DNA of 44,313 nucleotides from Gemmatimonadota bacterium (GTDB lineage: Bacteria > Gemmatimonadota > Gemmatimonadetes > Longimicrobiales > Gaopeijiaceae). Where the stretch lies: NCBI GenBank assembly GCA_007126575.1, contig SLBA01000022.1, positions 1-44,313 on the forward strand, read 5' to 3'. A program made the position numbers and the translations under genes. The notes under the pieces were generated by a model. The model saw nothing but the letters and a program-made list of their open reading frames with translations, did not search any database and was not told the origin of the DNA. The stretch's first letter is position 1; every line of letters begins with the position of its first letter. This document shows, piece after piece, positions 1 through 44,313 of this stretch.

Positions 1-316
1 CCGGGTACCGCTCGGAGCCGGCTGGTGGCCGTGGCCCGGCGGAGCCGCGGGGTGGGACGGAGGATCGGGTGCCTGGGGAGGTCCGACGTCCCCCGGGACG
101 TACCGAGAAGCCGCCGGTGCCCCGCCACGTGCGCATGTCCACCGCCGCGGAGGGGTCCAGGAGCCCGCGCCGTGCGAACCAGCGCAGGACGCGCAACTGC
201 ACCGTACGGGCCAAGGCTTCCGCGTTCGGGGCCTCGAGTGCGGTGGCTTCGTGGAAGCGTACCCCGCGCTCGACGTCGTCGGAGACCACGCCATCGAGGG
301 CCAGCACGTGGTAGTG
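1..316 (-). mobile_element. IS91-family (Y2/HUH) transposase, internal fragment
   Basis: Reading leftwards from 316, an open frame begins in the middle of a transposase with the HUH metal-binding motif HYH followed by VLALDGV, then RFHEATALEAP, LRWFARRGLLD and TWRGTGGFSV. This matches the core of IS91-type rolling-circle transposases, in which HxH precedes the catalytic tyrosines. The zinc-finger N-terminus is missing: the codon before HYH is TAA and the sequence turns at once into the repeat at 322-410. After GGFSV (about 110 nt before the window edge) the frame no longer resembles the family, so it is also broken on the other side. It is a dead remnant. The catalytic Tyr pair is not present in the window. 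Confidence 0.7.
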
Positions 317-321
317 TTAGT

Positions 322-410
322 GTTGAGGAAGTACAGGGACCACTCGGACGGGGTCTTGCTGGTCCTGGTCAAGGCGGATCCGTGACATCGATGCCGAAGC
401 ATCGGTGAAG
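322..410. repeat. Imperfect direct repeat, copy A, with terminal hairpin
   Basis: This segment resembles 44201-44313 in the same orientation. Shared blocks include GTTGA(A/G)GAA(A/G)TACAGGG, GGGTCTTGC, GGTCAAGGCGG and GCATCGGTGAAG. Copy B has about 24 extra bases in the middle. Near the right end lies CGATGC-CGAA-GCATCG (389-404), a 6-bp stem with a tetraloop. Copy B keeps the stem but has a different loop (ACTA). Conserved stem with changed loop indicates selection or a functional end of a mobile element. It adjoins the truncated IS91 transposase. Confidence 0.6.
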
Positions 411-497
411 GGATCCAACGAAGATGCAAGGCCGCACCCCCCTACCCCCTTCGGGCTGGGGCCGTTCGCGGCCTTTGTCGCGCAGGCGGTCGGAGCG

Positions 498-1649
498 TCA
501 GCGTGCGATCGGGACAGGCGGAAGTTCGAGAACTCCGACCCGCTGGACATCGAGCGGCCCGCGAACCACACCCAGCGCGCGATCATCCGCCACATCCCAC
601 AGCTCGAACCCGTCCGGAAGCACCATCCGCGACGCCCTCTCCTGGTCCACGACCCACCATTCCGGGCTCCCCCAGTGGCCGAGCCAGAGACGGCCCCGAT
701 CGTCGGTCAGTACCTTCGAGAAGGCCTCCGCCTCTGAATCATCGACGCGAACCGAGTAGACGGGCTCCAGGTCCGTCCCGAACACCAGGGCCTCCGCCCA
801 GTCCAGGGGTGCAACGACCGTCCCGTGCTCACCTGACGTCATCGCCGCCATGTCCCCTTCGGGAGTACACGCAGATGCAGGGCCTCCGGTTCGGTCGGTC
901 GGATCCGGCGCTTCATCGGACCGGCACCGGACAACCGGCACCTCGGTCATGGTGTCTTCGCCCGATTCGGTCACGTGGAGGACGGGCGCGTATCTCCAGA
1001 GCACGGACTCGTCCCGCCGAGGGCTCGGCCGCACGGCCTCACCGGCACCCGCTGACCCCACAGGCATCGGAACCCCCAGAAGTGCCCCTTGGGCAGTGAG
1101 GGCCATCGGGGCGAAGAGCGACCCCGGATCGAGCCCTGGCTCCGGGCTCCAGAGGCGGAGCACCTCGAGGGAATCGGAGAGTTCCGTCACCCGATTCAGC
1201 ACAGGATCGAAATGGACGACACCGCCCGTCACCGTCACCGCGGCCATGAGAGTCTGCCGGAACTCCCCGGGGCCCTCCCCCGATCCTGAAAGCACCTGCA
1301 GGGAGTCCCCATCGGCCGGCAGGAACAGGAGTGCGCGACCCGCGTCGGCAAGCAGAATCCGTCCGTCGGGGGTCCACCCAAGCGCTCGGACCGCTTCGAT
1401 GGGGCTGGTCTCGAAACCGAAGATCAGTTCGACCGGGCCGGCTACCTGCACCGCAACATGGGTAGCCGGATCCAGCGAATGGACCGGTGGCTCGGCCGGC
1501 GCGCTCGCGCCTCCCTGGGGATCTCCGGAGTCCAACCCGCAGGCCGCGAGGAGGAAAAGGAACAACAGGAGCATCAGCCAAGCAGTGCTCCAAGGCCCGG
1601 GCTCGACCGCTCGCCGTGCGCGGGAAGGACCCCGGCACCCGGCCCGCAT
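498..1649 (-). CDS. Six-bladed beta-propeller lipoprotein (propeller 1)
   Basis: A 383-residue exported lipoprotein of unknown substrate. The start at 1649 is chosen because CTGGAG lies about 6 nt upstream and it gives a signal peptide with the hydrophobic run LMLLLFLFL and lipobox LAAC (Cys37); the frame is open further upstream but would run into the next gene. The body carries the propeller signature GSGEGPGEF followed by blade-like repeats such as GWTPDGRILLADAGRALLF. Such proteins bind ligands or partners at the outer or inner membrane surface and rarely have known roles. It is the last of three tandem paralogues on this strand; the gap to the next is about 100 nt. Family is clear, function is not. 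Confidence 0.8.
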   Translation of the reverse strand: MRAGCRGPSRARRAVEPGPWSTAWLMLLLFLFLLAACGLDSGDPQGGASAPAEPPVHSLDPATHVAVQVAGPVELIFGFETSPIEAVRALGWTPDGRILLADAGRALLFLPADGDSLQVLSGSGEGPGEFRQTLMAAVTVTGGVVHFDPVLNRVTELSDSLEVLRLWSPEPGLDPGSLFAPMALTAQGALLGVPMPVGSAGAGEAVRPSPRRDESVLWRYAPVLHVTESGEDTMTEVPVVRCRSDEAPDPTDRTGGPASACTPEGDMAAMTSGEHGTVVAPLDWAEALVFGTDLEPVYSVRVDDSEAEAFSKVLTDDRGRLWLGHWGSPEWWVVDQERASRMVLPDGFELWDVADDRALGVVRGPLDVQRVGVLELPPVPIAR

Positions 1650-1750
1650 CAGCACTCCAGGATTCGTCACTTTCTTCCGTTCGCGGGTCGGGATGACACG
1701 GGCGACAAGGACCTGGAGATGCAGGCGTTTCGTATCCGCAACCGGACGCG

Positions 1751-2893
1751 TCATCTGGCCGGATCCTCGCACTCGGACCCCGGTCCATCCGGAAGCGGTT
1801 GAAGCACCATACGAAGCATAACCAGCGCCCTTTCGTCTCCCCGCGTCTCAAACCGAAACGTATGTCCGGTGTTGGAAAGCCGTCCCCACATGGTGCCGAC
1901 CGAGGCCTCGTGATCTCCCTGCCACCCCGAAGTGACGAGCGTGCCAGAGTGCGGATCCAGGAACTCGAATCGCCCGAGCGTCGGCTCGATCCCTGGCGGT
2001 AGACCCGAAGCGTCCCCTTCCGGGTCGGGGATCTGAGCGGTCACATGCAGCAGCCCCCCCCGGTGCTGCCGCAGGGAGAAACGGACCGGCCAGCTGGATT
2101 CTTCGACTGCCTCGGCCGAGATCCAGTCGATCTGCCGTTCGATACGGTCGAGCACCTCGCCGTCTACGTTCCACTTCTCGACCACGTAGCCTGTCGGCCA
2201 CCAATCGACCGGCCCGACCCAGAACGAGTCGCCTTGACCAGGATACGCAACTCCGAAGTCCGTCGTCAGGACTCCGGTCCCGAAACGCCCCGGACCCAGT
2301 TCAGCGTCCACGACTCCGGAGCGAGACAGTACCACGACGACCGGACCTCCAACGCGGCTGGAGATCGCCGGGACGAGAAGCCGGCCATCGTCGAGCACCT
2401 CAGCCGCCAAGGCGCCGCCGGACACCAGATGCGCAGAGCGTGCGGCCGGTACTAACGAAAGGTCGGGAGCAATGATGGACCATCGTCCTCGATGAAACAC
2501 ATGAACGGAGTCCCCGGCACCCAGAGCCATTCCCTCGATCCGGTGGAATTCCCCCGGTCCATCTCCAAACGCCCCCACGGTCCCGTCGAACCGGCCGTCG
2601 GGCGTCCAGCGGGCCACAACCCCGTCCTCATAGGACTGGGTGTAGAGGCGTCCCTGCCCATCCAGTACAGCCGGTCCGGGGCGGGGAGCGGGATCCGTTG
2701 CATCAGCCCCGGTGACCACCTCGGTGCCCGTCGGCTCCAGAACGAGGAGGCAGTGTCCTCCTGCGTCGGCTGCCACCCGAACGAAAGCCTCTGCCCCGTC
2801 CGGATGATCGACACCACAGGCGGCAATTGATCCGGCGAGGAGCGTCACCCAAAGTTTTCGTCCGATATCGGCCCGAAACCTTGTCGATATCAT
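1751..2893 (-). CDS. Six-bladed beta-propeller lipoprotein (propeller 2)
   Basis: A 380-residue lipoprotein paralogous in fold to its neighbours. The start at 2893 has AAGGAAGGA about 6 nt upstream. The signal peptide WVTLLAGSIAAC ends in a lipobox at Cys26. The hallmark GDGPGEFHRIEGMALG is present near residue 110, together with blades of the type DGQGRLYTQSYEDGVVARWTPDG. The C-terminal part ends with a strand-rich segment and a short acidic tail. It lies between propellers 1 and 3 with intergenic gaps of about 100 and 130 nt, so the three may be cotranscribed, although each gap could hold a promoter. Ligand unknown. Confidence 0.82.
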   Translation of the reverse strand: MISTRFRADIGRKLWVTLLAGSIAACGVDHPDGAEAFVRVAADAGGHCLLVLEPTGTEVVTGADATDPAPRPGPAVLDGQGRLYTQSYEDGVVARWTPDGRFDGTVGAFGDGPGEFHRIEGMALGAGDSVHVFHRGRWSIIAPDLSLVPAARSAHLVSGGALAAEVLDDGRLLVPAISSRVGGPVVVVLSRSGVVDAELGPGRFGTGVLTTDFGVAYPGQGDSFWVGPVDWWPTGYVVEKWNVDGEVLDRIERQIDWISAEAVEESSWPVRFSLRQHRGGLLHVTAQIPDPEGDASGLPPGIEPTLGRFEFLDPHSGTLVTSGWQGDHEASVGTMWGRLSNTGHTFRFETRGDERALVMLRMVLQPLPDGPGSECEDPAR

Positions 2894-3024
2894 GCGATCC
2901 TTCCTTGGTTCAGCAGCGGCAACGAGGTCAACCCGACGGTAAACACGCCTCGTGTGGAGTCGGAATCCCCGGCTCCTCGCGGTTTCACATGCGTTGAAGA
3001 GTGGAGGGCGAGGATGACCCCTTT

Positions 3025-4296
3025 TCAGTTCTCCACCAGCCTCAGGCGAAAGGTGGCCACACTTGGAACGTCAAAGGGGTCCAACTCCACGCCCACCACG
3101 ACGTCACCCCCCGCGTCGTGGACCGTGAACCGTGCGGGCAGGACGATCCGCCGCCGGCGGTCCAAGTCGGGATCGAGCACGTTCCAGGCGACACTATCAC
3201 CTCCGACGTCCTCGCGCTTCACCCAGATCGATCCGTCGCCTGTGGGAACGATTTGCTCGACCGGAGGGAGGAAGGCGGGCACAAGCCCTCCACGCCGAAG
3301 GGCGCGCTCCACATCGGAGGCCGCAATCGGAGGATCGGCGCCGCCCGCCCTCCCCGCGACTTCCTCAGCATACCGTCGGATTCGCTCGTCGGGGAGGGGG
3401 ACCGGGCGATACTCGTACGAGCCCACGACGACCGTGTCACCCCGGGGGTCCAACCGGCCCACCGTGAAGCTGCCACGAGCCGGGTCCGACGCGATGTCCC
3501 GCCATGCGAAGGCCGCGCCCGTCCCATCGGGCGCCAGTTCCACCAGCGGGTGGTCGACGAACGGGCTCCAGAGGAGACCCGGGCCGGAGAGTCCGGCCAG
3601 ACGGGTCCACGCGAGTTCGAGCTCGAACCAGCCCACGGTGTCCAGGGGCTGCCCGGCCACGTCGATCCTCAAAAGGGGCCATCGGTAACGCTCACGTCCC
3701 TCGTCATCCTGCGGGAACGAGTATCCGTGGTTTGGCCGGACGAGTGCCGTTCCGTCCTCCAGGAAAACCTGTGGGGGAGCGGGAAAGCTCAAGGGCCCCC
3801 CGGGCTCCATCTCGGGATCACCGGCGAGCATCCACTCGCGCATGGACAGGAACCTCCCGTCCATGTCGAAGTAGCTGATCCCACGGCGCCCGCTATCCCC
3901 AACGGCGACGGAGTCTCCAACGAGTGCGATGCTCGAGAGCGACCCCAGCTCTCCCGGGCCTTCTCCCGGTCCGCCCGCCACGGCGAGGAACTCACCCTGC
4001 TTGTCGAACACGAGAACCTCGCGGTCCTGCGGCTGGGAGACGACGAGCCGGCCGGCCGAGGCGATCCGGACCGCTCCCACCCGGGTCAGGAGCGGGCCCG
4101 GGCCATCGGCCGTACCGATCCGCAGTTCCGGCTCGGCGATCCATTCTTCGAGGTCGACCTCCGGATCCTCGCTGCCCGGGCCGAGGTCACCGCACGCGGC
4201 GAGGAAAGCGAGGAGAAGCACCGGCAGGCTGGCTATTGCCTCGGATCCCGGGGTGAAGCGATACCGGCGAGACGACCCCACTCCTGCGACGCCCAT
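3025..4296 (-). CDS. Six-bladed beta-propeller lipoprotein (propeller 3)
   Basis: A 423-residue lipoprotein. The start at 4296 is preceded by GGGAGGG at about 11 nt and gives the signal peptide LPVLLLAFLAACG with lipobox Cys35. In-frame codons further upstream add a non-hydrophobic leader and are unlikely. The family motif GEGPGELGSLSSIALVGDSV is followed by GRRGISYFDMDGRFL, a typical blade. The C-terminus keeps the closing element of the fold (LPARFTVHDAGGDVVVGVEL then PFDVPSVATFRL). That element is useful for comparison because propeller 4 at 5629 lacks it. First gene of the tandem set; role unknown. Confidence 0.82.
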   Translation of the reverse strand: MGVAGVGSSRRYRFTPGSEAIASLPVLLLAFLAACGDLGPGSEDPEVDLEEWIAEPELRIGTADGPGPLLTRVGAVRIASAGRLVVSQPQDREVLVFDKQGEFLAVAGGPGEGPGELGSLSSIALVGDSVAVGDSGRRGISYFDMDGRFLSMREWMLAGDPEMEPGGPLSFPAPPQVFLEDGTALVRPNHGYSFPQDDEGRERYRWPLLRIDVAGQPLDTVGWFELELAWTRLAGLSGPGLLWSPFVDHPLVELAPDGTGAAFAWRDIASDPARGSFTVGRLDPRGDTVVVGSYEYRPVPLPDERIRRYAEEVAGRAGGADPPIAASDVERALRRGGLVPAFLPPVEQIVPTGDGSIWVKREDVGGDSVAWNVLDPDLDRRRRIVLPARFTVHDAGGDVVVGVELDPFDVPSVATFRLRLVEN

Positions 4297-4506
4297 CGTC
4301 AAAAGACCCTCCCGATGACATATCCTCGGCATGCGGAACCAGTTCGATGGTAAGTCCAGTGAGGTGAGGGCCACAACCCGCCCGTCCATTCCCTGCAGTT
4401 CCAACGATCGCCCCCCCAGCTCTCCCGACGGTTGCGCGAGCCGAGCCACGCCAACCGGTGGGCTGGTCCAGCGGAAACGGGAGAATGGGAAGCCCTTCCC
4501 CTTTGC

Positions 4507-4674
4507 TCAGGACCGTCCCTGCTTCCGGCCGATGCGATCGCTCCCCTTGAGCACCCGGTAGGTGGTCGACGGGCTGACGGCGACGAGTTCCTTGCGGATC
4601 TCCGCGATCACATGATCCCGCTGGTGGCTTGGGGTTTCGCATTTCTCGACCATTCGCCCGAGTTCCCGGTCCAC
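4507..4674 (-). CDS. Tiny helix-turn-helix reading frame, possible gene remnant
   Basis: A GTG-started frame of 55 codons, too short for most gene finders. It encodes RDHVIAEIRKELVAVSPSTT followed by YRVLKGSDRIGRKQG. The stretch VSPSTTYRVLKGS resembles the recognition helix of LacI-type regulators (VSPSTVSRVLNGS), and similar helices occur in transposase N-termini. Third positions are GC-rich like real genes here. No good Shine-Dalgarno is visible, and a stop lies in frame about 30 nt upstream. It may be a true small DNA-binding protein or the relic of a regulator or insertion sequence. Confidence 0.35.
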   Translation of the reverse strand: MDRELGRMVEKCETPSHQRDHVIAEIRKELVAVSPSTTYRVLKGSDRIGRKQGRS

Positions 4675-5628
4675 CTGCCTCGGACTGGGTGGGCCACTTC
4701 ATCGGAATTCGCACACCCTGCGGAACGCCCCTACCGGTTCGAATCCGAGGACGGACCCAGAATTCGGCGTCGCCGGCCCTCCCGTGATCAGGGCAAGGTC
4801 GCCTTCGGAGGGTCCCGAGCTTGCGCGGTCTCGGGGCTCCGAAGGCCTCCCATCAACGCCGACAGTGCGCCCGGAGCAGGGTGGGCGCCGGTAGCAGTCA
4901 AGTTGAGACGTTCAGGTTCAGCGCACGAGCTGGTACACAATTCACCTTCGTCGTCCTCTCAAGGTCGAGTTTGGATCGCACTCCGTCTTCGCGACAGGAG
5001 GGGAGCCTCCCGAACAGCTCCAAGCTTCCTCGTGCGTGATGAGCGTCATCCGGCAGAGGTGAGAAGGTTGCCGAGCGGCTCACCTGGAATCCACCCCTTG
5101 GTCACCGCCCACCCATGTGAAGCAGCGAGGAGCCAGGAGGCGGCAACAAGGCCTTGATCAATAGGCTACCCCTTGACATTCGCTGGATCAACGGGTGCGG
5201 TGCAATGGCCCTTGGTTCCGACAAGGAGCGGGGGGAGCGCGGGCCTTCGCGGCAGGAAACCGTTTCTCCACACTCGACGGCTCCTTGTCGGACGCTTGCG
5301 CTCTGTGTCTCCGTATAGACCCCTTCATCCACACGCGTCAACTTCGAAGAACCGCGATTGTGGACTTTGTCTCCCATGCGACGCGTTTCTTCACAACCGT
5401 CCCTCGCAGACCGCCGAGTGTGGACTTTCGCGTCCGATCACGACCGGGTCGGGTTGGGGGGCGAAGGATCGGGTCGGCGGGCCGGGAGGGAGGGCGGATG
5501 TCTCCTCGCCCCGCGTCGCTTGCCCCTCGTATTCCGGCACTGGATGGTGGAAAAGTGTCTTTTCGTTCAAGGCGGTCTGCCAGCGTGCAGCACCCCTTTG
5601 ACCGAGATTCTCGCATGAAGGCTGACCT
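4675..5628. other. Intergenic stretch of about 950 bp without a convincing gene
   Basis: Several open frames cross this region on both strands, but none shows a recognisable domain, Shine-Dalgarno or consistent codon bias. It is less GC-rich than its surroundings. What can be seen is an inverted repeat (5217-5292) and the decamer TGTGGACTTT at 5359-5368 and 5419-5428, exactly 60 bp apart. A related inverted half-site, CTCCACACTCG, lies inside the inverted repeat. With the propeller-4 start just downstream, the region may hold regulatory sites or the debris of lost genes. Confidence 0.4.
5217..5292. repeat. Long-range inverted repeat, 13-bp perfect arms
   Basis: TCCGACAAGGAGC at 5217-5229 is repeated in inverted form as GCTCCTTGTCGGA at 5280-5292, with 50 bp between. 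The arms are perfect and too far apart for a simple terminator. They could be operator half-sites, ends of a small mobile element, or chance. Confidence 0.45.
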
Positions 5629-6696
5629 ATGAAATCCACACCCGCTTCGACATTCCTGCGGGCCGCCGTCCTTGCAGCCGCGGTCCACTTGACCCTCCTC
5701 ACCTCCGCATCGGCACAGGAGCCAGAGTTCCACCTGGTTCCGGACCGCGAGTTCGGGGGAGTCGACGACCCCGAACTGCAGGTCGCGTCGGTCCCTCTGA
5801 TGGCGGTCGGTTTCCACGGGCAGGTCGCCGTGCCGCTGAGGGACAGCCGACAGGTGGCGCTGATCGACGTCGAGTCCGGGATTCTTCGCATTGTCGGCAG
5901 CGAGGGTCGCGGGCCGGGTGAGATCGCCCGGCTGTCGAACGTCGGCTTCGCGGGAGACACGCTCTGGGTCGCGGATCCGGCCCTGGGACGGGTGACCTTC
6001 TTTCCGCCCGACGGCTCGGCGCCCGAAATCTCGAGCCCACGGGGTGTGATCGAGCGCGGCGAGGGCTTTCTCGTGCCCCTCCCGCTCACCGATGACCTGA
6101 TCCTGTCGAGCCGGCAGATGGTCTCCCCCGCAGAGGGAGGGACGCAGCAGATCGACGGCCGCGAGCTCTTCAGCATGACCGGGGACTGGGAGACCCGCAC
6201 CCGGCTGGTCGAACTCCGACCGGGAATCGAGCGCCTCCGGCTGGTCCACGAAGGCGTCCGCTCGGTCCAGCTCGGCCTGCACCCCTTCTCGGTCAGTCCG
6301 CTCTTCGCGTACGCCGCGGGTGTCGAGTCGATCGTCGTCGCCCGCCGAGCCGATGACTTCGGCACGCCCATCTCGGCGGCCCTCGTGACCCGGATCGATC
6401 CCGCCGGCGACACCCTGTTTCACGTCGAGCTCCCTCCGGCACTCCCGGAACATCGTGGCCCCATCGCACGTGAGACGCTCGACGCCATCATCGAGTCGTG
6501 GGCGACGATGCCCGAGCTCCTGGAGCGCTTCCCGTCCGCCGCCGTGATCCGATCCGGCATCGAGGAGGGGCTCGACCCAGACGCTCGGCGAATCAGTCCC
6601 CCAGAAGCTCCTCCAGCGCGAGCCAGGTTTTCGGGAGGAGTCGGTCCTCGTCGAAGTACCGGCCGACGATCTCGAGGGCCTCGTCGACAGCGGTGA
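5629..6696 (+). pseudogene. Six-bladed beta-propeller protein (propeller 4), 3'-truncated
   Basis: The frame starts with a good signal peptide (hydrophobic core then SASAQ) and AAGG 8 nt before ATG. It carries GSEGRGPGEIARLSNVGFAG, the hallmark of the propeller family. Unlike propellers 1-3 it has no lipobox. Homology-like content stops around IEEGLDPDARR (about 6590). The remaining residues, rich in Arg and Pro, are the antisense reading of the nucleotidyltransferase gene whose stop codon is at 6593. The closing blade seen in propeller 3 is absent. The gene appears cut by the event that placed the following module here. It may still be expressed as a 355-residue chimera. Confidence 0.7.
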
Positions 6697-7126
6697 TGTT
6701 CAGGTATCGGAGGAGGAAGCGTACGTCGTCCAGATCGTGGAATTCCTCACCCAACCGCATCGAAGCACACTTCATGGCGAGCAGGTATTCGGGTCGTGCC
6801 ACGAACACACGCAGGTGCGGGCGTTCCTGGTAGGGGTCGAAGTCACCGCGGGGACTCAGGAAGCCCTTGACCGCGTCGTTCAACCAGTTGTCGGGGACAC
6901 CCGCCCGGGCCGCAACGCGGGCGGCGGCTTCCCGCACCTCGCGGGTGGGGCGGAAGAAGGCGTCCACATCCCGGGTCGCAGGGCGTGCGTCGAGAGCCAG
7001 GCACATCACCGCACCTCCCACGAGATAGAGTTCCCCCTCGACCCCCTCCGAGGCGAGCTCGTCATCGAGGAGCTCGAAGAGGCGTTCCATGTCGGCTCGA
7101 GAGAGCTGGGTGGACTCGGGCACCAT
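6593..7126 (-). CDS. Nucleotidyltransferase-fold protein, DUF6036-like (toxin candidate)
   Basis: A 177-residue cytoplasmic protein with the minimal nucleotidyltransferase signature: ELYLVGGAVMCLALDARPAT (GG near residues 37-38) then RDVDAFF with the metal-binding pair Asp53/Asp55. Downstream KCASMR and HDLDDVRFLLR match the helical part of DUF6036/AbiEii-like proteins. The start at 7126 is preferred over a longer frame because GAGAG precedes it and the upstream codons overlap the partner gene in another frame. It lies 10 nt after the RHH-type gene, the usual order antidote-then-toxin. Toxin function is inferred from family and arrangement only. Confidence 0.75.
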   Translation of the reverse strand: MVPESTQLSRADMERLFELLDDELASEGVEGELYLVGGAVMCLALDARPATRDVDAFFRPTREVREAAARVAARAGVPDNWLNDAVKGFLSPRGDFDPYQERPHLRVFVARPEYLLAMKCASMRLGEEFHDLDDVRFLLRYLNITAVDEALEIVGRYFDEDRLLPKTWLALEELLGD

Positions 7127-7136
7127 CGGGCCACTC

Positions 7137-7643
7137 TCAGACACGGAAGCCCACACCGGCGTCCACGAACAGATTTCTCCGCTTGAAGGGGACCGGTGAA
7201 GCCTTGAGGAGATGCAGCCTGAAACCCGCCCCGCTCGCCGCGAACCAGGGGATCTCCAGGGGGAGGACGCGAGCCGTCCACGAAGGCGCGAGAATGCCCT
7301 TGAGGTGGCAGGCCTGCTCGACCATCGCCGCCACATAGTTCCGCAGGAAGGGAGACAAGTCTCCGACATCGCCGTGGCCTACGGCTTCGCGAAGTTCGGC
7401 AGGCCCCAGCTCCGACAGAAGATCGTTCAGGGCGGCCAGCACGTAGCGGTGCTCATTCCCCTCTGCCAGAAGCGTGACGAGCTCGTCGAAACGACCTTGG
7501 GCTGGGGGAAGCACCCGGCTGAGCACGTAGCTCGAGACATTCTGGCCGGCACCGCTGGCCAGTTGCTTGATCCGCCTCTTCTGGTCAGGCGTGACGCGGA
7601 TCTGGAGTTGTTGTGACTTGGAGGCCATGCTCGGAGAATGCAA
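7137..7643 (-). CDS. RHH-type DNA-binding protein, antitoxin candidate
   Basis: A 168-residue protein. Residues 7-50 (KSQQLQIRVTPDQKRRIKQL and following ASGAGQNVSSYVLSRVL) look like a ribbon-helix-helix or MobC/DUF1778-like domain. The C-terminal half is a separate domain ending PVPFKRRNLFVDAGVGFRV that I have seen accompany nucleotidyltransferase partners. ATG 7643 has GAGG 4 nt upstream; an internal ATG at 7628 lacks one. The gene is followed after 10 nt by the nucleotidyltransferase and is preceded by a tandem repeat overlapping the presumed promoter, as expected for autoregulation. Confidence 0.65.
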   Translation of the reverse strand: MHSPSMASKSQQLQIRVTPDQKRRIKQLASGAGQNVSSYVLSRVLPPAQGRFDELVTLLAEGNEHRYVLAALNDLLSELGPAELREAVGHGDVGDLSPFLRNYVAAMVEQACHLKGILAPSWTARVLPLEIPWFAASGAGFRLHLLKASPVPFKRRNLFVDAGVGFRV

Positions 7644-7656
7644 CCTCGTGGCCAGT

Positions 7657-7678
7657 CTGTCAATACACCTGTGAATAC
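7657..7678 (-). promoter_or_regulatory. Candidate operator: two direct 10-mers at 12-bp period
   Basis: On the coding (minus) strand GTATTCACAG and GTATTGACAG stand 12 bp apart, ending 14 nt before the ATG of the RHH gene. They differ at one base. RHH repressors bind short repeated sites and autoregulate, so this is the expected place and form for an operator. A TTGACA hexamer overlaps the proximal copy. Confidence 0.45.
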
Positions 7679-7828
7679 GCCAACGGAACCCTACGGATTC
7701 TCATGGTTCGCCCGTCACGAACGAGGACGACCCACTCTCGTGAAGACATCCGTCCTCGTGTCATCGTCTTCACTGGGATGTAGCCGATGTGGAGCGCAGC
7801 GAGGCAGAGCTACAACTTCCGATCACAC

Positions 7829-7939
7829 GGAATCGTCAAGCAGAACGGGGGTCACATCCAGCTCAACACCGAGCGTGGCCGAGGGACGACGTGTCGGATC
7901 TTTCTTCCCATGGCGGAGGCGCCGGCCGGCTCGTCGTAG
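7829..7939 (+). pseudogene. Histidine kinase C-terminal remnant
   Basis: Thirty-six codons and a TAG stop encode GIVKQNGGHIQL, NTERGRGTTCRIFLP and a short tail. This is the G2-box end of a sensor histidine kinase HATPase domain (usual form GIVKQSGGHI...GRGTTF.IYLP). Upstream codons in the same frame show no kinase sequence, so everything before the ATP-lid region is missing. There is no start codon or ribosome site. It marks another breakpoint beside the toxin-antitoxin-like module. Confidence 0.75.
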
Positions 7940-7950
7940 CCCATGGACAA

Positions 7951-7983
7951 AGGGCCCCGCCCCGAAACTCGGGGAAGGGCCCT
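7951..7983 (-). terminator. Hairpin, probable terminator of the outer-membrane protein gene
   Basis: AGGGCC...GGCCCT arms enclose CCCCG-AAACT-CGGGG, making a long GC stem 36 nt beyond the stop of the gene ending at 8019. On the minus strand it is followed only by TTTG, so the U-tract is weak. Confidence 0.5.
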
Positions 7984-8018
7984 GATGGAAGGGATACCAG
8001 GAGGAGAGGGCCTGGCGG

Positions 8019-10016
8019 TTACCGGGGCAGGGAAATCCCGACCAGGAACCGGTGGTCGCGGTAGAGCTGCAGTCCCTGGTGCTCGACGAACATCCGGGTG
8101 CGCGGACCATCGACGCGATCACCCACGTCGAACTGAAGCCCGTAGGCGGCATTGAACGACAGCAACCGCTGGCTCGTGAGGGCGACGCCAAGTTGACCGT
8201 AGGGCGAGTAATTCCGGTCGCCTCCCAGGTCCCACGCGTAGCGACCGTTCACTCCGAGCAGCAGCGAGGTGCCCCCCTCGCCAAGCCCGAAGGCGAGCTC
8301 GGGTACAACCTGCAGCGGTCCGAGGCGCACGGATTCCATTTCCACCCGGAACCCCAGAAGGAACTGGACGTCTTCATGCACCTGGACCCCGGTGTAGGGC
8401 TCCATGGATCCGAAGTCCCAACGCATCCCCTCGCCTTCGACATCCACCGGGTCCCTGACCTCGGGGCCGGGCTGCGCACCGGGCCGGATTCCCATGGCCC
8501 GCAGTTCCTGCCGCACCGCATCCCGAACCAGGCCCGGAAGCCGCTGTTCCAGGGTTCGCACGTCGCCGGCCTGGCGGGCGAGGGATTGTGCCACGGCCTC
8601 CTCGAGCCGTTGTAGATCCACCGCACTCATGCCGCGCACACCACCGGCCTCGACGGCGTAGGCCTCACCATAGCGAAGGATGATCTCGCCGACTTCCGGA
8701 ACCGGAACGATCATGGTGCGCTGTCCCCGGACTGTATCCAGGGCAACCCGCCGATCAGGGAGCGCTTCACCCGCGCGCAGCCGCCGATTCTCCTCGAGGA
8801 GGCGGTCGATCTCGCGGTTCGTCTCGGCCAGGCGGCGTGCCTCCTCTCCACGGAGGCGGTCCTCAGTGTCCCGGTCCCGCGCCTGAGGGCTCGCACCCAC
8901 CGTGAGGGCCAGCCCCACACTGTACTGCCAGTTGGACACAAGGTCGTCCGGATCGGTCACATCCTCGATATCGGAACCTGAGGTCATGAGGAGGTTCCGG
9001 GCGCCGATCTCGATATTGGCGAAGTCCCCGAGACCGAAGGCGAGCCCTCCGCCCAGGGTGAGGTGGTCCAGGTCGTCGCGCTGTTCCCCCTCGAGGTCGA
9101 GGAAATCGTCGGTGAAGCGGAGGCGGCCCGCGCCGACGATCAGGAAGGGAGAGAGCCCGGGGCCCGTGTTCAGCGCGAAGCGCGCTTCAGCCCCGAAGCC
9201 CGTCACATCCTCGAACTCCGAGAAATCGTCGCCGACGCCCCTCCAGTAGAAGGCCCGCAGCCCCACGTTCTGGTTGAAGTCCACACCGGCACGGACACCG
9301 GCCCCGTCCTGCTCTGCCAGGCCGAACTCGTCGGAAAACTTCGTCCGGACGACGAAGGGTTCGACGGCGATGCCGGGTACGAGTCCACGGAGGTCCGAGT
9401 CGTAGCCGCCACCGAGGGGAACGCGGATCCCGGCTCCGTACACCCAGGAGTCCATGAGTCCATCCTCGGGAAAGTCGTCGCTGGAGACCGCATCGGCAAC
9501 GAAAGGCCTGGAAAGCCGAGTCGTCCAGTTTTCAGCCGTGATCTCGGCACCGATTCCCCCACCCCCGAGTCCGAACCGGAGTCCGCCCCCGTAGCGCAGG
9601 AAGATCCGGTCCGTGCGATCGCCTTCGTCGGGACGGATACGGAGCACGCCACCGCCTCCCTTGATGAAGGGGACCAGGGGACCTCGACCGAGGTTCACCA
9701 TGGCATCCATACCGCCCGCCTGCAGGTCCCAGAGCGAGGGCTCACCGGTCGCCGGGGTCAAACCGTCCCGGGGGCCGATCCCGTCCTCCCAGGCGTAGAA
9801 GGGCTGGAGGGAAAAATAGGGCCCGAAGTCGATCGACGCCCGGGCGCCGTAGAGGCGAACCCTCTCGAAGCCGAATGCGTCGTCCCAGCGGATCTCCTGG
9901 TACGTGGGAATGATCGAATAGGAGACGTCCTGCGCGCGGACATCGACCGGACTCAGAATCACCAGCCCCATCAGTAGCGTAAGGCCGAGAGTCGCGACTC
10001 GTGAGAAATATCGCAT
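8019..10016 (-). CDS. Two-barrel outer-membrane beta-barrel protein
   Basis: A 665-residue exported protein. ATG 10016 has CGAGGTGG about 6 nt upstream and a signal peptide ending VRAQ. Residues 30-370 are alternating strands with Gly/aromatic turns (LPFIKGGGGVLRIRP, YGGGLRFGLGGGGIGAEI), typical of OMP barrels. Residues about 385-420 form a charged coiled coil (REIDRLLEENRRLRAG). A helical linker containing RTLEQRLPGLVRDAVRQEL follows. The last 130 residues form a second strand-rich barrel segment ending HRFLVGISLPR. Two barrels joined by a periplasmic coil is unusual for one chain. Ligand unknown. Confidence 0.75.
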   Translation of the reverse strand: MRYFSRVATLGLTLLMGLVILSPVDVRAQDVSYSIIPTYQEIRWDDAFGFERVRLYGARASIDFGPYFSLQPFYAWEDGIGPRDGLTPATGEPSLWDLQAGGMDAMVNLGRGPLVPFIKGGGGVLRIRPDEGDRTDRIFLRYGGGLRFGLGGGGIGAEITAENWTTRLSRPFVADAVSSDDFPEDGLMDSWVYGAGIRVPLGGGYDSDLRGLVPGIAVEPFVVRTKFSDEFGLAEQDGAGVRAGVDFNQNVGLRAFYWRGVGDDFSEFEDVTGFGAEARFALNTGPGLSPFLIVGAGRLRFTDDFLDLEGEQRDDLDHLTLGGGLAFGLGDFANIEIGARNLLMTSGSDIEDVTDPDDLVSNWQYSVGLALTVGASPQARDRDTEDRLRGEEARRLAETNREIDRLLEENRRLRAGEALPDRRVALDTVRGQRTMIVPVPEVGEIILRYGEAYAVEAGGVRGMSAVDLQRLEEAVAQSLARQAGDVRTLEQRLPGLVRDAVRQELRAMGIRPGAQPGPEVRDPVDVEGEGMRWDFGSMEPYTGVQVHEDVQFLLGFRVEMESVRLGPLQVVPELAFGLGEGGTSLLLGVNGRYAWDLGGDRNYSPYGQLGVALTSQRLLSFNAAYGLQFDVGDRVDGPRTRMFVEHQGLQLYRDHRFLVGISLPR

Positions 10017-10190
10017 GGTGCCACCTCGTTCATATGTGAAGGTCGACCCCCGTACCTCCGCCCTGTGGCTTGCAGGCTCCACCCGCGACGTGGGAATCGC
10101 ACTTCCCTGCAAGCGCAAGTTCGGGTCCGACTCGCCTTTCCCTTGCCATCAGGCGTTCCAGCCCTGTTTGGCGCGTCAGCGGGGGTACGT

Positions 10191-10216
10191 CCTACATTTG
10201 ATTTGTAGGGTCTACA
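10191..10216. promoter_or_regulatory. Overlapping palindromes, candidate operator
   Basis: CCTACA (10191-10196) pairs with TGTAGG (10204-10209), and TGTAG (10204-10208) also pairs with CTACA (10212-10216). The result is three alternating half-sites in the spacer between the divergent genes starting at 10016 and 10295. TACA...TGTA half-sites recall BlaI/CopY-type operators, but the 7-bp spacing differs from their usual one, so the regulator is not assigned. Confidence 0.35.
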
Positions 10217-10294
10217 TGCCCACGGACGAGATTGGCCTCCAACGAACGACCCATTCCCGATGTCCACACGGCCCCAAGTCGAAAAGGACCCCCG

Positions 10295-10747
10295 ATGAAC
10301 GACATCTTCGATCCGGATGTGACCGAAGCTCTGATCGACCGCATCCACTCTCTCGAGCCGGACACCCAACCCGAATGGGGGTCCATGAATGCGGCTCAGA
10401 TGCTGGCCCACTGCTGCGTCCTCTACGACCTCACCTTCGACCCGGACCCCCCCCGACCCGGACCGATCAAGGGCTTCCTTCTGAAGGCCTTCGTGAAGAA
10501 GGCGGTGGTCGGCGAAAAACCGTATCGCAGGAGTACCCCGACCGCACCGGAGTTCCGGATCGCGGGAGACCGGGAATTCCACCTGGAGCGGGACCGGCTG
10601 GTCGCGCACCTCGAGCACTGCCGGGAGTTGGGCCGAAAGCACTTCGATGGTCGCGACTACCCGAACTTCGGGACCCTCACCGTCGACGAGTGGAGCCGCA
10701 TGTTCTACAAGCACCTGGATCACCACCTGACCCAGTTCGGAGTCTGA
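10295..10747 (+). CDS. DUF1569/DinB-like four-helix protein
   Basis: A 150-residue cytoplasmic protein. AAGGA precedes ATG 10295 by 7 nt; a longer frame from 10232 lacks such a site. The sequence WGSMNAAQMLAHCCVLYDLT (His39) and the C-terminal HLDHHLTQFG give the spaced histidines typical of DinB-superfamily DUF1569 proteins, which bind a metal in a four-helix bundle. Some relatives are thiol-dependent transferases, but no substrate is known for this branch. It diverges from the outer-membrane protein gene, with paired palindromes in the spacer. Confidence 0.75.
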   Translation: MNDIFDPDVTEALIDRIHSLEPDTQPEWGSMNAAQMLAHCCVLYDLTFDPDPPRPGPIKGFLLKAFVKKAVVGEKPYRRSTPTAPEFRIAGDREFHLERDRLVAHLEHCRELGRKHFDGRDYPNFGTLTVDEWSRMFYKHLDHHLTQFGV

Positions 10748-10897
10748 GGCGACCGGGAGTCACGACCGGGAGATCCGACCGGAGACCGCGAGCGGCAAGG
10801 AGATAGCCCAACGCCCCGGCACTCTCCGGGCTTGGTCTCGGGCCGAGAGGGCCGCCCACCCCTCGCCCGGTTACGCAGCGGGTCCTACCTTGCCGTC

Positions 10898-12241
10898 ATG
10901 ACTACACGAACGCTCTCCCGGCTTTCCGCTCTCGCACCCGTGGGCCTCATGGTCTGGCTGGTGTTTCTCACCCCGTCATCAGGCCTCGGAAGCCTTTTCG
11001 GAGAGGGCATTATCGGGCCCCGAGCCCTCGCCGCGCAGCAACTCACCCCCTCGGCCGCCGACGCTCGACTGCGGAGTGCGCTGGAGCGGCCCGAGGTGCA
11101 GGCGGGACTCACCCATATCGAAGAACGAAGGTCACCCACCGTGGATCTTCTGACGGAGCTGGCCCTCATCGTATCCCCCTCGGGGCAGGAGGAGGAGCGA
11201 GCCCGGCGGGCGGCCGAGGAGATGCGTCGCATCGGGCTCGAAGACGTCGAGGTCGACGGCTCTCCCAACGCCATCGGGCGGATTCCGGGGCGCTCCGGAG
11301 AGGTGGTCGTCTTCATCTCGACCCTGGACGATCTGGCCACCGTCGCCGAGCATCGCCGGGCCGCCGAGGGCCCCCCCGTGCTCGAGGGGGACCGCCTCGT
11401 GGGCCCCGGCACCAACACGTCGTCGATCACCGCGGCCATGCTGGTGGCCGCCGGGGGCATGGTCGAAGCCTTCCGGGAGGCCGGTGAAGGGCCCGAGCAC
11501 GACCTGGTGTTCGCGGCCGTCGCCCAGGAGGAGACCGGGCTCGTCGGGATGAAGGCCATCTACGAGCGCTACCGCGACCGAGCCATCGGGTTCGTCGACA
11601 TCCTGGGCGATGGCCGGAGTGTGAGCTACGGGGCCCTGGGCATTCACTGGTGGCGGGTGGAGGGCGAGGGTCCGCCGGGGCACTCGCTCGGAGGTGGGCT
11701 CCCCAACGTGAACCAGGGACTGGCCCGGGCGGTGGACCGGATCCTGACCGAAGCGGCCGACCTTCAGGACCCGGACACCCGGACCGTGGTCAACGTGGCG
11801 ATCCTCAGCAGTGGCGCGGTCTTCAACCACAAGCCCGCCGACGGCTGGTTCTCGCTGGACGTGCGCTCGCTCGAGGCAGAACGGATCGAGGCCATCGAGG
11901 ACCGGGTCGGAGCACTCCTGGCGGAGGTCGCGGATGAGACCAGGGTCTCGCTTCGCATGGAACCCTGGCAGATCATGCCCGGAGGGCAGCTCCCCGGAGC
12001 CCGGGAGAGCGAGATCGTGCAGTCCTCGGCCGCCATCGGCCGCTGGCTGGGCTTCGACCCGACCCTCTCCAACGCCGGCTCCTCGAACATGAATGTGGCG
12101 ATCGCCGGGGGAACTCCGGCGATCGGACTGGGTGGGGATCGGGGTGGAGACCGGGGGCTGCCCTCCGAGTGGGCTTCGGTGGACGCCATGATGCGGTCGG
12201 CGCAGCACGTCTTCCTGCTGGGCATGCTCCTGGGCTCCTGA
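10898..12241 (+). CDS. Exported M20-family peptidase homologue with degenerate metal site
   Basis: A 447-residue protein with an N-terminal signal peptide ending ALAAQ. The order is M20 catalytic half, dimerisation domain (about 246-350: YGALGIHWWRVEGEGPPGHS) and return to the catalytic half. It resembles the M20/M25/M40 subgroup with EEGLGDLRG-type motifs. The acidic pair survives (AQEETG, Glu211-212). The first-shell His of the HxD motif is replaced (FISTLDDLATV, 139-149). The bridging Asp region reads GTNTSS (171-176). The C-terminal His region reads GGDRGLPSEW without His. It may be a pseudoenzyme. There is no Shine-Dalgarno; TACCTT lies 6 nt before ATG, as in a leaderless transcript. Confidence 0.8.
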   Translation: MTTRTLSRLSALAPVGLMVWLVFLTPSSGLGSLFGEGIIGPRALAAQQLTPSAADARLRSALERPEVQAGLTHIEERRSPTVDLLTELALIVSPSGQEEERARRAAEEMRRIGLEDVEVDGSPNAIGRIPGRSGEVVVFISTLDDLATVAEHRRAAEGPPVLEGDRLVGPGTNTSSITAAMLVAAGGMVEAFREAGEGPEHDLVFAAVAQEETGLVGMKAIYERYRDRAIGFVDILGDGRSVSYGALGIHWWRVEGEGPPGHSLGGGLPNVNQGLARAVDRILTEAADLQDPDTRTVVNVAILSSGAVFNHKPADGWFSLDVRSLEAERIEAIEDRVGALLAEVADETRVSLRMEPWQIMPGGQLPGARESEIVQSSAAIGRWLGFDPTLSNAGSSNMNVAIAGGTPAIGLGGDRGGDRGLPSEWASVDAMMRSAQHVFLLGMLLGS

Positions 12242-12242
12242 G

Positions 12243-12261
12243 TCAGGACTCTGTGTCCTGA
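12243..12261 (+). terminator. Hairpin directly after the M20 gene
   Basis: TCAGGAC-TCTGT-GTCCTGA is a perfect 7-bp stem with a 5-nt loop starting 2 nt after the stop codon. No U-tract follows, so termination is probable but not certain. It isolates the M20 gene from the promoter at 12274. Confidence 0.4.
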
Positions 12262-12273
12262 TCGAGCCGCCCC

Positions 12274-12303
12274 TTGACTCCCCCCGGCCGGTTCGGCTAG
12301 GGT
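12274..12303 (+). promoter_or_regulatory. Promoter of the leader peptide-ligase-monooxygenase operon
   Basis: TTGACT (12274-12279), an 18-bp spacer and TAGGGT (12298-12303). The predicted transcription start, about 7 nt past the -10 box, coincides with the ATG at 12309, so the first reading frame would be leaderless. Confidence 0.6.
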
Positions 12304-12308
12304 CAGAT

Positions 12309-12452
12309 ATGATCCCGTCAGCCCACCTCACCCACGCACCCGCCACCCCCGGCGACCGCATCCAGGCCTGCGCCTGCATGTGCATGTGCATGTGTGCCTG
12401 TCTCCCCCGGGAGAGCGGGTTGGTGGCCCCTGTGCTGCGAGTGGAATCATGA
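12309..12452 (+). CDS. Cys/Met-rich leader peptide (attenuator peptide)
   Basis: A 47-residue frame. Codons 21-31 read CACMCMCMCAC: six Cys and three Met in eleven codons, in a proteome where Cys is rare. It begins at the predicted transcription start, so it appears leaderless and needs no Shine-Dalgarno. It ends with TGA, with TAA two bases further on. A strong intrinsic terminator lies 33 nt beyond, followed at once by the ATP-grasp gene. The layout is that of a leader peptide sensing charged Cys- and Met-tRNA. Leaderless polycysteine small ORFs are known as cysteine-responsive attenuators in mycobacteria. A metal-binding microprotein is the alternative. The frame is too short for routine annotation. 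Confidence 0.7.
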   Translation: MIPSAHLTHAPATPGDRIQACACMCMCMCACLPRESGLVAPVLRVES

Positions 12453-12497
12453 TGTAACCCTCGACAAATCAGCAGGTGAAGCCGACGGCCCCCTCTC
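12401..12497 (+). promoter_or_regulatory. Protector and antiterminator pairings of the attenuator
   Basis: Segment 2, GAGAGCGGGTTG (12411-12422), can pair with segment 3, CGGCCCCCTCTC (12486-12497): twelve positions with one C-C mismatch and two G-U pairs. This would sequester the 5' arm of the terminator. Upstream, TCTCCC (12401-12406) pairs with GGGAGA (12409-12414), forming a protector hairpin that occupies part of segment 2. The Cys/Met codons (12369-12401) lie just before. A ribosome stalled there would block the protector arm and leave segment 2 free, favouring the antiterminator. Confidence 0.55.
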
Positions 12498-12521
12498 ATT
12501 CGGGAGGGGGCCGTTTTTTTT
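12485..12521 (+). terminator. Intrinsic terminator (attenuator)
   Basis: ACGGCCCCCTC (12485-12495) pairs perfectly with GAGGGGGCCGT (12504-12514), an 11-bp stem with an 8-nt loop followed by eight T residues. It is the best intrinsic terminator in the window. It stands only 24 nt before the start codon of the downstream gene and within its own transcription unit, which indicates attenuation rather than the end of an upstream gene. Confidence 0.88.
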
Positions 12522-12545
12522 ATCCCCCGTTCAGAGAGCTCGACC

Positions 12546-13538
12546 ATGCCATCACCCCACCCTCCATTCGCCTCGGGCGCCCCGCTGGGCATCCTGTACG
12601 AGCATCCCGACTGGTTCCGGCCCCTCTTCGCGGAGCTCGATCGGCGCGGCGTGCCCCATGAGCGCATACGAGCGGACCGTCACTGGTTCGATCCCTCGGA
12701 AGCCACCGCGGATCACGCCATCATCCTCAACCGGATGAGCCCGTCTGCCTGGCTCCGGGGGGAGGCCGATGCGGTCTTCCATACCACCCAGTACCTGGCG
12801 CACCTGAAGCGCCTGAACGTTCGCGTGATCAACGGCCTCGCGGCCTGGCGCACCGAGATCTCGAAGGCCTCGCAGCTGACCCTCCTGCAGGGGCTTGGTC
12901 TCCCCTACCCCGGCGCCCGGGTCATTCACCGGCCCGAACAGGCGGCAGAAGCCGCTCGAGGCCTCCGCTTCCCCGTCGTCTCCAAGCCCAATGTGGGTGG
13001 AAGTGGCGCGGGCATCGTCCGCTTCGACACCCCCGAGGCGCTGGAGCGCGGTGCTCGCGCCGGCGAGCTGGACTTCGGTCTGGACGGCACGGCCCTCATC
13101 CAGGAGTTCATTCCCGCCCGCGATGGTCGCATCGTGCGGGTCGAGGTCCTGGACGGAGCGTACCTGTATGCGATTCGAGTCTACGCCCCCGGAGACCAGT
13201 TCAATCTCTGCCCGGCCGACGTCTGCCAGAGCGTGGACGGCGCCCGGCTGGAGCGTGCCGCCTGCGCTGCCGACGCCCCAACGAACGAGATGCGGGTGGA
13301 AGGATACGACCCGCCGGACGAGATCAAGCGTGCCGTGGAGCGGATCACTGCCGCAGCCGGCATCGAGATCGGGGGGGTGGAATACCTGATCGACGACCGC
13401 GACGGCCAGCTCTACTACTACGACGTGAACGCCCTCTCCAACTTCGTGGCCGACGCGCCCCGCATCATTGGTTTCGACCCCTTCGCTCGCCTGGTGGACT
13501 GGCTGGAAGCAGAGATCGGCGCGGGGGTGGCGCCATGA
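12546..13538 (+). CDS. ATP-grasp ligase, RimK-like
   Basis: A 330-residue cytoplasmic enzyme. An N-terminal pre-ATP-grasp domain (1-105) is followed by the ATP-grasp fold: FPVVSKPNVGGSGAGIVRF (Lys147 and the Gly-rich loop), IQEFIPARDG (adenine-hinge region) and GVEYLIDDRDGQLYYYDVN (metal-binding Glu279, Asp293, Asn295). Such enzymes join a carboxylate to an amine or thiol through an acyl phosphate. The substrate cannot be read from sequence. AGAGAG precedes the ATG. Its stop overlaps the next start (ATGA), so it is translationally coupled to the monooxygenase. Expression should depend on readthrough of the terminator 24 nt upstream. Confidence 0.85.
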   Translation: MPSPHPPFASGAPLGILYEHPDWFRPLFAELDRRGVPHERIRADRHWFDPSEATADHAIILNRMSPSAWLRGEADAVFHTTQYLAHLKRLNVRVINGLAAWRTEISKASQLTLLQGLGLPYPGARVIHRPEQAAEAARGLRFPVVSKPNVGGSGAGIVRFDTPEALERGARAGELDFGLDGTALIQEFIPARDGRIVRVEVLDGAYLYAIRVYAPGDQFNLCPADVCQSVDGARLERAACAADAPTNEMRVEGYDPPDEIKRAVERITAAAGIEIGGVEYLIDDRDGQLYYYDVNALSNFVADAPRIIGFDPFARLVDWLEAEIGAGVAP

Positions 13539-14599
13539 GATTCGGATACTGGCTTCCCATGTTCGGTGGCTGGCTCCGCAACGTCGACGACGAGGGGATG
13601 GAGGCCTCCTGGGAGTATGTGAGCCGACTGGCTCGGCGCAGCGAGGAGATCGGGTTCGACCTCACCCTGCTCGCGGAGCTGAACCTGAACGACATCAAGG
13701 GGATGGACGCGCCATCACTCGACGCCTGGAGCACCGCCGCCGCCCTCGCCGCAGTGACCCGGCGGCTGGAGCTCATGGTGGCGGTTCGGCCCACCTTCCA
13801 CGAACCCGCCCTCCTGGCGAAGCAGGCGGCCAACATCGACCGGATCAGCCAGGGGCGCCTGTCGCTCAACGTGGTCTCCTCCTGGTGGGCCACCGAGGCG
13901 CGCAAGTACGGGATCCGCTTCGATGATCACGACGAGCGATACGCCCGCACCGCCGAGTGGCTCCAGGTGGTCAACGGCATGTGGAGCGAGGAGGAGTTCT
14001 CCTTTTCGGGACGGTACTACGAGGTCGAGGATGCCATCCTGGAGCCCAAACCCCTGCAGAGCCCCCGGCCGACCCTCTATGCCGGGGGTGAGTCCCCCGC
14101 CGGAAAGGCTCTCATCTCGAGCCGGTGCGACGCCTGGCTCACCCACGGCGATCCACCCGAGGTCATCGGGAAGAAGGTGGCGGAGATGACCGCCCGCAGG
14201 GAAGCGCTCGAGCTACCCCCCATGAGCTACGGCGCGGCCGGGTACGCCGTGGTCCGCCCCACCGAGGCGGAAGCACAGCGGGAGTTGGAGCGGATCACCA
14301 ACGTGCGACAAAGCGCGCGGGGATTCGCCAACTACCAGGACTGGGTCCGGAACACGAAGCTCGAGCGGAAGGTGAGCCTGAAGGACTACTCGGTCTCCAA
14401 CCGGGGGCTGCGAAGCGGGCTCGTGGGCACGCCCGAACAGGTGGCCGAGCAGATCCTCGAGTTCGAGAAGGCGGGGCTCGACCTTCTCCTGCTCCAGTTC
14501 AGTCCCCAGCACGAGGAAATGGAGCGTTTCGCGGAAGAGGTGATCCCGCTGGTCAGGCAAGGCTCGGCGCGGGCCCTGGAGGTGGGGGGACTGGCATGA
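13535..14599 (+). CDS. LLM-class flavin-dependent monooxygenase, SsuD/SfnG-like
   Basis: A 354-residue TIM-barrel oxygenase of the bacterial luciferase superfamily. Diagnostic stretches are AKQAANIDRISQGRLSLNVV then SSWW (residues 95-118), HDERYARTAEWL (132-143), FSFSGRYYEVEDA and EPKPLQSPRPTLYAGG. They match the alkanesulfonate (SsuD) and dimethylsulfone (SfnG) monooxygenase branch, which uses FMNH2 and O2 to release sulfite or methanesulfinate during sulfur starvation. Its start overlaps the ATP-grasp stop by 4 nt. No flavin reductase or sulfonate transporter is in the window, so the exact substrate is open. The Cys/Met-rich leader upstream fits a role in sulfur supply. Confidence 0.85.
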   Translation: MRFGYWLPMFGGWLRNVDDEGMEASWEYVSRLARRSEEIGFDLTLLAELNLNDIKGMDAPSLDAWSTAAALAAVTRRLELMVAVRPTFHEPALLAKQAANIDRISQGRLSLNVVSSWWATEARKYGIRFDDHDERYARTAEWLQVVNGMWSEEEFSFSGRYYEVEDAILEPKPLQSPRPTLYAGGESPAGKALISSRCDAWLTHGDPPEVIGKKVAEMTARREALELPPMSYGAAGYAVVRPTEAEAQRELERITNVRQSARGFANYQDWVRNTKLERKVSLKDYSVSNRGLRSGLVGTPEQVAEQILEFEKAGLDLLLLQFSPQHEEMERFAEEVIPLVRQGSARALEVGGLA

Positions 14600-14618
14600 G
14601 CGACCTCGGTGCGGGCGC

Positions 14619-15182
14619 CTACAACGGGGGGGACGGCGGCCCCAGGTGGAAGACCAGCCGGTAGGCAGGCTCACCGCCCCGGTCCAGGTAGTAGACGAAG
14701 AGGTCGTGCTCCCGGTCGATCCGGAGGCGCCAGATCCGGTGCTCCTCGGCCGGGGTTTCGTCGGTGGCCCGGAAGTCGGGGAAGTGCTGGAAGGTGGAGG
14801 AGCCCTCGTCCGAGGCATGTCCGCCGAATCCCGAGGTCTCGTACTCGGTGCCGTCGGGACGGAGGTGCTCGTGGAAGAAGGTGAGACCGTCCTCGCCCAT
14901 CTGCAGGACCCAGGTGCGGGAGTCGTCGTCTCCCACGATGAAGGGGATCCGGAGATCGTCCTCGGTGCACTCTTCCACGATGAAGTGGAGCCGGGCCGGC
15001 TCGAAGGTGGTGTCCGTCTCCTCGGCCAGGATCGTCCGGCCGCCGAAGGTGTGGCCGCACATCTCCTGCATGCTCTGGAAGAACGCAGCCTGTGCTTCCA
15101 GGGGATCCGGAGCAGCTCCTTCGGCGTCCGGGGACGGACCGCAACCGACGAGGGCCAGGGCAAGAACGAGGATGAAGCGCAT
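14619..15182 (-). CDS. Conserved lipoprotein of unknown function
   Basis: A 187-residue protein. ATG 15182 has GGGAGG 6 nt upstream and a short signal peptide FILVLALALVGCG with lipobox Cys15. The mature part contains MCGHTFGGRTIL, FIVEECTEDDLRIPF and SGFGGHASDEGSSTFQHFPD, with two further Cys that may form a disulfide or bind a metal. Similar proteins occur as uncharacterised exported proteins in several phyla; I assign no function. It converges on the monooxygenase gene with 19 nt between the stops. Confidence 0.75.
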   Translation of the reverse strand: MRFILVLALALVGCGPSPDAEGAAPDPLEAQAAFFQSMQEMCGHTFGGRTILAEETDTTFEPARLHFIVEECTEDDLRIPFIVGDDDSRTWVLQMGEDGLTFFHEHLRPDGTEYETSGFGGHASDEGSSTFQHFPDFRATDETPAEEHRIWRLRIDREHDLFVYYLDRGGEPAYRLVFHLGPPSPPL

Positions 15183-15463
15183 GTCGAGCCTCCCTGTGAT
15201 TCGCTTTGAGGGTCTCGGGGACCCGGGCCGGTCAAGGTATCCGCACTCCCGCCGGGGCGGCAATCCGGGCCGGGGTCGAGGCGCCCGACCGGCCGGAGCT
15301 GCGGGACGCGCCTGTGCACCCCGGACCCGACATCTCCCGAGCCATCAATGCCCCCCGGGGCTGGCCTCCCGAGCCTCGAGCCCGTAGTCTGCATGGTCGC
15401 GCAGGTTCGTCCCCCGGACGGACCGGATCAGCGAACGCGGAATACTCGAGATCAAGGAGAGGC

Positions 15464-16612
15464 ATGGGGATGAAGACCGCATCATGGAAAGCCGTGGGGC
15501 ACGGACTGCTGGCGCTGGCGTTCGTGGGGGTGGCGGCGTGCGAGATCGAGGATGCCACGACCGAGACCGCGCCGTCGGCCGGTGTCGCGGCCACCGACTT
15601 CGAGGTCGATCCGTCCTTCCCTCAGACTCTGCCGAATGACTGGATCGTCGGGCAGGTGTCGGGGATCGCCGTAGACTCCCGCGACCATGTCTGGATCGCG
15701 CATCGGCCCGTGAGCCTCTCCGCGCTCAGAGCGGGGGCGGCTCAGGACCCGCCGATCGCCATGTGCTGCGTGCCCGCGCCGCCGATCATCGAGTTCGACA
15801 CCGAGGGCAACGTGGTGCAGGCCTGGGGTGGACCGAGCGAAAACGGCGAGCACGACTGGCCCGAAGAGGAGCACGGGATCTACGTCGATCACGAGGACAA
15901 CGTCTGGATCGGGGGCGGCGCCGCCAACGCCGGCTTCAGCGGCCACTACGTACTGAAGTTCACGCGCGACGGGGAGTTCCTCTTCCAGATCGGCCAGGGC
16001 GCCGGACCCGAGGCCACCGGGGGAAGCACCGACACGGAAACCCTCGGCGGTCCCGCCGCGATCCACGTCGACGCGCAGGAAAACGAGGTCTACATCGCCG
16101 ACGGATATCAGAATCGTCGGGTGATCGTCTTCGACGCCGAGACCGGCGAGTACCTGCGGCACTGGGGTGCCTTCGGCAACGAGCCCGAAGATGGAAACTC
16201 CAACGCCGACGAGCAGTTCCAGGGCCCGGTCCACGGGATCGCCGTGTCCGACGACGGGATGGTGTACGTGGCCGACCGCTCCGAGAACCGGATTCAGGTC
16301 TTCGAGCGCGACGGCACCTTCGTCGAGGAGTTCCGCATCCGGCCCGAGACCGGCTCCATGGGCACGACCTGGGACGTGGCACTCTCGCCCGACCCCGAAC
16401 AGCGCTACCTCTACGTGCCCGACGGCGTGAACAAGACCGTCTGGGTCGTCGAGCGTGAGAGCCTCGAGGTGGTGAACAACTTCGCGCGCGGTGGACGCTG
16501 GGCCGGCGAGCTGGGATGGGTGCACAACATCGCCGTCGATTCGCAGGGCAACATCTTCGTGAGCGAGGTCGAAACCGGGAAGCGCTTCCAGAAGTTCGTC
16601 CCGGTCAACTGA
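15464..16612 (+). CDS. NHL-repeat beta-propeller lipoprotein
   Basis: A 382-residue lipoprotein. AAGGAGA lies 4 nt before ATG 15464 (an ATG at 15470 is an alternative). The signal peptide ends in the lipobox VAAC. NHL-type blades repeat as GIAVDSRDHVWIAHRP, GIYVDHEDNVWIGGG, AIHVDAQENEVYIADG, GIAVSDDGMVYVADRSENRI and NIAVDSQGNIFVSE. The segment MCCVPAPPIIEFDTEGNVVQ resembles the start of peptidyl-alpha-hydroxyglycine lyase-like propellers. Whether it is an enzyme is unclear. It is followed by a strong hairpin. Confidence 0.82.
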   Translation: MGMKTASWKAVGHGLLALAFVGVAACEIEDATTETAPSAGVAATDFEVDPSFPQTLPNDWIVGQVSGIAVDSRDHVWIAHRPVSLSALRAGAAQDPPIAMCCVPAPPIIEFDTEGNVVQAWGGPSENGEHDWPEEEHGIYVDHEDNVWIGGGAANAGFSGHYVLKFTRDGEFLFQIGQGAGPEATGGSTDTETLGGPAAIHVDAQENEVYIADGYQNRRVIVFDAETGEYLRHWGAFGNEPEDGNSNADEQFQGPVHGIAVSDDGMVYVADRSENRIQVFERDGTFVEEFRIRPETGSMGTTWDVALSPDPEQRYLYVPDGVNKTVWVVERESLEVVNNFARGGRWAGELGWVHNIAVDSQGNIFVSEVETGKRFQKFVPVN

Positions 16613-16634
16613 TCCTCTTCGTTATCGCAGTCCC

Positions 16635-16677
16635 TCGATTTCCGGGGGCAGGGTCCCTCCACCTGCCCCCGGATCGA
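16635..16677 (+). promoter_or_regulatory. Hairpin covering the methyltransferase start
   Basis: CCGGGGGCAGG (16642-16652) pairs with CCTGCCCCCGG (16662-16672), 11 bp with a 9-nt loop. After a TT bulge, TCGAT (16635-16639) pairs with ATCGA (16673-16677). The last pair includes the A of the ATG at 16677. No U-tract follows. It could end the NHL transcript or occlude the downstream start codon. Confidence 0.55.
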
Positions 16678-17297
16678 TGACCCGCCCACTCGTTCGCGCC
16701 GTCGAGATGCGGGGGGAGTCCTTTTTTCGCCTGGACTTCGACCACCCCGCGGTCGAGGCCCGGGTCCTCGACGAAATGGCCGCGGGGGTCGACGTGTACT
16801 ACGACCGCCACTGGCCCTTCACCCAGGAGTTCTGCGAATTCCTCCTTGACCACCCGGAGCTCGTCCGGGGCCACAACCTGCTGGTGGCGGGCGCGGGTGT
16901 GGGTATGGAGGCCGTCGTCGGGGGCCGCCTGGCGAATCGCCTCTGGATCAACGACTGGGCCCCCGTCGCCCTCGAACTTCAGGTGCTTCAGCTCGAAGCG
17001 AACGGACTCGGCGCGGTCGCCTCGATCTGCGGGTCCTTCGGCGAACTCGAACTCCCCCCCGAGGTCGACCTGGTCCTGGGGTGCTTCGTCGTGTACGACG
17101 GCGAAACCGCTGGGGCCGTGGAGGCCATGCTCGAGCGAAATCTCGCCGCGGGCGTCCCCACCCTCCTGGCCGACCTGGACCTGGGGGGCCATTTCTCGCG
17201 GCTTCTGGACCGACTCTCCGAGCACACCCACCGGATCGCATTTCCCGGTTCGGCGTCCGACGACACCTCGCGCATCCAGGTCGTACGCGTCGGGTGA
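16677..17297 (+). CDS. Class I SAM-dependent methyltransferase
   Basis: A 206-residue cytoplasmic protein. NLLVAGAGVGMEAVVGGRLA (around residue 67) is motif I with a Gly-rich loop. NDWAPVALELQVLQLEANG is the acidic strand 2 region and VDLVLGCFVVYDG is motif post-I/II. The arrangement resembles Methyltransf_16 and ETF-beta lysine methyltransferases, so a protein substrate is possible. The start codon is within a large hairpin that also follows the NHL gene. No Shine-Dalgarno other than the GGA in that stem is present. Confidence 0.75.
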   Translation: MTRPLVRAVEMRGESFFRLDFDHPAVEARVLDEMAAGVDVYYDRHWPFTQEFCEFLLDHPELVRGHNLLVAGAGVGMEAVVGGRLANRLWINDWAPVALELQVLQLEANGLGAVASICGSFGELELPPEVDLVLGCFVVYDGETAGAVEAMLERNLAAGVPTLLADLDLGGHFSRLLDRLSEHTHRIAFPGSASDDTSRIQVVRVG

Positions 17298-17353
17298 TCC
17301 GGACGCCCCCGAGCGGCTCTTTGCACCCCACTTCGGAGTAGGAACCAGTACTC

Positions 17354-19177
17354 GTGGGACCCCGACTCCGGGTCCTTTCGTTTCCTCGCGTCCTCGGCCC
17401 GATGGTTCCGGATCGCTCGACAATCCCCTGCGGCCCCCGGCCACGATCGCTCGCACCCCTCCTGCTGCTAGCACTTATCGGTTTGGCCGGGTGCTTCGAC
17501 CGGGGGGCCGACCTCGATCTGCTGGGTCCCTGCACCCCCGAGTCCGAGCTTCACCTCGAGGTGGGGAGTGCCATCCAGCTTTCGGCCAACGCGATCACCC
17601 GCCTCTGCATTGGCGGCGGAAGCCCGAGCGATTACCTCCTGGTCGTCTCTTCCCGCCCGGGAGGCTCGAGCGAGGCCCGTTCGCTCACGGTCCGGGGTGA
17701 GGGCATCGAGCCGATCACCGACCCTGGGATCGGGGGACCGCCCGCCCCCGCGGTCGGAGAGCGGCCCCGGCCAAGGCTGTCGGACGCGGGCTCGCAGGCT
17801 CCCGACCCCCATCACCGCATCCGCGAAATCGAACGGACCGAACTCACCGCCCTGATCGGATCCGCCCCCACCGCGCCGCTGCACCCGGGCCTGCCGGTGG
17901 AGCGCGCCGCGCCCGCCACCCGCGACACCCAGCCGAGCGAAGGCGACACGATTCGCCTCAATACCCGTGCCAGCCCCTCGTGCGAGCCCGCGGGCTCGAG
18001 TCCGGCCGTGGTGCGCGTGGTCTCGGAGTCAGCCCTCCTTCTCGAGGACCCGACGAATCCACCCGGAGGGTACACGGCCGAGGACTTCCAGAGCTTCGCC
18101 ACGGCCTACGACACCCTCGTCGCGCCCCTGGCGCGCGAGACCTTCGGAGAGCACACCGACCTCGACGAAAACGGCCGGGTGATCCTCCTGTTCACCGGCG
18201 AGGTCAACCGCCTTTCGGCGCAGTCCCCGGGCACCACCCTGCTTGGAACCTTTCTCTCCCGCGACCTCTTCCCCCCCACGGAGCCACTGGGAAGACTCCA
18301 GCCCTGCGCGGGGTCCAATTTCGGAGAGGTCCTCTACTTCGCGGTCCCCGACCCCCAGCGGGTGATCGGCTTCGGTACGCCCTCGCGGGAGAGCCTGGTG
18401 CGCGGGATGCCCCGGCTCATGGTGCATGAACTCCAGCACCTCATCAACACCGCGCGCAGGATCCACATCACCGGATCCGACGAACCCTTCGAAGAGACCT
18501 GGCTCAACGAAGCCCTCTCGCACACCGCCGAGGACCTTCTGTTCTTCAGACGTACGGGGCTCGGCCCCCGCATGAACATCGGAATGGGGGAACTGCTCGC
18601 AGCCGGACCCCCGGGGCCACAGGCGCTCGAGCGGATCCAGTCGCAGAACCTGCAGCGGTTCCAGCGCTACCTGCGGGCCCCCGAAGCCCACTCCCCCTTC
18701 GCTCCGGTCGACGGGGTCGAGACGAGGGGAGCGGCGCAGCAGCTTCTCCGCTACCTCCTGGACCGGGCGGATTCCGAGGACACTCCCATCCTGCGTGCCC
18801 TGATCGATGGGGGCTCGGCGGGGGTTCCCAACCTGTCCGCCCGTTTCGGTGGACAGGAGACCCTGCGTCGCTGGCTGACCGACTGGCACGTCGCCCTGTA
18901 CGCGGACGAGCGCATCGCGACCGAAGACCCCGCCTTCCAACTCCGAAGCTGGAACCACCCCTCTCTCTTCGAGGCGCTGAATCTTCCGGGCAACCCCTTC
19001 CCCCTCCGACCCCACCCCCTCGACGAGGCACAACCCGTCACCTTCGAGCTGGCCCTGGGAAGCGCGGCCTACTTCGAGTTCACGGTCCCGAGCCCGACCA
19101 CCGCCACCCTCCGGATCGAACCGCAGTCCGGCGCCCCGGACGCGACCCTGGCCGCCACGCTCCTGCGGCTGCGATGA
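17354..19177 (+). CDS. Exported M30-like zinc metallopeptidase lipoprotein
   Basis: A 607-residue protein from GTG 17354, or 591 from ATG 17402. Both starts place a hydrophobic run LLLLALIGLAGC with a lipobox Cys (47 or 31). GGAGTAGGA upstream slightly favours the GTG. The zinc site is MVHELQHLINTA (HExxH at residues 358-362), followed by EETWLNEALSHTAEDL supplying the third ligand, as in hyicolysin-type M30 peptidases. A disordered Pro/Arg-rich stretch (about 115-165) precedes the catalytic domain. A strand-rich C-terminal domain (about 540-600) resembles a prepeptidase C-terminal module. Likely a surface or secreted protease. Confidence 0.8.
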   Translation: MGPRLRVLSFPRVLGPMVPDRSTIPCGPRPRSLAPLLLLALIGLAGCFDRGADLDLLGPCTPESELHLEVGSAIQLSANAITRLCIGGGSPSDYLLVVSSRPGGSSEARSLTVRGEGIEPITDPGIGGPPAPAVGERPRPRLSDAGSQAPDPHHRIREIERTELTALIGSAPTAPLHPGLPVERAAPATRDTQPSEGDTIRLNTRASPSCEPAGSSPAVVRVVSESALLLEDPTNPPGGYTAEDFQSFATAYDTLVAPLARETFGEHTDLDENGRVILLFTGEVNRLSAQSPGTTLLGTFLSRDLFPPTEPLGRLQPCAGSNFGEVLYFAVPDPQRVIGFGTPSRESLVRGMPRLMVHELQHLINTARRIHITGSDEPFEETWLNEALSHTAEDLLFFRRTGLGPRMNIGMGELLAAGPPGPQALERIQSQNLQRFQRYLRAPEAHSPFAPVDGVETRGAAQQLLRYLLDRADSEDTPILRALIDGGSAGVPNLSARFGGQETLRRWLTDWHVALYADERIATEDPAFQLRSWNHPSLFEALNLPGNPFPLRPHPLDEAQPVTFELALGSAAYFEFTVPSPTTATLRIEPQSGAPDATLAATLLRLR

Positions 19178-19244
19178 TCGGCGGAAGAGCAGCGGCAGAC
19201 CCACCCCATGCGCACCGGGGGCTCCCCCCGCTATCTTCGGAATC

Positions 19245-19898
19245 ATGAGCTTCAGACGACTCTTCGACCCTCTCCTCACCCTCCGCCCAGGTCGCATCTT
19301 CGGGGTGCTCGGGGCCCTCGCCCTGACCGGGTGGCTCCTTGCGCCGCCGGCCGATCTCGCGGCGCAGAACCCGCCCTCGCTGGGAACCGACGGGGTGGTC
19401 GCCGGAGAGGTGCGCCTGGCCCCCTCGATCGGGGCGGTCCGGGGCAGCGGCATGCCCTTCCTTCGCGCGACTGCGGCGATCCACGTCTCCCCCTGGCTCT
19501 CGTTCGGGGGAGAGGCCGCGATCCCGATGGGTGAGGTGCGTACCACCGCGGAAACGAGCCCGGACCGCTCCGAGCTCACCCTCCGATACGGGGGGGTGCG
19601 GGTGGCGATGAGACGGCCCAGCCTGGGCGAATCCGATCCATGGGCCCTCTCCTTCCTGCTCGGCACGGGCACGGCGCGCGTGACCTCGTCGCTCCTTAAT
19701 ACCGAACTCGGGTCGGACAACTTCCTGATCCTCGAGCCCTCGGTCGAGCGGCGAGTCAGCACGTTCGGGCCCGCAGAGCTGATCGGGGCCGCGGCCTACC
19801 GGATCCCGATCGGCGCTCAGCCCCTCCCGGGCGTTCGCCCCAATCAGCTGCGGGGCGCCTCGGTATCCCTCTCGCTCTCGCTGAGGAAGAACCCCTGA
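19245..19898 (+). CDS. Exported strand-rich protein, unknown function
   Basis: A 217-residue protein with a signal peptide (FGVLGALALTGWLLAPP, cleavage near DLAAQ). The mature part has alternating strands ending in SVSLSLSLRK, suggestive of a small outer-membrane barrel. No Shine-Dalgarno is seen; CTATCTT lies 7 nt before the ATG, suggesting a leaderless transcript. Its stop TGA overlaps the proposed CTG start of the next gene, so the two are probably coupled. Function unknown. Confidence 0.7.
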   Translation: MSFRRLFDPLLTLRPGRIFGVLGALALTGWLLAPPADLAAQNPPSLGTDGVVAGEVRLAPSIGAVRGSGMPFLRATAAIHVSPWLSFGGEAAIPMGEVRTTAETSPDRSELTLRYGGVRVAMRRPSLGESDPWALSFLLGTGTARVTSSLLNTELGSDNFLILEPSVERRVSTFGPAELIGAAAYRIPIGAQPLPGVRPNQLRGASVSLSLSLRKNP

Positions 19899-21457
19899 CC
19901 TCAATTCCTCTTTCCCACCCCCTCGACCTGGCCGTCGTCGACACCGGATCCAACGCGATCCGCTTCTTCGCCGCCCGGTGCACGGGACCGGGCCGCTTCG
20001 TCGAGCTCGAATACGAGCGCGTCCCGGTCCGCCTGGGCCATCAGGTCTTTCTGAGAGGACGACTGGCCCCCGAAGCCCTCGACGCAGCGGTCCATGCCTT
20101 CGTCCGATTCCGCGAGCGGATCGACGCACTCGGGATCGAGCACCTGAGGGCGGTCGCCACGAGCGCCGTGCGCGAAGCCCGCAACGGCGAGTTGCTCCGG
20201 GACCGCATCCTGCGGGAAAGCGGGATCGAACTCGAGGTCATCACCGGCTCCGAAGAGGCCCGCCTGGTGCACACCGCGGTGTCCTCGCGCATCGAGCTCA
20301 CGGGCGGGAAATGGATCCTGGTCGACCTCGGGGGCGGCAGCGTCGAGGTCTCCCTAGTCGACGACATGGGCATCCTGTGGAGCGAGTCGCACACGATGGG
20401 CTCGGTGCGGCTCCTCGAAGAGGTCTCGGGCGCCGAGGACGACCCCGGGCGCCTGCAACGCCTCCTCGAGGAGTACGTCTCGATCCTTCGGATGCCCGCT
20501 CCCGCGCAGTACTGGAGCCCGAGCGGGATGATCGCCACGGGCGGAAACATCGAGGCGCTGGCGGAACTCGCCGCGGCCCTCCCCGACGACTCGGGGGTGA
20601 GCCGGCTCCCGGTGCGAGACCTGACGGCGGCGATCCAGCTCCTCGCCCGCCTTTCGTACCAGCAGCGCATGTCCCAGCTCGGGCTGCGCGAGGACCGGGC
20701 CGACGTCATTCTGCCCGCGGCCCTCGTCTATCAGCGCCTGGCCAAGGTCGCCGGCGTCGACGAGATCCTCGTTCCCCACGTCGGCGTAAAGGAAGGGGTG
20801 ATCCTGGATCTGGCCGAGACGCTGACCTCGGATCCGGCGAGCTCCCCTCGACGCGAGGACCAGCTCGCCCAGGCCGCCATCTCGCTCGGGCGCCGGTTCA
20901 TGTTCGACGAGGCCCATGGCGTTCACGTGAGCCACCTGGCGCTGCAGCTTTTCGATCAGCTGACGTCCCTTCACGGTCTGGGCGCCCGCGATCGCCAGCT
21001 GTTGAGGGTCGCTGCGATCCTTCACGACGTGGGGACCTTCATCGCCTTCAAGAAGCACCACAAGCACTCGCTCTACCTGATCTCCCGCTCCGAGCTCCCT
21101 GGGCTCACCCCCGACGAGAACCAGCTGGTGGCCAACGTCGCCCGGTACCACCGCAAGAGCCACCCCCAGACCCATCACTCCGAGTACACACGGCTCGCCC
21201 CGCGCGACCGGGTCCGAGTCGACCAGCTCGCTTCGATCCTGCGTCTGGCCGACGCCCTCGACCGCCAGCACCTGCAGCGGGTCGAGAGGGTGCGGGTGCG
21301 ACCGAACGGCCTCTCGCTCGAACTCACCCTCGAAGGAGAGGGCGACCTGCTCCTCGAACGGTGGGCCGCCTCGAAGAAGAAGGGTCTCTTCGAAGAGACC
21401 TTCGGGTTCGAGGTCCGAGTCGCGAATGACGCTCATTCGATCGAGTCGGAGGATTGA
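19895..21457 (+). CDS. ppx: Exopolyphosphatase / pppGpp phosphohydrolase, CTG start
   Basis: A 520-residue Ppx/GppA enzyme that hydrolyses polyphosphate or pppGpp. Phosphate-binding loop 1 is DLAVVDTGSNAIRFF (residues 11-25). LVDLGGGSVEVSLV (about 143) and IATGGNIEAL follow. A C-terminal HD-like domain has ILHDVGTFIAF (about 375). The frame has no ATG, GTG or TTG before the first conserved strand. The only sensible start is CTG 19895, which overlaps the previous stop as CTGA, with GAGGAAG about 6 nt upstream. Starting at GTG 20168 would delete loop 1. Full length is normal for Ppx. The choice between Ppx and GppA is not settled. Confidence 0.85.
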   Translation: MTSIPLSHPLDLAVVDTGSNAIRFFAARCTGPGRFVELEYERVPVRLGHQVFLRGRLAPEALDAAVHAFVRFRERIDALGIEHLRAVATSAVREARNGELLRDRILRESGIELEVITGSEEARLVHTAVSSRIELTGGKWILVDLGGGSVEVSLVDDMGILWSESHTMGSVRLLEEVSGAEDDPGRLQRLLEEYVSILRMPAPAQYWSPSGMIATGGNIEALAELAAALPDDSGVSRLPVRDLTAAIQLLARLSYQQRMSQLGLREDRADVILPAALVYQRLAKVAGVDEILVPHVGVKEGVILDLAETLTSDPASSPRREDQLAQAAISLGRRFMFDEAHGVHVSHLALQLFDQLTSLHGLGARDRQLLRVAAILHDVGTFIAFKKHHKHSLYLISRSELPGLTPDENQLVANVARYHRKSHPQTHHSEYTRLAPRDRVRVDQLASILRLADALDRQHLQRVERVRVRPNGLSLELTLEGEGDLLLERWAASKKKGLFEETFGFEVRVANDAHSIESED

Positions 21458-21510
21458 CACGACTATAACCCTTGACTTTCTTTGACTATCGATTCAATCA
21501 GATGAAAGGC
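21454..21510 (+). promoter_or_regulatory. AT-rich promoter region of the small basic protein gene
   Basis: Three TTGAC motifs (21454, 21472, 21482) and TATAAC occur in the most AT-rich stretch nearby, between ppx and the gene at 21552. A single -35/-10 pair with 17-bp spacing cannot be picked with confidence. Confidence 0.3.
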
Positions 21511-21551
21511 ATGCCTTCATCAGTGCACACCCCTCTCCAGAGGATGGGCCG

Positions 21552-21926
21552 ATGGCAAAGAACGAAGAGAAGGTTATGGAGTTCGTGAAGTCCGAACTGA
21601 AGAAGAACCCGAACGCCTCGACGACCGAGCTGTTCGAGAAGGCCAAGAAGGTGGATTCCGGGGTAACCCAGCTTTCGCTGCGGCAGTTCAACGCCCGGTT
21701 CCCCCTGCAGATCAAGCGGAAAGAGAGCCTCGCCAAGGGAGGGGGTCGTCGTCGCTCGAGCCGCCGCACCCGACGCTCCTCGCGCGAACGGCGCGAAAAC
21801 ATGCGGGGGCTTCTGATGCGATTCGCATCGGACCTGTCCGCCGCCGAAGAGCGGAAGGACCTGGTACAGATGCTCGCGAAGATCGACGACTACGTCGATG
21901 ACGCCATGAAGATCGCCGGACGCTGA
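21552..21926 (+). CDS. Small basic protein, probable nucleic-acid binder
   Basis: A 124-residue protein. The N-terminal 55 residues form a helical domain (EFVKSELKKNPNASTTELFE and LSLRQFNARFPLQIKRK) seen at the start of uncharacterised small proteins in several phyla. A strongly basic linker (GGGRRRSSRRTRRSSRERR) and a C-terminal helical segment follow. The linker suggests DNA or RNA binding, as in nucleoid-associated proteins. GAGGATGG precedes the ATG. It converges with the glutamate dehydrogenase gene. Function is inferred only from composition. Confidence 0.7.
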   Translation: MAKNEEKVMEFVKSELKKNPNASTTELFEKAKKVDSGVTQLSLRQFNARFPLQIKRKESLAKGGGRRRSSRRTRRSSRERRENMRGLLMRFASDLSAAEERKDLVQMLAKIDDYVDDAMKIAGR

Positions 21927-21942
21927 TCCGGAAGGAACGGTC

Positions 21943-21985
21943 CGCGGAGCGGCTGTCGGACGACTACTCCGGCAGCCGCTCCGCG
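21943..21985. terminator. Bidirectional hairpin between convergent genes
   Basis: CGCGGAGCGGCTG (21943-21955) and CAGCCGCTCCGCG (21973-21985) are perfect 13-bp arms around a 17-nt loop. The right arm encodes the last residues of glutamate dehydrogenase, whose stop is in the loop. There is no U-tract on either strand. Confidence 0.5.
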
Positions 21986-24900
21986 AGTACCATCAGCTCC
22001 CGGACCACCACCGTGAGCGCGGCCAGGCCCAGGTCCTCTTCACCCTCGACCTCTCGAACGAGCTCCTCGAATCGATGGATGCGGTCGCCATGCATCTCGT
22101 GCAGCCGCTTCATCGCGTCATCGACCGATCCCTCCCCCTCCTCCTCCTGAAGCCCCGTCACCGCGGCGGTGAGCCGCTGGTGCGCCCAGGTCAGATCGTC
22201 TGACAGCGCCTGTGCGGCCCGCTTTTCCCAACGATTGTCTCCCGCCTTCGTGAAGATCGTGGTGCGCAGCCAGGGGATCCAGAACAGCTCTGACACCCGA
22301 TAGAAGGTGCGGGCGGCGTCGATCGGGTCGAGACCCGTTCGCCGGTGGACGCGCAGGACCTCGAGAAGCTGGTCCAGGAAGCGCAGGGTGATCAGATCCC
22401 GCGCGAAATCCTCTGCGGCGCCGTCTCCCTTCAGCTCTTCGACGAGCCGGTTGAAGACCCGGCGATCCTCTCCGGTCACGATGTCGGGGAAGGCCGTGCG
22501 GAGCCGGTCGAGCCCCACCATGCTCTCCTCGAGCAGCTTCTCGGTATCGCGTCCCTCGATATCGCTGGTCAGGAGCCAGCGCGTGGTTCGCTCCATCACG
22601 CGCGACAGCCCCAGGAGCCAGCGGTACGCCACCGGCTGGGGCATGGTGCCCCGCGACATGCTCAGCCAGTCCATCAGCGCGGGCTGGCCGGTGAGCTGCG
22701 CGGCCACGAGCCAGGCCCTCGCCACGACCGCGGACTCCCGTCCGGTCCCGCGGGTCACACGGTGGATGAACCCCGCGCCCATCAGATCGACCAGGTCGTT
22801 GGCGAGCTGGCTCGCCACGATCTCTCGGCGGAGCCGATGCGCCCCGACTCGCTCCCGTCCCGCCGTCTCCACCGCGCGGCCGGGGAAGTAGTCCGTCAGA
22901 TATCCTTCGACAACCGGGTCGTCCGGCAGGGTGCTGCGGAGCAGATGCGTGGTCAGATCCAGCTTGGCGTAGGCAAGGAGAACGGCGAGCTCGGGGCGGG
23001 TGAACCCCTTCCCCTCTTCCTGTCGCTCTTCGAGGGTCTCCCAGGTCGGCAGGGCCTCGGACGTCCGGTTCAGAACCCCGGCCTTCTCGAAGCTCGACAT
23101 CAGGTCACGCAGGTCGTCGATCGCGCGGCCGGCCCGCGCCTGGTCGAGCGACACCGCCATTCCCTGCGACTCGTTGTCTCGAAGGACCAGGTCGGCGACC
23201 GCATCCTGCAGCTCGCGAAGGAGGACGTTGCGCTCTTCGAGCGTCATCTCTCCCTCTTCGATCACGGCCCGAAGAAGGATCTTGAGATTCACCTCGCGGT
23301 CCGACAGATCCACCCCCCCGGAGTTGTCGATCGCGTCGGTGTTAAGGCGGCCTCCGCCAAGAGCGTATTCAATCCGGGCCAGCTGCGTCATTCCCAGGTT
23401 TCCACCTTCACCCATCACCTTGGCGCGCAACTGGTTCGCATCGACCCGCACGGCGTCGTTCGAGGTGTCGCCCGCGTCGGTGTGAAGCTCACCCGACGAC
23501 TTCACGTATGTCCCGATCCCCCCGTTCCAGAGGAGCTCGACCGGTGCCCGAAGCAGATGCCGGACCAGGGCCTCGCCGTCGAAGGGGCCCTCGGCCGCGA
23601 TCCCGAGCGCTTCGCGGGCCTGCGAGGTGAGCTCTACCGCCTTGGAGCCGCGGGGGATGATCATCGCACCCTCGGACAGGGTCGAGCGGTCGTAGTCCTG
23701 CCAGGTGGATCGGCCCAGGTCGAACAGGCGCTGTCTCTCGACGAAGGAGCGGGCGGGGTCGGGGTCCGGGTCGATGAAGATGTCACGATGGTCGAAGGCC
23801 CCGATCAGTCGGATCTGCTCCGAGAGGAGCATCCCGTTTCCGAAGACGTCGCCACTCATGTCGCCGATCCCGACCACGGTGAACGGCTCACGCTGAATGT
23901 CCTTGCCCATCTCGATGAAGTGGCGCTTCACGCACTCCCACGCCCCCCGGGCCGTGATCCCGACCTCCTTGTGATCGTAGCCGTTCGACCCACCCGAGGC
24001 GAAGGCGTCACCGAGCCAGAACCCGTACTCCTCGGCCACGGCGTTGGCCACGTCCGAGAACTTTGCGGTCCCCTTGTCGGCCGCCACGACCAGGTAGGGG
24101 TCCGCCCCGTCGTAGCAGACCACCCGCTCGGGCGAGACCGTCCGGTCCGCCACCAGGTTGTCGGTGATGTCGAGCAGCCCCCGGATCAGCGTCTGGTACT
24201 GCTCCTTCGACTCCTCTCCCATCTCGTCGGGAGGTAGCTGGCGCAGGGTGACGAAGCCACCCTTCGACCCACCGGGCACGATCACCGCGTTCTTGACCAT
24301 CTGGGTCTTCACCAGCCCCAGGATCTCGACCCGGAAGTCGTCGGGGCGATCGGAGTAGCGAATCCCGCCGCGGGCGACCTTCGCCCCTCGCAGATGGACG
24401 CCCTCCATTCGCGACGAGCGCACCCAGACCTCGTAGCGGATGCGGGCACGGGCGGGCCCTTCGAGCGCCATCCCGTCGAACTTGAACGAGGTGTACGGCA
24501 CCCCTCCCGAGCGACGGCCGGGCACCCTGCCCCCGGTCTGGTAGTAGTTCGTGCGGAGCGTTGCCCGGATCAGCTCGGCGAGCTGCCGCAGAGCCCGGTC
24601 TTCGGAGAGGACGGTGACCCCCGTCAGCGCCGACTGGAACGATTCGAGGATCTCCTGCTCTCGGGCCTTGCGTTCCTCCTTCCCGCTCGGGCCATCGGGG
24701 TCGAACCGGACCTCGAAGAGGCGGAAGAGGAGCCGGGCGATCGCCGGGTGCTTCTGGAGCGCCACGGGCAGCGAAAGACGGCTCGGCACGGCTCCCACCT
24801 GGAACCCGTACGACGCGTACGACCGCAGGACCTCGACCTCGCGCCACGCCAGCCCGGCCGATACCACCAGCGCGTTCAGCCCGTCGTTCGTGGCATCTCC

Positions 24901-26868
24901 GGAACGGACCGCCAGGATCGTCTCCGCCAGCTGGGAGCCGACCCCCTCCTCGTCGAGAGGCTCCCGAGAGGCATCCTGAACGATGAACGAATAGAGGATC
25001 GCCTCGGGCACATCGTCGCCCCTGACCTCGAAGGGGGTCACGGCGATCACGCGCAGGCCGCAGTTCTCGAGGATCGGCATGAAGTCCGACAGGACCAGCC
25101 GGGAGTCCATCAGGTGCAGCTTGAGCTCGGTGACCCGGTCCCCCCCGGCCACCGCGGGTTTGGCCTCGGGGTTCGAGAGGGTGATCGCAACATCGCGTCG
25201 TTCGGCCGCCATCCCCTCGAGCTCGAGGATGTCGCGCACCGCGACGGACGCCTCGGTCGCAGCCTGATACTCGGCCGAAAAGGCCTCCCCGTAGACCCGC
25301 GCCAGCCGGCGCGCCTCGTCGGGTGGCCGGACCTTCTCCATCCCCTCCTGCACCCGATCGCTCCAGCTCCGGGTGAGGTGCCGGATGAGCTCCTCGAGCT
25401 GGTCCGCGGTGACGGCCTCGAGGCGTTCCGGGGGGGCCGCCATGTAGAAGTGGAGCCGTGCCTGGTCCCCCTCGCCCAGCGCCAGATGGTAGTTGAGCAC
25501 CTCTCCCTCGAACTCGCGGACCAGGGCCTCCTCGATCCGCTTTCGGACGGTGCCCGAGAACTTCTCCTTGGCCAGGATCACCATGAGCGAGACCCCGCGC
25601 TTCAGAGGGTCGCGCCGCAGGGTGACCCGAACGCCGTCGGAGTCGAAGGTGGTCAGGACGGTCCGAACGTCGTCGCCGATCTCCTCGGCCGACGTCAGGA
25701 AGAGCTCCTCCTTCGGGAGGGTGTTGAAGATCGTGTGGATCTCCTTGTAATCGTGCGAGCCCTCCTGGACCCCCGAGTCCTCGAGGATCGTATCGAGCTT
25801 CCGCCGCAGGATCGGGATCCGATCCGCCTTCTCCGAGAAGGCCTCCGAGGTGAACAGGCCGATGAATCGGCGTTCGCCCACCACCTTGCCGTCGCGATCG
25901 ATCTTCTTGATCCCGATGTAGTCCATCCGGGCCCGCCGGTGGACCGTCGAGGTCGCGTTGGTCTTCGAGATGATCAGGAGCGGCCCGTCGGCGGCCATTC
26001 GGCGCAGGCTTTCGGGAAGCTCGTCGAGCCGGATCGCCTGCGCGAAGGACGACGACTCCTCGCGGCGCAGGAGCCCGAGCCCGGATCCCCGCTCCACCTC
26101 GACCGCGGGGCCTTCCTCGGTATCGACCAGGTCGTAGCCGCGGTAGCCCAGAAAGACGAAGCCCCCATCGCGAAGCCACTCCATGAACGCCTGGACCTCG
26201 GCGACCTCGTCGGCCCGCTCCGGCTGGTCCCCCGCCACCACATCCAGCGACTCGACGGTCTCGTCGACTGCCTGCAGCATCGCCTGGAAGTCGTCGGTGG
26301 CGTTCACCACGTCTTCGAGCCGTCGGGTCAGCTCCGCTTCGATGTGCGAGAGGCGGTCCGCGTCGGTGACCCGGGTGACCTCGCAGTGAATCAGGGACTC
26401 CCGCTGGCCCTCTTCACGGGCCGAACTCACATCCACCACCCGCCCCTCGGCGTCGCGCTCGACCTGGAGCACCGGGTAGATGTAGACCTCGATGGCGAGG
26501 TTCTCGGCGTGCAGGAACTCGCGCACGGAATCGACGATGAAGGGTCGCTCCGAGACGTTCGTCCGGATCACGGTGACCGGGGCGAACCACCCCTCGGTGT
26601 CCACGTCGGGATTCACGACCTCGACATCCACCTCCTCGCCGGACCGATCGAGGAAGCGGAGCGCGCTGAGGGCCATCCGGGCCAGAGACCCCGCACTCCG
26701 ACCCGCCAGGAATCCCGGCGGCGACTTCGAGAAGAAGAGATCGGCGAACCGAAGGGCGAGCGAAGGATCGTCGTCGCCCAGAAGGCGGCGGATCTCGCGG
26801 GATACGGCTTCCAGTTCCAGCGAGTCGGGCTGAAGCCGGCTCACCGGTGCTTCCGTGGTGTCACTCAT
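21964..26868 (-). CDS. gdhB: NAD-specific glutamate dehydrogenase, large (about 180 kDa) type
   Basis: A 1634-residue cytoplasmic enzyme that deaminates L-glutamate to 2-oxoglutarate and ammonium with NAD. The N-terminal regulatory part contains ACT-like segments (VSERPFIVDSVREFLHAENL). The dehydrogenase core lies at about 800-1250 with IVPGGSKGGFVTL (catalytic Lys region, near 862), VADKGTAKFSDVAN and ASGGSNGYDHKEVGITARGA. Length is typical of the L-GDH180 family (1,550-1,650). It starts at ATG 26868 without a clear Shine-Dalgarno. Its product feeds the 2-oxoglutarate dehydrogenase encoded at 38456, although the genes are not linked. Divergent from yhaO. Confidence 0.95.
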   Translation of the reverse strand: MSDTTEAPVSRLQPDSLELEAVSREIRRLLGDDDPSLALRFADLFFSKSPPGFLAGRSAGSLARMALSALRFLDRSGEEVDVEVVNPDVDTEGWFAPVTVIRTNVSERPFIVDSVREFLHAENLAIEVYIYPVLQVERDAEGRVVDVSSAREEGQRESLIHCEVTRVTDADRLSHIEAELTRRLEDVVNATDDFQAMLQAVDETVESLDVVAGDQPERADEVAEVQAFMEWLRDGGFVFLGYRGYDLVDTEEGPAVEVERGSGLGLLRREESSSFAQAIRLDELPESLRRMAADGPLLIISKTNATSTVHRRARMDYIGIKKIDRDGKVVGERRFIGLFTSEAFSEKADRIPILRRKLDTILEDSGVQEGSHDYKEIHTIFNTLPKEELFLTSAEEIGDDVRTVLTTFDSDGVRVTLRRDPLKRGVSLMVILAKEKFSGTVRKRIEEALVREFEGEVLNYHLALGEGDQARLHFYMAAPPERLEAVTADQLEELIRHLTRSWSDRVQEGMEKVRPPDEARRLARVYGEAFSAEYQAATEASVAVRDILELEGMAAERRDVAITLSNPEAKPAVAGGDRVTELKLHLMDSRLVLSDFMPILENCGLRVIAVTPFEVRGDDVPEAILYSFIVQDASREPLDEEGVGSQLAETILAVRSGDATNDGLNALVVSAGLAWREVEVLRSYASYGFQVGAVPSRLSLPVALQKHPAIARLLFRLFEVRFDPDGPSGKEERKAREQEILESFQSALTGVTVLSEDRALRQLAELIRATLRTNYYQTGGRVPGRRSGGVPYTSFKFDGMALEGPARARIRYEVWVRSSRMEGVHLRGAKVARGGIRYSDRPDDFRVEILGLVKTQMVKNAVIVPGGSKGGFVTLRQLPPDEMGEESKEQYQTLIRGLLDITDNLVADRTVSPERVVCYDGADPYLVVAADKGTAKFSDVANAVAEEYGFWLGDAFASGGSNGYDHKEVGITARGAWECVKRHFIEMGKDIQREPFTVVGIGDMSGDVFGNGMLLSEQIRLIGAFDHRDIFIDPDPDPARSFVERQRLFDLGRSTWQDYDRSTLSEGAMIIPRGSKAVELTSQAREALGIAAEGPFDGEALVRHLLRAPVELLWNGGIGTYVKSSGELHTDAGDTSNDAVRVDANQLRAKVMGEGGNLGMTQLARIEYALGGGRLNTDAIDNSGGVDLSDREVNLKILLRAVIEEGEMTLEERNVLLRELQDAVADLVLRDNESQGMAVSLDQARAGRAIDDLRDLMSSFEKAGVLNRTSEALPTWETLEERQEEGKGFTRPELAVLLAYAKLDLTTHLLRSTLPDDPVVEGYLTDYFPGRAVETAGRERVGAHRLRREIVASQLANDLVDLMGAGFIHRVTRGTGRESAVVARAWLVAAQLTGQPALMDWLSMSRGTMPQPVAYRWLLGLSRVMERTTRWLLTSDIEGRDTEKLLEESMVGLDRLRTAFPDIVTGEDRRVFNRLVEELKGDGAAEDFARDLITLRFLDQLLEVLRVHRRTGLDPIDAARTFYRVSELFWIPWLRTTIFTKAGDNRWEKRAAQALSDDLTWAHQRLTAAVTGLQEEEGEGSVDDAMKRLHEMHGDRIHRFEELVREVEGEEDLGLAALTVVVRELMVLAERLPE

Positions 26869-27060
26869 CGGAGGAGGTCTCGAGAGAGGGCTCGAAAGGG
26901 GGTGCGCATTGGCTTCGGGCGTACTGGCCCCGGCCGTGAATTCGCGATGCGCGGGTGAATGAGCGTCGGCCGCACGCTGCGGACCGACGGGGCGGATGAG
27001 TGCCGGTATCGTACCATCTGCTCCCTCCCTCGTAAAGGCCCGGCGTCGGGGGCCGGAAGG

Positions 27061-27108
27061 CCGATTCAGCCATTGGCCCTGTCGGCGCTCCCCGATAGCT
27101 TGAATCGG
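27061..27108 (+). promoter_or_regulatory. Promoter of yhaO operon flanked by inverted half-sites
   Basis: TTGGCC (27073-27078), a 17-bp spacer and TAGCTT (27096-27101) form a plausible sigma-70-type promoter 64 nt before the yhaO start. Perfect 8-bp inverted half-sites, CCGATTCA (27061-27068) and TGAATCGG (27101-27108), flank it and could bind a repressor that spans the promoter. Confidence 0.42.
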
Positions 27109-27164
27109 AACCCCTCCGGATCGCCCGGGCCGGGGGAACCCGACATCCCCATCTCACGGAGTCC

Positions 27165-28508
27165 ATGCGCCTACTCCACCTGGCGGATCTGCACCTCGAC
27201 ACCCTGTTCGCCGCACGCTCCCCCGAGCTTCGCGACCGCCTGCGCGAGGCCGGGAGAGAGGCCCTGCACCGGGCCGTTTCACTGGCGATCGAGCGCGAGG
27301 TCGACGGGGTCCTCATGTCCGGCGATCTCTTCGACGGCAGTCGTCTCTCCTATCGGACCGAACGGTTCCTGTTGCGGGAGCTCGAGCGTCTCGGGGAGGC
27401 CGACATCCCCTTTCTGTATTGCACCGGAAATCACGATCCCGGGCAGGGCATTGCCGGGAGCGGTCGCATCGAGTGGCCGGATCACGTGGAGCTCTTCGAC
27501 CGACCGGAGCCGCGAACCGTGGTCGTGCGGCGAGCGGGCAAAATCGTGGGTACGGTGACCGCGGCGGGGCACGCGGTCGCCCACGAGGCCGACGACCTGT
27601 CGGCCCGCTTTCCCTCTCCGGCCTCGTGGCGCGATTCGGGATCCGGGGAGTCCGGGGCCCCCGGCGCCGGGGGCCCGGGAGGGCAGGTCGGAGCCCGACT
27701 GCCCGCGGTGGCGATGCTCCATACGCAGGTGACCGGGGCGGGTGGAGCCGCGGACCATGACCGCTATGCACCCTCGGAGCTTCCCAGCCTCAGACGGGCC
27801 GGCTACGACTACTGGGCGCTCGGCCATATCCACCTGCGCGAGGCGCTGGAGCGTCTGCCCGGAATCCACTATCCCGGAAACCCCCAGGGCCGATCGCCCC
27901 GGGAGACGGGTGCCAAGGGGGCGCTCCTGGTCGAGTTGCCCGGAGCCGGGGTCGCGCCCTCGGTCGAGTTCGTGGAGCTGGCCCCGATCCGGTGGGAGCG
28001 ACTCGAGGTCGACGGGCTTCGAGAGGCCTCCACCTTCGACGACTTCATCGGCCTCGTACGGGACCGCTGGCTGGAGCTTCGCACCGGGGACCCGGGGCTT
28101 CCGGGCACGCAGTGGATCGTGCGGCTCGTTCCCGTGGGCGCGTCACCCCTGGCCGCCGAGCTCGACCACCCCGAGAGCCGCCGGGAGCTCGGCGACGAGA
28201 TCGCGCGGACGCTCGACCTGCTCGACGTGGAGCTTCGGGTCGAGGGGATCCGCTCCACCGTCGACCCCGACGAGTACCGGGATCGACGCGATCCCGCGGG
28301 GCTGGCCCTCCGGATGATCAGCGAACTCGACTCGGCCGAGGGCGCGGCCGCGCTGATCGAGCGGCTGGGCCTGGAACCCGGGGAGCTGGCGGGACTGCGG
28401 GACGCCCCGGAATCGGATCCCGCGCCCTACATCCGGCGGCTCCTGGGCGGCGGGCTGGGTGCCCGCATCCTGATCGAGCACTTTCGTCGCGAGGGAGAGG
28501 GAGCATGA
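27165..28508 (+). CDS. yhaO: Metallophosphoesterase nuclease, YhaO/SbcD-like
   Basis: A 447-residue calcineurin-like phosphoesterase. Metal ligands are visible in LADLHLD (Asp8, His10), MSGDLFDG (Asp54), CTGNHD (Asn89, His90) and later MLHTQVTG and LGHIHLRE. In B. subtilis and relatives, YhaO pairs with YhaN as an Mre11/Rad50-like complex in DNA repair. The start has CGGAG 5 nt upstream. The C-terminal third (about 300-447) is a family-specific capping region. It overlaps the ATPase gene by 4 nt (ATGA), so the two subunits should be made in a fixed ratio. Confidence 0.88.
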   Translation: MRLLHLADLHLDTLFAARSPELRDRLREAGREALHRAVSLAIEREVDGVLMSGDLFDGSRLSYRTERFLLRELERLGEADIPFLYCTGNHDPGQGIAGSGRIEWPDHVELFDRPEPRTVVVRRAGKIVGTVTAAGHAVAHEADDLSARFPSPASWRDSGSGESGAPGAGGPGGQVGARLPAVAMLHTQVTGAGGAADHDRYAPSELPSLRRAGYDYWALGHIHLREALERLPGIHYPGNPQGRSPRETGAKGALLVELPGAGVAPSVEFVELAPIRWERLEVDGLREASTFDDFIGLVRDRWLELRTGDPGLPGTQWIVRLVPVGASPLAAELDHPESRRELGDEIARTLDLLDVELRVEGIRSTVDPDEYRDRRDPAGLALRMISELDSAEGAAALIERLGLEPGELAGLRDAPESDPAPYIRRLLGGGLGARILIEHFRREGEGA

Positions 28509-31393
28509 GATTCGTGCGCGTGCGTATCGGTCGCTTCGGACCCCTCTCCGACGTCGATTCCGGACCCGAGGATCTCCCGGGTCTGACGCTCGTTCTCGGT
28601 CACAACGAGGCCGGCAAGTCCTCGTTCTTCCTGGCGCTCCGATCCCTGGTGCACGGAATGTACCCGGCCTCTCGAGAATCGAATCCCCACGCGCCGTGGG
28701 ACGGGTCCGATCTCGAGGTCGAAGGGTGGGTTCGCGGCCGTTCGGGCGCCGAGTATCGGGTTCACCGCCGACTCCTGGCCTCGCCCTGGGGGCGGATCCA
28801 TCACTCCACCGACGAGGGGGAGCGGACCGAGGACATCGGCAACCGGGCGATCCCATCGGCCGGACACATCCCCAGAGCGCTCTTCGAGCACGTCTACGCG
28901 ATCACCCTGCCCGACATGGCCCGGCTGCAGGAGGGGCCGGTCTGGGAGGAGCTGCGTGACCGGCTCGTGGTGGGGATGGGCACCCGCGACCTGGGCTCTC
29001 CGCGTCGGGTCGCCGAGGCACTCGACCGCGAGGCACAGTCCCTCTGGCGGCCCGACCGCCGAAGTTCGCCTCGGGCCGCGCAGATTCGCCAGGAGCTGAA
29101 GGAGCTCTCGGATCGGCTCGCCGAGGCGCGCGACCGTGACCACAGGCTGCGGGAGGTGGTGCGGGAGCAGACACGGCTCGAGGAGGAGGTCGGAGAGCTC
29201 CGCGACTCCCGAACGCGACTCGAGAGCTCCCTCGGCACGGCGCGCACCTTCCGGCCCCTCGAGACCCGGCTTGAATCCATCCGCTCGCTGACCCGTGAGG
29301 CCGAGCCCGTGGAGCCCCTCGAGGCGCTCGGAGCTCTCCCCTCGGGTCCGCCCGAGCGGCTGGCCGAGCTCGAGGCCGCCCTTCGGACCCGTCGAGAGGA
29401 GCTCGACGGGGCGACGCGTGCCGAGACCGAAGTCGAACAGGCTCGACCCGCACCCGACCCCCTCCTCGACACGCTGGAGGGCAGGCAGGGCCAGCTTCGT
29501 GCCCTCACGGCCGCGCGGCCCGTGGTCGTGGAGCGTGACCGTCAGATCGATCGGGCACGCCAGGATCTTCGGGAGATCGAGAAGGCCCTCGAAAGCGCGG
29601 AGGGGGAGCTCTTCGAGGCGGCTCATCTGGATCGACCCGTTCGGGAAGAGCCCGACGTACGGGGCCGCCTCGATTCGCTCTCCGCCGGTGAACTGCGCAC
29701 ACGGGTCCGGCGACGCGATGAGGCGCTGGCCCGTGTTCGGGCCGCCGAGGACCGGGCCGAGGCTCCGATGAGCGAAGAGGGCTCGGGGGCCGGGGCGGAG
29801 CCGACCGGGGCGGTCGACCGTCCCCAGTGGGCCGTCCTCGCGCTGGCCGGGGGAGCGCTTCTGACCCTTATGGCGGTCGGGCTGATCCTCGCCTTCGGAG
29901 GCATGTCCCCCACCCCTGGCTGGCTCCCTGCCCTTCCCCTGATCCTGGGGGGTGCCGGACTGGTCGCCCTCTTCTTCGGAGGCGGGGCGCTGCGCGAGTG
30001 GAGCCGCGCGGCCCGCGACGCCTCACGCGAAGCCGAACGCCGTCGGCGCGAGCACGTCGCACACTCGGCTCGCATCGAGGAGCTTCGGGCGGAGGCAGCC
30101 GCAGAGTCCGGACGGGTCGACGAACTGCTCGAGGGGCTGCCCCTGCGTGAGGCGCGCAGGGCGATGCCCGATGAATCGGTGGCGACCGAGATCGAGACGC
30201 TGAGAACCCAGCTGGACCGGGCCGAGCGACTGCGCTCCGAGCTCGCGGATCTCGAAGCCGAGCAGTCGACGTTCGCCACCGAACTCGGAACGCTCCTCGA
30301 CGGCCTCCCCGGGGACCGCGACGGGCTGAGCGAGGAAAGCGGCGACCTGCTGCGCACCCTGACCCGGCTGGAGACCGAGATGGACCGGCTCGAGGAGCGC
30401 GTCGAGCGCAAGCGGGAGAGCCGTACACGCCTCGACGCGGTTCGGGCGGAGCGGCAACGCGCGGCCGAGCAGGTCGAAGCCGCGACCCGCGCGCTCAGCG
30501 ACTTCCACGCCCTTCTCGAACTCGCGGTGCCCTCGAGCGACGGCCCCGAGGCTCGGGCGAGAGAGGCAGCCTCCCGTCTCGAGTCGCTCGCCGACGCACG
30601 ACACCTCGAGCGGCAACTGGTCCGCGATCACGGCTCCCTCGAGGCCGTGCGGGCCGGGGTCCGGGCCCTGTCGGAGGACCCCGAGGCTGACACCTCGATC
30701 GAGGAGATGGAGGAACGCCTCCGGGCACTGAGCGAGGAGCTGGGCGACCTGCGGGAGCGCAGCGCCGAGCTTCGGGCCGAGCAGGCCACCCTTCTCGACG
30801 GAGAAACGGTGGACCGGGTCGAAGGGGCGATGCTCCGGCTGCGCGAGGAGGGAACCGACGTGCGGGAGGAACGGGATCGACTGCGGGTGCTGGCCCGGAT
30901 CGTACAGACCGCCGAGCGGGAGTTTCGCGAGACCCACCAGCCCGAGCTCATTCGACGTGCCGAGGCGCACCTCGACCGGATCACCGGAGGGCGCTACACG
31001 GCCCTCATCCTGGGGGACGAGGACACGCCCGACGCCCTTCTACTCCGCGCCCCGCACCTGCCGGATGCCCTCCCGGTCGACGAGCCGATCTCGACGGGCA
31101 CCCGCGAGCAGGTCTTTCTGGCCCTGCGCCTGGCGGTACTCGAATTCATCGAGGGCGACGGAGAGCCCCTCCCCCTGATCCTGGATGAGGCGCTCGTCAA
31201 CTGGGACCCCGACCGCCGTGGGCGAGTTCTGGACCTGCTGGTCGAGCTGTCCGGCGAGCGGCAGATCTTCCTGTTCACCTGCCACGCCCCCATGGCCCGC
31301 GAGGTCGAGGCACGCGGGGGAGCCCTGGTCCGGCTCTCTCCCCCGAGCTCGGTCCGGGGCTCCGGCGAAGGCGCAGCTACGGAGGCCGGATGA
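28505..31393 (+). CDS. yhaN: SMC/Rad50-like ATPase YhaN with membrane-spanning hinge region
   Basis: A 962-residue ABC-type ATPase. Walker A is GHNEAGKSSF (about 31-40), the signature region is STGTREQVFLALRLAVLE (about 863) and Walker B is LPLILDEALVNWDP (about 889). Long Arg/Glu-rich coiled coils lie between. In the middle, two hydrophobic segments (about 441-465 WAVLALAGGALLTLMAVGLI and 474-497 LPALPLILGGAGLVALFFGG) take the place of a zinc-hook, so the complex is probably tethered to the membrane. Open frame continues upstream into yhaO, but the conserved N-terminus starts at ATG 28505. Its stop overlaps the hydrolase start. Confidence 0.88.
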   Translation: MRFVRVRIGRFGPLSDVDSGPEDLPGLTLVLGHNEAGKSSFFLALRSLVHGMYPASRESNPHAPWDGSDLEVEGWVRGRSGAEYRVHRRLLASPWGRIHHSTDEGERTEDIGNRAIPSAGHIPRALFEHVYAITLPDMARLQEGPVWEELRDRLVVGMGTRDLGSPRRVAEALDREAQSLWRPDRRSSPRAAQIRQELKELSDRLAEARDRDHRLREVVREQTRLEEEVGELRDSRTRLESSLGTARTFRPLETRLESIRSLTREAEPVEPLEALGALPSGPPERLAELEAALRTRREELDGATRAETEVEQARPAPDPLLDTLEGRQGQLRALTAARPVVVERDRQIDRARQDLREIEKALESAEGELFEAAHLDRPVREEPDVRGRLDSLSAGELRTRVRRRDEALARVRAAEDRAEAPMSEEGSGAGAEPTGAVDRPQWAVLALAGGALLTLMAVGLILAFGGMSPTPGWLPALPLILGGAGLVALFFGGGALREWSRAARDASREAERRRREHVAHSARIEELRAEAAAESGRVDELLEGLPLREARRAMPDESVATEIETLRTQLDRAERLRSELADLEAEQSTFATELGTLLDGLPGDRDGLSEESGDLLRTLTRLETEMDRLEERVERKRESRTRLDAVRAERQRAAEQVEAATRALSDFHALLELAVPSSDGPEARAREAASRLESLADARHLERQLVRDHGSLEAVRAGVRALSEDPEADTSIEEMEERLRALSEELGDLRERSAELRAEQATLLDGETVDRVEGAMLRLREEGTDVREERDRLRVLARIVQTAEREFRETHQPELIRRAEAHLDRITGGRYTALILGDEDTPDALLLRAPHLPDALPVDEPISTGTREQVFLALRLAVLEFIEGDGEPLPLILDEALVNWDPDRRGRVLDLLVELSGERQIFLFTCHAPMAREVEARGGALVRLSPPSSVRGSGEGAATEAG

Positions 31394-32283
31394 TCGACCC
31401 GTCGCCGCTGCACGTCGACACCCTGGGCGCCGAGGCCCCCGGGCGTCCCGTCGTGCTCGTGCACGGGTTCGGCGCGCACAACCACTTCTGGCGCCACTGG
31501 GCCCCGAAGCTCGCCGACGAGCGCCCCGTGCACATGGTCGAGCTCATGGGCTTCGGGCGCGCCGCCACGCCCGTCGAGGGCGACTACTCGCCCCCCGCGC
31601 AGGCCGAACACCTGGCGCGCTGGCTGCGCACTCTGCCGAGCCGTCCCCCCGTGCTCATCGGGCACTCGCTCGGGGGGGCTGTCGTGCTGCTGACCGCGCT
31701 GCGGCTTCTGGATTCGGGGGAACTGGATCGGCTCGCCGGGCTCGTCGTGGTCAGCGGGGCGATCTATCCCCAGACGCTCCCTCCCTACCTTTCGATGTCG
31801 CGGATCCCCGGGCTGGGCGAACTCCTCCTGCTCGTGCCGCCCCCCTACTGGGCGCTGCGCTTCGGCCTGCGGGGAATCGTGCACGACCCGTCGACCCTGA
31901 CGCGGGATCTGGTGGAGGGCTATCGGGGCCCGTTGCGGTCGCGGGCCCGGCGGCGCGCGATCCTCAAGGCCGGCCGGCAGATCCAGCCGGAGCTGGCCGA
32001 GACGGTGAGCCGCCGATACCCCGAGCTCACCCTCCCCGTGCTCGCCCTGTGGGGAGCCGAGGACCCGGTCGTCCCGCCGGAGTTCGCGGAGCGACTCGAG
32101 CGCGAGCTGCCCGATGCGCGCTCCGTGGTGCTCGACGAGGTCGGGCACCTCCCGCCCGAAGAGGTACCGGAGCGGTCACTCGCGGTCGTGCAGGCCTTTC
32201 TCTCGGAGCGCGAGGACCCGCTCCCGGATCAACGTCCACCCCATCCGGGCCCCCGCACGCAGCGAGATCCCAAGAGAGCCTGA
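31390..32283 (+). CDS. Alpha/beta-hydrolase
   Basis: A 297-residue hydrolase with oxyanion motif VVLVHGFGAHNHFW, nucleophile elbow GHSLGG (Ser93), acid in LWGAEDP (about Asp225) and base in EVGHLPPEE (about His252). The substrate is not evident; esters, lactones and haloalkanes are all used by relatives. The ATG overlaps the yhaN stop by 4 nt, placing it in the nuclease operon. Its last 108 nt, a Pro/Arg-rich tail beyond the fold, overlap the 3' end of the convergent glycosyltransferase gene. Confidence 0.85.
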   Translation: MIDPSPLHVDTLGAEAPGRPVVLVHGFGAHNHFWRHWAPKLADERPVHMVELMGFGRAATPVEGDYSPPAQAEHLARWLRTLPSRPPVLIGHSLGGAVVLLTALRLLDSGELDRLAGLVVVSGAIYPQTLPPYLSMSRIPGLGELLLLVPPPYWALRFGLRGIVHDPSTLTRDLVEGYRGPLRSRARRRAILKAGRQIQPELAETVSRRYPELTLPVLALWGAEDPVVPPEFAERLERELPDARSVVLDEVGHLPPEEVPERSLAVVQAFLSEREDPLPDQRPPHPGPRTQRDPKRA

Positions 32284-32946
32284 GACCTTGGAGCGTCCGG
32301 CGGTGCGAGCCCGCCGGGGCACCTCGACCTCGACGATCCGGGCCCCCAGGTGGTGCGCGCGAAGTTGCATCTGGAGCGTCCAGCCCCACGTCGGGTCGTC
32401 CATGCGCATCGCCTGGAATGTCTCCCACCGCACGGCGCGAAAGGGGCCCATGTCGCCGGCCTTCATGCCGTGCAGGAGTCGGGCGGCCCGCAGGACCCAG
32501 CGACTCCCGACCCGGGCGTGGGCTCGCACGTTGCCGACCTCTCCCGCGTCGGTGCGCCGACCGATCACCAGGTCGGCCTCGTCCCGGAGCGCGGGCTCCA
32601 GGAGCCGCGGCAGCTCCTCGAGCGCATCCGCGCCGTCTCCATCGACGAAGACCACCACCAACGGGGGATCCCGGCTGGCTTCGAGGAGGGCGATTCCGGC
32701 CAGGCAGGCCCGGCCGTATCCCATCCGGAGCTCGGTCGCGATCTCGGCACCGGCCTCGGCGGCGACCCGAGGGGTCCCGTCGCTCGACCCGTTGTCGGCC
32801 ACCACGACGCGCGCGACTCCACGCTCGCGCAGCTCCCGGACCACGCGGCCGATGCTGCCCGCTTCGTTGATCGCCGGAATCACCGCGGCGACCCCCGGAA
32901 AGGTAGCCGAGACCCCGGAATCGGGGACCGAGTCGGGTGCGGTCAC
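32176..32946 (-). CDS. Family 2 glycosyltransferase, DPM1/UgtP-like
   Basis: About 256 residues from GTG 32946; the longer open frame upstream would overlap the previous gene. The GT-A fold shows VAAVIPAINEAGSIGRVV, VVVADNGSSDGTPRVA (nucleotide binding), VFVDGDGAD (DxD) and GDMGPFRAVRWE. Relatives transfer sugar to dolichyl or undecaprenyl phosphate or act in lipid glycosylation. No transmembrane helix is present. The start is 4 nt after the stop of the processive glycosyltransferase gene, making it last in the minus-strand operon. It ends inside the convergent hydrolase gene. Confidence 0.8.
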   Translation of the reverse strand: MTAPDSVPDSGVSATFPGVAAVIPAINEAGSIGRVVRELRERGVARVVVADNGSSDGTPRVAAEAGAEIATELRMGYGRACLAGIALLEASRDPPLVVVFVDGDGADALEELPRLLEPALRDEADLVIGRRTDAGEVGNVRAHARVGSRWVLRAARLLHGMKAGDMGPFRAVRWETFQAMRMDDPTWGWTLQMQLRAHHLGARIVEVEVPRRARTAGRSKVSGSLGISLRAGARMGWTLIRERVLALREKGLHDRE

Positions 32947-32950
32947 CGGC

Positions 32951-34560
<1,610 letters not shown>

Positions 34561-34564
<4 letters not shown>

Positions 34565-34776
34565 GCGTCCTCTCCGGTCGTGGGCGCGGGCTCATCGTCG
34601 GGTTCCCAGCCGACGCAGCTGAGCACCGGGATCGGAGGGTACTTCCGAAAGCGCGGGTCGGTGGCCGCCCGGCGGCACAGGAAGAAGGTCGAGCCCTTTC
34701 CGCTCCGGACCCGTCGCACATGCCTGCAGCTCCCGCAGAGTCCCGGACCGGGGCCGTGCGCGGGGGATCGGGTCAT
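34561..34776 (-). CDS. Small Cys-rich (zinc-ribbon-like) conserved protein
   Basis: A 71-residue protein with LCGSCRHVRRV, FFLCRR and LSCVGWEP. The four Cys (CxxC, C, C) form a likely zinc site. The block RKYPPIPVLSCVGWEP is conserved in small proteins of many bacteria, none characterised to my knowledge. It overlaps pgeF (ATGA) upstream and the glycosyltransferase (GTGA) downstream, so it is a true member of the operon. It is often missed because of its size. Confidence 0.78.
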
Positions 34777-35618
34777 GGTTCGAAGTCGGCGTTGGAGTCG
34801 GGGGGCGGCATGGAGTCGTCGGCGACGGGATCCCGGATCCCGAGGAAGGCGACGTGGCGTCCGGCATCGCCTCCCCGGTGAGAGAAGAAATGAGGGTCGC
34901 GCAGGGTTCCGCGCTCGGAGCGAGTGATCCGACTGCGATCAACCCCCGCCCGCTCGGCTCGTTCCACGAGCACACCGCGGAGGTCGAGGAGCGCGGGCCC
35001 ACCCGGATCGGGCAGATCCAGGCCTCGGAAAACCTCGGGACCCACCTCGTAGGACTCCGCCCCGATCGCCGGGCCCAGATGCAGGTGCAACGCATCGGAA
35101 TCGATCCCGAAGCGGGTCTGGAATGACTGGATGGTGTGCTCGAGGATTCCGGCGGCGGTGCCCCTCCATCCGGCGTGCGCCAGCGCGATCATCCGGCGCT
35201 CGGGCGCGACGATGAAGACGGGCACGCAGTCGGCGAGCGCCACCGTCAGCAGGAGCCCCGGCTCGCAGGTGAGGTGCGCATCGCCGGGTGGGGTCAGGTG
35301 AAGCCCGGGGTCCGCGTGTCGATGCAACCGAAGGCCCGTGCCGTGAAGCTGCCGGGAGTGCACCACCGCGCGCATTCCGCTCCAGCGGCGGAGGGCCTCC
35401 CAGCGACCCAGCACCCCCTCGACCGGTGCGTCTCCGAAGAGACGCAGGTCGAAGGGGGCCGCCGGGTCAGAGCCCCGGGTCGTGGTTCCGGCGATCAGCC
35501 ACGGAAAGCGGGCAACCCACGGCTCCACGCCGACCGGTGCGGGCACCGGCGGTGGTTCCGGAATCGGAAGGGGTGACGGAGCCGGGGGGACACCGTCCAC
35601 GGAACTGGATTCGGGCAT
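34773..35618 (-). CDS. pgeF: Peptidoglycan editing factor PgeF (YfiH, laccase-domain protein)
   Basis: A 281-residue protein. The metal/active-site residues appear in VVHSRQLHGT (His92), VALADCVPVFI (Cys131) and ALAHAGWRGT (His148), followed by GPAIGAESYEVGPEV and DPHFFSHRGGDAGRH. In E. coli PgeF removes wrongly incorporated residues from peptidoglycan precursors; other members deaminate adenosine. The first 30 residues are an unusual Pro-rich extension (PSPLPIPEPPPVPAPVG) that may be excluded by a later start, but no better one is visible. It begins 4 nt after the TonB receptor stop. Confidence 0.88.
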   Translation of the reverse strand: MPESSSVDGVPPAPSPLPIPEPPPVPAPVGVEPWVARFPWLIAGTTTRGSDPAAPFDLRLFGDAPVEGVLGRWEALRRWSGMRAVVHSRQLHGTGLRLHRHADPGLHLTPPGDAHLTCEPGLLLTVALADCVPVFIVAPERRMIALAHAGWRGTAAGILEHTIQSFQTRFGIDSDALHLHLGPAIGAESYEVGPEVFRGLDLPDPGGPALLDLRGVLVERAERAGVDRSRITRSERGTLRDPHFFSHRGGDAGRHVAFLGIRDPVADDSMPPPDSNADFEP

Positions 35619-35622
35619 GACC

Positions 35623-38157
35623 TCATCGCGTTACACGGAAGCCCGCAAAGAGGGTGCGGGGCAGACCCGGCCGGGCTCCTGCCGGCCTCCGACTAACAAC
35701 GTACTGCTCATCGGCCAGATTCTGCACCCCTGCGTAGAGCGTGCCGCGCGCCGCGAAGCTCCACTCGCCCCTGAGACTCAGCACCGTGAACCCGTCGGCT
35801 CCCTCGCCCTCGGGGATCGTGCCCCGCCCGGCCTCGGTCCGCATGGCCGAGGCCCCGTTCCACGAAAGCGTGAGCGACCGACCCGCATCCTCGATCCCCA
35901 CACTGCCCGACCAGTTGTGCTCGGGCTGATAGGGGAGCCGGTCGCCGGCCTCGACCGTGCCCCAGGGACCATACCCCGACTCGAAGGAGCTCTGGAAGGT
36001 CCCCCGGGTCAGGGTCCATGCCATCCGCACGGGCACCCTGAAGGGGAGGTCCACGTAGCGGTCCACGTCGAGATCGGCCGCCGCTTCGAGCCCGTAGACC
36101 TCGACCTCGCCTCCGTTGAACAGATCTCCGGTTCCCGACTCCCCGGTGGCCAGGGTCGCCCGGCCCAGGATGTTCGAATAGTCCGACCAGTACGCAGTGA
36201 CGTCGGCACCGATCCCCGCCCGTCGGACGCGGACTCCGGCCTCCCAGTTGAGCGATTCCTCGACCCGGGTGTCCTGGTCGGCCCCTGGTCCGGGGGGCCC
36301 GAATCCCCGGTGAAGCCCTCCGAAGAGATGGACGTTCGGCGACCATTGCCAGCTTGCCCCCACCCCCGGGATCAGGGCACTCACCGAGTTTTCGCGAACC
36401 TCACCCGGCTCCAACCGACTCGGATCGGAGCGTGCCCAGTCCGTTCGGGTGAACTGGATCGACTCCCAGCGCAGGCCGGGGGTGAAGGTCCAGCGCCCGG
36501 CCCGGATGTCGTCCTGCACGAAGAGCGCGAGCGCCGTCGCCTCACCCAGTCGGTTGGCCTGACTTCCGGGAGCACCCTCCGAGGTGAGCACCAGGCTTCC
36601 GTTCGCCATCCGGTACCGATCCTCCCACTGCAGGCGATCCTCGTCGTCGTAGTGCAGCCGGGCTCCGAACTCCAGGGAATGCTCCGTCCCCCCTAGGTCG
36701 GTTCGGTACCCGAAGACCGACTGGACCCCCTGGCTCCGGTAGGTGCGGTTGTTGGCGCGCAAGCGGAAGGCGTCGGCTGGGGAGTCGCCGCCCCGGATCC
36801 AGGCGAGGTCGGTCTCGTGGGCTCCGGGCGTATCGAGAATCCCCGCGATCCCGGACCCGTTCACCGACTGGAGCTTGTACCAGATGCGCTCGAAGTCGTT
36901 GCGGTAGGCGGTCACCACCAGGTCGGTCGAACTCGACGGCTGCAGGAAGTACTGGAGGCGAAGCTGAATGTGCTCGGTATCCATCACGTCGTTCTGCGAA
37001 GCTGCGTACCGAAGATTCGGGGTCCGACGGAAATCCTCTTCTGTAAGCCCCAGGTAGGTCTCGTTCGAGGTGTGATCATTCCAGGCGAGCTTCAGTTCGA
37101 ACTCCTGGTGTCGTGCGCCCCCCGGATTCGGCGTGAAGCGCAGGCGGCTCAGCACGTCGCGGGTGTCGAACCCGGTATCGCCTCCGCCCTGGAGCTCCTT
37201 GAAGCCGTCGGTGCCTGCCTGGTAGCCCTCGACGAGCCAGCCGAATCGCTCCCCGGAGTCTCCGACCCGCAGGTGTCCGCGAGCCATCCCCTCCCCGCCT
37301 CCCGAAAGGTCGAGCATCCAGGAGCGTCGGTCCGGAATGCCCGCCGAGACGAGGTTCACGGCTCCACCGAGGGTGCGGGGGCCGTAGCGGATCTGGCTGG
37401 CCCCCTTTCGGACCTCGATGGCCTCCATGCGACCCACCACGGGAAAGTGATACGCGGCCGGAGCGCTGTAGGGAGCCGGAGCGATCAGCACCCCGTCTTC
37501 CATCAGAGTGATGTTCGAGGCCCGCTCCGCTCCCGCCCCGCGCAGGCCGATGTGCGGGCGCAGGCCGAAGCCCTCTTCGTCCTGCACGTTCACGCCGGGG
37601 ACCTGCCGCAGGATGTCGTGTACGTTCGCGTACGCCATCGAAGAGGCCCGCAGGTCCGGCTCGGCAAGGTAGAAGGAGGAGCCGGGAATCGTTGCCCCCA
37701 CAAGGGGGTCGCCGATCATGCGGGTTCGCTCGATGAGGATGCCGACCGGGTCGAGAGCGACGGCCTGGCGAACCATTCGGGTCTCGATGCGGGACGTGAC
37801 CCCGTCGGCCACTTCCACCGTGCGCTCTTCGGCCCGGAAGCCAATGCGGGTAAACCTCAGCTCCAGTCTCCCGTCTTCCGGTTCCACCCCCGCGAGGGAG
37901 AAATGCCCCCGGCGGTCGGTCCGGGTTCGGACATTGGTCTCGCGTCCCACGACTTCAACGGTGACGTCCGGTAGAGGCACGTCTCCGTCCGCCGCCAGCA
38001 CCAGGCCGGCCACGCGGGCCGAGCGAGTGTCCGTCGCATCCCCCTGGGTCATCACGTCAGGCGCCTGTGCAGTCACCAGAGCCGGAGAGGGGTCGAGCAG
38101 AATGGAGAGGAAGAGGAGGGAGAAGAGCGCCGGGGTCGAGCGCGCAGCAGTGCACAT
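35623..38157 (-). CDS. TonB-dependent receptor, Fe-siderophore/citrate type
   Basis: An 844-residue outer-membrane transporter. ATG 38157 is preceded by AAGG and gives a signal peptide ending VTAQ; a TTG further upstream is less likely. A carboxypeptidase-regulatory-like domain (about 45-120: ARVAGLVLAADGDVPLPDVT) precedes the plug (about 140-270: YANVHDILRQVPGVNVQDEE, LRGAGAERASNITLMEDGV, VRKGASQIRYGPRTLGGAVN). The 22-strand barrel ends GLPRTLFAGFRVTR with a terminal aromatic-rich strand. The FecA-like plug and a Fur-box palindrome 88 bp upstream support iron uptake. First gene of a five-gene run. Confidence 0.92.
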   Translation of the reverse strand: MCTAARSTPALFSLLFLSILLDPSPALVTAQAPDVMTQGDATDTRSARVAGLVLAADGDVPLPDVTVEVVGRETNVRTRTDRRGHFSLAGVEPEDGRLELRFTRIGFRAEERTVEVADGVTSRIETRMVRQAVALDPVGILIERTRMIGDPLVGATIPGSSFYLAEPDLRASSMAYANVHDILRQVPGVNVQDEEGFGLRPHIGLRGAGAERASNITLMEDGVLIAPAPYSAPAAYHFPVVGRMEAIEVRKGASQIRYGPRTLGGAVNLVSAGIPDRRSWMLDLSGGGEGMARGHLRVGDSGERFGWLVEGYQAGTDGFKELQGGGDTGFDTRDVLSRLRFTPNPGGARHQEFELKLAWNDHTSNETYLGLTEEDFRRTPNLRYAASQNDVMDTEHIQLRLQYFLQPSSSTDLVVTAYRNDFERIWYKLQSVNGSGIAGILDTPGAHETDLAWIRGGDSPADAFRLRANNRTYRSQGVQSVFGYRTDLGGTEHSLEFGARLHYDDEDRLQWEDRYRMANGSLVLTSEGAPGSQANRLGEATALALFVQDDIRAGRWTFTPGLRWESIQFTRTDWARSDPSRLEPGEVRENSVSALIPGVGASWQWSPNVHLFGGLHRGFGPPGPGADQDTRVEESLNWEAGVRVRRAGIGADVTAYWSDYSNILGRATLATGESGTGDLFNGGEVEVYGLEAAADLDVDRYVDLPFRVPVRMAWTLTRGTFQSSFESGYGPWGTVEAGDRLPYQPEHNWSGSVGIEDAGRSLTLSWNGASAMRTEAGRGTIPEGEGADGFTVLSLRGEWSFAARGTLYAGVQNLADEQYVVSRRPAGARPGLPRTLFAGFRVTR

Positions 38158-38244
38158 GGAAGGCGAACCTTGAAGGTTGTGGTGTCGAAGCGAAAGCAAA
38201 TGAGTGTGGATGGACGGGGTACGGATCGGGAAACCACCCGTGGT

Positions 38245-38259
38245 TGAGAACGATTCTCA
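38245..38259. promoter_or_regulatory. Fur box
   Basis: TGAGAACGATTCTCA is a perfect palindrome (6-bp arms, 3-bp centre) within the wider GTTGAGAACGATTCTCATTC, close to known Fur sites of the TGAGAATnATTCTCA form. It is 88 bp before the TonB receptor start and about 200 bp before the divergent 2-oxoglutarate dehydrogenase gene. Confidence 0.75.
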
Positions 38260-38455
38260 TTCCCAGGGTCAAGCTACGCCGCCCTCCCGCTTCGGTCAAC
38301 CCTGACCGATGACCCAACGGCGCGGATCGGTCCCATCCCGGCCACGGGGTCGCTTCCTGCCCGAAAATCCCTACCTTTATGGGAGTCGAATCCGGGGCGC
38401 CCGACGCCCGCGGACAGCGCTAATCCGGGAGGCATGTCCTCCAAGGCCGGGACCT

Positions 38456-41395
38456 ATGTCCATTTCCAAGCTTTTCGACGGCTACAACGCCGGTTACGTC
38501 CAGGATCTCTTCGAACAGTTCTCGAGAAACCCGCAGTCGGTCCCCGACGAGTGGCGGGCCATCTTTTCGGGACAGCTCGACGAGCTGGTGGCCGAGGGGC
38601 TCATTCTTCCCGACGGGCTGCGGGGCAACGGGCGACCGCCGGAGCCGGCTCCGGCCGCGACCGATCGGGCGCCCCGCCCGTCCTCCCCGACTGACGGCCA
38701 GCAAACACGGCCCAGAGCCGAGGCCACGCGGGCCGACGGGGAGGCTCCGGCCGAGATTTCAGCCTCGGGGAAACCCGCGGGATCGGGAACCGTGCCCGGA
38801 GGCGAAGCCCGGCTCCTGCCCCTGATCGCCCGCGCCACCGCGCTCATCCAGGCCTTCCGCGACCACGGGCACCAGCTGGCGCAGATCGATCCGCTGGGGA
38901 GTGATCCCCCGGGACACCCCCAGCTCGACCCCTCCTTCTTCGGCACCTCGATCGAGGAGCTGGCCGAGATTCCGACCTCGCTGATCCTCGAGGACGGCGG
39001 GGACGCACCGGTCTCCGAGACCCTGGAGCGGCTGCGGGCGATCTACTGCGGCTCGGTGGGCTACCAGTTCGAGCACCTCGAGGACCCGGACCGGGTCCGC
39101 TGGCTCTGGAACGAAGTGGAGTCCGGCCGGCACGCCGAACCCCTTCCGCCCGAGATGAAGAAGCGGCTCCTGAAGCGGCTCTCCGAGGTCGAGGGGATGG
39201 AGGCCTTCCTGCACCGGGCCTACCTGGGGCAGAAGCGGTTCTCGATCGAGGGCAACGACATGATGGTCCCGATGCTCGACGAGGCCCTGAACCGGGGCGC
39301 CGAGAGCGGGGCGAGCCGTGCGGTCCTCGGGATGGCCCATCGCGGGCGCCTGAACGTGTTGACGCACATCGTGGGGATCAAGTACGAGGCGCTGCTGCGC
39401 GAATTCGAAGGTACTCCGCACCAGGAGGGGGCCCTGGCCCAGTCCACCCCCGGAACCGGCGACGTGAAGTACCATCACGGCGCCCGGGGCGAGTACACGA
39501 CGCGTGACGGCGAGACGCTCGAGATCAACCTCGCGCCGAATCCCTCGCACCTTGAATTCGTCAACCCCGTCGTGGCCGGTATGGCGCGGTCGCTCCAGTT
39601 CGCGGGACCCGAGCGCGACGCCGAGCGCGACGAGGCCTCGGTCGTGCCGATCCTGATCCATGGGGACGCCGCCTTCGCCGCCGAAGGGGTCGTGGCGGAA
39701 TCCCTGAATCTGGCCCGCCTTCGCGGGTACGCGGTCGGGGGGATCATCCACATCATCGCGAACAACCAGGTGGGCTTCACCACGAACCCCGTGGACGGGA
39801 GATCCACCCGGTACGCCTCGGATGTGGCCAAGGGCTACGACATTCCGATCGTGCACGTGAACGCCGACGACCCCGAGGCCTGTCTGGCCGCGATGCGCCT
39901 GGCGATGGCCTACCGCGCCACCTTCCACGACGACATGGTGATCGACCTGGTCGGGTACCGGCGCCACGGCCACAACGAGGGAGACGAGCCCTCGTACACC
40001 CAGCCGGCGCTCTACGGCAGGATCTCCGACCATCCGACCGTCCGCACCCTCTTCGTGCGTTCCCTGGTCGACGAAGGGGTGATCACCGAAGACGAGGCCG
40101 AGGCCTTCGCGGACGAGGTCGCCAACACCCTCCGCGAGGCGCAGGAGCGCGTCAAGGAAGAGAAGGAGAGCTCAAGCCACGACCCCTTCCCCCCGCCCCC
40201 GCCGGAGCCGGAGCCGATCGAGGCCCACACGCCGGTCGAGTTCGACGTGGTCGAGACGGTGAACCGCGAGATCCTCGAGGTCCCCGACGGCTTTCAGATC
40301 CATCCGAAGCTCGAGCGTCAGCTCAAGCGCCGGAAGTCGGATTTCGGCCCGGACGCCCGGATGGACTGGGCGCACGCCGAGGCCCTCGCCTTCGGGACGC
40401 TCGTCAAGGAGGGGATCCCCCTGCGGCTGTCGGGCCAGGACTCCGAGAGGGGCACCTTCTCGCAGCGCCACCTCGTCTTCCACGATCACGAGACCGGGGA
40501 ACGCACCCTTCCCCTGGCCCATCTCTCGGACACCCGCTTCGAGGTCTACAACTCTCCCCTCTCCGAGATGGGGGTGCTGGGCTTCGAATACGGCTATTCG
40601 GTGGTGGCGGAGCCCGACCTGGTCCTCTGGGAGGCGCAGTTCGGTGACTTCGTGAACGTGGCCCAGACCGTGATCGACCAGTTCATCGCCTCGGGCCGCA
40701 CGAAGTGGGGACAGGTCTCGTCGCTCACGATGCTCCTTCCGCACGGCTACGAGGGACAGGGGCCCGAGCACTCCTCGGCCCGCCTCGAGCGCTTCCTGCA
40801 GCTCTGTGCCGAAGACAACATGCGGGTCGCCTACCCCACGACGCCGGCGCAGTACTTCCACCTCCTTCGCCGTCAGGCGCTGGGCACTCCGAAGCGTCCG
40901 CTCGTGGTGATGACGCCGAAGAGTCTACTGCGACACCCGAGGGCCACCTCGGCCGTCTCGGAGCTGGTCGAAGAGACCTTCCGGCCGGTCCTGCCCGACC
41001 CGGTGATCGAAGGCGGAGAAGACCGGATCACCCGACTCCTCCTCTGCACCGGCAAGGTTTACTACGACCTGCTCACCGCCGATGCGCGCGAGGATCTCGA
41101 CCACGTGGCGATCGTGCGCGTCGAGTCGCTCTATCCCTTCCCCTCCGAGGCCCTTCGCGAGGTCGTCGAGAGCTTCCCCGCGCTCGAGGAGGCAATCTGG
41201 GTGCAGGAGGAGCCGCGCAACATGGGAGCCCTCACCTACATCGGGCCGCACCTGCGCTCGGTGATTCCCAGGGAGGTCCCGCTCCGCCATGTATCGCGTC
41301 CGGAGCGGGCGTCCCCCGCCGAGGGCCGCGCCAAGTCGCACGAGGCCAAGCAGGCCAAGCTGGTCGCGGACGCGCTGGGGCTGAGCGACGACTGA
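38456..41395 (+). CDS. sucA: 2-oxoglutarate dehydrogenase E1 component
   Basis: A 979-residue thiamine-diphosphate enzyme of the TCA cycle. Start 38456 gives the classic E1 N-terminus (LFDGYNAGYVQDLFEQFSRN then VPDEWRAIF) that docks E2; AAGG lies upstream. An Ala/Pro/Arg-rich linker (about 60-110) follows. The core shows GMAHRGRLNVLTHIVG, HHGARGEY, HGDAAFAAEGVVAESLNLAR (TPP/Mg) and LLPHGYEGQGPEHSSARLER. Near 580 a Pro/Glu-rich insert (PFPPPPPEPEPIEAHTP) separates the halves. The E2 and E3 genes are not in the window. CTACCTT at about 38370 may be the -10 box. The stop codon lies in a short tandem repeat. Confidence 0.95.
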   Translation: MSISKLFDGYNAGYVQDLFEQFSRNPQSVPDEWRAIFSGQLDELVAEGLILPDGLRGNGRPPEPAPAATDRAPRPSSPTDGQQTRPRAEATRADGEAPAEISASGKPAGSGTVPGGEARLLPLIARATALIQAFRDHGHQLAQIDPLGSDPPGHPQLDPSFFGTSIEELAEIPTSLILEDGGDAPVSETLERLRAIYCGSVGYQFEHLEDPDRVRWLWNEVESGRHAEPLPPEMKKRLLKRLSEVEGMEAFLHRAYLGQKRFSIEGNDMMVPMLDEALNRGAESGASRAVLGMAHRGRLNVLTHIVGIKYEALLREFEGTPHQEGALAQSTPGTGDVKYHHGARGEYTTRDGETLEINLAPNPSHLEFVNPVVAGMARSLQFAGPERDAERDEASVVPILIHGDAAFAAEGVVAESLNLARLRGYAVGGIIHIIANNQVGFTTNPVDGRSTRYASDVAKGYDIPIVHVNADDPEACLAAMRLAMAYRATFHDDMVIDLVGYRRHGHNEGDEPSYTQPALYGRISDHPTVRTLFVRSLVDEGVITEDEAEAFADEVANTLREAQERVKEEKESSSHDPFPPPPPEPEPIEAHTPVEFDVVETVNREILEVPDGFQIHPKLERQLKRRKSDFGPDARMDWAHAEALAFGTLVKEGIPLRLSGQDSERGTFSQRHLVFHDHETGERTLPLAHLSDTRFEVYNSPLSEMGVLGFEYGYSVVAEPDLVLWEAQFGDFVNVAQTVIDQFIASGRTKWGQVSSLTMLLPHGYEGQGPEHSSARLERFLQLCAEDNMRVAYPTTPAQYFHLLRRQALGTPKRPLVVMTPKSLLRHPRATSAVSELVEETFRPVLPDPVIEGGEDRITRLLLCTGKVYYDLLTADAREDLDHVAIVRVESLYPFPSEALREVVESFPALEEAIWVQEEPRNMGALTYIGPHLRSVIPREVPLRHVSRPERASPAEGRAKSHEAKQAKLVADALGLSDD

Positions 41396-41443
41396 CCGGG
41401 TCGGGGGCCCGCGCCGGCTGACCGGGTCGGGGGCCCGCGCCGG
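41392..41443. repeat. Tandem duplication of a 26-bp unit at the sucA stop
   Basis: The 26-bp unit beginning CTGACCGGGTCGGGGGCC is present twice without change (41392-41417 and 41418-41443). The first copy contains the sucA stop codon TGA. It looks like a recent replication-slippage duplication. Confidence 0.8.
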
Positions 41444-41485
41444 CTGCGTTGATCCGGGCTACGCCCTGACTGCGGCGATTCGCCG

Positions 41486-42529
41486 TCAGCTCCAGCGCAA
41501 CAGGATCTTCCCCCAGTTCCGGTTCGCCTCCATGATCGCATGGGCCTCGGAGGCGCGGCTCGCGGGCAGGATCTGCCCCACGACCGGCCGAAGGAGCCCG
41601 CGTTCGAACTGAGGCACTACGCGAGCTTCGAAATCGCGGGCCAGACGGGCCTTCTCTTCGGGGGGCCGGGCTCTCAGGAGGGTGCCCTGGATTCGGCCCC
41701 GCGCCGCCATGAGCGCCCTCAGGTCGATCGTCCCGCGTGTGCCTCCGGGCACACCCACCACGATCCAGCGGCCTCGGTGCCCGAGCACCTGCGCATTGCC
41801 CTCCAGGTAGCTCGCACCCACGAGGTCGAGGATCACATCGACCCCGGCGCCCCCGGTAGCGTCGCGGACCCGCTCGACCCAGGTCGGACCGGGCCCGTCG
41901 CTTTCGCCCTCGACCTGGCCCTCGCCCTCGGCCACGATCCCTTCGTCCAGGCCGGCGGCACGGGCCCGCTCCACCTTCGAGGGAGTCCGCGAGGTCCCGA
42001 TGGTCCGGGCTCCCGCGGCCGCGGCCAGGTGGAGCGCCGCGGTTCCCACCCCACTCCCGACCGCATGGATCAGGACGGTCTCGCCCGCCTGCAGCCCGGC
42101 CTGCCCGACCAGGGCGTCCCAGGCGGTCATGTAGGCCTCGGGAATCGCGCCCGCGTCCACCAGGGGCAGGCCGTCAGGGACCCGCACCGTCTCGCGCTCG
42201 CGCACGTTCAGCGCAGCCGCGTAGCCCCCGCCGCCCACGATCCCCATGACCCGATCGCCCACCTCGCGCAGGGTGCAGGCGGGACCCAGCTCCTCGACGG
42301 TTCCGGCGTATTCGAGCCCGGGGTAGGCGTCGTCGAAGCCCTCCGGGGCGGGATAGAGGCCTCGGCGCTGCAGGAGATCGGCGCGATTCACCCCCGAGGC
42401 CACCACCCGGACCCGAAGCTCACCCGGACCCGGAGGAGGCAGGGCCCGGGTCGCGTGCTCGAGCACGTCGGGCTCGCCGGGTTCGCGAATGCGAATGCAT
42501 GGAACGTCGATGGGATCCTCGGGGCTCAT
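41486..42529 (-). CDS. Zinc-less medium-chain quinone oxidoreductase (PIG3/QOR-like)
   Basis: A 347-residue NAD(P)H-dependent reductase. The N-terminal GroES-like domain includes VVASGVNRADLLQRRGLYPA and GLEYAGTV. The Rossmann domain has VLIHAVGSGVGTAALHLAAA then GARTIGTSRTPSK, and VDVILDLVGASYLEGNAQ. The C-terminus IMEANRNWGKILLRW is typical of the PIG3 branch. The structural-zinc Cys cluster is absent, as expected for quinone reductases. A 25-residue Glu/Gly-rich insertion (GIVAEGEGQVEGESDGPGP) after the coenzyme site is unusual. Start 42529 has AAGGAG 10 nt upstream. Confidence 0.85.
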   Translation of the reverse strand: MSPEDPIDVPCIRIREPGEPDVLEHATRALPPPGPGELRVRVVASGVNRADLLQRRGLYPAPEGFDDAYPGLEYAGTVEELGPACTLREVGDRVMGIVGGGGYAAALNVRERETVRVPDGLPLVDAGAIPEAYMTAWDALVGQAGLQAGETVLIHAVGSGVGTAALHLAAAAGARTIGTSRTPSKVERARAAGLDEGIVAEGEGQVEGESDGPGPTWVERVRDATGGAGVDVILDLVGASYLEGNAQVLGHRGRWIVVGVPGGTRGTIDLRALMAARGRIQGTLLRARPPEEKARLARDFEARVVPQFERGLLRPVVGQILPASRASEAHAIMEANRNWGKILLRWS

Positions 42530-42686
42530 CACGAATGTGCTCCTTGCTCGGTGGCTCATCTCGGGGCATGGCGTCGCACGACCGAACCCCCTACCGTCCG
42601 GGTGTACGCAGCCTGCTGGTGTCCTGAATCAGAGATTCGTCGGCATTCGCGGGGCTCTCCGATCCTCTCAGCAACCCCGAACGCCG

Positions 42687-43472
42687 ATGCCCGATCCACT
42701 TCCCTTTCCCGTCCAGCTCGAGCGCCCGCTCGTCTTCTTCGATCTCGAGACGACCGGCCTGAAGGTCAGCGACGACCGGATCGTCGAGCTCGCCGTCGTT
42801 CGGCTGGACCCCGCCGGCGATGTGACCGAGAAGGTCCGACGCTTCAACCCCGGGATCCCCATCCCCGCCGAGGCCACGGCGGTACACGGGATCACCGATG
42901 CCGACGTGGCGGACAAGCCCTCGTTCGCCCAGCGGGCTCGTGCCCTCTCGGATTTTCTGGCTCCCTGTGACCTCGCGGGCTTCAATGTCCGCCGCTTCGA
43001 CCTGCCGATGCTCCTGGCCGAGTTCCAGCGGGCGGGCGTCGAATTCGACCCCACCGATCGGCACATCATCGATGTCCAGATGATTTTTCACCGCGAAGAG
43101 CCGCGAGACCTCTCGGCCGCCGTCCGCTTCTACCTGGGCCGCGAGCTCGAAGACGCCCACTCCGCCCTCGCCGACATTCGGGCCACGGCGGCCGTGCTCG
43201 GAGCGCAGCTGGAGCGCTACGGGCACCTGCCCCGCGAGATCGACGGGCTGCACGAGTACTGCGACGAGGTTCGACCCTTCGAGACCGAACTCGACCGCTG
43301 GTTCGAGACGACCGACGAGGGATCCCGCATCTTCCGGCGAGGCAAGCATTCCGGAGTGACCCTCGCCGAGATCGCCGCGGCCCACCCCGACTACCTGCAG
43401 TGGATGCTCGGCCTCGACGATCTCGACGCCATGGTCAAGAAGGTGGTAGAGGAGGCACTGAGCGGTCCATAG
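42687..43472 (+). CDS. DnaQ-like 3'-5' exonuclease
   Basis: A 261-residue DEDDh nuclease: VFFDLETTGL (Asp19, Glu21), TAVHGITDADV, LAGFNVRRFDLPML (Asp105) and DAHSALADIRAT (His158, Asp163). After the nuclease domain, residues 205-255 (FRRGKHSGVTLAEIAAAHPD then YLQWML) form the small C-terminal domain found in ExoX-like proteins. It is a free-standing proofreading or repair nuclease rather than the DNA polymerase III epsilon subunit, which lacks that domain. The start is chosen at the conserved N-terminus; no clear Shine-Dalgarno is present. Confidence 0.85.
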   Translation: MPDPLPFPVQLERPLVFFDLETTGLKVSDDRIVELAVVRLDPAGDVTEKVRRFNPGIPIPAEATAVHGITDADVADKPSFAQRARALSDFLAPCDLAGFNVRRFDLPMLLAEFQRAGVEFDPTDRHIIDVQMIFHREEPRDLSAAVRFYLGRELEDAHSALADIRATAAVLGAQLERYGHLPREIDGLHEYCDEVRPFETELDRWFETTDEGSRIFRRGKHSGVTLAEIAAAHPDYLQWMLGLDDLDAMVKKVVEEALSGP

Positions 43473-43569
43473 CGGTTTGGGACGGCACGGATCGGTCGAG
43501 TCACTGGCTCCCGCAGCCCCCCGGGTTCCGAGATCGAGCTTCGTATGGTGCTCCGTCTCGGGTCGGGCC

Positions 43570-44192
43570 TCAGGCCAGCGGCAAATCCGATTCAGCCCGA
43601 GTCATCTGATCGTGGAGGCGGATGATCGAGTCGGCCTCAGGGTGGATACGTCCGCTCCCGACCGACTCCATCAGGCTGCAGGTGGCCCACGCCTCGATAC
43701 CCGCCTCATAACCGACCCGACATCGGTCCATGGCCTCCTCGGCCCCACGACTCCCGGGCTCGAAGCGCTGATGCGTGATCAGGTAGCGGAGTCCACCCCG
43801 GGTGCGACAGGCTCGCACCGACCAGTCACTTCGGGCTTCCACCCACTCCCGGAGCCGGGCCATCGCGGTGGAAACCGGATCTTCGGGAGCGGTACGACCT
43901 CTGGAGGAAACCAGATCGACCCCACCACCGAAGGTCGCGCGAGACCAATCGCGAAGCCGGTTCCAGCGACCCGGCTCGGGAAGATCCACGTCAACGAACA
44001 TGACCCGATCTGTGTTCAGGATCAGGGCGCCGTACACGTTCCGGGTAATCGCCACCCGCACCACCCCCGCAGGGTCCCGGTCCTACCGGATGATCTCTTC
44101 CCGGACGGGCCGCTCCCCGTAGGCATACCGGTCGGGAAACGGGCCCCATTGCGAATTCGGTCCGCCACTCGCCGAGCGGCCTCCCACGCACT
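43570..44192 (-). pseudogene. Conserved hypothetical gene, degraded
   Basis: An open frame from GTG 44064 encodes VAITRNVYGALILNTDRVMF, FVDVDLPEP and, at the end, YEAGIEAWATCSLMESVGSG then IHPEADSIIRLHD. The reading continues upstream as FPDRYAYGERPVREEIIR, interrupted by TAG at 44083-44085. After a frameshift near 44143 it continues further as SAWEAARRVADRIRNG. The three pieces join into one protein I recall as an uncharacterised family. In that family a longer stretch, with LCR and CFRARLTPKPWR motifs, separates the middle and C-terminal parts, so about 50 residues also seem deleted around 43700. Three lesions make it a pseudogene. Confidence 0.6.
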
Positions 44193-44200
44193 GGAAGGCT

Positions 44201-44313
44201 GTTGAAGAAATACAGGGCGCACCGGGACAGGGTCTTGCGCGACCCACGCGCGGGGCGCGTGTGTGCCCGGGTCAAGGCGGTTCGCTGAAGGCGATGCACT
44301 AGCATCGGTGAAG
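44201..44313. repeat. Imperfect direct repeat, copy B, with terminal hairpin
   Basis: Second copy of the element at 322-410. It begins GTTGAAGAAATACAGGG, ends GCATCGGTGAAG, and carries CGATGC-ACTA-GCATCG at 44292-44307. It abuts the degraded gene on its left and the window edge on its right. About 24 bases richer in CpG (ACCCACGCGCGGGGCGCG) are present here and absent from copy A. Confidence 0.6.

Follow-up and report, generated by a model that had tools for sequence, protein, structure and literature searches.

Features of the locus

The window is a stretch of 44,313 nucleotides (contig SLBA01000022.1) from a Gemmatimonadota bacterium of the order Longimicrobiales. A two-gene operon on its forward strand is preceded by a short open reading frame (ORF) rich in cysteine and methionine codons and by several RNA stems, the last of which is an intrinsic terminator. 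The features are:

12274-12303, + strand: probable promoter, TTGACT (12274-12279), 18-nt spacer and TAGGGT (12298-12303); supported by sequence and recurrence in relatives
12309-12452, + strand: leader-peptide ORF (47 codons), with probable translation of a leaderless mRNA; sister species preserve the frame
12369-12401, + strand: regulatory codon run CACMCMCMCAC, codons 21-31, with 6 Cys and 3 Met; supported by conservation and by Met and TGT enrichment
12396-12420, + strand: protector hairpin A:B, 12396-12405 with 12410-12420; supported by folding and by covariation in 16 relatives
12411-12422, + strand: antiterminator arm B, which pairs with C; supported by folding, exchange test and stall model
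12484-12521, + strand: intrinsic terminator C:D, 14-bp stem, loop ATTC and eight T; supported by folding and covariation
12486-12497, + strand: arm C, common to the antiterminator B:C and the terminator C:D; supported by folding and exchange test
12546-13538, + strand: RimK-like ATP-grasp ligase gene, 330 aa, the first structural gene
13535-14599, + strand: luciferase-like (SfnG/SsuD-like) flavin monooxygenase gene, 354 aa, with a 4-nt overlap with the ATP-grasp gene

The leader ORF encodes the peptide MIPSAHLTHAPATPGDRIQACACMCMCMCACLPRESGLVAPVLRVES, and the Cys/Met run ends 16 codons ahead of its stop codon, which ends at 12452. The sequence CAGAT is placed between TAGGGT and the leader ATG. 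Leaderless initiation is plausible, since the ATG at 12309 is the sixth base past the -10 box. The strict consensus promoter scan gives no score for this promoter, the -10 box being too weak, and its support rests instead on comparison. A TANNNT box is found again 5-9 nt ahead of the leader ATG in most relatives; in the upstream regions it precedes 23 of 245 ATGs at this distance, nearly all of them leader starts, versus none of 37 gene starts. The promoter is considered likely and the transcription start is inferred.

The terminator stem spans 12484-12515 and is followed by the T run at 12514-12521, 24 nt upstream of the ATG at 12546 (fold z -5.8). The protector A:B lies directly 3' of the Cys run, and its 3' arm can alternatively base-pair with the terminator's 5' arm, forming the antiterminator B:C (about 12411-12422 with 12486-12497), with a folding energy of -36.8 kcal/mol and z -3.3. 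The original prediction, made from the sequence alone, had proposed a TTGACT/TAGGGT promoter starting on the ATG and a 47-codon frame with CACMCMCMCAC at codons 21-31; the promoter held by sequence and the frame held. The antiterminator that it proposed at the same positions held in folding. Two stems held in part: the protector, placed at 12401-12414, folds longer, and the terminator, described as 11 bp with eight T, has 14 pairs, the T run and the 24-nt distance being right.

The ATP-grasp and SfnG-like monooxygenase genes predicted downstream are also present. The predicted fold of the ATP-grasp protein (mean pLDDT 83) is nearest to LysX/ArgX, RimK and PsnB, and the structures nearest to the monooxygenase are 3rao, 8vw6 (an 'alkanesulfonate monooxygenase') and an SfnG structure. 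SfnG (TIGR04021) is still the best-scoring family of the monooxygenase, at 253.5 bits and below the equivalog cut-off of 382.95; because of this, the 'sulfur scavenging' assigned to the operon is only an inference. A role of the pair in organosulfur use is plausible by inference but not shown, and the literature searched yielded no paper on these two enzymes together. The PAPS reductase family (PF01507) has no match in the genome of the window (G000) or in two congeners (G079, G080). A link to sulfate reduction was rejected, as PF01507 occurs in 17 of 35 operon-bearing and 67 of 119 other genomes of the order, which is no association. A PADLOC search gave no match.

Distribution of the operon and codon evolution of the leader

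Of 154 genomes of the order, 35 have an ortholog of the ATP-grasp gene (54-96% identity). In a set of 395 genomes taken from the phylum, 119 have a relative at E<=1e-60. A collection scan with named records places these relatives in Gemmatimonadota, Acidobacteriota, Bacteroidota, sphingomonads and a few others. The monooxygenase gene comes next in most loci (61-97% identity). Both genes (58% and 69% identity) also occur on a Thermoplasmata contig (L066) together with a piece of archaeal 16S rRNA, which suggests a possible transfer of the operon to an archaeon.

Within the order, 34 orthologous operons have upstream sequence that can be read, and about 30 of them show a short Cys-rich ORF there. 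Across three of its families, nearly all orthologous operons have both the leader and a terminator. The runs include MCCCMC, CMCMCCCMC, MRMCCCPC and CACTCACAC. One ortholog (L011) has no recognisable leader upstream and, in L015, a small gene is inserted between the terminator and the ATP-grasp gene. Many Gemmatimonadota of other families keep the Cys leader (for example MMMCCCCMC and CMCCCSCMCCLMC), while in family f4 it is mostly absent. Four Acidobacteriota loci also keep it, with the run MAMCMCMCCC. In Bacteroidota the run is FCCCCCCC-stop and a clear terminator was not found after the ORF. The relatives keep the Cys codons, usually with Met, plus the terminator; the Cys spacing varies freely among leaders (CCCCCCC-stop, MCMCCC, CTCSCSC).

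The presence of a Cys-dense leader upstream of the operon is beyond chance. At least four Cys within eight codons occur in some upstream frame of 29 of 59 related-operon loci; by comparison, 44 of 3540 shuffles reach this density, as do 2 of 59 antisense regions. Exact polyCys motifs do arise by chance within coding genes, but of the 58 motif places examined in the 395 genomes, the only ones within a short leaderless ORF that a strong terminator follows are the 7 ahead of this operon. A wider regulon of such leaders was also sought and rejected: the pattern scans of the own genome and of the 395 genomes gave no further leaderless Cys leader with a terminator.

A 31%-identical paralog of the ATP-grasp gene, without the monooxygenase (L038-L048), has a Cys leader of its own with CTCSCSCPC, for example MIHATDIRSARARGATCTCSCSCPCSAWIRVC. 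This leader was encountered only via protein search and not by the pattern scans, and the C-terminal motif AWIRVC recurs in the paralog leaders of several species.

The leader frame is kept between sister species, where the changes in Cys/Met codons are almost only synonymous. The Cys codons show 6 synonymous and 1 nonsynonymous changes and none of 21 Met codons changed, versus 7 synonymous and 37 nonsynonymous changes in the other leader codons (p=0.0006). The ATP-grasp gene has the bias opposite to that of these other codons. The p-value is approximate because the sister-species pairs are few and partly overlapping. Selection acts on the Cys and Met codons only, a pattern characteristic of regulatory codons within a peptide that has no other function; the translation of the leader itself is inferred. 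The rare Cys codon TGT accounts for 48% of the leader Cys codons versus 11% in the operon genes (p 6e-12).

The proposal that Cys and Met form a joint run held in part. Cys is the constant element, whereas Met is lineage-specific though significantly enriched: among non-Cys residues it accounts for 52 of 145 inside the Cys zone versus 23 of 595 elsewhere in the leaders and is therefore not random. Met is scarce in the paralog leaders (1 of 25) and in the leaders placed behind a SAM riboswitch (1 of 9).

Alternative RNA stems and associated SAM riboswitches

A strong terminator lies between leader and gene in nearly all leader-bearing loci of the order, of other-family Gemmatimonadota and of Acidobacteriota, with energies of about -17 to -39 kcal/mol in most leader-bearing loci. 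In the 16 relatives the compensatory changes in A:B and C:D exceed all 500 shuffles and all slid controls. On the other hand, B:C is mostly invariant in this conserved 16-sequence alignment and its covariation is weak. The computed support for B:C comes instead from the exchange test and from divergent clades: in 45 divergent loci the own B:C pairing beats exchanged partners (p=0.0004; p=0.0015 after removal of near-duplicates), with the reservation that relatedness is not fully removed by the permutation. Compared with dinucleotide shuffles, the per-sequence B:C energy is mildly better than chance (mean z -1.15).

In the stall model, a ribosome was set at each codon and the RNA 3' of it was folded in 33 loci. 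A ribosome positioned on the Cys run permits about 10 B:C pairs in most loci, versus about 0 for one on B, 15 nt beyond the run, or at the stop. Even with no ribosome, B:C partly forms in some species; in the window it has 6.4 pairs. The model leaves out kinetics and the coupling between ribosome and RNA polymerase. By computation only, the locus meets the criterion of an antiterminator that excludes the terminator and is governed by the position of the ribosome.

In six Bacteroidota loci (L060, L062, L069, L070, L071, L073) from Pontibacter, Nafulsella, Salegentibacter, Salinimicrobium and Sabulibacter, Rfam searches place a SAM-I riboswitch directly ahead of the polyCys leader, some 350-490 nt before the ATP-grasp gene. 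The ORF that follows has 3-7 consecutive Cys codons and mostly ends in Cys-stop. SAM-II (SAM_alpha) precedes the Cys leader in two Gemmatimonadota loci (L009:1088-1159 and L010:2690-2765, minus strand). The same searches found no SAM riboswitch in the other loci tested. The window has no Rfam match, hence no SAM riboswitch match, and neither SAM-I (RF00162) nor SAM-II (RF00521) was found in its genome, the SAM-II genome search being without a positive control. Since SAM-I or SAM-II stands ahead of the same operon in eight loci, the operon is tied to sulfur amino acids.

Met is present in the Cys run of 32 of 40 loci without a riboswitch versus 1 of 8 with one (p=0.0006). This exclusion is merely suggestive because the riboswitch loci belong to two clades only. 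A bolder reading is a two-input sensor in which the alternating Cys and Met codons would read both tRNA pools, and Met-codon sensing and a SAM riboswitch would substitute for one another beside a Cys sensor that stays constant. We regard this reading with some reserve, the balance being slightly against it.

Proposed attenuation, rival explanations and known systems

The locus meets two further criteria of such an attenuator, namely a short Cys/Met-rich ORF and an intrinsic terminator before the structural gene, with the translation of the leader being inferred. Its anatomy, its conservation, the selection confined to the Cys/Met codons and a computed thermodynamic switch are shown; the transcription start, the stalling, the readthrough and a function of the enzymes in sulfur metabolism are inferred. 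The most likely interpretation, in the absence of expression data, is a classical ribosome-mediated transcription attenuator that senses Cys, possibly with Met. A leaderless mRNA would begin at or beside the ATG at 12309, and a ribosome would translate the leader behind the RNA polymerase. When charged tRNA-Cys (and tRNA-Met) is ample, the ribosome would clear the run and reach the stop at 12452; A:B would then sequester arm B, C would pair with D and transcription would stop at about 12521. When Cys, and possibly also Met, is scarce, a stall within 12369-12401 would mask arm A; B:C would subsequently pair, the terminator would be blocked and the ATP-grasp/monooxygenase operon would be transcribed. 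The genes are thus likely to be on only under shortage of sulfur amino acids. The attenuator interpretation of the original prediction is supported by the comparative tests, and the response of the operon to Cys or Met supply remains inferred because there are no expression data.

Three other explanations were considered, and each is judged very unlikely. The Cys-rich ORF could encode a RiPP precursor, graspetide-like or other, modified by the ATP-grasp ligase and the flavin monooxygenase. The ATP-grasp model does resemble enzymes that ligate peptides or carrier proteins (LysX/ArgX, RimK and PsnB, the last of them a graspetide ligase), and a short ORF rich in Cys beside such a ligase is a typical RiPP layout. 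However, the non-Cys/Met residues evolve without amino-acid constraint (the 37 nonsynonymous versus 7 synonymous changes), a recognition sequence is not conserved across genera, Cys spacing is free to vary, and a switchable RNA structure with a terminator lies between the ORF and the genes. The precursor reading is rejected on codon evolution.

The nascent or free peptide could instead sense a metal (Cu, Zn) or the redox state through its Cys/Met ligands and so set the stalling in place of codon decoding. Cys/Met-rich runs can bind Cu(I), and a copper-responsive uORF is known (PMC9426467). Against this, Cys spacing is not conserved, the Cys stretch before the stop is homopolymeric in Bacteroidota, and the TGT enrichment and the tandem SAM riboswitches indicate amino-acid supply. 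Finally, the leader could work mainly on translation or via Rho, the hairpin being a passive terminator, as proposed for the mycobacterial leaders. This finds support in the actinobacterial Cys leaders, which have no terminators (PMC1262725) and which the literature describes as attenuating translation (PMC13236596), and in the Bacteroidota leaders, which have no obvious terminator; it is opposed by the strong terminator and the specific antiterminator kept in Gemmatimonadota and Acidobacteriota. Transcription attenuation remains the preferred reading.

If the inferred response is correct, leader control by cysteine, known from Actinobacteria, also operates in Gemmatimonadota, Acidobacteriota and Bacteroidota. 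This would also connect a widespread, uncharacterised two-gene operon to the supply of sulfur amino acids. The apparent swap of Met codons and SAM riboswitches around a constant Cys run is a natural experiment in the regulatory evolution of one operon. The original prediction knew of no description outside actinobacteria; likewise, no paper on Cys leaders in Gemmatimonadota, Acidobacteriota or Bacteroidota was found in the literature searched, subscription papers being outside its scope.

The trp, his and leu attenuators of Proteobacteria likewise combine a regulatory codon run with the exclusive stems 1:2, 2:3 and 3:4. The present locus differs from them in the amino acids that it is proposed to sense (Cys/Met), in its inferred leaderless start and in the phyla involved. 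SAM-I and SAM-II riboswitches likewise regulate sulfur genes, and they stand ahead of the Cys leader itself in Bacteroidota and in two Gemmatimonadota loci. In Streptomyces lividans, the metL leader MSTTSDRTPATEATTTPGARCMCRRMCAF upstream of metNIQ contains CMCRRMC, has no clear terminator and is read as Met-dependent (PMC8079986). It resembles the present leader in being leaderless, as is inferred for the present one, and in its mixed Cys/Met codons within an otherwise unremarkable peptide (at its end in metL), but it is actinobacterial, lacks a typical terminator, precedes a Met importer and is read as responding to Met.

Within the literature searched, the nearest known relatives are the actinobacterial Cys leaders. 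Those predicted in Mycobacterium, P. acnes and B. longum have no terminators (Seliverstov et al. 2005, PMC1262725); the mycobacterial ones are reported to respond to cysteine (Canestrari et al. 2020, as cited in PMC9031893), and PMC13236596, which also cites that study, describes them as attenuating translation. The mycobacterial precedent invoked by the original prediction therefore failed as the same device, these leaders being without a terminator and acting, as described, on translation. The likeness consists of a short ORF with a Cys run and, as inferred or proposed here, its leaderless start, the sulfur-related operon downstream and a cysteine signal. The actinobacterial leaders have the run near the stop, no conserved terminator and cys/cbs genes downstream (PMC1262725), a pattern that the window fails, with its run 16 codons before the stop, its terminator and its other operon. 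In the present leader Cys and Met alternate, the downstream genes are an ATP-grasp/monooxygenase pair, and protector, antiterminator and terminator form the full attenuator stem set that the actinobacterial examples are without.
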